Virus record (IMG/VR): IMGVR_UViG_3300021957_000128
Coordinates: 1 to 36,909 of that record
Strand: one strand, 5' to 3'
DNA: 36,909 bases
Source of the DNA: a virus
A program made the translations under genes and the position numbers. The first letter of the stretch is position 1. Every line of letters starts with the position of its first letter. Below, in pieces: positions 1 to 36,909 of the stretch. Under the pieces are notes generated by a model. That model saw nothing but the letters and a program-made list of their open reading frames with translations, ran no database searches and was not told the origin of the DNA.

Positions 1-2
1 TA

Positions 3-644
3 CTTCCACCCATTACGGAAAACATAAACCAGTGGGCCGAGAATATGCGGCGCTACTTGGGCCGTGCTTTGGATCAGCTGGGGTTCAAGGAAACGTATTC
101 GTCGGCTTCCGAGAATGGCGTTTTGCTATGGGATAACGTCAACGGGTATCCCGTGGTTTCCAAGAACGGCGAGTGGCGTCAGGTTGTTCTTGAGGATGGC
201 CACGCTGATTTTATGAAAACGGCTGACGTCGTGCCGGTAGCAGCAAACACAGCCTACAAGCTGACTTACGATGCTCCCACCGGCAATGACGGAATAACAC
301 AAGGCACGCCAGCTTCAAGGATTGTTTTCGAGGAAGCTGGCCAATACGTCATATCGTTCTCCGCGCAAATATCATCAACGTCTGCCAGCACGGTTCACTT
401 CTACTTCTGGCCAAGCGTGAACGGAACAAATGTTGCCGACAGCGCTATGACAACGGCGCTTCACCAAAACAACGCCACGGTTGTCACGTCGCGCACTCAG
501 ATATTCACGCTTGCAGCCGGTGATTACTTGGAAGTGAATTACATGATCGACAACACAAGCGGCTTCCTAAATTACACCGCAGCATCTTCGCCTGTGCCAG
601 CGATCCCAGCGTCAACCTTAGCGATCACGAGGCTTCATGGATAA
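3..644 (+). CDS. Tail-tip / receptor-binding protein, allele A (5' partial)
   Basis: The reading frame is open from the window edge. Comparison with the second copy at 35545 shows that 17 codons and part of an eighteenth lie before the internal ATG at 45, and about four codons are cut off. The first ~50 residues after ATG 45 (MRRYLGRALDQLGF...) are nearly identical to the other copy. The remainder is a beta-rich domain with GTPASR, EAGQY, STSASTV and LAAGDYLEV motifs, like C1q/TNF-type jelly-roll heads of phage fibres. It lies directly after the nozzle gene in the wrapped map, so a distal tail or receptor-binding role is likely. Function is inferred from fold-like motifs and context only. Confidence 0.75.
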   Translation, partial: LPPITENINQWAENMRRYLGRALDQLGFKETYSSASENGVLLWDNVNGYPVVSKNGEWRQVVLEDGHADFMKTADVVPVAANTAYKLTYDAPTGNDGITQGTPASRIVFEEAGQYVISFSAQISSTSASTVHFYFWPSVNGTNVADSAMTTALHQNNATVVTSRTQIFTLAAGDYLEVNYMIDNTSGFLNYTAASSPVPAIPASTLAITRLHG

Positions 645-999
645 AGAGCTTGAGAGATGCCGCGATTGGATTGAGGCCGCTTTGGAGTATTCCGGCGGCA
701 CGCATGACTTTATTGATGTGGCAGAGGGTATATACAAAGGCAGCATGCAGCTCTGGCCTACGCCGAGGGGGTGCATAGTTACCGAAATAGTGGTATATCC
801 GAGGAAGAAAGTTTTAAACGTGTTTCTTGGCGGCGGCGAGTTGGATCAGATTTTAGAAATGCATGAAGATGTGGTAGCATGGGCGAAATCGCAAGGATGC
901 TCTGCATTGACTATGACGGGCCGGTTTGGCTGGAAGAAACCACTGAAGGCGCATGGCTGGGAGCCACTGCACGCCTCATATGTGAAGGAGTTTGAATAA
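637..999 (+). CDS. GNAT-like virion-associated protein (T7 gp13-like), copy A
   Basis: 120 aa. The ATG lies inside the end of the tail-tip gene (8 bp overlap). The pattern W-E-A-L near the start, VTEIVVYPRKK (residues ~48-58), GGGELDQI and the C-terminal GC-x5-GRFGWKKPLKAHG resembles the small GNAT-fold proteins found beside ejection-protein genes in podoviruses, of which T7 gp13 is the best known. Such proteins are thought to help assembly or ejection rather than to acetylate. The copy at 36188 differs at only a few residues (for example GWEPL here, GVEPL there). Family placement is by pattern, so the exact role is uncertain. Confidence 0.65.
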   Translation: MDKELERCRDWIEAALEYSGGTHDFIDVAEGIYKGSMQLWPTPRGCIVTEIVVYPRKKVLNVFLGGGELDQILEMHEDVVAWAKSQGCSALTMTGRFGWKKPLKAHGWEPLHASYVKEFE

Positions 1000-2588
1000 T
1001 GTCAGGCGGCAAAGGTGGATCAACAACGTCAAGCGTTGAAATCCCAGAATACATTGAGGAAGCAGCACGCCGCAATTTGGGCAAGGCTGAAGACATTAGC
1101 CAGATTGGGTATGTGCCATATTACGGGCCTGATGTTGCCGCGTTTACGCCATTTCAAGAAGCAGGTTTCCAGCAGACTGCTGACGTTGCGTCTGCGTTTG
1201 GTATGGGGCCGCAGATGTCTAGGTCGGACATCATGGGCGGCATGCCAGCGGCGACAGAGTTTGCGGGCGGTGTGCGTGGATACAGCTCAGCCCCGCTGTA
1301 CCAGCAAGCCGTTGACGAGCTTGCCGCGCAGCGTCCGGCGCAAGCGCAATTCATTGAGAGCTTTTTCATTGATCCCGTAACGGGCCAAGTGGGATCGCGT
1401 GTGCCGACTGAATATGACTATACATCACCCGTTGCACCCGTTGCACCTGTTGATAGCGGTGGTGGTGGCGTTGCTCCGATTGTGGCACCTGTTGCGCCTG
1501 TTGTGCCGGACACAGCGTTAACGCCTACTGAGCTTTCGGACTACGCCACCATAATTGCGGGTGAAGACTACGACCCGCGAACAGACATTTTAACGCCTAA
1601 GCAAAGAGTAGAAGTCGAATCCCCAACTCCAGAAGGAACGGCAGCGAGAATTGCGCAAGAAGATATAGCAATGAATATTCCCTTCCCTGAAACACCTTTC
1701 GAGCCAGACATACCAAGTCAGATGGGTTCAGTTTTGCTGCCTGATGGTTCTTATGACATCAGTAATTGGTATGACGATGGGCCTGTCGAGTATGTGCCGG
1801 ACACAGCGTTAACGCCTACTGAGCTTTCGGACTACGCCACCATAATTGCGGGTGAAGACTACGACCCGCGAACAGACATTTTAACGCCTGAGCAAAGAGT
1901 AGTCGTCGAATCCGCAACTCCGGAAGGAACAGCAGCGAGAATCGCGCAAGAAGATATAGCAATGAATATTGCTTTCCCAGATAAAGTTTTCGCGCCAGAC
2001 ATACCAAGTCAGATGGGTTCAGTTTTGCTGCCTGATGGGTCTTATGACATCAGTAATTGGTATGACGATGGGCCTGTCACTGGGGGCGGCGGTCTACTGT
2101 CTGATATTGGAAGCCTTATCGCTAGTGGCGGCCCTACTATTGCCGGATTAAAGAGTGTTGGTGGCGCATTGGAATCTGCCCTTGGCGCAGCAGAAAGCGG
2201 CATAGCTTCAATGATTGGCGACCCGCGCACATTTGCTCAGCGTGACGCCGATAGGCTGGAGGCGGAAAGGCTCAGAGCCATCGACAGGTCGCAAGAAGAG
2301 AGCGCCGCAGTCGAAGCGCAAAGGGAAGCAGCCAGAACTGAGCAGGAAAAGCTAAAAGTGTCAGACCCAGAGGCGTTTGTCGCTCAGTTTGGCAAGGAAG
2401 GCAAAGCAGACGCCAAGAAGGCTGTTAAGACTGCGCAAAAGTTAGCTGTTGCTCCAAGGCCGCCAAGCCTAACGTCTGATAAGGCAAGAGATTGGATGAA
2501 GTCCAACGTAGGCATCAGCGTGGATAAAAAAGATGCAACTGACCGGATCCGCTCATTGCAGCGGGATTGGGATAGGCAGAACGGATAA
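999..2588 (+). CDS. Internal virion / ejection protein with a tandem internal duplication
   Basis: 529 aa. The ATG overlaps the previous stop by one base. The N-terminal ~110 residues (EIPEYIEEAARRNL, GYVPYYGPDVAAFTPFQEAG) are conserved in the second copy at 36550. A proline/valine-rich linker follows (APVAPV repeats). Then come two successive ~97-residue units, each starting PDTALTPTELSDYATII and ending SYDISNWYDDGPV. Next are a small Gly/Ala-rich, possibly membrane-seeking stretch (LLSDIGSLIASGG...) and a charged alpha-helical C-terminus rich in Glu, Arg and Lys. No enzyme motif is visible. Its place at the head of the ejection-protein run suggests a structural or DNA-ejection protein. Confidence 0.7.
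   Translation: MSGGKGGSTTSSVEIPEYIEEAARRNLGKAEDISQIGYVPYYGPDVAAFTPFQEAGFQQTADVASAFGMGPQMSRSDIMGGMPAATEFAGGVRGYSSAPLYQQAVDELAAQRPAQAQFIESFFIDPVTGQVGSRVPTEYDYTSPVAPVAPVDSGGGGVAPIVAPVAPVVPDTALTPTELSDYATIIAGEDYDPRTDILTPKQRVEVESPTPEGTAARIAQEDIAMNIPFPETPFEPDIPSQMGSVLLPDGSYDISNWYDDGPVEYVPDTALTPTELSDYATIIAGEDYDPRTDILTPEQRVVVESATPEGTAARIAQEDIAMNIAFPDKVFAPDIPSQMGSVLLPDGSYDISNWYDDGPVTGGGGLLSDIGSLIASGGPTIAGLKSVGGALESALGAAESGIASMIGDPRTFAQRDADRLEAERLRAIDRSQEESAAVEAQREAARTEQEKLKVSDPEAFVAQFGKEGKADAKKAVKTAQKLAVAPRPPSLTSDKARDWMKSNVGISVDKKDATDRIRSLQRDWDRQNG
1503..2078 (+). repeat. Two-copy tandem direct repeat, 291-bp period, inside the ejection-protein gene
   Basis: Unit 1 begins GTGCCGGACACAGCG at 1503 and unit 2 begins with the same bases at 1794, a period of 291 bp or exactly 97 codons. 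Similarity continues to GGGCCTGTC at about 2078. The copies are not identical: the middle diverges (CCTGAAACACC against CCAGATAAAGT). The duplication is therefore not brand new, or one unit has recombined with a relative. The in-frame period keeps the protein intact. Confidence 0.92.
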
Positions 2589-2599
2589 AGGAGACAGAA

Positions 2600-3340
2600 A
2601 TGGCTGGACAAGGTTCAAAAGGTGGCGGTCAGGTAGTCGCTCCAACAATGGGCGCAGCGCCTGCATCTGGCATGGCCCCGATGGCCCCGCTAGCGCCGAC
2701 TGCTGGGTTTAACGTAAACCAAGCATCTGCTGGCGCATTGCAAGGCGCGCTTGGCGGCACGCGGGCTGCAATGACAGGCCCGCTGCAAGTTGGCGCGTAT
2801 ATGAACCCGTACACGCAGAACGTAATTGATCGCACGCAGCAGGACATTGCTCGGCAGCAAGAGATGGCGATGAACCAGCTTGGCGCTCAAGCAACAAGAG
2901 CGCGTGCGTTTGGCGGCTCCCGACAAGGCGTTGCAGAGGGTGTTGCCGCCGGAGAGTTTGGCCGCATGGCGGGCGATATTGCAGCCCAGCAGCGTCAGAC
3001 CGGATACAACACAGCGATGCAGCAGGCGATGGCTGACAGGCAGGCGCGCCTTGGCGCAGCATCGCAGCTTGGCGCATTGGGCCAGCAGGCATTTGGCACC
3101 GGCCAAGCGATCCAGCAGCAGCAAATGCAGCAGGGTCTCATGCAGCAGATGTTGCAGCAGTCTCTGATCGACGCGGCGCGTGGCCAATATGCAGGCTACA
3201 CCGGCGCACCGCAGGCAGCGCTCGCAGCGCCATTGGCGGCGCTTGGAGCAACGCCAAAGCCGACCGAGACTACCACGTCAAATCAGGCTGGTCTGTTCAA
3301 CTACCTTCAAGCGCTGACCGGCATGGGGGCGTTTGGTTAA
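2600..3340 (+). CDS. Internal virion protein, Ala/Gln-rich
   Basis: 246 aa, ATG 7-8 bases after a good AAGGAGA site. The protein is rich in Ala, Gly, Gln and Met. A Pro/Ala N-terminus is followed by YMNPYTQNVIDRTQQDIARQ (residues ~68-87) and QLGAQATRARAFGGSRQG, a pattern I associate with small ejection or injection proteins in marine podoviruses. A Gln/Met-rich helical stretch (QQQQMQQGLMQQ) follows. No catalytic motif is seen. It sits between two other candidate ejection proteins and is probably a structural component released into the host with the DNA. Recognition is by pattern and context. Confidence 0.65.
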   Translation: MAGQGSKGGGQVVAPTMGAAPASGMAPMAPLAPTAGFNVNQASAGALQGALGGTRAAMTGPLQVGAYMNPYTQNVIDRTQQDIARQQEMAMNQLGAQATRARAFGGSRQGVAEGVAAGEFGRMAGDIAAQQRQTGYNTAMQQAMADRQARLGAASQLGALGQQAFGTGQAIQQQQMQQGLMQQMLQQSLIDAARGQYAGYTGAPQAALAAPLAALGATPKPTETTTSNQAGLFNYLQALTGMGAFG

Positions 3341-4873
3341 ATGGATTACCGCCAAGCAGCCATAGATGCGGCGCGCAAATACGGGATCGACCCCGACATG
3401 TTTGTGCGCCTCATACAGCAGGAGAGCAGCTTTAGGCCGAATGTCGTAAGCCCGAAGGGCGCGATCGGCCTTGGCCAGCTTATGCCTGCCACGGCGCAAG
3501 AGCTTGGTGTAGACCCGAGAGATCCGCTGCAAAACTTGGAAGGCGCTGCAAAGTATTTTAGCCAGCAGCTTAAACGCTTTGGCAGCCCAGAGCTTGCGCT
3601 GGCAGCGTATAACGCTGGGCCAACGCGTGTGGCTAAGCTTGGCAGGGTGCCAAATATTGCGGAAACGCAAAACTATGTGAAGACGATTTTAGGAGAAGGG
3701 CAAACCACGATGGCAACTCCAATGGATAGGGCGCGCGAAGAAGAGCTGCGCCAGCAGATGCTGGCCAGCGGCACGGCCCCACAAGCAGCTCCACGAGCGC
3801 CACTGTCGGCGCTACGGCAGGATCGCCCGCAGGCTGCGGCAGCGCCGCAGCAGCGCAGAGGCGGCTTAGGCGGCATCATGGATTACCTTGGCAAGCAAAG
3901 CCCGACAACCGGCATGACGCGTGCGGAGCAATTCGCTGCGGCGCTCGATCCGCTGATCATGCCGGAGATGCGTGCTGGCGAGGCGATCAGAGCGCGCGGC
4001 GCGCAGCGGCAGGCGGCTGCAACGAAGAACAAGACGGTCGAGTATCTGCGCAGGATGGGGTACGATGACTATGCTCAAGCCGTGGAGAGCGGGTCAATCG
4101 GCGCAAAGGATATTATGAATGCGCTGGTCAGCAAGTCGATGGAGACACCGAAAGGCAAGGGTCAGATCGTAAGCGCTGAGCAGTTGCGCAAGATGTACCC
4201 GAATGCGGAAATCGCTGAAGGCTTATACAATTTGAAGCCAGACGGCACTGCCAATAAGATCGGAGGCGGGCCAATGGTTCAGATTGGCGGCGGTGAAGGT
4301 GAGTTTGTGAAAGTGGGCCAAGCTGAGTTGGCCAGAAACTTTGCCGAGATGGCACAAGCTGGACGAGATGCGACGTCTAATCTTGGACGCATTAAGCTTC
4401 TTGACGAGTTGTTGGATGAAAGTGGCACCGGATTAAGCGCGAGCTTCTTGTCACGCGCAAACCAGTATTTTGGCGTAGACTTTAGAAGCGCCCCAGCGGC
4501 AGCCGCTGAAGCCATAATTAGCCAACTTGTTCCGGCGCAGAGGCCACCCGGTTCTGGCGTTATTTCGGATGCAGACTTGGCACTATATAAGGCATCACTG
4601 CCGGCCATCCAGAACCAGCCAAACGGCAACAAGCTTATCGTGAAAAGTATGGTTGCGATTACTGAACACAACGCCAGAGTTGGCAGAATAGCGTCTAGAG
4701 CGCTGACTGATCCAAATTATAGCATTCAGCAAGCGGAAGATGATATTGCAGCATTGCCAGATCCGTTTGAAAGCGTCAGAAGCTTTTTAGGCGGCAGTGA
4801 CGCCAATATACCCGCGCCGGACATGACAGAAAGCGAAGCGCTTGATCTGCTAAAACAACCGAGCGGAGGTTAA
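3341..4873 (+). CDS. Ejection protein with N-terminal SLT lytic transglycosylase domain
   Basis: 510 aa, ATG immediately after the previous stop. Residues ~1-115 are a soluble lytic transglycosylase domain: the catalytic Glu is E28 in QQESSF, followed by KGAIGLGQLMPATA and LALAAYNAGPTRV, the usual motif order. The remaining ~390 residues are Ala/Gln-rich and helical, with no recognised domain. Many podoviruses carry such a domain on an internal virion protein (T7 gp16 is the model). It opens the peptidoglycan locally during DNA entry, which is different from the M15 endolysin at 13146 used for lysis. Confidence 0.88.
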   Translation: MDYRQAAIDAARKYGIDPDMFVRLIQQESSFRPNVVSPKGAIGLGQLMPATAQELGVDPRDPLQNLEGAAKYFSQQLKRFGSPELALAAYNAGPTRVAKLGRVPNIAETQNYVKTILGEGQTTMATPMDRAREEELRQQMLASGTAPQAAPRAPLSALRQDRPQAAAAPQQRRGGLGGIMDYLGKQSPTTGMTRAEQFAAALDPLIMPEMRAGEAIRARGAQRQAAATKNKTVEYLRRMGYDDYAQAVESGSIGAKDIMNALVSKSMETPKGKGQIVSAEQLRKMYPNAEIAEGLYNLKPDGTANKIGGGPMVQIGGGEGEFVKVGQAELARNFAEMAQAGRDATSNLGRIKLLDELLDESGTGLSASFLSRANQYFGVDFRSAPAAAAEAIISQLVPAQRPPGSGVISDADLALYKASLPAIQNQPNGNKLIVKSMVAITEHNARVGRIASRALTDPNYSIQQAEDDIAALPDPFESVRSFLGGSDANIPAPDMTESEALDLLKQPSGG

Positions 4874-4874
4874 C

Positions 4875-6836
4875 ATGGCTGAAATGACATACGCCGAAGC
4901 CTCCAATGTTCAAGCGGCAATCGCCGCATTGGAAAAGCTTGAGGCCGCCGGAACGATAAGCGAAGACGGCCAGAAGGCGCTGGACGCTGCACGCAAAAAG
5001 CGCAAGCCAGCAAGGCAGGCTGAAATTGAAACCATCGCCACATATCGCGGCTTCCAGAAGGGTGTTAGCTTAAACTTGGCTGACGAGATCGCCGGTGCAT
5101 ACCAAGCGGCAAATGATCTATTCAGAGGCGGCGACATAGAAGGCGCGAAAAAGGCATACGCGAAATATCGTGACCTTGTTCGCCAGCGAGACGAGGCGGC
5201 GCAGCTGCTGGCTCCAGAGCAGTTTGCTAAAGGTGAAGTCTCAGGCGGCGTTGCGGGCGCAGCACTGCCGGTTGCCACGGGCTTGCGGGTGGCTAAAAAC
5301 TTAGGCACGGCAGGACAAGTTATTTCTGGTGCGGCCACCGGCGCAACAGCGGCAACTCTTCCAGAGTTTGCTGGCGGCGAGGGTGGATTCGGGCCACGCA
5401 TGAAAGAAGTTTCGCCGTTTACCGCAGCAACGGGTGCAACGCTTGGCGGTGTTGCGCCAGTCGCGGGGCGTATAGCTGGCGCTACCACCAGAGGCATCCA
5501 AGACATAGCACGCGGCGGCAAAGAAGGCTTTAGCGGCGCTGCGCTGCGCAGAGTTGGCCGAGCAATGCAGAGGCCACAAGTAGCGGGCCAAGATATTCAA
5601 GCGTATTTGCGCTCACTTGGCCCAGAGGGAACAGTCGCAGACATTGCAGGATCGCCGCGCAGCATGGCGCAGGGATTGGCCACAATGCAGGGCGAGGGCG
5701 GAGACGTATTGCGCAGGCAGCTTGAGCAACGAGCAGGCGGCGCAGGACAGCGTACTGAAGACATTGTTACCGAGAGGCTTGGCCCAGAAATCGCCGCTAT
5801 TGAAGAGCGTGCAGCGCAGGCCATGCGCAAGTCATCTGAGCTTGGGCCAATGTATGACGCGGCTATGCAGAGCGGCGCAGAGTTTGATATCAGCGCGTTG
5901 CGCGCTGGCTTGGTTTCGAGGGCAGACGATGCGGCGGCTAACGTCAGAAGCGGTATAAACGCTGTATTGCGTGATCTGGGCAAGGAGGGGCCAGTTTCGG
6001 CGTCTAAACTCCACAACGCTCGCAGCGCCTTAGGAGACGCAATTACGTCTGCTAGAATAGCTGGGCAGAATAATAAAGTCAGGCAGCTGATGCCCATACT
6101 GGACGAGATGGACAAGCGCCTTGATGAAATACCAAATTACGCCACGGCGCGCGCCGGATACGCCGAAAGTTCACAGATCGAACGTGCGGTAGATAATGGC
6201 CGCACTGTGTTTTCTGGCGGCCCAACGTCTGCTTTGCCCCCAGCGCAATTAAAAGCAATGCTTGATAAAATGAAGCCACTTGAGCGTGACGCATATGTGA
6301 AAGGCGCGAGAGAATACATTGCCGCCCTTATGGGCACATCAAGAAGCGACGCGGCAACCGCGTGGCAGCAGTTTGACAAATCTTGGAACCGCGAGAAGTT
6401 GCAACTTCTACTTGGCAAGCCTGACGCGGATGCCGTCATACAGAGGTTGTTTGCCGAAAAAGAGTTTTCCGGCACGCGTGGCGATGTTTTGGCCGGATCG
6501 CAGACTGCGTTCCGCGAGGAGGCCGCAGAAAGTTTGGCCGACATCAGAGAACCAGACAGCATGCGAAAGCCGTCACCCATCGCGCGCGCTTATCAGGGAA
6601 TGTTCGCTGATCCTGTGAACCGCATGATCGACGAGGTTCTTTACGGGGCCAGGCGGTCAAACTTAAACCGTCAGATCGGTGAATTGCTGTCAATGCAGGG
6701 CGCGGATCGTGACAGACTGGTGCCTGTTCTGTTACAAGAAGCTAAGCGGCTTCAAGACCCAACACGCGCGCAGCAGATAACAGACGCGCTTGTTACTTTC
6801 GGCCTGACAACTTACGGCGCAACACGCGGAGAATAA
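4875..6836 (+). CDS. Large internal virion / ejection protein
   Basis: 653 aa, starting one base after the previous stop. Most of it is Ala/Glu/Arg-rich and predicted by eye to be alpha-helical. Residues ~115-215 form a Gly/Ala-rich hydrophobic region (GVAGAALPVATGLRV, GATLGGVAPVAGRIAG) that could insert into or cross a membrane, as expected for a protein building an ejection conduit. No enzyme motif is seen. The position between the SLT protein and the portal, in a gapless run, supports an ejection role. The product is unassigned beyond that. Confidence 0.65.
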   Translation: MAEMTYAEASNVQAAIAALEKLEAAGTISEDGQKALDAARKKRKPARQAEIETIATYRGFQKGVSLNLADEIAGAYQAANDLFRGGDIEGAKKAYAKYRDLVRQRDEAAQLLAPEQFAKGEVSGGVAGAALPVATGLRVAKNLGTAGQVISGAATGATAATLPEFAGGEGGFGPRMKEVSPFTAATGATLGGVAPVAGRIAGATTRGIQDIARGGKEGFSGAALRRVGRAMQRPQVAGQDIQAYLRSLGPEGTVADIAGSPRSMAQGLATMQGEGGDVLRRQLEQRAGGAGQRTEDIVTERLGPEIAAIEERAAQAMRKSSELGPMYDAAMQSGAEFDISALRAGLVSRADDAAANVRSGINAVLRDLGKEGPVSASKLHNARSALGDAITSARIAGQNNKVRQLMPILDEMDKRLDEIPNYATARAGYAESSQIERAVDNGRTVFSGGPTSALPPAQLKAMLDKMKPLERDAYVKGAREYIAALMGTSRSDAATAWQQFDKSWNREKLQLLLGKPDADAVIQRLFAEKEFSGTRGDVLAGSQTAFREEAAESLADIREPDSMRKPSPIARAYQGMFADPVNRMIDEVLYGARRSNLNRQIGELLSMQGADRDRLVPVLLQEAKRLQDPTRAQQITDALVTFGLTTYGATRGE

Positions 6837-6837
6837 A

Positions 6838-8928
6838 ATGCAACCACAACCAAAAGATCGCCGCGAGATAGAAAGCATTGTTCAGAATGCGATCAGCGAT
6901 GCCGTTGACTTCGTTGAAAGCGAGATCAGCGAAGACCGCATCAAGGCGCAGCGCTATTACGATGGCGAGGTTGATATTGGCCACGAAGACGGGCGCAGCA
7001 AGGTTGTGTCAACAAAAGTACGGGATACCGTACGCTCCGTGAAGCCAAGCCTGATGCGGATCTTTATGTCCACCGCGAGGCCGGTAGAGTTTATCCCGAA
7101 GGGTCCAGAGGACGTTGCGTTGGCGGAGCAGGCCACCAGCTTCATACAGCACGAGTTTACGCGCCTAAACGGATACCGCGTGCTAAACGACGCCTTCCAA
7201 GACGCTATGGTCAAGAAGCAGGGCATCGTGAAGGCGTATTGGCACGACTACCCCGTGGCCGAGATATACACCTACACCGACTTGTCTGATGATGAATACA
7301 CGTTTCTGCTGGACGCTGATGACGTTGAGGTGCTTGAGCATACGATGGAAATGTCCATCGAGATGGATCAGATGGGCATGCAGATCGAGCTTCCTATTCA
7401 TTCGGTCAAGATTAGCCGCACAGAAATGAAAGGCGAGCTGCGCATGGAAAGCGTGCCGCCGGAAGAGTTTTTCGTAAACCGCGATTGCCGCTCATTTGAT
7501 GACGCATATGTGGTGGCCCACCGCACAGACATGCGCGTTGGCGATCTGGTTGAGATGGGCTTTGACTTTGACGTCATATCTAACCTGACGCCTTTCGACG
7601 GCACAAACGACATGACCGGCGCAGAGGTGCTTGAGCGCCAAGGCTACGAGGAAGACTTGTCGGACGAAGACGAGCTAGATCCAGCCATGAAGCTTGTGGG
7701 CATCACAGAAGCCTACATGCGTATGGACGTGGACGGAACAGGCGTGCCGGTGCTGTACAAGTTTCTGTGCGGCGGCACTTCATACGAGCTGCTAGACTTC
7801 ATGCCATGCGACGAGATCCCGTTTGCCAAGTTTGAGATCGACCCAGAACCACACAGCTGGTACGGACACAGCCTTTCTGAGCTAGTGGAAAACGATCAGG
7901 ACGCAGCGACGTCTATTCTGCGTGGCATCTTGGATAACGTGGCGATGACCAATAATCCCCGCATTGGGATCGTGGACGGCGCAGTAAATATTGACGATGT
8001 GCTGAACAACGAAATCGGGTCACTTGTGCGGATGCGCCAAGCCGGATCTGTGCAGGATCTGAGCGTGCCATTTGTTGCCGGACAGACGCTATCTGCGCTG
8101 GCATATATGGATCAGCTCACAGAGCAGAAGACAGGCGTTACAAGCGCCTCTGTGGGGCTGAATCCTGACGCATTGCAGTCCACCACAAAAGCAGCCGTTC
8201 AAGCGTCTGTGCAGGCAGCTGCGGGCCAGACAGAGGTGATGGTACGCAACCTAGCTGACGGTCTGCGTGACTTGTTTGGCGTCATGCTGCGCCTGATGAA
8301 TAAGAATATGGACGAGGAAAAGATGATGCGGATGAACGGGCAGTTTATCCCCGTTGATCCACGCGTCTGGGATACGTCAATGGACATCAGCATCAACGTC
8401 GGTCTTGGCACTGGCCGCGAAGAAGAAAAGCAGATGGCGTTGCAGCAGGCGTTGCAGATGCAGCAGATGGTTTACCAGCAGTATGGCCCAATGAACGGCT
8501 TGGTGAGCTTGACCAATATCCGCAACACGCTGGCAGACAGTCTGGCGCTGTCAGGCGTGCGCAATGCTGATCGGTATTTCGCGCCGATTACGCCGGAAAT
8601 CGAAATGCAGATGCTACAGATGCAGCAGCAACAGCAGGCCATGATGGCTCAGCAGGGTCAGGCGCAAGATCCAAACGCCGCATTCTTGCAAGCTGAGCAA
8701 ATGAAAGCGCAGGGCAAGATGCAGTCTGACATGATGAAATTGCAGCTAGATGCGCAAAAAGCAGCCGCAGATGATGATCTAAAACGTGACCAGATGGCTC
8801 AGGATCTGATGGTGGATGCCGCTAAGATATATGGCCAATACGGAACCGCAGTGGACACGGCTCGTATCAAGGCAGAGCAGGATAAAGTTCGCATGATCGG
8901 CGGCATGGCGCAGGGCGTGCAGCAGTGA
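6838..8928 (+). CDS. Portal protein
   Basis: 696 aa, starting one base after the previous stop. The N-terminus (RYYDGEVDIG, SKVVSTKVRDTVRSVKPSLMRIF) and the core (PHSWYGHSLSEL; QKTGVTSASVGLNPDAL, residues ~425-441) match the P22/SU10-type portal pattern. The portal forms the dodecameric ring through which DNA is packaged and ejected. The last ~150 residues are Gln/Met-rich and helical, which fits a barrel or crown extension. The neighbours (scaffold and capsid downstream, ejection proteins upstream) agree. The gene order, with ejection genes before the portal, is the reverse of P22. Confidence 0.88.
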   Translation: MQPQPKDRREIESIVQNAISDAVDFVESEISEDRIKAQRYYDGEVDIGHEDGRSKVVSTKVRDTVRSVKPSLMRIFMSTARPVEFIPKGPEDVALAEQATSFIQHEFTRLNGYRVLNDAFQDAMVKKQGIVKAYWHDYPVAEIYTYTDLSDDEYTFLLDADDVEVLEHTMEMSIEMDQMGMQIELPIHSVKISRTEMKGELRMESVPPEEFFVNRDCRSFDDAYVVAHRTDMRVGDLVEMGFDFDVISNLTPFDGTNDMTGAEVLERQGYEEDLSDEDELDPAMKLVGITEAYMRMDVDGTGVPVLYKFLCGGTSYELLDFMPCDEIPFAKFEIDPEPHSWYGHSLSELVENDQDAATSILRGILDNVAMTNNPRIGIVDGAVNIDDVLNNEIGSLVRMRQAGSVQDLSVPFVAGQTLSALAYMDQLTEQKTGVTSASVGLNPDALQSTTKAAVQASVQAAAGQTEVMVRNLADGLRDLFGVMLRLMNKNMDEEKMMRMNGQFIPVDPRVWDTSMDISINVGLGTGREEEKQMALQQALQMQQMVYQQYGPMNGLVSLTNIRNTLADSLALSGVRNADRYFAPITPEIEMQMLQMQQQQQAMMAQQGQAQDPNAAFLQAEQMKAQGKMQSDMMKLQLDAQKAAADDDLKRDQMAQDLMVDAAKIYGQYGTAVDTARIKAEQDKVRMIGGMAQGVQQ

Positions 8929-9167
8929 GCGCCGACATCCGCATACAAGCCGATGACGCAAAGCGGCTAAAGAATGACACAGCGTTTCAGACGTTTGTGG
9001 ACGATGTTCGTGAAGAGCAAATGCGTATCTTCGCCAACAGCGCAGCCTCTGACATAGAGATGCGCGAGGAAGCGCACGCGATACTGCGTGCGTTAAACAA
9101 GATCGGTGACGCACTCGACGCTGCGATTGCAGCAGAGGTCATTTTAGATCGCAAACAAAGGAACTAG
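8925..9167 (+). CDS. Small conserved protein between portal and scaffold
   Basis: 80 aa from a GTG start that overlaps the portal stop by 4 bp (GTGA), so translation is probably coupled. It is highly charged and helical (AFQTFVDDVREEQMRIF, REEAHAILRALNKIGDAL). Small helical proteins of this size are common next to portal genes, but I do not recognise a named family. It could be a minor head protein or assembly factor. Confidence 0.65.
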   Translation: MSADIRIQADDAKRLKNDTAFQTFVDDVREEQMRIFANSAASDIEMREEAHAILRALNKIGDALDAAIAAEVILDRKQRN

Positions 9168-9171
9168 CACC

Positions 9172-10155
9172 GTGGAAGCGACTAGCCTAGAAAATGCCGT
9201 AGAGGCAATGTTGGCCCCAGAGCCAAGTGAAGAAAATCAAAGCGAAGCAGTGGAAGCAGCTGAAACGCCAACTCAAGACGTTGAGAGCGAAGCAGTTGAA
9301 GATGTTGCGGAGAGCGATGATGACGTCGAGGCATCCGGCGAAGACATAGAAGACGCAGAATATGTCGAAGATGACCAAATTGATGACGAAGACCTAGTAG
9401 AGGCGGCTGAAGACACTAACCTCATCCCCGTTACAGTAAACGGCAAAGAAGAGCGTTGGACACTGGATCAGTTAAAGCAATCTGCTGCGGGTCAGGGTTA
9501 CATCAATCAAAAAATGCAAGAAAATGCTGCCTTGGAAAAGCAATACAAGCAGCAGGCTCAAGCATTGGCCCAACAGCAGCAACAAGTCTTGGCTATGTAT
9601 CAACAAGCCCAGCAAGGTGGTCTGCAAGCCCCAACCCCACCGTCGAAAGAGCTTTTTGACCAAGATCCAATCGGATACATGGAAGCGAAGCTTACATATG
9701 ACGAGGCAAAGGCCGCGCACGATCAGCAATTAGTACAGCTCAAGGGAATGCAGCAACAGCAAGCGCAGCAACAGCAAGCGGCCAGACAGGCCCATCTTGC
9801 ACAGCAAGCGGAAGTGTTGAAGCAATATATCCCCGAAATCGTAGACCCCGAAAAAGGCGAAAAGCTGAAGGCGGGGATCATTGACACAGGCGTTCACTAT
9901 GGCTTCACGCCAGAGGAAATGGCTGGCGTCACTGATGCGAGATATGTGCGGGCGTTAAACGACGCACGTAAATATCGTCAACTAATTGCCAACAAAAAGA
10001 AATCTCAGTCAAAAGCTGATGGTGTTCGACCCGTTGTCAAAGCTGGTGCAAAGAAACGCTCAGACGGACAGGCTGCAACCCGTAAAAAAGCGCAACAGCG
10101 CTTGCAGAAGACAGGCTCAATCGATGACGCATTGAGCTTAATGTTAAAAAGCTAG
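9172..10155 (+). CDS. Scaffolding protein
   Basis: 327 aa from GTG, with AAAGGA upstream. The first ~90 residues are strikingly acidic (runs of Glu, Asp and Ala). A short conserved patch follows (PVTVNGKEERWTLDQLKQSA, residues ~86-105). Then comes a long Gln-rich coiled-coil-like region (KQQAQALAQQQQQVLAM; QQQQAQQQQAARQ) and a basic C-terminus (KAGAKKR, TRKKAQQR). Acidic N-terminus, coiled coil and basic capsid-binding tail are the hallmarks of podoviral scaffolding proteins, and the gene lies directly before the capsid gene. Confidence 0.85.
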   Translation: MEATSLENAVEAMLAPEPSEENQSEAVEAAETPTQDVESEAVEDVAESDDDVEASGEDIEDAEYVEDDQIDDEDLVEAAEDTNLIPVTVNGKEERWTLDQLKQSAAGQGYINQKMQENAALEKQYKQQAQALAQQQQQVLAMYQQAQQGGLQAPTPPSKELFDQDPIGYMEAKLTYDEAKAAHDQQLVQLKGMQQQQAQQQQAARQAHLAQQAEVLKQYIPEIVDPEKGEKLKAGIIDTGVHYGFTPEEMAGVTDARYVRALNDARKYRQLIANKKKSQSKADGVRPVVKAGAKKRSDGQAATRKKAQQRLQKTGSIDDALSLMLKS

Positions 10156-10173
10156 TCTTGAAAGGACGATAAA

Positions 10174-11130
10174 ATGGCACAACCGGCCAACACATTCGAC
10201 ACATATGATTCCGTGGGAATCCGTGAAGATTTAGCAGATGTAATCTACAACGTAGACCCATCTGAAACCCCGTTTTACAGCAAGTCTGCTAAAACAAAAG
10301 CCAAGAACACTTTGGTTGAGTGGCAAACACAAGCGTTGCGCGCATCTGCGGTAAACGCTCACATTGAAGGTGACGCAACATCTGCGAATGCTGTTACGCC
10401 AACTGTACGCCTCGGCGCACGCACACAGATTTTCAAAAACGCTGTGGTTATTTCTGATACGGACGAAGCGGTAGACAATGCCGGTCGTGCAAAGGAAATG
10501 GCGTATCAAACGCTGCTTATCGCTAAAGAGCAGAAGCTCGACATCGAAAAGGCGCTTTTTGCAAATCAGGGAAACGTTGCAGGCTCTTCAACTGCTGCGC
10601 GTAAAACTGGTGGTGTGCCATCATGGTTGATTACAAACGTAAACTTCCAGTCTGGTAACTCTGGTGCAAACCCAACCGGCGACGGCACAGACGCACGTAC
10701 AGACGATGGCACAGCAACTGCGTTTTCGCAGGCCAAGTTTGACGATGTAATGCAGTCAATCTGGGAAGAAGGCGGCAAGCCAGATACTTGCTATCTGTCA
10801 GCCTTCCAGATGAATGTTGCATTGGGCTTCACTGGTAACAACAACCAGCGTGCAAACGTTGTCGGGTCGGAGCAAACTGTTGTTAATTCTTTGGCAATTT
10901 ATTTGACCCCTTGGGGCCAAGTTTCTTTTCAGCCATCACGCGAAAACCGCAGCCGTGACGTGTTCATTTTGCAGGACAACATGTGGGAATGCGCAGTATT
11001 GCGCGGCACCAAAAACGTTGCCTTGGCCAAAAATGGCGACAACACCACACGTCAGGTTACGACTGAGCTGGCGCTTTGCTCGAAAAACGAGAAAGCATCA
11101 GGCGCGATTTACGACAACACCACATCGTAA
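10174..11130 (+). CDS. Major capsid protein (SU10-type, DUF5309-like)
   Basis: 318 aa. ATG with AAAGGACG eight bases upstream. The start FDTYDSVGIREDLADVIYNVDPSETPFYS and the following KAKNTLVEWQTQAL, then QIFKNAVVISDTDEAV, are characteristic of the SU10-type capsid family (formerly DUF5309, HK97 fold). The C-terminal half has the expected DNMWECAVLRGTKN segment. It is the main shell protein. A strong hairpin terminator follows within 10 bases of the stop, which fits a highly expressed gene closing a transcription unit. Confidence 0.92.
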   Translation: MAQPANTFDTYDSVGIREDLADVIYNVDPSETPFYSKSAKTKAKNTLVEWQTQALRASAVNAHIEGDATSANAVTPTVRLGARTQIFKNAVVISDTDEAVDNAGRAKEMAYQTLLIAKEQKLDIEKALFANQGNVAGSSTAARKTGGVPSWLITNVNFQSGNSGANPTGDGTDARTDDGTATAFSQAKFDDVMQSIWEEGGKPDTCYLSAFQMNVALGFTGNNNQRANVVGSEQTVVNSLAIYLTPWGQVSFQPSRENRSRDVFILQDNMWECAVLRGTKNVALAKNGDNTTRQVTTELALCSKNEKASGAIYDNTTS

Positions 11131-11139
11131 TATAATAAA

Positions 11140-11165
11140 AGAGGGGGCGGCTTCACGCCCCCTCT
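11140..11165 (+). terminator. Hairpin terminator after the capsid gene
   Basis: AGAGGGGGCG pairs perfectly with CGCCCCCTCT around a 6-base loop (GCTTCA), a 10-bp GC-rich stem. It starts ten bases after the capsid stop. The bases after the stem (GCTTAACG) are not a T-run, so termination may be partial, letting some transcripts into the small downstream genes. Confidence 0.75.
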
Positions 11166-11183
11166 GCTTAACGAGGGATCGAC

Positions 11184-11375
11184 ATGAAAAAAGTTACAGT
11201 TGTAGGCCACAAGGTTCACACGTCAATCGGCAAGCTGGTAAAAGGCGATAACGCCGAGCTGCCAACCGCAGAGGTTGAAACGCTTATGCGCGTTCGCCCA
11301 GACGCACTGATCGTCACTGGCGATGTAGCCCCAGCGCCTGCACCCGCACCAACGAAACGCGCCAAGAAGAAATAA
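11184..11375 (+). CDS. Small protein after capsid, Pro/Ala and Lys tail
   Basis: 63 aa, with a GAGGGA ribosome site. A compact beta-like N-terminus (MKKVTVVGHKVHTSIGKLV) is followed by an acidic/hydrophobic section and a repetitive APAPAPAPTKRAKKK tail. No known family recognised. Being the first gene after the capsid terminator, it could be a head-completion or head-decoration protein, but nothing in the sequence proves that. Confidence 0.6.
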   Translation: MKKVTVVGHKVHTSIGKLVKGDNAELPTAEVETLMRVRPDALIVTGDVAPAPAPAPTKRAKKK

Positions 11376-11378
11376 GAC

Positions 11379-11666
11379 ATGGCGAAGGTTTCAGAAAAAA
11401 TCGACTTTGAGCATGACCACATGGTCATCAAGCAGCGCCATGACGTCAGCCAGTCTCTGAGAGACGCGCAAGTAGCCAAAGACGCGGGCATAGGCATGTC
11501 AGGCGAAAACCGGCTTGTCGGCTTCGTAGACGGCGCTGTGCTTGGCGCATGGCTCAAGGAAGCCGGTGTGGCATGGTCTGACACAGAAGCGGCTAAGGAA
11601 GTCGTCAAGCGTAAGATGATGTCAGGCGAGTTTTCCAAGCTCCGTGTCTGGGATGGGTCATACTGA
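11379..11666 (+). CDS. Conserved small protein, possible head-assembly factor
   Basis: 95 aa, three bases after the previous stop. The sequence is soluble and mixed alpha/beta (DFEHDHMVIKQRHDVSQSL, then WLKEAGVAWSDTEAAKEVVKRKMMSGEFSKLRVWDGSY). The C-terminal third looks like a segment seen in small proteins encoded after capsid genes of marine podoviruses. I cannot assign a function. It overlaps the next gene by one base, so the two are probably co-translated. Confidence 0.65.
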   Translation: MAKVSEKIDFEHDHMVIKQRHDVSQSLRDAQVAKDAGIGMSGENRLVGFVDGAVLGAWLKEAGVAWSDTEAAKEVVKRKMMSGEFSKLRVWDGSY

Positions 11667-11899
11667 TGGACGCTGACATGCTTTGGACGGCGGCTCTTAC
11701 TGCCGGATTGGGCCTGATCGGCTGGGTATTGAAAAGCGCTGTGGACGAGATGCAGCGCCTCAATATTCTGCTGAACAAGACCCGCGAAGAAATGGCAAAA
11801 GATTACGTCACCAAAGCAGACAGCACAGCGGTCATGGCGCAGATCGTGGCGCGCTTTGACCGCATTGAAGAAAAAATAGATCGCCTGATGGAAAGATGA
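11666..11899 (+). CDS. Small membrane-anchored coiled-coil protein
   Basis: 77 aa, ATG overlapping the previous stop by one base. One transmembrane segment lies at residues ~5-24 (MLWTAALTAGLGLIGWVLKSAV) and is followed by a charged helical tail (FDRIEEKIDRLMER). The shape, N-terminal anchor plus coiled coil, fits a lysis-accessory or spanin-like inner-membrane protein. There is no lipobox partner in view. The neighbourhood (further membrane proteins and an endolysin) supports a lysis role, which is inferred. Confidence 0.6.
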   Translation: MDADMLWTAALTAGLGLIGWVLKSAVDEMQRLNILLNKTREEMAKDYVTKADSTAVMAQIVARFDRIEEKIDRLMER

Positions 11900-11902
11900 G
11901 CC

Positions 11903-12364
11903 ATGATAGACCCCGCCACAGCAATCATGGCAGCGTCCACAGCGTTCAACGCAATACGCAAGGGCTGTCAGATCGGGCGGGATCTGGAAGGCATGGCGGG
12001 CGATCTGGGGCGCTGGTCTAAGGCGATCAGCGACTTCGACTTTGCAGCGAAGCGCGTAGAAAACCCAAAATGGTATCAGAGTTTTGGCAGCGTAGAGCAG
12101 CAGGCGATGGATCTGTTTGTGCAGAAAAAGCAGCGTGAGAATATGCGCGACGAGCTGCGCAAGATGATTAGCGAAACGCTTGGCCCGTCTGCTTGGCAGG
12201 AGCTGATCCGCATGGAAAACGAAATACGCCAGAAGCAGAAGGACGCGCAATACAAGAGAATTGAGCGTAAGGAAACCATCATCGCGTGGGCGGCGGGAAT
12301 ATTCCTGTTCCTGATCTGCGTTGGCGCGCTGTTTGGGTTTGTCTGGATCGCGGTGAGGCGCTGA
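11903..12364 (+). CDS. Tail-anchored helical protein of the lysis module
   Basis: 153 aa. The N-terminus MIDPATAIMAASTAFNAI and the GRDLEGMAGDLGRW segment recall a protein common in marine phages. A long helical, very charged middle (residues ~60-120) leads into one transmembrane helix near the end (IIAWAAGIFLFLICVGALFG, residues ~125-144) with a short basic tail WIAVRR. No catalytic motif. It could be a spanin-like or holin-regulating component, but the function is unknown. Confidence 0.6.
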   Translation: MIDPATAIMAASTAFNAIRKGCQIGRDLEGMAGDLGRWSKAISDFDFAAKRVENPKWYQSFGSVEQQAMDLFVQKKQRENMRDELRKMISETLGPSAWQELIRMENEIRQKQKDAQYKRIERKETIIAWAAGIFLFLICVGALFGFVWIAVRR

Positions 12365-12618
12365 TGGCTGACGGCGTGTCAGGCATAGGCAGCGCACCGT
12401 TTAACGTGCAGTCGGACATACACCAGCAAACGCAGACGCGTGAGCGCATAGAAGCGCATCTGGTGGAGCAGAGGGTGACTAAAGAGCATAGGGCCAACCA
12501 CACGCATCTGGAATCGCTCAGGGAGCAGAAGTTGGATCTGGGAAAGGGTTATGATAAGTTTGGCACCAAGACCAATGCTGACAGGCCGCAAGGCACAAAC
12601 ATCAACATAGAGGTGTAA
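12364..12618 (+). CDS. Small hydrophilic protein, unknown function
   Basis: 84 aa from an ATG that overlaps the previous stop by one base. In-frame ATGs further upstream lie inside the previous gene, so this start is preferred. The sequence is charged and rich in Gln, His, Arg and Glu (HQQTQTRERIEAHLVEQRV), without a membrane segment. No family recognised. Its location between two membrane-protein genes suggests a small lysis- or assembly-linked protein. Confidence 0.55.
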   Translation: MADGVSGIGSAPFNVQSDIHQQTQTRERIEAHLVEQRVTKEHRANHTHLESLREQKLDLGKGYDKFGTKTNADRPQGTNINIEV

Positions 12619-12619
12619 A

Positions 12620-12808
12620 ATGGAAAAGCTGTTGGAATATAAGATCATGCCGCGTCTGATGATGCTGGTGATGACTTTAATGTATATACGCTGTATCGAG
12701 TGGGCGCTGACGCAGCCTGATCTTAGCACGCAGCAGAGCGCGCTTATCAGCGTTGTTGCCGGTGCCATGACTGGCGCGTTTGCCGTGTGGCTGGGGTCTG
12801 AGAAATGA
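12620..12808 (+). CDS. Candidate holin, two transmembrane segments
   Basis: 62 aa, starting one base after the previous stop. Two hydrophobic helices are visible: residues ~9-28 (IMPRLMMLVMTLMYIRC...) and ~42-60 (SALISVVAGAMTGAFAVWLG), separated by a short polar loop and closed by GSEK. This is the size and topology of class II holins, which make membrane lesions that free the endolysin. The location three genes before and in the same run as the M15 endolysin fits. Which of the membrane proteins here is the true holin is unproven. Confidence 0.6.
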   Translation: MEKLLEYKIMPRLMMLVMTLMYIRCIEWALTQPDLSTQQSALISVVAGAMTGAFAVWLGSEK

Positions 12809-13149
12809 TTGGCCAGATTATAGGCGCAATCGGCGGGCTGGCGACAAGCTACCTCGACGGCAAAACGGCAATCCAGAAGGCGAATGCCGAAATCAAGCTG
12901 AAGCAGGCCACAGGCGAGATGGATTGGGAGCAATCTGCTATCGAGGCCAGCAAAGACAGTTGGAAGGATGAGCTGTGGACAATCGTTTTCGTAGCCATAT
13001 TGTGCATGAATTTCGTGCCGTCTATGCAGGACGTAATGGCAGAGGGTTTCGCCAATCTTGAGACAACGCCGCTCTGGGTGCAGTGGGGCATGTATGCGTC
13101 CATCGCCGCCAGTTTTGGCATCCGCACAATGAAAGGGTTGAAGAAATGA
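12805..13149 (+). CDS. Holin-like protein, three hydrophobic segments (GTA-holin 3TM type)
   Basis: 114 aa, ATG overlapping the previous stop (ATGA). Hydrophobic segments lie at residues ~1-17 (MIGQIIGAIGGLATSYL), ~57-74 (LWTIVFVAILCMNFVPSM) and ~91-109 (WVQWGMYASIAASFGIRTM). The middle charged stretch contains WKDELWT. This arrangement matches the three-transmembrane holins found in alphaproteobacterial phages and gene transfer agents. It overlaps the endolysin start by 4 bp, so holin and endolysin are probably made together. Confidence 0.68.
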   Translation: MIGQIIGAIGGLATSYLDGKTAIQKANAEIKLKQATGEMDWEQSAIEASKDSWKDELWTIVFVAILCMNFVPSMQDVMAEGFANLETTPLWVQWGMYASIAASFGIRTMKGLKK

Positions 13150-13601
13150 CATTTAAACTATCAGCACGCAGCCGCGATAAGCTGTCAGGCGTGGACGAGC
13201 GCATGGCGGCTGTTGTCACCAGCGCAATCCACAGAACCAAGATCGACTTCGGCGTCATCTGCGGCCTACGCACCATCGAGGAGCAGCGCGAGCTTGTGAA
13301 AAGTGGCGCATCGCAGACGATGAAGTCGAAGCACATAGACGGGCTTGCCGTCGATCTTATGGCCTATGTTGGCCCGCGTGGATCGTGGGAGCTTAATCTA
13401 TATGACGATATAGCCGACGCGATGGCAGAAGCTGCGCGTGAGGTAGATGTGCCAATCAGGTGGGGTGCCGCGTGGACTGTTGCAAATATAGCACAATGGG
13501 ATGGCACGATGGAAGACGCCATGAACGACTACATCGACACTAGGCGCGGGCAAGGCAGAAGGCCTTTTATCGACGCCCCGCACTTTGAGCTGATGGTCTA
13601 A
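13146..13601 (+). CDS. Endolysin, M15 (VanY/D-Ala or L-Ala-D-Glu) peptidase
   Basis: 151 aa from an ATG that overlaps the holin-like stop by 4 bp. The zinc-binding pattern of M15 peptidases is present: H63 and D70 in SKHIDGLAVDL, and H146 near the end in APHFEL. GLRTIEEQRELVKSGAS (residues ~40-56) is the usual preceding segment. The enzyme cuts stem peptides of peptidoglycan at the end of infection. The C-terminus overlaps the stop of the minus-strand gene by 3 bp. No signal peptide is seen, so release should depend on a holin. Confidence 0.88.
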   Translation: MTFKLSARSRDKLSGVDERMAAVVTSAIHRTKIDFGVICGLRTIEEQRELVKSGASQTMKSKHIDGLAVDLMAYVGPRGSWELNLYDDIADAMAEAAREVDVPIRWGAAWTVANIAQWDGTMEDAMNDYIDTRRGQGRRPFIDAPHFELMV

Positions 13602-13978
13602 CCTAGCATCGCCTTAATGCTGTCATCCATAGCCTGCCGCGTAAAATCGGCAGGCTTTATGCGTACAGTTTTGCCGCTTGGCGCGCCGCGCAGTATGAAC
13701 AAACGTATATCCAAGGCCACATACGCAAATATTTGCGCATCGCCGTTTGCGCGCGTAAATGCGTAGCACGCTTCGCGTTTGCGATCCGAGCGTGCTTCAA
13801 GGGTTGCTTTGACTTGCATGGTCAATAGCTCACCGCTGGCCGACTTCACCCATAGGTCATCGTCCTGCATGTCTACCCGATGGCAGCGTATCCCGCGCTG
13901 CTCAAGTTCGGCTGCGACGAGAAACTCGCCAGCACGTCCGACGTTGATGCTGTTGGCCACGCGCGCAACATACTGCAT
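13598..13978 (-). CDS. PD-(D/E)XK-like nuclease, the only minus-strand gene
   Basis: 126 aa, read right to left, converging on the endolysin so that the two stop codons overlap (CTAA). Motifs: GRAGEFLVAAELEQRG with E18 near the start, then D41 in DDDLWV, then Q55-V56-K57 in MQVKAT. This D-x13-QxK arrangement is that of PD-(D/E)XK endonuclease-like proteins such as Holliday junction resolvase and restriction-like families. Role unknown: recombination, defence or counter-defence are all possible. Because RuvC- and RecE-like nucleases are encoded elsewhere, this one may be a recent accessory gain. It has its own upstream region at 13979-14135. Confidence 0.68.
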   Translation of the reverse strand: MQYVARVANSINVGRAGEFLVAAELEQRGIRCHRVDMQDDDLWVKSASGELLTMQVKATLEARSDRKREACYAFTRANGDAQIFAYVALDIRLFILRGAPSGKTVRIKPADFTRQAMDDSIKAMLG

Positions 13979-14135
13979 TTAAACGATTTTATATAGAGGC
14001 GAAAAAAAGTTTCCGTCGGGTGCATTTTTTGCTTGCACCGTGCTGTGTTATCTTTATGTTAACAATATAAACAATGAGACATAGCGCCAAGCGCGGCAAT
14101 AACGCCAAGCAGCGCAGCCAAAACAGGGGGATCCC
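13979..14135. promoter_or_regulatory. Divergent promoter region between nuclease and early genes
   Basis: This 157-base gap separates the minus-strand nuclease from the first early gene and is visibly more AT-rich than its neighbours. The rightward candidate promoter is listed separately (14033-14060). For the leftward gene, the minus strand has a TATATA/TATAAA box at about 13988-13995, only ~12-16 bases before the start codon, so its message could be nearly leaderless. No convincing leftward -35 box is seen. GTTAACA (14058-14064) forms a small palindrome TGTTAACA. Confidence 0.5.
14033..14060 (+). promoter_or_regulatory. Candidate early promoter P1 (TTGCAC-16-TATGTT)
   Basis: -35 TTGCAC at 14033-14038, a 16-bp spacer and -10 TATGTT at 14055-14060, sigma70-like. 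It drives rightward into 14136. The same -35 hexamer and the same spacing recur in P2 (16656-16683), which supports both. Transcription start would fall near 14067. Confidence 0.55.
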
Positions 14136-14396
14136 ATGGCACATTCAGTTTCTTTTCTTCTTTCCGCAGACGCAGCTCAGGCTCGCATGTTAGAGCGCAA
14201 GCCTGCGTTTGTCGTTCACGTTGAAACCCATGGCGACATGTCTGTCGCGGATCGTTTCGTTGAGCTTGACGCCGACGATCTTGGCCATGCTGGCGATCTT
14301 GCCGACGCGTGGGTCAATCGCATGGGCAATGCCTCCGCCTCAATACGCCGTGTGTTTGATGACGGCACACTGACCGGCACATGCGCCATCTTCTAA
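14136..14396 (+). CDS. First early protein, unknown function
   Basis: 86 aa, ATG preceded by an AGGGGGATC purine stretch. It is acidic and compact (FVVHVETHGDMSVADRF, VELDADDLGHAGDLADAWV), ending GTLTGTCAIF. No transmembrane segment or known motif. As the first gene behind P1 it is likely to be expressed early and may be a small host-takeover or anti-defence protein. That is inferred from position only. Confidence 0.6.
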   Translation: MAHSVSFLLSADAAQARMLERKPAFVVHVETHGDMSVADRFVELDADDLGHAGDLADAWVNRMGNASASIRRVFDDGTLTGTCAIF

Positions 14397-14402
14397 TCAA
14401 CA

Positions 14403-14416
14403 GGGGCTACGGCCCC
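14403..14416 (+). other. Intercistronic hairpin with UACG tetraloop
   Basis: GGGGC-TACG-GCCCC: a perfect 5-bp stem closed by a C(UACG)G loop, of the extra-stable UNCG class. It lies in the 49-base gap between the first two early genes. No T-run follows, so it is more likely an RNA-stability or processing element than a terminator. Confidence 0.55.
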
Positions 14417-14445
14417 ACAACTCAACTCTAATCGGAGAAACCATA

Positions 14446-14988
14446 ATGAACCTTACGCATACACATGAATTTTTAATCACGCACATCACCGACAGCGGCA
14501 CCGGCTTTGCGGTACGCACCGACAACGGCGAGAGCGTACACATTTCGCCGCGTCTGCTCCAGCAGGCGCACGCAAATCTTGACGACATCTGCAAAGGCAT
14601 CATCGTGCAGAACGCCGTGGAAGAGCAGCGCGAGCGCACGCCGTGGGTGGCCGCATATGTACAAGAGCGCCGCGCAGCGCGTGACGTGCTAGGCTTGGCG
14701 ACTGACGCGCCAGCAGAGGCCGTGCAAGCGCCCACCGAGGAGCCTAAGCCGATTGACTGGGCTGACGTCCAGCGCAGGATCATTGCGATGCTCCAGAGCG
14801 CCGACGTGACGTACTGCGAGACGGCAGACATCTCTGACGTCGTTGGCGTTGAACCGCGCAAGCTATCACAGCATCTGGAAAACATGCACGCACGCGGCGA
14901 GATATGCCGAGCGCATGTAAACCAGCGCGCAAACCAGCAGCGCGCAACCTTAGTGCTGTGGAGCATTAACGCGGATGTGTACAAATGA
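14446..14988 (+). CDS. Early protein, possible OB-fold plus winged helix
   Basis: 180 aa. Residues ~1-50 (THITDSGTGFAVRTDNGES, VHISPRLLQQA) look like a short cold-shock/OB-like beta domain. Residues ~60-105 are a linker rich in Ala, Glu and Pro. Residues ~110-180 resemble a winged helix (WADVQRRIIAMLQSA, VVGVEPRKLSQHLENMHARGEICR). Together they suggest a nucleic-acid-binding regulator of early gene expression or replication. The domain calls are by eye and not proven. It overlaps the zinc-finger gene by 4 bp. Confidence 0.55.
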   Translation: MNLTHTHEFLITHITDSGTGFAVRTDNGESVHISPRLLQQAHANLDDICKGIIVQNAVEEQRERTPWVAAYVQERRAARDVLGLATDAPAEAVQAPTEEPKPIDWADVQRRIIAMLQSADVTYCETADISDVVGVEPRKLSQHLENMHARGEICRAHVNQRANQQRATLVLWSINADVYK

Positions 14989-15131
14989 TCTGCACGACAT
15001 GTGACGGAACCGGCTTCATAGAGTTGCCGCGTTTCGTCAACACGCCGGACAGCGATGCGTGGACAACGGTGCGCTGCCCAGAATGCCAAGACGAAGATGA
15101 CTTCGACTGGCGCAACGAGGAGGAGGAATAG
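14985..15131 (+). CDS. Mini zinc-finger protein
   Basis: 48 aa, ATG overlapping the previous stop (ATGA). Four cysteines form a CxxC pair near the start (CTTCDGTGF, the DnaJ-like CxxCxGxG pattern) and a second pair CPEC, about 25 residues apart, followed by a very acidic tail ending EEEE. A zinc-binding role is likely. Partner and function are unknown. The coupled start with the preceding regulator-like protein suggests they act together. Confidence 0.65.
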   Translation: MICTTCDGTGFIELPRFVNTPDSDAWTTVRCPECQDEDDFDWRNEEEE

Positions 15132-15133
15132 TA

Positions 15134-15226
15134 ATGACTAAGTGGACGCAAGACATCATCATCACCGCAGCGATTGCCGCGTTGGTGCTGGGCTGGATCG
15201 GCGCTGTAAGCGCGGGGTGGATGTGA
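15134..15226 (+). CDS. 30-aa single-transmembrane peptide
   Basis: ATG two bases after the previous stop, with the AGGAGGAAT site that lies in the end of the zinc-finger gene. The peptide is one hydrophobic helix (IIITAAIAALVLGWIGAVSA) with a short charged start MTKWTQD. It is too small for family assignment. The very strong ribosome site and packed context argue that it is real. Membrane-active early peptides are common in phages. Confidence 0.5.
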   Translation: MTKWTQDIIITAAIAALVLGWIGAVSAGWM

Positions 15227-15483
15227 TGACACCACGGCAATCGCGTAAAGCCTTTCAAAAGGCTATTGCAAAGGAAAGAAAGAAAAACCGCGTAGTCCAT
15301 GTGCGCCTTGAGCATGATGATTGGTGCGGGGTTTTCTCTGGCTCTGAATGTCACTGCAACCCAGTCAGGTGCATTTTGGATCAAGACCTAAAAGTAAAGC
15401 ATAAATTCTATAACTGCGGTTTTTATGATGGCGTTAGCTTTGCGGCTGAACATGAAGGTGGGTTTAAAGATGACACTCGCTGA
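15226..15483 (+). CDS. Small basic Cys-rich early protein
   Basis: 85 aa, ATG overlapping the previous stop by one base. The N-terminus is strongly basic (RQSRKAFQKAIAKERKKNR). Four cysteines (WCGVF, ECHCNP, RCIL) and one more in YNCGF suggest metal binding. Local base composition (about 15240-15470) is more AT-rich than the flanking genes, which may mark a recent acquisition. No family recognised. Confidence 0.55.
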   Translation: MTPRQSRKAFQKAIAKERKKNRVVHVRLEHDDWCGVFSGSECHCNPVRCILDQDLKVKHKFYNCGFYDGVSFAAEHEGGFKDDTR

Positions 15484-15670
15484 ACCCGTCTTCATGGCAT
15501 TCGCCGTCTTTTCATCCGTAGACGAGTGCAAGGCGTTTGCGAAATACTACGACTTAGCGCGGATCTTTGAACCGCAATGCGTTGAGATGGGCGGCGAGGC
15601 AGACTACCGCCGCCCGTGGCCCGACGTCAGACCGAAACCACGGCCAACACAGGAGAGCGAAAATGGCTAA
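15470..15670 (+). CDS. Small early protein, unknown
   Basis: 66 aa. Start at the ATG after GAAGGTGGG, inside the end of the previous gene (14-base overlap). It contains AFAVFSSVDECKAFAKYYD, a helix-like segment, and a Pro/Arg-rich tail (WPDVRPKPRPTQ). Nothing recognised. The reading frame is kept through to the next overlapping gene at 15663, consistent with an operon of short ORFs. Confidence 0.5.
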   Translation: MTLAEPVFMAFAVFSSVDECKAFAKYYDLARIFEPQCVEMGGEADYRRPWPDVRPKPRPTQESENG

Positions 15671-15893
15671 ATGGGATCTTACCAAACTGGAAAACAGCGC
15701 CAGCGTCGGCGCGTATATCGACGAGGATAGCAGCACGCCGACGCAGCCAACGCCGCTGATGCTGGTCATGTCGATCCGGCGCAAGGCAGACATCCTGCGT
15801 ATGGACGCGGGGCGTGGCCCCGAGCGCCTGACGATCAAGCAACGCGCCGAAGAAATCATGGCGCTCTGCGAGATGCTGGAGAAGCGGCTGTGA
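15663..15893 (+). CDS. Small early protein, unknown
   Basis: 76 aa, ATG with GGAGAG upstream, overlapping the previous gene by 8 bp. An acidic polar N-terminus (DLTKLENSASVGAYIDEDSS) is followed by a helical part (MSIRRKADILRMDAG, KQRAEEIMALCEMLEKRL). It might be a coiled-coil partner protein. No known family. Confidence 0.55.
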   Translation: MAKWDLTKLENSASVGAYIDEDSSTPTQPTPLMLVMSIRRKADILRMDAGRGPERLTIKQRAEEIMALCEMLEKRL

Positions 15894-16138
15894 GCAAGCA
15901 TTCCCTGAAATCCAAGCGCAGGCACCCCGACGCGATTCGTGAGCGCTTCGAAGTGGGCCACATAACGTTTGAAATCTGCGACCACCCAGAAGACGGCAGG
16001 ACGTTTGCGCTGATCGCCGGCCAAGCGCTGGAGGCGAAAGACCGCCGCCCGCTGTTCACTGGCTACGTCAAGAAGGGCATGGCCACACAGCTTCGCAAGC
16101 TGGCACACCGATTCGATGAAATGGAGGAAAAGCTATGA
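15890..16138 (+). CDS. Small basic early protein, unknown
   Basis: 82 aa from GTG overlapping the previous stop by 4 bp (GTGA). The basic N-terminus (KHSLKSKRRHPDAIRERF) precedes an alternating beta-like section (HITFEICDHPEDGRTFALIAG) and a helix (QLRKLAHRFDEMEEKL). Possibly nucleic-acid binding because of the basic start. Unassigned. Confidence 0.55.
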   Translation: MSKHSLKSKRRHPDAIRERFEVGHITFEICDHPEDGRTFALIAGQALEAKDRRPLFTGYVKKGMATQLRKLAHRFDEMEEKL

Positions 16139-16323
16139 GCGACGATGCTAAGACTTACGCTGAGCGCATACGCCAAAGGGCTGTAATGATGAAAAAGGAT
16201 TTACGCAGAACGCCAGTCAGCTTGAGCGAAAGCCAGAGAGACGCTTTTGTTCTGACATTTGCGACACATTGCCAAGCAATCATAACGCATTGCGAGCATA
16301 TGAAAAGGGAGGAAAATCTATGA
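16135..16323 (+). CDS. Small early protein, unknown
   Basis: 62 aa, ATG overlapping the previous stop (ATGA). Polar, helical, with basic clusters (RIRQRAVMMKKDLRR) and a His/Cys-containing C-terminal half (ATHCQAIITHCEHMKREENL). No family recognised. It overlaps the next start by 4 bp, so this block from 15890 to 16652 is translated as a chain. Confidence 0.5.
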   Translation: MSDDAKTYAERIRQRAVMMKKDLRRTPVSLSESQRDAFVLTFATHCQAIITHCEHMKREENL

Positions 16324-16652
16324 CGGAAAGCCTAACACCGCTGGAGCGCTGGAAGGAGCTGGCGATCATCGAGAACGCGCGCATGAAGCGCAGGCTCATT
16401 GGCCGCGATGACATGCACGCGTATGCCCATAAGCCGTGGCCGCTGGAGAAGCTGCGCAAGGAGATTAAGCGCTGCCTGAGCAGGCATGGCGAGCTGTCGG
16501 TGGGCGACTTGTGCAGCATGATCGAGCAAGACGCCGTGCATATCGACATTGGCCTGAAGACCATGCGGGAGCGGCGCACGATCATCAAAACGTCGTTCAT
16601 CGAGGGCCAGCAGCTGTACCGGCTGCGCACGCAGGAAGAGTTCGCTTTCTAG
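16320..16652 (+). CDS. Helical early protein, possible winged helix
   Basis: 110 aa. ATG overlaps the previous stop (ATGA), with GGGAGG upstream. The N-terminus is helical and charged (RWKELAIIENARMKRRL). The C-terminal half, LRKEIKRCLSRHGELSV-GDLCSMIEQDA-LKTMRERRTI, has the helix spacing of a winged-helix DNA-binding domain. If so, it could regulate the early promoters. It closes the first early operon, and P2 follows after 3 bases. Confidence 0.5.
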   Translation: MTESLTPLERWKELAIIENARMKRRLIGRDDMHAYAHKPWPLEKLRKEIKRCLSRHGELSVGDLCSMIEQDAVHIDIGLKTMRERRTIIKTSFIEGQQLYRLRTQEEFAF

Positions 16653-16655
16653 CTC

Positions 16656-16683
16656 TTGCACAATGTTAACGCGGCGTTATAGT
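16656..16683 (+). promoter_or_regulatory. Candidate early promoter P2 (TTGCAC-16-TATAGT)
   Basis: -35 TTGCAC at 16656-16661, a 16-bp spacer, -10 TATAGT at 16678-16683. The -35 hexamer and spacing equal those of P1 at 14033. Both elements also carry ATGTTAAC near the -35/-10 region. It drives the ribbon-helix-helix gene at 16706 and the recombination genes after it. A palindrome in the spacer (16667-16679) suggests repression. Confidence 0.65.
16667..16679 (+). promoter_or_regulatory. Palindromic operator inside P2
   Basis: TAACGC-G-GCGTTA, a perfect 13-bp palindrome with 6-bp arms, fills most of the P2 spacer and overlaps the first two bases of the -10 box. A protein bound here would block RNA polymerase. 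The ribbon-helix-helix protein encoded immediately downstream is the natural candidate, making an autoregulated switch. This link is inferred. Confidence 0.6.
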
Positions 16684-16705
16684 AGCCGGATCAACGGAGG
16701 TAATT

Positions 16706-16867
16706 ATGAACACTGAGATGAAACAACTTGGCTCGCGGATCGATGCCAAGGTATTCGAGGCGCTGCGTGACTTGTCCAAGGAGAAGCGCATAAGCATGGC
16801 GTCGCTGACGCAGATGGCGATACTGCGCCTGCTGGACGAGCATGGTGTGGACGTGCAGCGTGGATGA
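16706..16867 (+). CDS. Ribbon-helix-helix (Arc/CopG-like) regulator
   Basis: 53 aa, ATG five to nine bases after a perfect GGAGG site. The layout is a short beta strand (KQLGSRIDAKVFEAL), a first helix (LRDLSKEKR) and a second helix (SMASLTQMAILRLLDEHG), as in Arc/CopG/MetJ-type repressors. These bind palindromic operators as dimers of dimers. Position directly after P2 and its operator suggests autorepression, and possible control of the other TAACG sites upstream of the small terminase. No toxin partner is adjacent. Confidence 0.7.
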   Translation: MNTEMKQLGSRIDAKVFEALRDLSKEKRISMASLTQMAILRLLDEHGVDVQRG

Positions 16868-17141
16868 TGATTTCACACTGACGCCGGAGCAGCATGCTGA
16901 GATGTCAGCGGTTGCCAGCAACACGATGTCAGAGGCAAACACGCTGATGCGTGACATGATGGCGATTACTGAGCGCACCGAGCTGCCGGATCTCGCCAAG
17001 GTGTATGCGCTGGGCGCTGCGCTGCAATCTGTGATCGGCTTCATGCGTGAAAACGATTGCGACGTGCAGGACGCCATCGCCATGACCATGGGGATCATAT
17101 TTGAGACATACAGCACGCCCGACAAGGAGGACATGCATTGA
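16860..17141 (+). CDS. Acidic early protein, unknown
   Basis: 93 aa from a GTG that overlaps the end of the regulator gene by 8 bp. An upstream ATG in the same frame (16842) lies deeper inside the regulator and is less likely. It is acidic and helical throughout (EQHAEMSAVASNTMSEANTLM, LPDLAKVYALGAALQSV), with Met-rich surfaces. No family recognised. It overlaps the RuvC-like gene by 4 bp and is therefore likely co-translated. Confidence 0.55.
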   Translation: MDDDFTLTPEQHAEMSAVASNTMSEANTLMRDMMAITERTELPDLAKVYALGAALQSVIGFMRENDCDVQDAIAMTMGIIFETYSTPDKEDMH

Positions 17142-17593
17142 GCATCGTGACGTGTGGCATAGACTGCGGTTACCGCACAGGCGGCGTGGCGCTGGTCGGT
17201 GAAAACTGGTCTGAGGTGCATGACCTGCCCGTCTACAGCGAGGGCGGCGTAGACGTCGTGGCGCTGATGGATATTCTCACGTCGGTGGATCGGCTCGATC
17301 ACATATGGATCGAGAAGCAGCAGGCGATGCCAAAGCAGGGCGTGTCCAGCACGTTCAAGCTTGGTTATGCGTTTGGCCAGATCACGACGACCGTGGCGCT
17401 GTCGCGCACGCGCTACACCATGGTGACGCCGGTCGTGTGGAAGCGGGCGATGAATCTGCCAAAGGATAAAGACGCGGCGCGTAGGATGGCGCAGCAGTGG
17501 TTTCCCGATAGGGCGAGCGAGCTGAAGCGCAAGAAGGATGAACACAAAGCAGAGGCGCTACTGATAGCGCTGTATGGAAGGGGGAAGGCGTGA
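17138..17593 (+). CDS. RuvC-like Holliday junction resolvase
   Basis: 151 aa from a TTG start overlapping the previous stop. The RNase H-like fold is visible: D9 in CGIDCGYRTGG, E59 in HIWIEKQQ, and the acidic C-terminal motif D134-x-H136-x2-E139 in DEHKAEALLIALYG, which supplies the metal-binding residues of phage RuvC enzymes. It resolves branched recombination intermediates before packaging. Neighbours (RecE-like exonuclease, SSB-like protein) agree. The rare TTG start suggests modest expression. Confidence 0.85.
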   Translation: MSIVTCGIDCGYRTGGVALVGENWSEVHDLPVYSEGGVDVVALMDILTSVDRLDHIWIEKQQAMPKQGVSSTFKLGYAFGQITTTVALSRTRYTMVTPVVWKRAMNLPKDKDAARRMAQQWFPDRASELKRKKDEHKAEALLIALYGRGKA

Positions 17594-18390
17594 CCATATC
17601 AACAACCATGTCCAACGAGGAATACCACCTGAGCGACGCGCTCAGCGCCTCTGGGGCCAAGACAATCGCCATGAAGTCGCTGGCGCATTACAAATACGCC
17701 GAGCGCAAGGAAAGCAGCGTTTTCGACGTGGGCACGGCCACGCACACATTGGTGTTCGAGCCGAGTTTAGCGTCCACCGTATGGTGCGGGCCGGAGACGC
17801 GGCGCGGCAAGGAGTGGACGCAGCACAAGGCAGAGGCCGACGCCAATGGCGCGCTGCTGCTGACGGAAGGCGATTACAAGATCGCCGTGGACGCGGCAAA
17901 CGCGGTGCGCAGCAACAAGGAGGTGGCCAAGCTGCTATCCGGCGATCTGGTCTGCGAGGCCAGCATATTCGCGAAGGACACGCAGACGGGCGTGGACATG
18001 CGATGCCGTCCAGACGGATGGCGTCGTGACATCGGGGCGCTGATAGATTTGAAGACAACCATAGCTCCAGACCCCGAGGGCTTCAGCAAGCAAATCGCCA
18101 ATTATGGCTATCACATTCAGGAAAGCTTCTACCGCAGGACGATGGGCCTGATCGGGGAGGAGATCGACAGGTTTATCTTCATCAGCGTGGGCAAGGAAGC
18201 GCCTTACCCCGTTGGTGTGTATGAACTTGACTGGCGCACGCTCAACGAGGGCGACGCGGCAGTTCAACACGCGCTGGAGCAATATGCGATAGCGCGTAAT
18301 ACGGGCGTCTGGGATTACGGGTATGGGGAGCTGCAAACGCTCCAGATACCACGCTGGGCGTTCAACTTCACCGCGTCACACGGCGCATAA
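17590..18390 (+). CDS. RecE-like exonuclease (PD-(D/E)XK, YqaJ/Cas4-type)
   Basis: 266 aa from GTG overlapping the previous stop. Motifs: FDVGTATHTLVFEP (H52, residues ~45-58), CEAS (E123), RCRPDGW (D142) and ALIDLKTT (D153, K155), then QIANYGYHIQESFYRR. This series is that of RecE/exonuclease VIII-type 5'-3' exonucleases, which resect DNA ends to give single-stranded tails. No RecT/Erf annealing partner is visible. The SSB-like protein after it may fill that place. Confidence 0.87.
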   Translation: MTISTTMSNEEYHLSDALSASGAKTIAMKSLAHYKYAERKESSVFDVGTATHTLVFEPSLASTVWCGPETRRGKEWTQHKAEADANGALLLTEGDYKIAVDAANAVRSNKEVAKLLSGDLVCEASIFAKDTQTGVDMRCRPDGWRRDIGALIDLKTTIAPDPEGFSKQIANYGYHIQESFYRRTMGLIGEEIDRFIFISVGKEAPYPVGVYELDWRTLNEGDAAVQHALEQYAIARNTGVWDYGYGELQTLQIPRWAFNFTASHGA

Positions 18391-18418
18391 CACAGGCACA
18401 CAACGTCAGGAGACAAAC

Positions 18419-19006
18419 ATGCCAATATCATTCGGAGAATCATCAGACGCGAGCGGCGCGTATATACGGGTCAACCTTCCGCAAAACCGCTGGACGGTTA
18501 ATAAGGGCGGCGATCCCGAAGCCATAGACATGGCCAAGGGTATCGCAATTGACATCGCCAACGTGAAGTTTGGGTGGCTCAAGATCGCCGTCGGAACGCG
18601 TGACTGGCAGGAATGGCCATCGCCATCGCAGCCGCTGCCAAAGCCGACCGAGACGGACGCGGAGGGCAAGCCAGCGTATAAGCAGGGCTTCGACGTGGAC
18701 TGCTGGATGGCCGACGGCACCAAGGCGCAGTTCAGCAACAACTCATACGGCACGGGGCAGTTTATCGCCAAGCTGTACAACCAAGCGGAAAACGCGCCAG
18801 AGTTTGCGCAGGGCATGGTGCCGGTCGTCAGCGTCACGACGTCCACGCCTGTCGTAGTCGGCAAGGGAACGTCATACGATCTGGGCTTTGCCATATCCAA
18901 GTGGATTGCGAAACCCGCAGACAGCACGCCGCCTAAGCCGGAGCCGGTGCCAACCGCAGCGGCACCAGTATCGAGCGTTGTAGACGCAGACGACTTCGGC
19001 TTCTAA
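18419..19006 (+). CDS. SSB-like single-stranded-DNA-binding protein
   Basis: 195 aa, ATG after CAGGAGAC. The body is beta-rich (RVNLPQNRWTVNKGG, FGWLKIAVGTRDWQEW, FDVDCWMADGTKAQFSN), consistent with an OB fold. A Pro-rich linker leads to an acidic tip with a final aromatic residue (DADDFGF), the typical SSB or T7-gp2.5-type tail for recruiting partners. The gene sits between RecE-like and primase-helicase genes. The assignment rests on composition, tail and context, so a recombination-mediator is also possible. Confidence 0.68.
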   Translation: MPISFGESSDASGAYIRVNLPQNRWTVNKGGDPEAIDMAKGIAIDIANVKFGWLKIAVGTRDWQEWPSPSQPLPKPTETDAEGKPAYKQGFDVDCWMADGTKAQFSNNSYGTGQFIAKLYNQAENAPEFAQGMVPVVSVTTSTPVVVGKGTSYDLGFAISKWIAKPADSTPPKPEPVPTAAAPVSSVVDADDFGF

Positions 19007-19016
19007 GGTAACAAGC

Positions 19017-19042
19017 TCCACGCCTGCTTCGGCGGGCGTGGA
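19017..19042 (+). terminator. Intercistronic hairpin with UUCG tetraloop
   Basis: TCCACGCCTGC-TTCG-GCGGGCGTGGA: 11 stacked pairs (one T-G wobble) closed by C(UUCG)G, among the most stable tetraloops known. It lies 10 bases after the SSB-like stop and 22 before the CysH-like start. It has no T-run after it, so it may be a partial terminator, or a 3'-end stabiliser for the upstream RNA. Confidence 0.65.
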
Positions 19043-19064
19043 CACATAAAAACGGGAGAGCGGG

Positions 19065-19826
19065 ATGAGCAAGGAAGTAGAGGAAGACACCATCGCAGTG
19101 TGGTTTAGTTCAGGCGCAGCAAGCGCTGTGGCGGCATATAAGACGCTAAACAAATATGGCATGATCGCCAACGTGCGCGTCATAAATAATCCAGTTGCAG
19201 AGGAAGACGAAGACAATCTGCGCTTTCTGCGTGACGTTGAAAAATGGCTTGGCGTTGAAATAGAGTTTGCGGAAAATCCATCATATCCAAGCCATTCGGC
19301 GGTAGATGTGTGGGCTAAGCGCAAATTTATGTCGGGCGTTGCCGGCGCGCCATGCACCGTTGAGCTGAAGAAACGCGCTCGCCAAATATGGGAGCAAGCT
19401 AATGATCCAGACTGGCATGTGCTTGGCTTTACGCTGGAAGAAAAGCAGCGGCATGACAGATTTGTGCTGACTGAGCGTGATAATGTTATCCCCGTATTAA
19501 TCGACGAAAAGATGACAAAGGCTGACTGCTATATGTTTTTGGCAGATCATGGCATCAAGCCTCCGCGCATTTACGGCATGGGATACCCAAACGCCAACTG
19601 CATAGGCTGCGTCAAGGCAACTTCCCCAACCTACTGGAACCATGTGCGTGAAATGCACCCTGACGTGTTTGACCAGCGAGCAGAGCAATCACGCGATCTC
19701 GGCGCAAGGCTGGTGCGAGTTAACAACGAGCGCATCTTTCTGGACGAGCTATCGCCAGACGTAAGGGGTAAGCCAATGAAAAACTTGGACTTTGAATGCG
19801 GGTTGTTTTGCGAGGAAATCAAATGA
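19065..19826 (+). CDS. CysH-like PP-loop protein (PAPS-reductase family)
   Basis: 253 aa, ATG after GGGAGAGCGGG. A modified PP-loop lies near the start (WFSSGAASAVAAY, residues 13-25). C97 in APCTVELKK, C179/C182 in NCIGCVK and C245 in FECGLFC (resembling the ECGLH active site of CysH) are further family features. CysH reduces activated sulfate. Phage relatives may feed sulfur metabolism or modify nucleic acids. No sulfur-pathway neighbour exists here, so the substrate is open. It is flanked by replication genes, and overlaps the primase start by 4 bp. Confidence 0.78.
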   Translation: MSKEVEEDTIAVWFSSGAASAVAAYKTLNKYGMIANVRVINNPVAEEDEDNLRFLRDVEKWLGVEIEFAENPSYPSHSAVDVWAKRKFMSGVAGAPCTVELKKRARQIWEQANDPDWHVLGFTLEEKQRHDRFVLTERDNVIPVLIDEKMTKADCYMFLADHGIKPPRIYGMGYPNANCIGCVKATSPTYWNHVREMHPDVFDQRAEQSRDLGARLVRVNNERIFLDELSPDVRGKPMKNLDFECGLFCEEIK

Positions 19827-22024
19827 GCGTAAACTATTTTGCAAAGGTACGGGAAAGCGTCGTTTCCGAGATCGGCATGGCTCCGCAGGGGCGTCGCAAC
19901 GAGGCGCTGAACCTAGCGGCATACGCGCTGGGTCGGCACGCGCACATGGACGCCAGCAACATCGACAGCAGCGTCATAGACTTGCACACGGCTGCCAAGG
20001 CAATCGGGCTGCAGGAACACGAGATAAAGGCAACCATTGGCAGCGGGTTCAAGCGGGGCAGCGAAAACCCGAAGACGCTGGAGAACGATGACGCGATGCC
20101 GTTTCAGCCGAGCGAGATGGATCGCCTGATCGTGCGCTTGGCCAGCAAGGATCTGCTGATCCGCGACGAGGAAACGCGCGCCGAGAAAATCGCAAAGGCG
20201 CAGGCAGCGTGGGAGCGCAGCGTGCCGATATCGCGCGAGAACAAGGACGCCGTCAGACCGGCGCTGCTGTACCTGAATAACCGTGGCATGCGAGCAGGCG
20301 TGGCGGAGGGCGTCGCGCGCTTCAGCCCCAGCTTATACGATGGGCCGGCGATACTGTTTCCCGCAACCAACGAGCAGGGCGAGCTGTGCGGCGTGCAATC
20401 GGTGCTGCTGACGCCGGACGGGAAGAAGCGCGAGCATAATAACATCAACAAGTATTCACGCGGATCACTGGTCGGCAATGCCATGCGGATCGGCGACCAG
20501 CACGAGGGCGGCGCGATCATATTGGTCGAGGGGCCAGAGGACGCGCTGAGCGTGCGCCAAGCGATCATGGGCCATGTCGAGGCGACAATCGTCTGCACGT
20601 TTGGCAAGTCTGGCATGAAGACGTTCAACGCGCCACGCGCATCAGACGTCACGATCTGCGCAGACCCCGACTTAGACGTGGAAGCGGTTGCAGACGTGCT
20701 GCGCGGCGACGGCAGCACAGACGTCCACGTCGTGCGCTTCGACGCGCTGGGCGTGGAAAACGTAAAGGACGCCAACGATTACTTGCAGGAAGCCGGCGCG
20801 GAGAAGCTGCGCGAGGCGCTGGCGCTGGCGAAGCCGGTCGAGGAAGTAAAGCAGGAGCGCATCGCAGGCGAGCGCCAGTGGCCAACTGCATACGAGCCAA
20901 TAGATCCCGCGACAATACCGGCGCGGCGGTGGATCTACGGGCAGCATTACGTGCGAGGCCATGTCAGCGTGCTTGCCTCGGCGGGCGGCGTCGGGAAGAC
21001 GTCTCTGCAAATCGTGGAGGCGCTCGCAATCGGAACGGGCAAGCCGCTGCTGGGCGAGGCCATACACGAGCCGTGCAAGGTGTGGATCATCAACCTTGAA
21101 GACCCGCTTGAGGAGATGCAGCGACGCCTTGCGGCGGCGATGCTGCATTACGGCGTCACCGCCAAGGAAATACGGGGGCGCTTGTTCCTCGACGCCGGAA
21201 GGAGCCTCAACATGGTGTTCGCAAACCAAGGGCGCGACGGGATCGAGGTCAACGACGAGATGCTTGACTACATGGCGGCCAAGATCAAGGAGAACGACAT
21301 CGGCATGGTGATGATCGACCCGTGGGTCGGCGCGAACCAGATCAACGAGAACGACAACGTGGCCATGAACGCAGCCGTCGGTGCCGTGCGTAGCGTATGC
21401 GACGAGACAGATTGCGCCGTGGCGCTGGTGCATCACATCCGCAAGGGCAACGGCGACGAGGCGACCATAGATAGCGTCAGGGGCGCGGGGTCGCTGATCG
21501 GGGCGGCGCGTGCGGCGCGGGTCATTAACAAGATCAGCGCGGAAGACGCGCAGAAGCTGGGCGTGTCAGAGGCGGAGAGCCTCGGCATATTCCGCGTGGA
21601 CGACGGCAAGGCAAACTTGGCACCGCCAGCAGCAAAGGCGGTCTACCGGCGCATGGTGGGCGTGCAGCTGCCAAACATGGAATATGTTGGCGTGGCCACT
21701 GAATATGCGATGCCGGATCTCTTCGACGGCGTGTCGGCGCGTGACGCGATGAAGGTGCAGCGCGCGGTGGGCGACGCGGAAACGCAGGGCGAGCCGCTCC
21801 GCGCAAACGTGCAGGCCAAGACGTGGGTCGGCGTCACAGTGGCAGACGTGCTGGGGCTAGACTTGGAGAAGCGACACGAGAAGGCGAAGGCCAAGGCAAT
21901 CGTGGGCAAGTGGATCGAGAACGGCGTGCTGCGCAAGACGTCTGCGCCAAGCAAGCGTGACGGCAGGGAGGTGCCGTGCGTGGTGGTGGGTGAATGGATA
22001 ACGGGAGAGGAGGCTGGGATATGA
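19823..22024 (+). CDS. Toprim-primase / RepA-type (AAA_25) helicase
   Basis: 733 aa, ATG overlapping the previous stop. Domains in order: N-terminal part (~1-180) with QEHEIKATIGSGFKRG; Toprim (~residues 165-325) with ILVEGPEDALSV and CADPDLDVE; P-loop helicase of the RepA/DnaB-like type (~355-590) with Walker A GGVGKTSLQ at ~387 and Walker B MVMIDPWVG at ~494, plus VHHIRKG; C-terminal helix-turn-helix-like end. It would prime and unwind DNA at the origin. The iteron-like array begins ~210 bases after its end, as in plasmids and phages whose initiator gene adjoins the origin. The host polymerase must be used, because none is encoded. Confidence 0.85.
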   Translation: MSVNYFAKVRESVVSEIGMAPQGRRNEALNLAAYALGRHAHMDASNIDSSVIDLHTAAKAIGLQEHEIKATIGSGFKRGSENPKTLENDDAMPFQPSEMDRLIVRLASKDLLIRDEETRAEKIAKAQAAWERSVPISRENKDAVRPALLYLNNRGMRAGVAEGVARFSPSLYDGPAILFPATNEQGELCGVQSVLLTPDGKKREHNNINKYSRGSLVGNAMRIGDQHEGGAIILVEGPEDALSVRQAIMGHVEATIVCTFGKSGMKTFNAPRASDVTICADPDLDVEAVADVLRGDGSTDVHVVRFDALGVENVKDANDYLQEAGAEKLREALALAKPVEEVKQERIAGERQWPTAYEPIDPATIPARRWIYGQHYVRGHVSVLASAGGVGKTSLQIVEALAIGTGKPLLGEAIHEPCKVWIINLEDPLEEMQRRLAAAMLHYGVTAKEIRGRLFLDAGRSLNMVFANQGRDGIEVNDEMLDYMAAKIKENDIGMVMIDPWVGANQINENDNVAMNAAVGAVRSVCDETDCAVALVHHIRKGNGDEATIDSVRGAGSLIGAARAARVINKISAEDAQKLGVSEAESLGIFRVDDGKANLAPPAAKAVYRRMVGVQLPNMEYVGVATEYAMPDLFDGVSARDAMKVQRAVGDAETQGEPLRANVQAKTWVGVTVADVLGLDLEKRHEKAKAKAIVGKWIENGVLRKTSAPSKRDGREVPCVVVGEWITGEEAGI

Positions 22025-22218
22025 CCAAGCTAAACTATATGGCGGTAGCCGTTGACGTGAACGCCAAGCGGAAGGAAGGCGACATCGGGGTGCTGAAGCC
22101 GGTGTTCGCGGATGGCGTTTACGCGGATCAAGCAGACGCTGAAGAAGTGGCCAGCTACATGAAGGAAGAGCGGCCAGATCTGCGTGTGTATGTGGTCGAA
22201 GTGAAGTCCAAGCTATGA
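22021..22218 (+). CDS. Small protein after the primase-helicase, unknown
   Basis: 65 aa, ATG overlapping the previous stop (ATGA). An alternating alpha/beta sequence (YMAVAVDVNAKRKEGDIGV, KPVFADGVYADQADAEEVA, RVYVVEVKSKL) looks like a complete small domain. No family recognised. It stands immediately before the putative origin and may be a replication accessory factor, inferred only from position. Confidence 0.6.
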   Translation: MTKLNYMAVAVDVNAKRKEGDIGVLKPVFADGVYADQADAEEVASYMKEERPDLRVYVVEVKSKL

Positions 22219-22424
22219 GCGCCGTTGGGGGCGTTTCCGCACGTTCCGCACTTACCGCACTTATGGTGCGGCGTGGTGCCGAGGGTGCGGTAAATACGGC
22301 AAGAAATCTTCCGCCGCACCACTTGCATATATATATGCAAGGTGCGGAGAGAAGTGCGGGCGTATTTATTCAAGGTGCGGAGATTGTTTTGATGGGGATG
22401 CTTAGGGGGCGCGGTCATGGTTAA
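22215..22424 (+). CDS. Doubtful ORF across the iteron array
   Basis: 69 codons from ATG overlapping the previous stop by 4 bp, ending 8 bases inside the next gene. The predicted peptide is low-complexity and follows the DNA repeats (RRGAEGAV, PPHHLHIYMQGAERS). The repeats and the 20-bp palindrome explain the sequence better than coding does. I list it because the tight overlaps match the operon style. It may not be made. Confidence 0.25.
   Translation: MSAVGGVSARSALTALMVRRGAEGAVNTARNLPPHHLHIYMQGAERSAGVFIQGAEIVLMGMLRGRGHG
22237..22380 (+). other. Iteron-like array, putative replication origin
   Basis: The core CCGCAC (or its complement GTGCGG) occurs eight times, plus one GTGCCG variant, in 144 bases. 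The first three copies are tandem with a 9-bp period (22237, 22246, 22255). The others are at 22266, 22285, 22314, 22342, 22354 and 22375, and the variant at 22276. AAGGTGCGGAGA appears twice. An AT-rich palindrome (22322-22341) lies inside. Repeats plus AT-rich element next to a primase-helicase gene is the layout of initiator-dependent origins. Function is inferred. Confidence 0.65.
22314..22347 (+). repeat. Extended inverted repeat with a perfect 20-bp palindrome
   Basis: CTTGCATATATATATGCAAG at 22322-22341 is perfectly self-complementary. After a 2-base bulge on the left (CA), CCGCAC (22314-22319) pairs with GTGCGG (22342-22347). The total is 16 pairs. The AT-rich middle (TATATATA) would melt easily. 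It is the centre of the iteron array and a candidate unwinding or cruciform site. Confidence 0.75.
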
Positions 22425-23004
22425 GCATAAAGGGCGTCGGCCTACGGCAAAGCAGATAGCGGCAAAGGGAACGTTCACGATTGGTGAAAGGACGGAGCCT
22501 ATACCGGCGGCAGTCTGGGGTCAGCTGGAGCCGCTGGATCGGGTGGCGAGGGAAATGACAGAGCGGTGGGGTGACACGCTGCCGTCGCTGGTCACGCCGG
22601 ATCTGGCGGGCAAGTTCGAGGCAGCCTATGAGGCGCTGAAGCAGGCGGTCGTTGAGCGTGATGTCGTTAGGACGAACAAGATCGCCACGCAGCTCATGGC
22701 GGGGTGGAAGCGGATGGAAGCGGAAGCGGAGGGCGCGGGGCATAAGCCGCTGTCGCCGCACGCGTGGTGCGTGGAGGTGGAGGGCGGTCAGATCGTGTGC
22801 TTCGCAAGGCAGGGATGCGCGGAGCTGCGCAAGCGGTATCCGCAGTGGGTGGTCTACTCGTTCGAGGATGCCGCGTGCATACTGAAGCAGCACTTCAGCG
22901 AGGCGTTCCTGCAGAAGGCGTTTGAGGCGTTCCCCAACGCGAAGGTGACGCGTGTGGTGGATGGACATGGCAACGATAACATAGAGGATGATATACCATG
23001 GTAA
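22417..23004 (+). CDS. Conserved early protein, unknown
   Basis: 195 aa, ATG 8 bases inside the end of the doubtful ORF. The start is basic (VKHKGRRPTAKQIAAKG). The middle is helical (EMTERWGDTLPSLV, KIATQLMAGWKRMEAEAEG). The C-terminal half is alpha/beta (WCVEVEGGQIVCFARQGCA, YPQWVVYSFEDAACIL). Tail NIEDDIPW is acidic and ends in Trp, like partner-recruiting tails of SSB-type proteins. No family recognised. Context suggests replication or recombination. Confidence 0.6.
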   Translation: MVKHKGRRPTAKQIAAKGTFTIGERTEPIPAAVWGQLEPLDRVAREMTERWGDTLPSLVTPDLAGKFEAAYEALKQAVVERDVVRTNKIATQLMAGWKRMEAEAEGAGHKPLSPHAWCVEVEGGQIVCFARQGCAELRKRYPQWVVYSFEDAACILKQHFSEAFLQKAFEAFPNAKVTRVVDGHGNDNIEDDIPW

Positions 23005-23267
23005 CGAGGGAAGATATTTTACGCACGGCGGGTGAGCTTATCACGGGCGACAGGCAGCGGACATATGGCTCCGCAAAGGCGTCGCACGCGACCATCGCCG
23101 GCATGTGGTCGGCGTATCTCGGCGTAGACGTGACGGAGGTGGACGTGGCGGCGATGATGGTGCTGCTCAAGGTATCGCGGTCGCGGTCAAGCGATCACTC
23201 GGATAACTGGGTGGACGTGTGCGGTTACGCTGCGATAGCGGGCGAATTGGAGGCGTCAGGTGGGTAG
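22998..23267 (+). CDS. DUF6378-like protein (MazG-like helical fold)
   Basis: 89 aa from an ATG overlapping the previous stop by 7 bases. The segments ILRTAGELITGDRQRTYGSA, AGMWSAYLGVDVTEVDVAAMMVLLKVSRS and DNWVDVCGYAAIAGELE match the DUF6378 pattern I know from phages. The four-helix look with acidic residues (E, D, D) recalls nucleotide pyrophosphohydrolases such as MazG, so control of nucleotide pools is possible. It is the last recognisable gene of the early operon, before the non-coding block. Confidence 0.68.
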   Translation: MVTREDILRTAGELITGDRQRTYGSAKASHATIAGMWSAYLGVDVTEVDVAAMMVLLKVSRSRSSDHSDNWVDVCGYAAIAGELEASGG

Positions 23268-23362
23268 GGTAGCCTGCGAGGCGTTTAGGCGTCTCACAGC
23301 GGCTCTACGGGAGCGTGAGGGCGTGTTTAGCCTCTGCGGCAGACACGCCGACGCTCAGACGC

Positions 23363-23385
23363 GCGTGCGCGAATACGCTTTTTTT
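23363..23385 (+). terminator. Weak hairpin with T7 run, possible end of early operon
   Basis: GCGT (23363-23366) pairs with ACGC (23375-23378), followed by seven Ts (23379-23385). The stem is short, so efficiency is doubtful. It lies ~100 bases after the DUF6378-like stop, behind two larger stem-loops that could add to termination. Confidence 0.4.
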
Positions 23386-23398
23386 ACCAAATGGTCAA

Positions 23399-23426
23399 AT
23401 ATTGCGATGTCGCAGCGCAGCAATAT
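23399..23426 (+). repeat. Inverted repeat ATATTGC/GCAATAT
   Basis: Perfect 7-bp arms (23399-23405 and 23420-23426) around a 14-base loop that itself holds GCG/CGC. Part of the serial dyads before the small terminase. Confidence 0.6.
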
Positions 23427-23473
23427 CGCCAGCGATACAACCATAGATAGGTGTAAAACGCTAACATGCTGAT

Positions 23474-23506
23474 ATCGTTACATAATAAATTTAACATAAT
23501 AACGAT
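23474..23506 (+). repeat. Inverted repeat ATCGTTA/TAACGAT
   Basis: Perfect 7-bp arms separated by 19 AT-rich bases that contain CATAAT twice. The half-site TAACG is also the half-site of the palindrome in promoter P2. A shared regulator is possible. Confidence 0.65.
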
Positions 23507-23527
23507 TATGCGATTCCAGCTGCAGAT

Positions 23528-23545
23528 CCTGACCGTCTGGTCAGG
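23528..23545 (+). repeat. Palindrome CCTGACC-GTCT-GGTCAGG
   Basis: A perfect 7-bp inverted repeat with a 4-base loop, directly before TTTACCCCCCCCCAC. Its compact form suits a protein-binding operator or a nicking or terminase-recognition element. Confidence 0.7.
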
Positions 23546-23573
23546 TTTACCCCCCCCCACTTCGCGCTTCGAC

Positions 23574-23609
23574 GGGGGCGTGTGTGTATAGAAAAGCGCA
23601 CACACCCCC
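23574..23609 (+). repeat. Strong GT/CA hairpin before the small terminase
   Basis: GGGGG pairs with CCCCC; after a 2-base bulge (CG) TGTGTGT pairs with GCACACA (one T-G wobble) around a 10-base loop. It is a stable 12-pair hairpin without a following T-run, followed by C-rich sequence to 23640. Structural role likely, mechanism unknown. Confidence 0.65.
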
Positions 23610-23685
23610 ACACCCCCGCACCCCCCACGCGCTTGCCATACCCATGGCCCCGCGCTAAAATTTCCCGCGTACAAGGAGAAACGCA

Positions 23686-24177
23686 ATGGCAGGCAAGGCG
23701 TTACGCAAGCGCATATTGACGGAGGTCGCCTCCAACGGCGGCGCAGATTGGCTGTTTGACCAGATCGCGTCTGGCGTCACCGTCGCCGAGTTGGCACGCC
23801 AATACGGCTGCACGCGCAGTTATGTTAGCAGGAGCCTGAACAGCGTGCCTGAGTATGCGGCTGCGCTTGGCAAGGCTCGCGGCGAGGCTGCGGATGCGCT
23901 TGTGGAGCAGGGCTTGGAGATGGTTGACGGGTTGAGCGGCGCCAGCAGCCCGACGGAGATTGCCGCCACGCGCGAGAAGGTGCAGTGGCGCAAGTTCATG
24001 GCTGGCTCGATGAATCAGGAGCGCTACGGCACGCGCCCGCAGAGCAACGTCACGCTTTCCATTGGGGATTTGCACTTGGACGCGCTGCGCAAGTTTAGCG
24101 CCGACATGAAGCGCGTGAACAGCGACGCCGAGGCGGCCACGATTGACGCTGAATATGTGGAGGTGTCGGATGATTAA
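23686..24177 (+). CDS. terS: Terminase small subunit
   Basis: 163 aa, ATG after a perfect AAGGAGAA site. A helix-turn-helix lies at residues ~25-55 (IASGVTVAELARQYGCTRSYVSRSL), followed by a helical oligomerisation-like part (EAADALVEQGLEMVDGL, EIAATREKVQWRKFMAGSM) and an acidic C-terminus (YVEVSDD). The arrangement is that of small terminases, which recognise the packaging site and feed DNA to the large subunit encoded at 24934. The inverted-repeat block just upstream may be its binding site. Confidence 0.8.
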   Translation: MAGKALRKRILTEVASNGGADWLFDQIASGVTVAELARQYGCTRSYVSRSLNSVPEYAAALGKARGEAADALVEQGLEMVDGLSGASSPTEIAATREKVQWRKFMAGSMNQERYGTRPQSNVTLSIGDLHLDALRKFSADMKRVNSDAEAATIDAEYVEVSDD

Positions 24178-24937
24178 ATTGATGCACGGCGATTGTTTGG
24201 ATTGCATGGGTGAAATGCCCGATGGCTCGGTCGATCTGACAGTGACCAGCCCGCCATACGACAACCTTCGCACCTACAACGGCAACAACGAGCAGTGGGG
24301 CGAGCATGTTTGGCGTGATGTCATTTCTAGCCTGCATCGCGTTACAGCAGATGGTGGCGTTGTCGTCTGGGTTGTTGGTGATGCCACCATCAAGGGCAGT
24401 GAGACGGGAACATCGTTCAAGCAGGCGTTGTGGGCTAAGGAATGTGGGTTCAATCTACACGATACGATGATTTGGTCTAAGCCCACATTCTCTGCTGTTG
24501 GCGCTCTAAAAACAAGATATGCGTCAGTTTTTGAGTATATGTTTGTATTCAGCAAGGGCAGGCCAAAATCATTCAACCCTATAAAAGACAGAAAAAACAA
24601 ATCATTTGGGCAGATAGTAAAAAGTCCAACTATTAGAATGCCAGATGGATCAACCAGAAAAAACAAGTATAATAAAATTAAAGAATTTGGCCAAAGGTTT
24701 AATATTTGGGAGTGTGCAACAGTATCGCAGAAGGGTTCCAATATTCACCCAGCGCCATTTCCAGAATATCTAGCGCGGGATCACATTATTTCGTGGTCGA
24801 ATGAGGGCGACACAGTGCTTGACCCCTTCATGGGGAGTGGCACTACTGGTGTGGCCGCTAAGAGTCTTGGCCGCCGCTTTATCGGCATTGAGCTGGACGA
24901 CACCTATTTCAAGATAACGGAGGATCGGATTAAATGA
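24170..24937 (+). CDS. DNA methyltransferase (beta-class, TSPPY)
   Basis: 255 aa. I start at the ATG 24170, with GGAGGTGTCGG upstream. An upstream ATG in frame (24143) lies deeper in the small-terminase gene. Catalytic TSPPY is at residue ~26. The SAM-binding motif DPFMGSGTTG is near residue 218, followed by GRRFIGIEL. This order is that of beta-class amino-methyltransferases (N4-cytosine or N6-adenine). The middle third, ~24500-24760, is far more AT-rich than both ends, suggesting a swapped recognition domain. No restriction partner is nearby, so it probably protects the phage DNA. It separates the two terminase genes. Confidence 0.87.
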   Translation: MIKLMHGDCLDCMGEMPDGSVDLTVTSPPYDNLRTYNGNNEQWGEHVWRDVISSLHRVTADGGVVVWVVGDATIKGSETGTSFKQALWAKECGFNLHDTMIWSKPTFSAVGALKTRYASVFEYMFVFSKGRPKSFNPIKDRKNKSFGQIVKSPTIRMPDGSTRKNKYNKIKEFGQRFNIWECATVSQKGSNIHPAPFPEYLARDHIISWSNEGDTVLDPFMGSGTTGVAAKSLGRRFIGIELDDTYFKITEDRIK

Positions 24938-26334
24938 GTGAAGCCAACCCGTTTGACGACTTCGTTGTCGAGTATTACGACGACCCTGTGCGCTTTGTGC
25001 GTGAGGTGCTTGGCGCATCCCCGCTGCCATATCAGGCCGAGTTTCTGGCTGCCATTGCGTCGGGCGAGCGCAAGATCAGCGTGCGCTCTGGTCATGGCAC
25101 CGGCAAGTCGACGTCTGCCAGCTGGGCGATGCTGTGGTTTCTGTTTCTGCGTTTTCCGAATAAGGTTGTCGTCACCGCGCCTACATCTGGCCAGCTCTTT
25201 GACGCGTTGTTCGCGGAGATGAAGCGGTGGATCAACGAGCTGCCGCAAAATCTGAAGGACATGGTCACGGTGAAGTCTGACCGCGTTGAGCTGACGGCGG
25301 CGGCCAGTGAGGCGTTCATCTCGGCCCGCACGTCTCGCGCGGAGACGCCGGAGGCGCTCGCCGGCGTGCATAGCGAGCATGTGCTGCTGGTCATTGACGA
25401 GGCGTCAGGTGTGCCGGAGAAGGTGTTTGAGGCTGCTGCGGGCAGCATGTCGGGCCACAGCGCCACCACGGTGCTGCTGAGCAACCCCACGCGTAGCTCT
25501 GGCACGTTTTACGAGAGCCAGACGCGCCTCGCCGGCAGCTGGTGGACGCGTCGATGGTCATGCGTTGACAGCCCGCTTGTGTCAGACGAGTTCGTTGACG
25601 AGATGCGCGCGCGGTACGGGGAGGAGAGCAACGCGTTTCGCATCCGCGTGCTTGGCGAGTTTCCATTGGCTGACGATGACACGATTGTGCCGTACCACTT
25701 GGCCGAGGCCGCGATGAAGCGCGACATCGAGGTTGCGCCCAACACGCGCGCCGTGTGGGCGATTGATCCTGCGCGCTTTGGCACCGACCGCACCGCGTTC
25801 TGCAAGCGCGAGGGCAGCGTGATTACGGAGATTAAGTCGTGGCGCGGGCTTGATCTGATGCAGACCGTTGGCCGCGTGATGGCGGAATATGATGCGCTGC
25901 CCCCGTCGCAGCAGCCCAGCGAGATCCTTGTGGATAGCATTGGCATAGGGTCGGGCGTCGTGGATCGGATGCACGAGCTTGGCGCACCAGTGCGCGGCGT
26001 GAACGTGGCCGAGGCGCCGTCGATGAAGGAGACGTATAACAACTTGCGCACGGAGCTGTGGTTTAAGTGCAAGGCGTGGCTCGAGGATCGCAGCTGCAAG
26101 CTGCCCAACGACGACGAGCTGCTGTCTGATCTCACCGGCATCCGCTACGCGTTCACGTCTTCTGGGAAGATGGCTGCCGAGAGCAAGGACGCCATGCGCA
26201 AGCGCGGCCTGCGCTCGCCGGATCTTGCTGACGCCGTGTGCCTGACGATGGCGTCAGACGCGGCAACGGCCCTGAGCGGGCCGATGTCACGTTGGCGTGG
26301 TGCGCTCAAGCGCAATTTGCAGGGGATTGCGTGA
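24934..26334 (+). CDS. terL: Terminase large subunit (packaging ATPase-nuclease)
   Basis: 466 aa, ATG overlapping the methyltransferase stop. ATPase part: Walker A SGHGTGKST at ~51-59, Walker B VLLVIDEAS at ~150-158, coupling segment LLSNPTRSSGTFY. Nuclease part (RNase H-like): AIDPARFGTDRTAF with its Asp near 276, EILVDSIGIGSG with Asp near 331, and PDLADAVCL near 430. It pumps DNA through the portal at 6838 and cuts it. Length is normal for the family. Confidence 0.93.
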   Translation: MSEANPFDDFVVEYYDDPVRFVREVLGASPLPYQAEFLAAIASGERKISVRSGHGTGKSTSASWAMLWFLFLRFPNKVVVTAPTSGQLFDALFAEMKRWINELPQNLKDMVTVKSDRVELTAAASEAFISARTSRAETPEALAGVHSEHVLLVIDEASGVPEKVFEAAAGSMSGHSATTVLLSNPTRSSGTFYESQTRLAGSWWTRRWSCVDSPLVSDEFVDEMRARYGEESNAFRIRVLGEFPLADDDTIVPYHLAEAAMKRDIEVAPNTRAVWAIDPARFGTDRTAFCKREGSVITEIKSWRGLDLMQTVGRVMAEYDALPPSQQPSEILVDSIGIGSGVVDRMHELGAPVRGVNVAEAPSMKETYNNLRTELWFKCKAWLEDRSCKLPNDDELLSDLTGIRYAFTSSGKMAAESKDAMRKRGLRSPDLADAVCLTMASDAATALSGPMSRWRGALKRNLQGIA

Positions 26335-26364
26335 CTGCGTAAAAGCGTTTACCCTACTTCCACA

Positions 26365-26393
26365 TAGACAAGCGTTATTGCTCGCGCTATATA
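26365..26393 (+). promoter_or_regulatory. Candidate promoter P3 (TAGACA-17-TATATA) after terL
   Basis: -35 TAGACA (5 of 6 to consensus), 17-bp spacer, -10 TATATA (26388-26393). Transcription would begin near 26400, only ~33 bases before the hairpin of the terminator at 26433. This promoter-then-terminator layout recalls lambda pR'/tR', where an antiterminator opens late genes. Confidence 0.5.
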
Positions 26394-26432
26394 TGTCTCA
26401 AGCGAGTTTCCTCCCTGTCTCGCGCAACTTGG

Positions 26433-26474
26433 CCCCGCCGCGTTCCTCCCATTGCGCGCGCGGGGTTTCTTTTT
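26433..26474 (+). terminator. Rho-independent terminator with long T-run
   Basis: CCCCGCCGCG pairs with CGCGCGCGGGG (one unpaired or shifted base) around a 12-base loop, followed directly by TTTCTTTTT. It is the most canonical terminator in the window. It ends the terL unit, and would also trap short RNA from P3. Confidence 0.8.
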
Positions 26475-26518
26475 GGCGTTTTAGTGTTATTATGCTGGAA
26501 GATATAACGGAGGTTACG

Positions 26519-26632
26519 ATGCCCAAAGTTGGATCGAAGCACTACGCGTACACGCCCAAAGGCATGGCGAAAGCCAAGGCCGCTGCCAAGAAGTCTGGCA
26601 AGAAAGTGTCATACGCGAAGAAGAAGAAGTGA
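26519..26632 (+). CDS. 37-aa Lys/Ala-rich basic protein
   Basis: ATG after a strong CGGAGG site. The peptide, MPKVGSKHYAYTPKG then KAKAAAKKSGKKVSYAKKKK, matches a very common small phage protein of unknown function. It is highly basic and could bind DNA in the capsid or contact the host nucleoid. It opens the downstream operon after the terminator. Confidence 0.72.
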   Translation: MPKVGSKHYAYTPKGMAKAKAAAKKSGKKVSYAKKKK

Positions 26633-26817
26633 TGTGGACGGCGCTGCTTCTGCTTTGCAGCGTCGAAGGCAAATGCTTTGCGTTTGGTAGCCCTGTGATG
26701 CAGAGCGAAAGCCAATGCATACAGTCCATACCAAGCGGGCTGAAGTACGCGCGGCAGATGTTTCCTGCATATCGCGCAACGGATTATCAATGCGTCCAGT
26801 GGGGCGAAGGAGCTTAG
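26632..26817 (+). CDS. 61-aa Cys-containing small protein, possible signal sequence
   Basis: ATG at 26632 overlaps the previous stop by one base. A GTG three bases earlier in frame is an alternative start. A hydrophobic start (MWTALLLLCSVEG) could be an export signal, followed by Cys residues in GKCFAF, SQCIQS and YQCVQW. Exported Cys-rich small proteins of this kind recur in phages, without known function. It is linked by coupling to its neighbours on both sides. Confidence 0.6.
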   Translation: MWTALLLLCSVEGKCFAFGSPVMQSESQCIQSIPSGLKYARQMFPAYRATDYQCVQWGEGA

Positions 26818-26964
26818 ATGGCTAAGGGTTTATATGCCAACATCCACGCAAAGCGTAAGCGCATTGCCGCTGGGTCTGGCGAGAAGATGCGCAAGGCAGG
26901 CAGCAAGGGCGCGCCTACCGCGAAGGCGTTTAAGAAGTCAGCGAAAACCGCGAAGAAGAAATAG
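26818..26964 (+). CDS. 48-aa basic protein (MAKGLYANIHAKRKRI type)
   Basis: ATG follows the previous stop directly. The sequence MAKGLYANIHAKRKRIAAGS and the following GEKMRKAGSKGAPTAKAF is a very recurrent small phage protein. About a third of its residues are Lys or Arg. It ends KKSAKTAKKK. Function unknown, with DNA or RNA binding or capsid-internal roles plausible. It was too short to be obvious by length alone and is supported by recurrence of the pattern and tight spacing. Confidence 0.72.
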   Translation: MAKGLYANIHAKRKRIAAGSGEKMRKAGSKGAPTAKAFKKSAKTAKKK

Positions 26965-26965
26965 C

Positions 26966-27241
26966 ATGGCACGCACCAAGGCAGAGAAGATCGCATCCGC
27001 GAAGAAGCGCCACGGGTTTACGGCGGTGAATAAACCGCGACGCGGTGGCCCGAAGAAGTTTGAGGTGCTGGCTGTTGAGGGCGACACAGTGAAGAAGGTT
27101 AACTTTGGCGACCCCGCCATGTCCATCAAGAAGGATCAGCCGAAACGCAAGGCGTCCTACTGCGCACGCTCCGGCGGCATCAAGGGCAAGTCGAGCAAAT
27201 TGAGCGCGAACTACTGGTCGCGCCGCGCGTGGGATTGCTGA
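26966..27241 (+). CDS. 91-aa conserved basic phage protein
   Basis: ATG one base after the previous stop. The core VKKVNFGDPAMSIKKDQPKR, followed by KASYCARSGG and YWSRRAWDC, matches a widespread small phage protein in which the residues FGDPxMxIKxDxP and the Cys/Arg C-terminus are conserved. It may be a small structural or maturation-linked protein. The recurrence is from memory of the family pattern. Function unknown. Two cysteines could bind metal. Confidence 0.72.
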   Translation: MARTKAEKIASAKKRHGFTAVNKPRRGGPKKFEVLAVEGDTVKKVNFGDPAMSIKKDQPKRKASYCARSGGIKGKSSKLSANYWSRRAWDC

Positions 27242-27242
27242 T

Positions 27243-27683
27243 ATGGATACGCTGGATCTCAGATCGCAATACGCAGATTTAACGGGTGACGTTAAAAACG
27301 CTTACGCTATGCGCGAAGACGGGCCGGAGGGCTTCTTGTATTCCGATAACACGATACGGCGCGCCCTTGAGCATCATGGAAGCTTGTATGACGATCCAGA
27401 CACCGCATCGCGCAATCAGCAAGCCGCCAACCAGTTTTTTGCTGAGCAAGGCCCGCGTGCCGGCGTTTTATCATCTATGGCGCAGTCTCGCCTGCCAAAC
27501 CCTACCGCGTCTAAGATGCGCGTTGAGGGGCTTCTTGGCGACGCCCGCGAGCTTTACGGGGTCGAAGACTATGGTCAGGCCGTGCGGTCTGGCGTGCGCG
27601 CCCTGAGCGAGCTTGTTAGAGGCGACCGCCGCAGCAAAGCAGGCGCTGCTATGGGCATATTTGATTTTTTGAGGAACATGTAA
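27243..27683 (+). CDS. Conserved hypothetical protein before the polyvalent protein
   Basis: 146 aa, ATG one base after the previous stop. Hydrophilic and helical (SQYADLTGDVKNAYAMRE, TIRRALEHHGSLYDDPD, VRSGVRALSELVRGDR), ending MGIFDFLRNM. No recognised domain. Its stop overlaps the next ATG by one base, so the two products may act together, for example as partner proteins delivered or assembled with the tail. Confidence 0.6.
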   Translation: MDTLDLRSQYADLTGDVKNAYAMREDGPEGFLYSDNTIRRALEHHGSLYDDPDTASRNQQAANQFFAEQGPRAGVLSSMAQSRLPNPTASKMRVEGLLGDARELYGVEDYGQAVRSGVRALSELVRGDRRSKAGAAMGIFDFLRNM

Positions 27684-29221
27684 TGGCGACCGCTGAAGAG
27701 TTAAGACGCCTACGCGAAGAGCAGAGCATCTTTTCTGCGCTGTATGATATGGCCCGACAGCAGCGCAGCGAGCTGGCTGCGGAAGGCCGCCGCCCCGTGC
27801 TTGGCGGGCTGCTGTCGAAAGAGCCAGTGTACGGCACCGACACGCTGCGATATGAAGGCATTGGCAACATGCTTGCGGGGCTGCTTTCGCCCGCCGCCAA
27901 AGCCGTTGACGCGCCTATCTCCGCATATCGCGGCACGATCCCGCAGGAAGACATGATAAGCGAAGCGCTTGGCACGGCGGGGCTGGTTAGCGCAGGATCT
28001 CTTGCGGCTTCAGGTCGCGGAGCTTTGGAATATGACCCTACAACGACACGCATTTTTGCTGGCAAGCGAGCCGCTGCCAGAACAGGTGACCATCGTCGAT
28101 CTGCTACTGCAGAAGCTGAAAGTTTGCTTGAGCAAGGATTTAAGAATAGAGAAGTTTATGAGCGTACTGGCGTATTTAGAGGCGCGGATGGGAAGTTGCG
28201 CTTTGAGATAGACGATAGCGCTGCAAGCGTTTTAAAAGCCCCTTCACCTAATACAGCCATGCGATTAGAGGACTACTTAACCCATCCAGAGCTTTACGAG
28301 TTGTATCCATCAATGCGTGGGATGCCTGTTGATTTCAAGCAGCCTAAAGATATGGATGGTGCCGGTGGAACATTCTCACCGTCTAACCAAAGAATTTCAT
28401 TGGCGATGAATGACCCAGAGAAAATGCGGTCTATCTTGCTGCACGAAGCTCAACATGCGGTGCAAAATCGTGAAGGTTTTAGCGGCGGCTCAAGCCCTAC
28501 TGATGATTACTCAAAAACGCAGGCTAAAGAATTTTCTGACAATTTATTTTCCTCATCAGACGCCAAAAACATGCGGTATCAATATGACTCGTTCAACAAC
28601 CAATACGATCAGATTAAGCCTTTGTATCAGGTTGAATACATTGATAAATTAAACAGCCTTTCAAGAAAGGCGATTGAGGGAAGGGCTAAACCCGCAGAAG
28701 TGACGCGCCTTCAAGATTGGTATAAGTACGGTAATAAAATTGTAGATAATTTAGGCCCAATGCCTAAGCGCTCTGGGGTTGCCCGTGACAATTGGATTGC
28801 ATCAGCTTCTGCTCAATTGCGTGATTTTAGATTGTCTGAAATGACCGATTTTGAAAAAGATTTGTATAATGCTGCTCGCCGTAATTTTGACACACCCAAA
28901 GATGTTAAGAACGCAATAAAACGCATTGAGCGTAAAATTGAAAAACACAGAGCTGGGGCGTTTGGCTTTAGGGAATTGGTAAATAGAGCAAGGGAGGTTC
29001 AAAGTTTAAACGCAATTGACGCTTATTTGCGTGAGGCCGGAGAGGTTGAAGCGCGTAATGTTCAAGCAAGAGCCAACCCTGACAACCCAAAAGGCTTTCC
29101 TCTGGATACAGCAGAATTTTCACCAAATCAGCAAATTATAAGCAGCTTGCGGGCTGGTCAAAACTTAGTAGATGTTTCGTCTCAAGGGCGAAAACCTATT
29201 GGCAGAGGATTGTTAGACTAA
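27683..29221 (+). CDS. Polyvalent protein with HEAQH metallopeptidase-like domain
   Basis: 512 aa. The N-terminal ~120 residues are charged and Ala-rich. From residue ~125, FAGKRAAARTGDHRRS, VYERTGVFRGADGKLRFEIDDSA and SPSNQRISLAMN, then ILLHEAQHAVQNREGF (H254, E255, H258), form a zinc-metallopeptidase-like segment of the LPD23 type seen in phage polyvalent proteins. It is probably delivered into the host or acts in virion maturation. The remainder is helical. By hand count GC falls from 65% (27721-27840) to 38% (28561-28680), so the C-terminal part looks grafted. Confidence 0.68.
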   Translation: MATAEELRRLREEQSIFSALYDMARQQRSELAAEGRRPVLGGLLSKEPVYGTDTLRYEGIGNMLAGLLSPAAKAVDAPISAYRGTIPQEDMISEALGTAGLVSAGSLAASGRGALEYDPTTTRIFAGKRAAARTGDHRRSATAEAESLLEQGFKNREVYERTGVFRGADGKLRFEIDDSAASVLKAPSPNTAMRLEDYLTHPELYELYPSMRGMPVDFKQPKDMDGAGGTFSPSNQRISLAMNDPEKMRSILLHEAQHAVQNREGFSGGSSPTDDYSKTQAKEFSDNLFSSSDAKNMRYQYDSFNNQYDQIKPLYQVEYIDKLNSLSRKAIEGRAKPAEVTRLQDWYKYGNKIVDNLGPMPKRSGVARDNWIASASAQLRDFRLSEMTDFEKDLYNAARRNFDTPKDVKNAIKRIERKIEKHRAGAFGFRELVNRAREVQSLNAIDAYLREAGEVEARNVQARANPDNPKGFPLDTAEFSPNQQIISSLRAGQNLVDVSSQGRKPIGRGLLD

Positions 29222-29841
29222 TGGCTATTTCAACATACACGGATCTAAAGACGTCAGTAGCCAGCTGGCTAAACCGCGATGATCTGACGTCTGTCATCCC
29301 TGATTTTATTTCGCTGGCAGAGGCTGGCATCAATCGTGACTTGCGGCATTACAAGATGATCGAGCGCGCAGATGCCACGCTTGATAGCAGATACGTGCAG
29401 ATGCCTACGGATTGGATGGAGACTGTCAGGTTCAGCATCACGTCCGGCAACACGTATCGCCTTGAGCTGGTTTCGCGTGATGACATGCTTGAGTATCGGC
29501 AGAAGACAGCGGATGCGTCTGGCCGCCCACGGTTTTACGCAAACATTGGCGATACGATTGAGGTGTTCCCGACGCCTGATGCTGACTACACGATGCAGCT
29601 GCAATATTACGCTAAGACGCCCGCGCTGAGCGATAGCAACGCATCCAACTGGCTGCTGCTGGACGCGCCAGACGTTTACCTATATGGCACGCTTATTCAG
29701 TCGGCACCGTATTTGCAGGATGACGCCCGCACGCAGACTTGGGCTGCGCTTTACGCGGCGGCGTTGCAGTCGCTGCAAAAGGCGTCCGATGACACGCGAT
29801 TTGCTGGTTCCGGCCTTAGAATGCGCGTTACTAGCTACTGA
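29221..29841 (+). CDS. Tail adaptor / head-completion protein (SU10 adaptor-like)
   Basis: 206 aa, ATG overlapping the previous stop by one base. The start YTDLKTSVASWLNRDDLTSV, then IPDFISLAEAGINRDLR, and later FPTPDADYTMQLQYYAKTP and LYGTLIQSAPYLQDD match the phage adaptor family (T7 gp11-type function). It links the portal ring to the nozzle. Together with the SU10-type capsid, the P22-type portal and the gp10-like nozzle, this defines a short-tailed virion. Confidence 0.85.
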   Translation: MAISTYTDLKTSVASWLNRDDLTSVIPDFISLAEAGINRDLRHYKMIERADATLDSRYVQMPTDWMETVRFSITSGNTYRLELVSRDDMLEYRQKTADASGRPRFYANIGDTIEVFPTPDADYTMQLQYYAKTPALSDSNASNWLLLDAPDVYLYGTLIQSAPYLQDDARTQTWAALYAAALQSLQKASDDTRFAGSGLRMRVTSY

Positions 29842-29889
29842 TCTGAAAATGGTGTATGGTTCACCTAGATATATCTAACGGAGAAATCC

Positions 29890-30276
29890 ATGTCTTTAAC
29901 AAATGCATTTGAGACAAGTACGCTGAAGTATTTGTTGACCACCGACAGCGTAACGCGCCCTACAGCTTGGTACGTTGGCCTGTTTACATCTGACCCGACA
30001 GATACCGGCGCTGCTGGCACAGAGGTTTCTGGTAACGGCTACACCCGCAAGGTTGCTGCATTCACAGTAACTAACGATACCGCATCAAACTCTGCGTCAA
30101 TTGAGTTTCCTGCGGCGAGCGGCGGCAACTGGGGAACGGTGGGCTGGATCGGCATCATGGACGCGTCTTCTGGTGGCAATATGATTATCCACTCTGCTTT
30201 GACAACCGCCAAAGCGATTAACGACGGCGATGTGTTCCGCATTCCTACGGGCGATCTTGACGTAACGGCGAGCTAA
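29890..30276 (+). CDS. Small structural protein (conserved in phage tails)
   Basis: 128 aa, ATG after CGGAGAAATCC. WYVGLFTSDPTDTGAAGTEV and GNGYTRKVAAFT, with GTVGWIGIMD, is a pattern common in phage structural proteins. It is beta-rich. It follows the adaptor in a short operon of tail genes and could be a minor tail or fibre-base component. I cannot be more exact. A small palindrome AGATATATCT lies in the gap before it. Confidence 0.65.
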   Translation: MSLTNAFETSTLKYLLTTDSVTRPTAWYVGLFTSDPTDTGAAGTEVSGNGYTRKVAAFTVTNDTASNSASIEFPAASGGNWGTVGWIGIMDASSGGNMIIHSALTTAKAINDGDVFRIPTGDLDVTAS

Positions 30277-30938
30277 TGGGCTTGCGCTCAACATATAACT
30301 CAGGGGTTTATGACTCTGGGTTATACGGCGAGCCTGAGACAACGCAGGGGGCTGCTTCTGCGTCTATTGGCGTTTCCGCGTCTGCGTCTGCCGTTACGAT
30401 TGTAGACGGCGCAGCGTCCACAGCTATTGCATTTGCCGCATCGCAGCCAACTGGCGTGCGCGTTGTTGATGCGTCTGCAAGCATAAGCCTTGGCGGCATT
30501 GTTTCCGTCAGCGCGGTAAAATACGAGGTTATTCCCGGATTTAGACCGGGCTACGGGCTTAACACTTACGGATCGTATATTTACGGCAAAAACATTAGCA
30601 TTGAAGAAGGTAGCGCCTCTGCGAATATTGCTTTTGCCGCGAGCGTTTCCGGCGGTGTTACGCGGAATGTTTCTGCTTCCACTGCGATTGCATTTGCTGC
30701 AACCGCAAACGGCGTTTACGATGTGGTGGCCTCAACTACCGCCGCTATTTCAATTTCGTCCGATATAGGGTATATCAGAATAAGGACTTTTGCGGTTTCC
30801 GACAATATTGCGTTTACGCCTGTCGTGAATGCTAGGTATAAGTGGGAAGACGCACCCGACCCGACAACCATATGGACAGAAGCATCTGATCCATCAACGA
30901 CTTGGACAGAAGCAGACTATTTAGAGAGGGCCGCATAA
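30276..30938 (+). CDS. Repetitive tail protein
   Basis: 220 aa, ATG overlapping the previous stop. Low complexity with Ala/Ser/Val repeats (ASASIGVSAS, STAIAFAAS, SASTAIAFAAT) separated by beta-like segments, and a GFRPGYGLNTYGSYIYGKN part. The C-terminus repeats DP-TTIWTEASDPSTTWTEAD. It is probably a tail-fibre-like or spike-associated protein. No enzyme motif. Confidence 0.6.
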   Translation: MGLRSTYNSGVYDSGLYGEPETTQGAASASIGVSASASAVTIVDGAASTAIAFAASQPTGVRVVDASASISLGGIVSVSAVKYEVIPGFRPGYGLNTYGSYIYGKNISIEEGSASANIAFAASVSGGVTRNVSASTAIAFAATANGVYDVVASTTAAISISSDIGYIRIRTFAVSDNIAFTPVVNARYKWEDAPDPTTIWTEASDPSTTWTEADYLERAA

Positions 30939-31594
30939 TGCCTACGACAACGACGAATTATTCTTGGAATAAGCCAACCGTAGGCGGCGACGAAGACGCT
31001 TGGGGTGGCTTTCTAAACGGTAACTGGGATGCTCTTGATACGTTGCTTGGCGGCGTTACAAACACTGAGTTTGAAATCCTTGACGGCGCAACTGTCACGA
31101 CAGCAGAGCTTAATCTGCTAGACGGTGTTACAGCGACAACCGCAGAGCTTAATTACGTTGACGGTGTAACCTCTGCAATCCAAACGCAGCTTAATGCCAA
31201 GGTGGGCGCAACCTACACAGGCGATGTAGACATCACTGGCGAGCTAATCGTTGATAGCTACAACGAAACCTACGGCGCTGTTACATCAAGCTCCAACGCC
31301 ACAACGGTAAATTGTGAGGCTGGTAACGCATTCAGCCACACGCTGACAGAAAACACCACGTTCACGTTTAGTAACCCGCCAGCCAGCGGCACGGCGTATA
31401 GCTTCAGTATTGAGATCATCCAAGATGGCTCTGCGTCTGGCTTCACGGTTACTTGGCCTGCGGCTGTTGATTGGCCTGCGGCTACGGCACCAACTCTGAC
31501 AGCAACAGCATCTGCGAAAGATGTGTTTGTATTCTACACCCGTGACGGTGGCACGAACTGGTACGGATTTACGGCTGGGCAGGCACTAGCATAA
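30938..31594 (+). CDS. Tail fibre protein with DGVTATTAELN repeats
   Basis: 218 aa from an ATG that overlaps the previous stop by one base. The upstream in-frame ATG (30902) lies inside the previous gene and is less likely. A conserved N-terminus (NYSWNKPTVGGDEDAWGG) leads to repeats TTAELNLLDGV, TTAELNYVDGV, which are typical of marine phage fibres, then a beta-rich C-terminal domain (AGNAFSHTLTENTTFTFSNPP). It is probably distal or side-fibre material. Confidence 0.78.
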   Translation: MPTTTTNYSWNKPTVGGDEDAWGGFLNGNWDALDTLLGGVTNTEFEILDGATVTTAELNLLDGVTATTAELNYVDGVTSAIQTQLNAKVGATYTGDVDITGELIVDSYNETYGAVTSSSNATTVNCEAGNAFSHTLTENTTFTFSNPPASGTAYSFSIEIIQDGSASGFTVTWPAAVDWPAATAPTLTATASAKDVFVFYTRDGGTNWYGFTAGQALA

Positions 31595-31606
31595 GGGGCG
31601 CACAAT

Positions 31607-33529
31607 ATGGCGACGAAAAAGAAGCTATTACAAGCTGCGGCTGGTCAAGCTGGTGGTGCTGCCCCTGATGTAGATGATGTGTTCAGCACTTATTTGTATG
31701 AGGGTAATGGCTCAACTCAAACTATTACTAATAATGTAGACCTGTCAGGTGAAGGCGGGTTAGTTTGGATTAAGTCAAGAGCGCACACATATCCTCATGC
31801 ATTGTTTGATACAGAAAGAGGCGCTACAAAACAACTAAAGTCTAATAGCAGCGCTGCAGAAAGAACTTTATCTACATTACTTACATCCTTTAATAATAAT
31901 GGGTTTTCTCTAGGGAGTGATAGTGATGTAAATGGAACATACAGCACTGCAAAATACGCCTCTTGGACATTCCGCAAAGCCCCTAAGTTTTTTGATGTGG
32001 TGACTTATACGGGGGATGGGACAAATAATAGGCAGATCGCACATGATCTTGATGCAACTGTCGGCATGGTTGTTGTAAAAAGACTTGATTCAACAGGAGA
32101 CTTTTTTACGTGGCACAGAACTTTTAGTAACAACCAAAATGTTGTGCTTAATGATAATTTTGCCGTAACTACTCTACAAAACTATTTAGTTACGGCAAGC
32201 AGCACAACATTTACTGTTGGTAGTAATTCTGATGTAAATAGAAGTGGCAGTTCCTACGTAGCCTACCTATTCGCACACAACGATGGTGACGGTGAGTTCG
32301 GCCCTGATGGTTCGGACATTATTAAGTGTGGTAGTTATACTGGTAATGGTTCTGATGATGGCCCTGTAATTGACTTAGGGTTTGAGCCTCAATGGTTAAT
32401 GATTAAAAATACAACTGATGCAGATAGTTGGTGGATGTTTGATACCATGAGAGGAATGGCTGTTGACGCTATTGACCCAGCACTTTGGGCAGACGGTAGT
32501 AATGCAGAAGTGAGTACTGGTGAACCGGGCATTTCACCTACACCCACAGGATTCAAAGTAACTACTAATCAGGGTTTTTTAAATAATAACAATAGTAACC
32601 TAATCTACATATCCATACGCCGTGGCCCACTTGCGCCGCCTACGGCTGGGACTGAGGTGTTTGGGATAGATAACAACACAGGTCAAACTGGAATGACGAC
32701 AGGCGTTGTCACAGATTTTGGCTTCGCCGGTCAGCGATCTGGTACTGATAAGTATTACGTTGGCACGAGGCTTTTGCAAGGTTCATACTTAAATTTTAAT
32801 AGCACTGCATCTGAAAGCTCTTCTAGCGCTTTTAGTTTTGACCAAATGGATGGCTTTTTTAGTGCGGCAGGAAGTTGGAACGGATACATTGGCTACGGCT
32901 GGAAACGTGCGCCTAACTACATGGATGTCGTGGCATATTCTGGAAATGGAACAGGTACTCGTACCTTGAGCCATAACCTAGAAGCAACACCCGAAATGAT
33001 ATGGCTTAAAAAGAGAAGCACCACGAGTTCTTGGTATGTTTATCATAAAGATTTGAGTGATCCCAATAACGGTTATCTCTCCTTAGAAAACAGCAGTGCA
33101 AGGTCGGCATCTAGTGGGATATGGGGAACAGGACCAACAAGCACAAACTTTCAAGCTGTATTAAATACAAGCGGTCAAACTCACATAGCCTACCTATTCG
33201 CCTCACTAGATGGCATATCCAAGGTGGGAAGTTATACTGGAAACGGCTCATTCCAGACTATTGATTGCGGCTTTTCTGCGGGTAGCCGCTTTGTGCTTAT
33301 AAAGCGAACTGACGCAACAGGTGACTGGTATGTTTGGGATAGTGAACGTGGGATAACTCAAGCAGCCGATCCGTACTTAGAATTAAATACAACGGCGGCT
33401 GAAACTACGGGAAACAAGAACTATTTGTATCCAGCAAATTCTGGCTTTGGCGTTCAAGAAATTAACGGAACAAATAACCCAAACATCAACGTATCAGGTG
33501 CAACGTACATTTTCTACGCAATAGCATAA
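31607..33529 (+). CDS. Large tail fibre / receptor-binding protein with repeats (DUF7483-like)
   Basis: 640 aa. Four to five copies of a ~100-residue beta-sandwich-like unit each carry a Y(T/S)GNG(S/T) motif (for example VVTYTGDG, KCGSYTGNGS, VVAYSGNG, KVGSYTGNGS) and a W(L/V/Y)-x-K-x segment. This resembles DUF7483-type fibre proteins of marine phages. By hand count GC is ~33% at 31681-31740, well below the neighbours, so the gene looks recently acquired, as expected for host-range determinants. Confidence 0.78.
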   Translation: MATKKKLLQAAAGQAGGAAPDVDDVFSTYLYEGNGSTQTITNNVDLSGEGGLVWIKSRAHTYPHALFDTERGATKQLKSNSSAAERTLSTLLTSFNNNGFSLGSDSDVNGTYSTAKYASWTFRKAPKFFDVVTYTGDGTNNRQIAHDLDATVGMVVVKRLDSTGDFFTWHRTFSNNQNVVLNDNFAVTTLQNYLVTASSTTFTVGSNSDVNRSGSSYVAYLFAHNDGDGEFGPDGSDIIKCGSYTGNGSDDGPVIDLGFEPQWLMIKNTTDADSWWMFDTMRGMAVDAIDPALWADGSNAEVSTGEPGISPTPTGFKVTTNQGFLNNNNSNLIYISIRRGPLAPPTAGTEVFGIDNNTGQTGMTTGVVTDFGFAGQRSGTDKYYVGTRLLQGSYLNFNSTASESSSSAFSFDQMDGFFSAAGSWNGYIGYGWKRAPNYMDVVAYSGNGTGTRTLSHNLEATPEMIWLKKRSTTSSWYVYHKDLSDPNNGYLSLENSSARSASSGIWGTGPTSTNFQAVLNTSGQTHIAYLFASLDGISKVGSYTGNGSFQTIDCGFSAGSRFVLIKRTDATGDWYVWDSERGITQAADPYLELNTTAAETTGNKNYLYPANSGFGVQEINGTNNPNINVSGATYIFYAIA

Positions 33530-33556
33530 CTCAACTGACAACGGAGACTTTCAATC

Positions 33557-34054
33557 ATGTCAGAATATCGTAATAGAACAACAGGCGAAGTAAAAACGCA
33601 GGGGCAATGGCGAGCCGCTAACCCCAACATGTCTTTGCCTCGCACATGGAAAGCTGCAACGCTAGATGCACTAAACTTAGACCCAGTGCTACGCAGCCCA
33701 GCGGCTACCACAGGCGCATATCAAAACTCTGTGCGTGATGGCGTTGAGCAAGATGCCAATGGCAACTGGGTAGAGAAGTACGTTGCCCGTGACATGTTCG
33801 CTGACACCACAGAGGATGGCGTTACCACCACCAAAGCAGAGCATGAGGCGGCTTATCAGGCAACACTTGATGCAGCGGTGGCAGAGCGTAATCGCACCAA
33901 GCGTGATGGTTTGCTGGCTGAAACAGATTACTTTGCGCTGACTGATGTAACGATGGATGCGCCGATGACAACCTACCGTCAGGCGCTGCGCGATATTACA
34001 GCCCACGATAACTGGCCCAACTTGGCCGATGATGACTGGCCGACGAAGCCGTAA
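33557..34054 (+). CDS. Tail fibre assembly-type protein
   Basis: 165 aa, ATG 8 bases after GGAGACTTTC. The C-terminal part DGLLAETDYFALTDVTMDAP, then TTYRQALRDITAHDNWPN and WPTKP, is the signature of phage tail-fibre assembly chaperones (Phage_tail_APC-like). The N-terminus has a conserved-looking TTGEVKTQGQWRAANPNMS. It would help fold the fibre encoded just before it. Confidence 0.82.
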   Translation: MSEYRNRTTGEVKTQGQWRAANPNMSLPRTWKAATLDALNLDPVLRSPAATTGAYQNSVRDGVEQDANGNWVEKYVARDMFADTTEDGVTTTKAEHEAAYQATLDAAVAERNRTKRDGLLAETDYFALTDVTMDAPMTTYRQALRDITAHDNWPNLADDDWPTKP

Positions 34055-34069
34055 AGGGGGAGAAGGCAC

Positions 34070-35548
34070 ATGCCGTTGATCCCACTTAATATCCCAGCGG
34101 GCCAATACAGAAACGGTACCGAATATCAGTCTCAGGGCCGCTGGCGCGATGCAAACCTGATCCGCTGGCACGAAGGCGCGCTGCGCCCCGTTGGCGGCTG
34201 GCGTCAGCGCGGAAGCGTTGACTTGGACGGCGTGACCCGCACGATGATTGCGTGGGAGGGCAACAACGGAGATCGCCGCGTGGCGTTTGGAACGTACAAT
34301 AAGTTGTACGCCATGACGTCAAGCAACACTGTAAGCGAGATCACGCCTGTCGGTTTCACCGCAGGCAGGCAGGATTCCACGTCCTTCACTGGTTATGGCG
34401 GCAATGTTTACGGCAGCAGCCTTTACGGTTTACCCGCAGAAGACACCGGCTCTATTTTGCCAGCGACCACATGGAGCTTGGAAAACTGGGGCGAATACTT
34501 GCTGGCTAACACAGCTGATGACGGCAAGATTTACCAGTGGCAGCTTAACGCTTCAACGCCCGCCGCCGTGCTGTCAAACGCCCCGACAAACTGCTCTGGC
34601 ATGATGGTGACGGAAGAGCGTTTTGTGTTTGCGTTTGGCGCAGGCGGCAACCCCCGCAAGGTTGCATGGTCTGACCGTGAAGATAACAATACTTGGACAC
34701 CGGCAGCGACAAACGAAGCCGGTGACATTGAGATACAAACCAACGGCACAATCCTCAAAGGATTACGCACACGCGGGCAGTCGTTGATCCTTACAGATCA
34801 AGACGCGCACACGGCCACATATAGTGGCCCGCCGTTTGTGTATGGCTTTGAGCGCGTTGGTACTTCGTGCGGCTTGATTGCGTCCAACGCAGCTGCGTCG
34901 ATTGACGAGGGCGTGGTGTGGATGGGCCAGCGCTCGTTCTTCATTTACGCTGGTGGATCTGTGCGAGATTTGCCGTGCGAGGTTGCTGACTATGTTTTCA
35001 GCGACATGAACAATGACCAGCGGTCAAAGGTTCACGCCGTTGTGAACAGCCGGTTTAACGAAATCTGGTGGTTTTATCCAAGCGCAAGCGCAACAGAATG
35101 CGACAGCTACGTTGCGTTTGATTACGCTGAAAATATTTGGACAACCGGCACGATTGACCGCACAGCTGGTGTGGATCGAGGCGTGTTTCGTCAGCCCTTC
35201 TGGATTGCCGCTGATGGCATTTTGTACGAGCAAGAAGTTGGCTTTGACTACGGTGGCCAAGCGCCGTTTGCCGAAACAGGCCCGATTGCGCTGGGCGTTG
35301 GTGAAAACGTAATGGCGGTGCGCGGCATGATCCCAGACGAAAACACGCTGGGTGACGTGAATGCCACATTTAAGACGCGTTTCTATCCAACGGATACGGA
35401 GCGAGACTACGGGCCGTATAGCATGGCCAACCCGACAAGCCTGCGATTTACCGGACGTCAGGTAAGAATGCGGGTCACAGGCAATACGTCATCTGATTGG
35501 CGCGTCGGCATCATGCGGCTTGACGCAGTGGCTGGCGGGCGCAGATGA
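34070..35548 (+). CDS. Tail nozzle / DNA stabilisation protein (P22 gp10-like)
   Basis: 492 aa, ATG after GGGGGAGAAGG. The N-terminus (PLNIPAGQYRNGTEYQSQGRWRDANLIRWHEG) and the core (NGTILKGLRTRGQSLILTDQDAHTAT, SCGLIASNAAASIDEGVVWMG) match the stabilisation/nozzle family. The protein forms the tail tube end beneath the adaptor. The ATG of the tail-tip gene overlaps its stop by 4 bp. Confidence 0.87.
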   Translation: MPLIPLNIPAGQYRNGTEYQSQGRWRDANLIRWHEGALRPVGGWRQRGSVDLDGVTRTMIAWEGNNGDRRVAFGTYNKLYAMTSSNTVSEITPVGFTAGRQDSTSFTGYGGNVYGSSLYGLPAEDTGSILPATTWSLENWGEYLLANTADDGKIYQWQLNASTPAAVLSNAPTNCSGMMVTEERFVFAFGAGGNPRKVAWSDREDNNTWTPAATNEAGDIEIQTNGTILKGLRTRGQSLILTDQDAHTATYSGPPFVYGFERVGTSCGLIASNAAASIDEGVVWMGQRSFFIYAGGSVRDLPCEVADYVFSDMNNDQRSKVHAVVNSRFNEIWWFYPSASATECDSYVAFDYAENIWTTGTIDRTAGVDRGVFRQPFWIAADGILYEQEVGFDYGGQAPFAETGPIALGVGENVMAVRGMIPDENTLGDVNATFKTRFYPTDTERDYGPYSMANPTSLRFTGRQVRMRVTGNTSSDWRVGIMRLDAVAGGRR

Positions 35549-36195
35549 GCCGAATACTTCCACCCATTACGGAAAACATAAACCAGTGGGCCGAGAATAT
35601 GCGGCGCTACTTGGGCCGTGCTTTGGATCAGCTGGGGTTCAAGGAAACGTATTCGTCGGCTTCCGAGAATGGCGTTTTGCTGTGGGATAACGTCAACGGA
35701 TATCCCGTTGTTTCCAAAAACGGCGAGTGGCGTCAGGTTGTGCTTGAGGATGGGCATTACGATGGCACCATCAGCACAGATCAGACAGCGGCATTAATAA
35801 ATACGGCATACGCGCTGACGTTTACTCAGGATTTAGCTGAAGGAATAACGAGCGGCACGCCAGCTTCGCGTTTGGTCGTTGACGAGGCTGGGCAATATTC
35901 TGTGACATATTCAATGCAAATGGCCTCAACATCTGCTTCAACTGTTAGGATGTGGTTTTGGGTTAGAATTAATGGCACAGATATTCCCAAATCTGCAATG
36001 GAAAACACGTTGCACCAAAATGGATCAACTCTTGTCGTTACAAAGTCATCGATACTGCAACTTTCCGCAGGAGATTACATAGAGGTCATGTGGGCGACTA
36101 ACAGCACAAACGGTTATTTGGAAGCAGTGGCCGCAACTGCATTCGCGCCCGCTACGCCGTCAGCAACTATATCTATGGTGAGGCTTCATGGATAA
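35545..36195 (+). CDS. Tail-tip / receptor-binding protein, allele B (complete)
   Basis: 216 aa from the true start MSRILPPITENINQW, which overlaps the nozzle stop by 4 bp. The first ~67 residues equal allele A (3-644). Beyond that the sequences diverge, keeping the frame of the motifs GTPASR, DEAGQY, STSASTV and AGDYIEV. This is a C1q/TNF-like jelly roll and hence a strong receptor-binding candidate. The two alleles end with the same VRLHG/TRLHG tail. Confidence 0.8.
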   Translation: MSRILPPITENINQWAENMRRYLGRALDQLGFKETYSSASENGVLLWDNVNGYPVVSKNGEWRQVVLEDGHYDGTISTDQTAALINTAYALTFTQDLAEGITSGTPASRLVVDEAGQYSVTYSMQMASTSASTVRMWFWVRINGTDIPKSAMENTLHQNGSTLVVTKSSILQLSAGDYIEVMWATNSTNGYLEAVAATAFAPATPSATISMVRLHG

Positions 36196-36550
36196 AGAGC
36201 TTGAGAGATGCCGCGATTGGATTGAGGCCGCTTTGGAGTATTCCGGCGGCACGCATGACTTCATTGATGTGGCAGAAAGTATATACAAAGGCAGCATGCA
36301 GCTCTGGCCTACGCCGAGGGGGTGCATAGTGACCGAAATAGTGGTATATCCGAGAAAGAAAGTTTTAAACGTGTTTCTTGGCGGCGGCGAGTTGGATCAG
36401 ATTTTAGAAATGCATGAAGATGTGATAGCATGGGCGAAATCGCAAGGATGCTCTGCATTGACTATGACGGGCCGGTTTGGCTGGAAGAAACCACTGAAGG
36501 CGCATGGCGTGGAGCCACTGCACGCCTCATATGTGAAGGAGTTTGAATAA
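36188..36550 (+). CDS. GNAT-like virion-associated protein, copy B
   Basis: 120 aa, nearly the same as the copy at 637. Differences seen are few (for example VAES/VAEG, DVIAW/DVVAW, GVEPL/GWEPL). It overlaps the tail-tip gene by 8 bp just like copy A. See 637-999 for the family argument. Most base changes are synonymous or conservative, so both copies look functional. Confidence 0.65.
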   Translation: MDKELERCRDWIEAALEYSGGTHDFIDVAESIYKGSMQLWPTPRGCIVTEIVVYPRKKVLNVFLGGGELDQILEMHEDVIAWAKSQGCSALTMTGRFGWKKPLKAHGVEPLHASYVKEFE

Positions 36551-36909
36551 TGGCAGGCGGCGGATCAACAACGTCAAGCGTTGAAATTCCAGAATACATT
36601 GAGGAAGCAGCACGCCGCAATTTGGCCAAGGCTGAAGACATTAGCCAGATTGGGTATGTGCCATATTACGGGCCTGATGTTGCCGCGTTTACGCCATTCC
36701 AAGAAGCAGGATTTCAGCAGACTGCTGACGTTGCGTCTGCGTTTGGTGTGGGGCCGCAGATGTCTCAGACGGACATTATGGGCGGCATGCCAGCGCCGAC
36801 AGAGTTTGCTGGCGGTGTGCGTGGATACAGCTCAGCCCCGCTGTACCAGCAAGCCGTTGACGAGCTTGCCGCGCAGCGTCCGGCGCAAGCGCAATTCATT
36901 GAGAGCTTT
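36550..36909 (+). CDS. Ejection protein, copy B (3' partial at window end)
   Basis: 120 codons are present before the window ends. It starts MAGGGSTTSSVEIPEYIEEA, against MSGGKGGSTTSSV in copy A (two codons fewer). Substitutions in copy B against A include RNLGKA/RNLAKA, GMG/GVG and SRSD/SQTD. The stop codon and the 97-residue repeat region fall outside the window. Confidence 0.75.
   Translation, partial: MAGGGSTTSSVEIPEYIEEAARRNLAKAEDISQIGYVPYYGPDVAAFTPFQEAGFQQTADVASAFGVGPQMSQTDIMGGMPAPTEFAGGVRGYSSAPLYQQAVDELAAQRPAQAQFIESF

Follow-up and report, generated by a model that had tools for sequence, protein, structure and literature searches.

The question raised by this locus is why a phage contig should begin and end in two versions of the same sequence. 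The window, by which we mean the whole stretch of DNA analysed, is a complete IMG/VR record (G000) of 36,909 bases, and the record is classed as "linear" because its ends are not identical. The repetition could reflect two fibre modules carried by one genome, or one locus met twice on a ring whose strains differ there. As argued below, the ends are very probably one single-copy tail-fibre locus read from two co-existing strains with different fibre tips, through a ring-shaped assembly and a tip-swapping module, as far as the sequences allow us to judge.

The imperfect overlap and the genes it contains

Alignment confirmed that the ends repeat directly with indels of 3 and 6 bases and one diverged segment, as the preliminary description had proposed, with borders nearly the same: positions 1-1364 correspond to 35555-36909 in direct orientation (1364 versus 1355 bases). 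Both flanks of the overlap match in this orientation, the left one (1-199 versus 35555-35753) at 97.5% and the right one (629-1364 versus 36180-36909) at 96.3%, and the flanks are 97.09% identical overall, with 97.1% nucleotide identity to the left copy over 36188-36909. Between them, at the codon after "VVLEDGH", identity changes sharply, and the stretch 204-628 versus 35758-36179 retains 49-61% nucleotide identity per 100 bases and 46% amino acid identity. Two gaps, one of 3 bases inside this diverged stretch and one of 6 bases at about 36561, account for the nine-base length difference of the ends. The end-to-end alignment scored 1435 bits, whereas the maximum of 50 dinucleotide shuffles of the left end against the window was 36.5 bits, which excludes chance as the source of the match.

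The overlap covers a short tail-fibre gene (216-217 aa), a 120-aa gene, and the start of a 529-aa open reading frame, all on the plus strand, as are the other features of this locus given below. In the fibre protein, about 70 aa at the N-terminus form a conserved anchor, and the C-terminal part is a tip of about 145 aa. In the right-end copy (haplotype B), the alignment of the ends and the reading frames place a complete anchor at 35545-35757, followed by the type B tip (35758-36195), the 120-aa gene (36188-36550, an open reading frame with 97.1% nucleotide identity to the left copy), and the 5' part of the 529-aa frame (36550-36909), which alignments show to be cut by the contig end at about codon 120. 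In the left-end copy (haplotype A), the anchor (1-203) is truncated at its 5' end, without the initial codons of the gene, and by alignment to 35555-35757 begins at about codon 4; the full-length A-type fibre genes of contigs L002, L004, and L007 start with ATGAGCCGAATACTTCC. The type A tip (204-643), the 120-aa gene (637-999), and the whole 529-aa frame (999-2588) follow. The 120-aa gene is GNAT/acetyltransferase-like (phrog_22172, E 2.8e-17; its phage relatives matched by tblastn are annotated as acetyltransferase). Directly upstream of the fibre gene lies a 492-aa virion structural protein gene (phrog_3287; 34070-35548), which we used as a backbone marker.

The 529-aa frame has conserved ends and a hypervariable central segment, located at approximately 1407-2150 by alignment with same-species contigs, among which at least three alternative sequences of it occur. 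Inside this segment lies an in-frame tandem duplication of a 291-bp unit (1502-2078), of which L001/L003 have one unit and L008/L015 two. The right end of the window corresponds to position 1364, about 40 bases short of this second variable segment, so that the contig ends at or beside two forks.

The remaining genes are those of a tailed phage: the portal, capsid, and adaptor proteins are of SU10 type, and the small terminase is Sf6-like. An N6/N4-type DNA methylase gene (24173-24937) stands between the small-terminase-like gene and TerL, and since these two abut in G001-G003, the methylase looks like a flexible insertion. The G+C content is 45-50% in 28001-34000 and about 55-60% over most of the window. 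A search for the host through the large terminase gave one match to a MAG contig (uncultured Opitutae, 55% identity), which is too weak to name a host.

Copy number of the locus and the ring-shaped map

A genuine divergent duplication was the alternative put forward in the preliminary description; a linear phage genome would then have two fibre modules, one near each end. The state of the genes would agree with it, as the reading frames are open throughout both copies and intact except at the contig cuts, and the 120-aa genes differ by 4 synonymous and 3 non-synonymous codons, which gives no sign of decay. Nevertheless, copy number in the relatives speaks against it. The 120-aa gene was single-copy in 14 of 15 related records searched whole and the upstream 492-aa structural gene in 13 of 13 other such records, giving 27 of 28 overall, and the sole record with two copies (G004) carries them at its two ends, 36.6 kb apart, a distance of one genome length. 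The junctions speak against it as well. Same-species contigs with tip A (L002, L004, L007) have upstream of it the same sequence that precedes 35555 in the window, and contigs with tip B (L008, L012, L015) run beyond the right end of the window, from GAGAGCTTT on into TTCATTGA, as the left copy does. Such read-through in six contigs indicates that real molecules extend beyond both window ends, and genes are cut at both of them. Finally, independent same-species contigs are on average 97.15% identical (range 95.7-100, 45 pairs), compared with 97.09% between the window ends, so that by sequence comparison the divergence of the ends is that expected of two strains. We consequently consider the duplication very unlikely, and it found no support in either the single-copy state of the locus or the junctions.

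The relatives also provide evidence for a ring-shaped map. In two of them, G018 and G020, the two ends are exact repeats of 127 bp; these lie at different points of the map, the units measure 36,046 and 35,938 bp, respectively, and the shared genes are in the same order. The length of 127 bp is the size of an assembler word, and these repeats are uninformative on permutation versus fixed terminal repeats, because a de Bruijn graph would show a ring in either case. Imperfect overlaps were found in three further records: G004 has one in the fibre region, about 2.3 kb of which is identical before the sequences diverge, while G016 and G017 have theirs in the primase region, at 93% and 97%. Because two of the three lie elsewhere on the map, imperfect overlaps are a habit of the assemblies of this group rather than a property of the fibre locus, and G016 (L163-L165) and G017 (L172-L173), too, are probably complete ring genomes that have been classed as linear.

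The best-supported reading of the window is thus a unit of about 35,554 bp whose ends would represent two haplotypes. The joining of two strains around a unit of about 35.55 kb had been suggested from the sequence of the window itself, and the suggestion is supported by the single copy of the locus, the read-through, a divergence at the between-strain level, the occurrence of both tips in the same backbone, and the recurrence of imperfect overlaps. That the whole window, beyond its ends, is a population consensus is plausible.

A fibre tip in discrete types and its exchange between backbones

The two tips, which share 46% of their amino acids, are both C1q/BclA_C-like. Type A has a weak BclA_C match (E 0.0015), and type B a better one (E 1.7e-7) that remains sub-threshold at 31.6 bits, below the Pfam gathering score of 38; BclA_C matches were also obtained in 10 of 35 relatives. 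The best phage relatives of the tip are annotated as cerebellin-1 or C1q-like, and it probably adopts a C1q/TNF-type jelly roll. Bacillus YdhK was considered as a structural match, but the profile matches among solved structures were weak and not usable. Between same-species contigs, the tip as the putative recognition domain is 55% identical at the nucleotide level, compared with 94-98% for the backbone, and its position, predicted fold, and variability suggest that it most likely binds the host receptor. In L075 (1558-1911), L146 (3485-3826), and L155 (7473-7826), a much shorter, unrelated-looking tip with a PASSVG-AGD... motif replaces the C1q-like one and stands behind the same kind of fibre anchor.

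We surveyed tips and backbones in 96 related loci together with the left end of the window, defining backbone clusters by at least 90% nucleotide identity of the 492-aa gene. Since similarity to the window was the criterion for choosing these loci, the shares of A and B among them are no estimates of frequency. Both tip types occurred in five backbone clusters, and among the loci closest to the window they were found separately in the same backbone; tip A is 92-100% identical at the amino acid level in many relatives. The presence of each type in at least five backbones indicates that the tip is an exchanged cassette. One case is L071, whose tip has 97% nucleotide identity to tip B of the window, against 63% for the 492-aa genes. 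Along this alignment, identity climbs steeply within the anchor, at about 35690-35750, and tails off across the 529-aa frame. Purifying selection alone would not keep the silent sites of shared tips so alike. Tips also combine freely with the central segments of the 529-aa frame, as in same-species contigs tip A occurs with types 1, 2, and 3 and tip B with types 1 and 2. The simplest mechanism of tip exchange that we can infer is homologous recombination, both within the anchor that the phages share and within the gene downstream. The 120-aa GNAT-like gene (637-999) is 92-100% identical in the first 80 loci, which were chosen for that similarity and have widely different backbones; it apparently moves together with the tip. 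We also looked for same-sample A and B contigs as proof of co-existence in one species, but those found belong to different backbones and so are no such proof; no further contig from the sample of the window was found with one of the haplotypes on its own.

The discrete tip types and their sharp borders would also suit switching within one genome, by which a single phage would produce A and B through inversion, retroelement mutagenesis, or cassette exchange. The pattern of substitution argues otherwise, as differences occur throughout the tip instead of being concentrated at adenine-derived sites. A scan of window proteins, which covered part of the small reading frames, recognised no silent tip copy, reverse transcriptase, or recombinase, and self-comparison revealed no further tip copy or inverted tip pair in the window. 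A diversity-generating retroelement would bring a reverse transcriptase, which was absent from the scanned proteins, and a template copy of the tip, which was absent from the window. We regard such switching as the least likely of the explanations considered here.

Proposed origin of the two ends and comparison with known systems

In the explanation that we prefer, two strains with different tips, the window would follow the ring-shaped assembly of a phage genome, about 35,554 bp long, for one full turn and a further 1.36 kb, its left end read from a strain with tip A and its right end from a strain with tip B. The assembler may have started near the fork made by the two tip types and followed the ring until it reached the locus again, this time on the other haplotype, to end shortly before the second variable segment. 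This behaviour is guessed, because the window ends share no exact k-mer overlap. That the two strains lived within one sample is the reading best supported by the assembled sequence. The locus itself would be a host-recognition module with a conserved anchor, a swappable C1q/BclA-like tip, and a 120-aa gene tending to travel along, in which homologous recombination in the anchor and the downstream gene would swap tips between phages.

Terminal-redundancy heterozygotes, which are known from T4, would offer another origin for the two ends. If virions package more than one genome length, a single molecule could have allele A at one end and allele B at the other; the overlap of 1.36 kb (3.8% of the unit) is of a size possible for headful packaging, the small-terminase-like gene matches the Sf6 family, and the circular maps are compatible with this mode. 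However, a bulk assembly is a population consensus, and if the ends of its molecules were permuted, the break would not be fixed at a single locus. Moreover, A and B occur alone in most relatives, and two strains would be needed even so. We hold this origin to be improbable, to about the same degree as the duplication; if it were true, mixed infection would yield particles heterozygous for the receptor-binding tip.

With the two-strain explanation, the record is to be used as a near-complete ring genome of about 35.55 kb, and its ends should not be read as a duplication. More generally, imperfect end overlaps, which are missed by circularity tests based on exact repeats, can mark both completeness and a polymorphic locus. 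The receptor-binding tip comes in a few discrete types common to phage lineages with only about 60% identity in the neighbouring genes, so that tip exchange can be tested directly.

Hypervariable C1q-type receptor-binding genes in environmental phages and assembly breaks at forks have already been published, and the window is a new example of both effects, with a clear cassette at the level of a domain. In the hypervariable regions of marine phages, C1q-like and tail-fibre genes rank among the most common, and the variability of these metaviromic islands is concentrated in the recognition domain, with a conserved N-terminus (Mizuno, Ghai and Rodriguez-Valera 2014, PMC3909814). Those islands were seen as gaps in read recruitment, whereas the window shows both alleles in full, one at each end of a single contig. 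Cryoconite phages have C1q-like receptor-binding variants with 54-69% nucleotide identity in core genomes that are 96-99% identical, several of them in one metagenome, which was attributed to recombination (Bellas et al. 2020, PMC7468147). The phages here are different ones, each of their two tip types is met again in at least five backbones, and what is exchanged is a domain, as opposed to the whole gene in the cryoconite phages. A receptor-binding module common to otherwise distant phages is also known from Alteromonas phages A5 and V22 (PMC10579305); their fibres are larger, come with a dedicated chaperone, and were tested experimentally. Regarding assembly, de Bruijn assemblers break at multiple paths (COBRA, PMC10914622), and strain heterogeneity hampers virome assembly, in which chimeric contigs occur (Roux et al. 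2017, PMC5610896). Both of these studies treat exact k-mer end overlaps, whereas the ends of the window overlap imperfectly over 1.36 kb. Among named phages, Octadecabacter Antarctic DB virus 2 (MW805364) and Sinorhizobium phage phiM5 (MF074189) have a similar order of structural, 120-aa-related, tailspike-like, and hydrolase/internal virion genes, which in DB virus 2 also includes the portal gene. Their fibre genes differ from that of the window, and their relatives of the 120-aa gene have 53% (DB virus 2) and 31% (phiM5) amino acid identity to it. In both phages the locus is single-copy, as in the relatives of the window, and DB virus 2 is recorded as circular.
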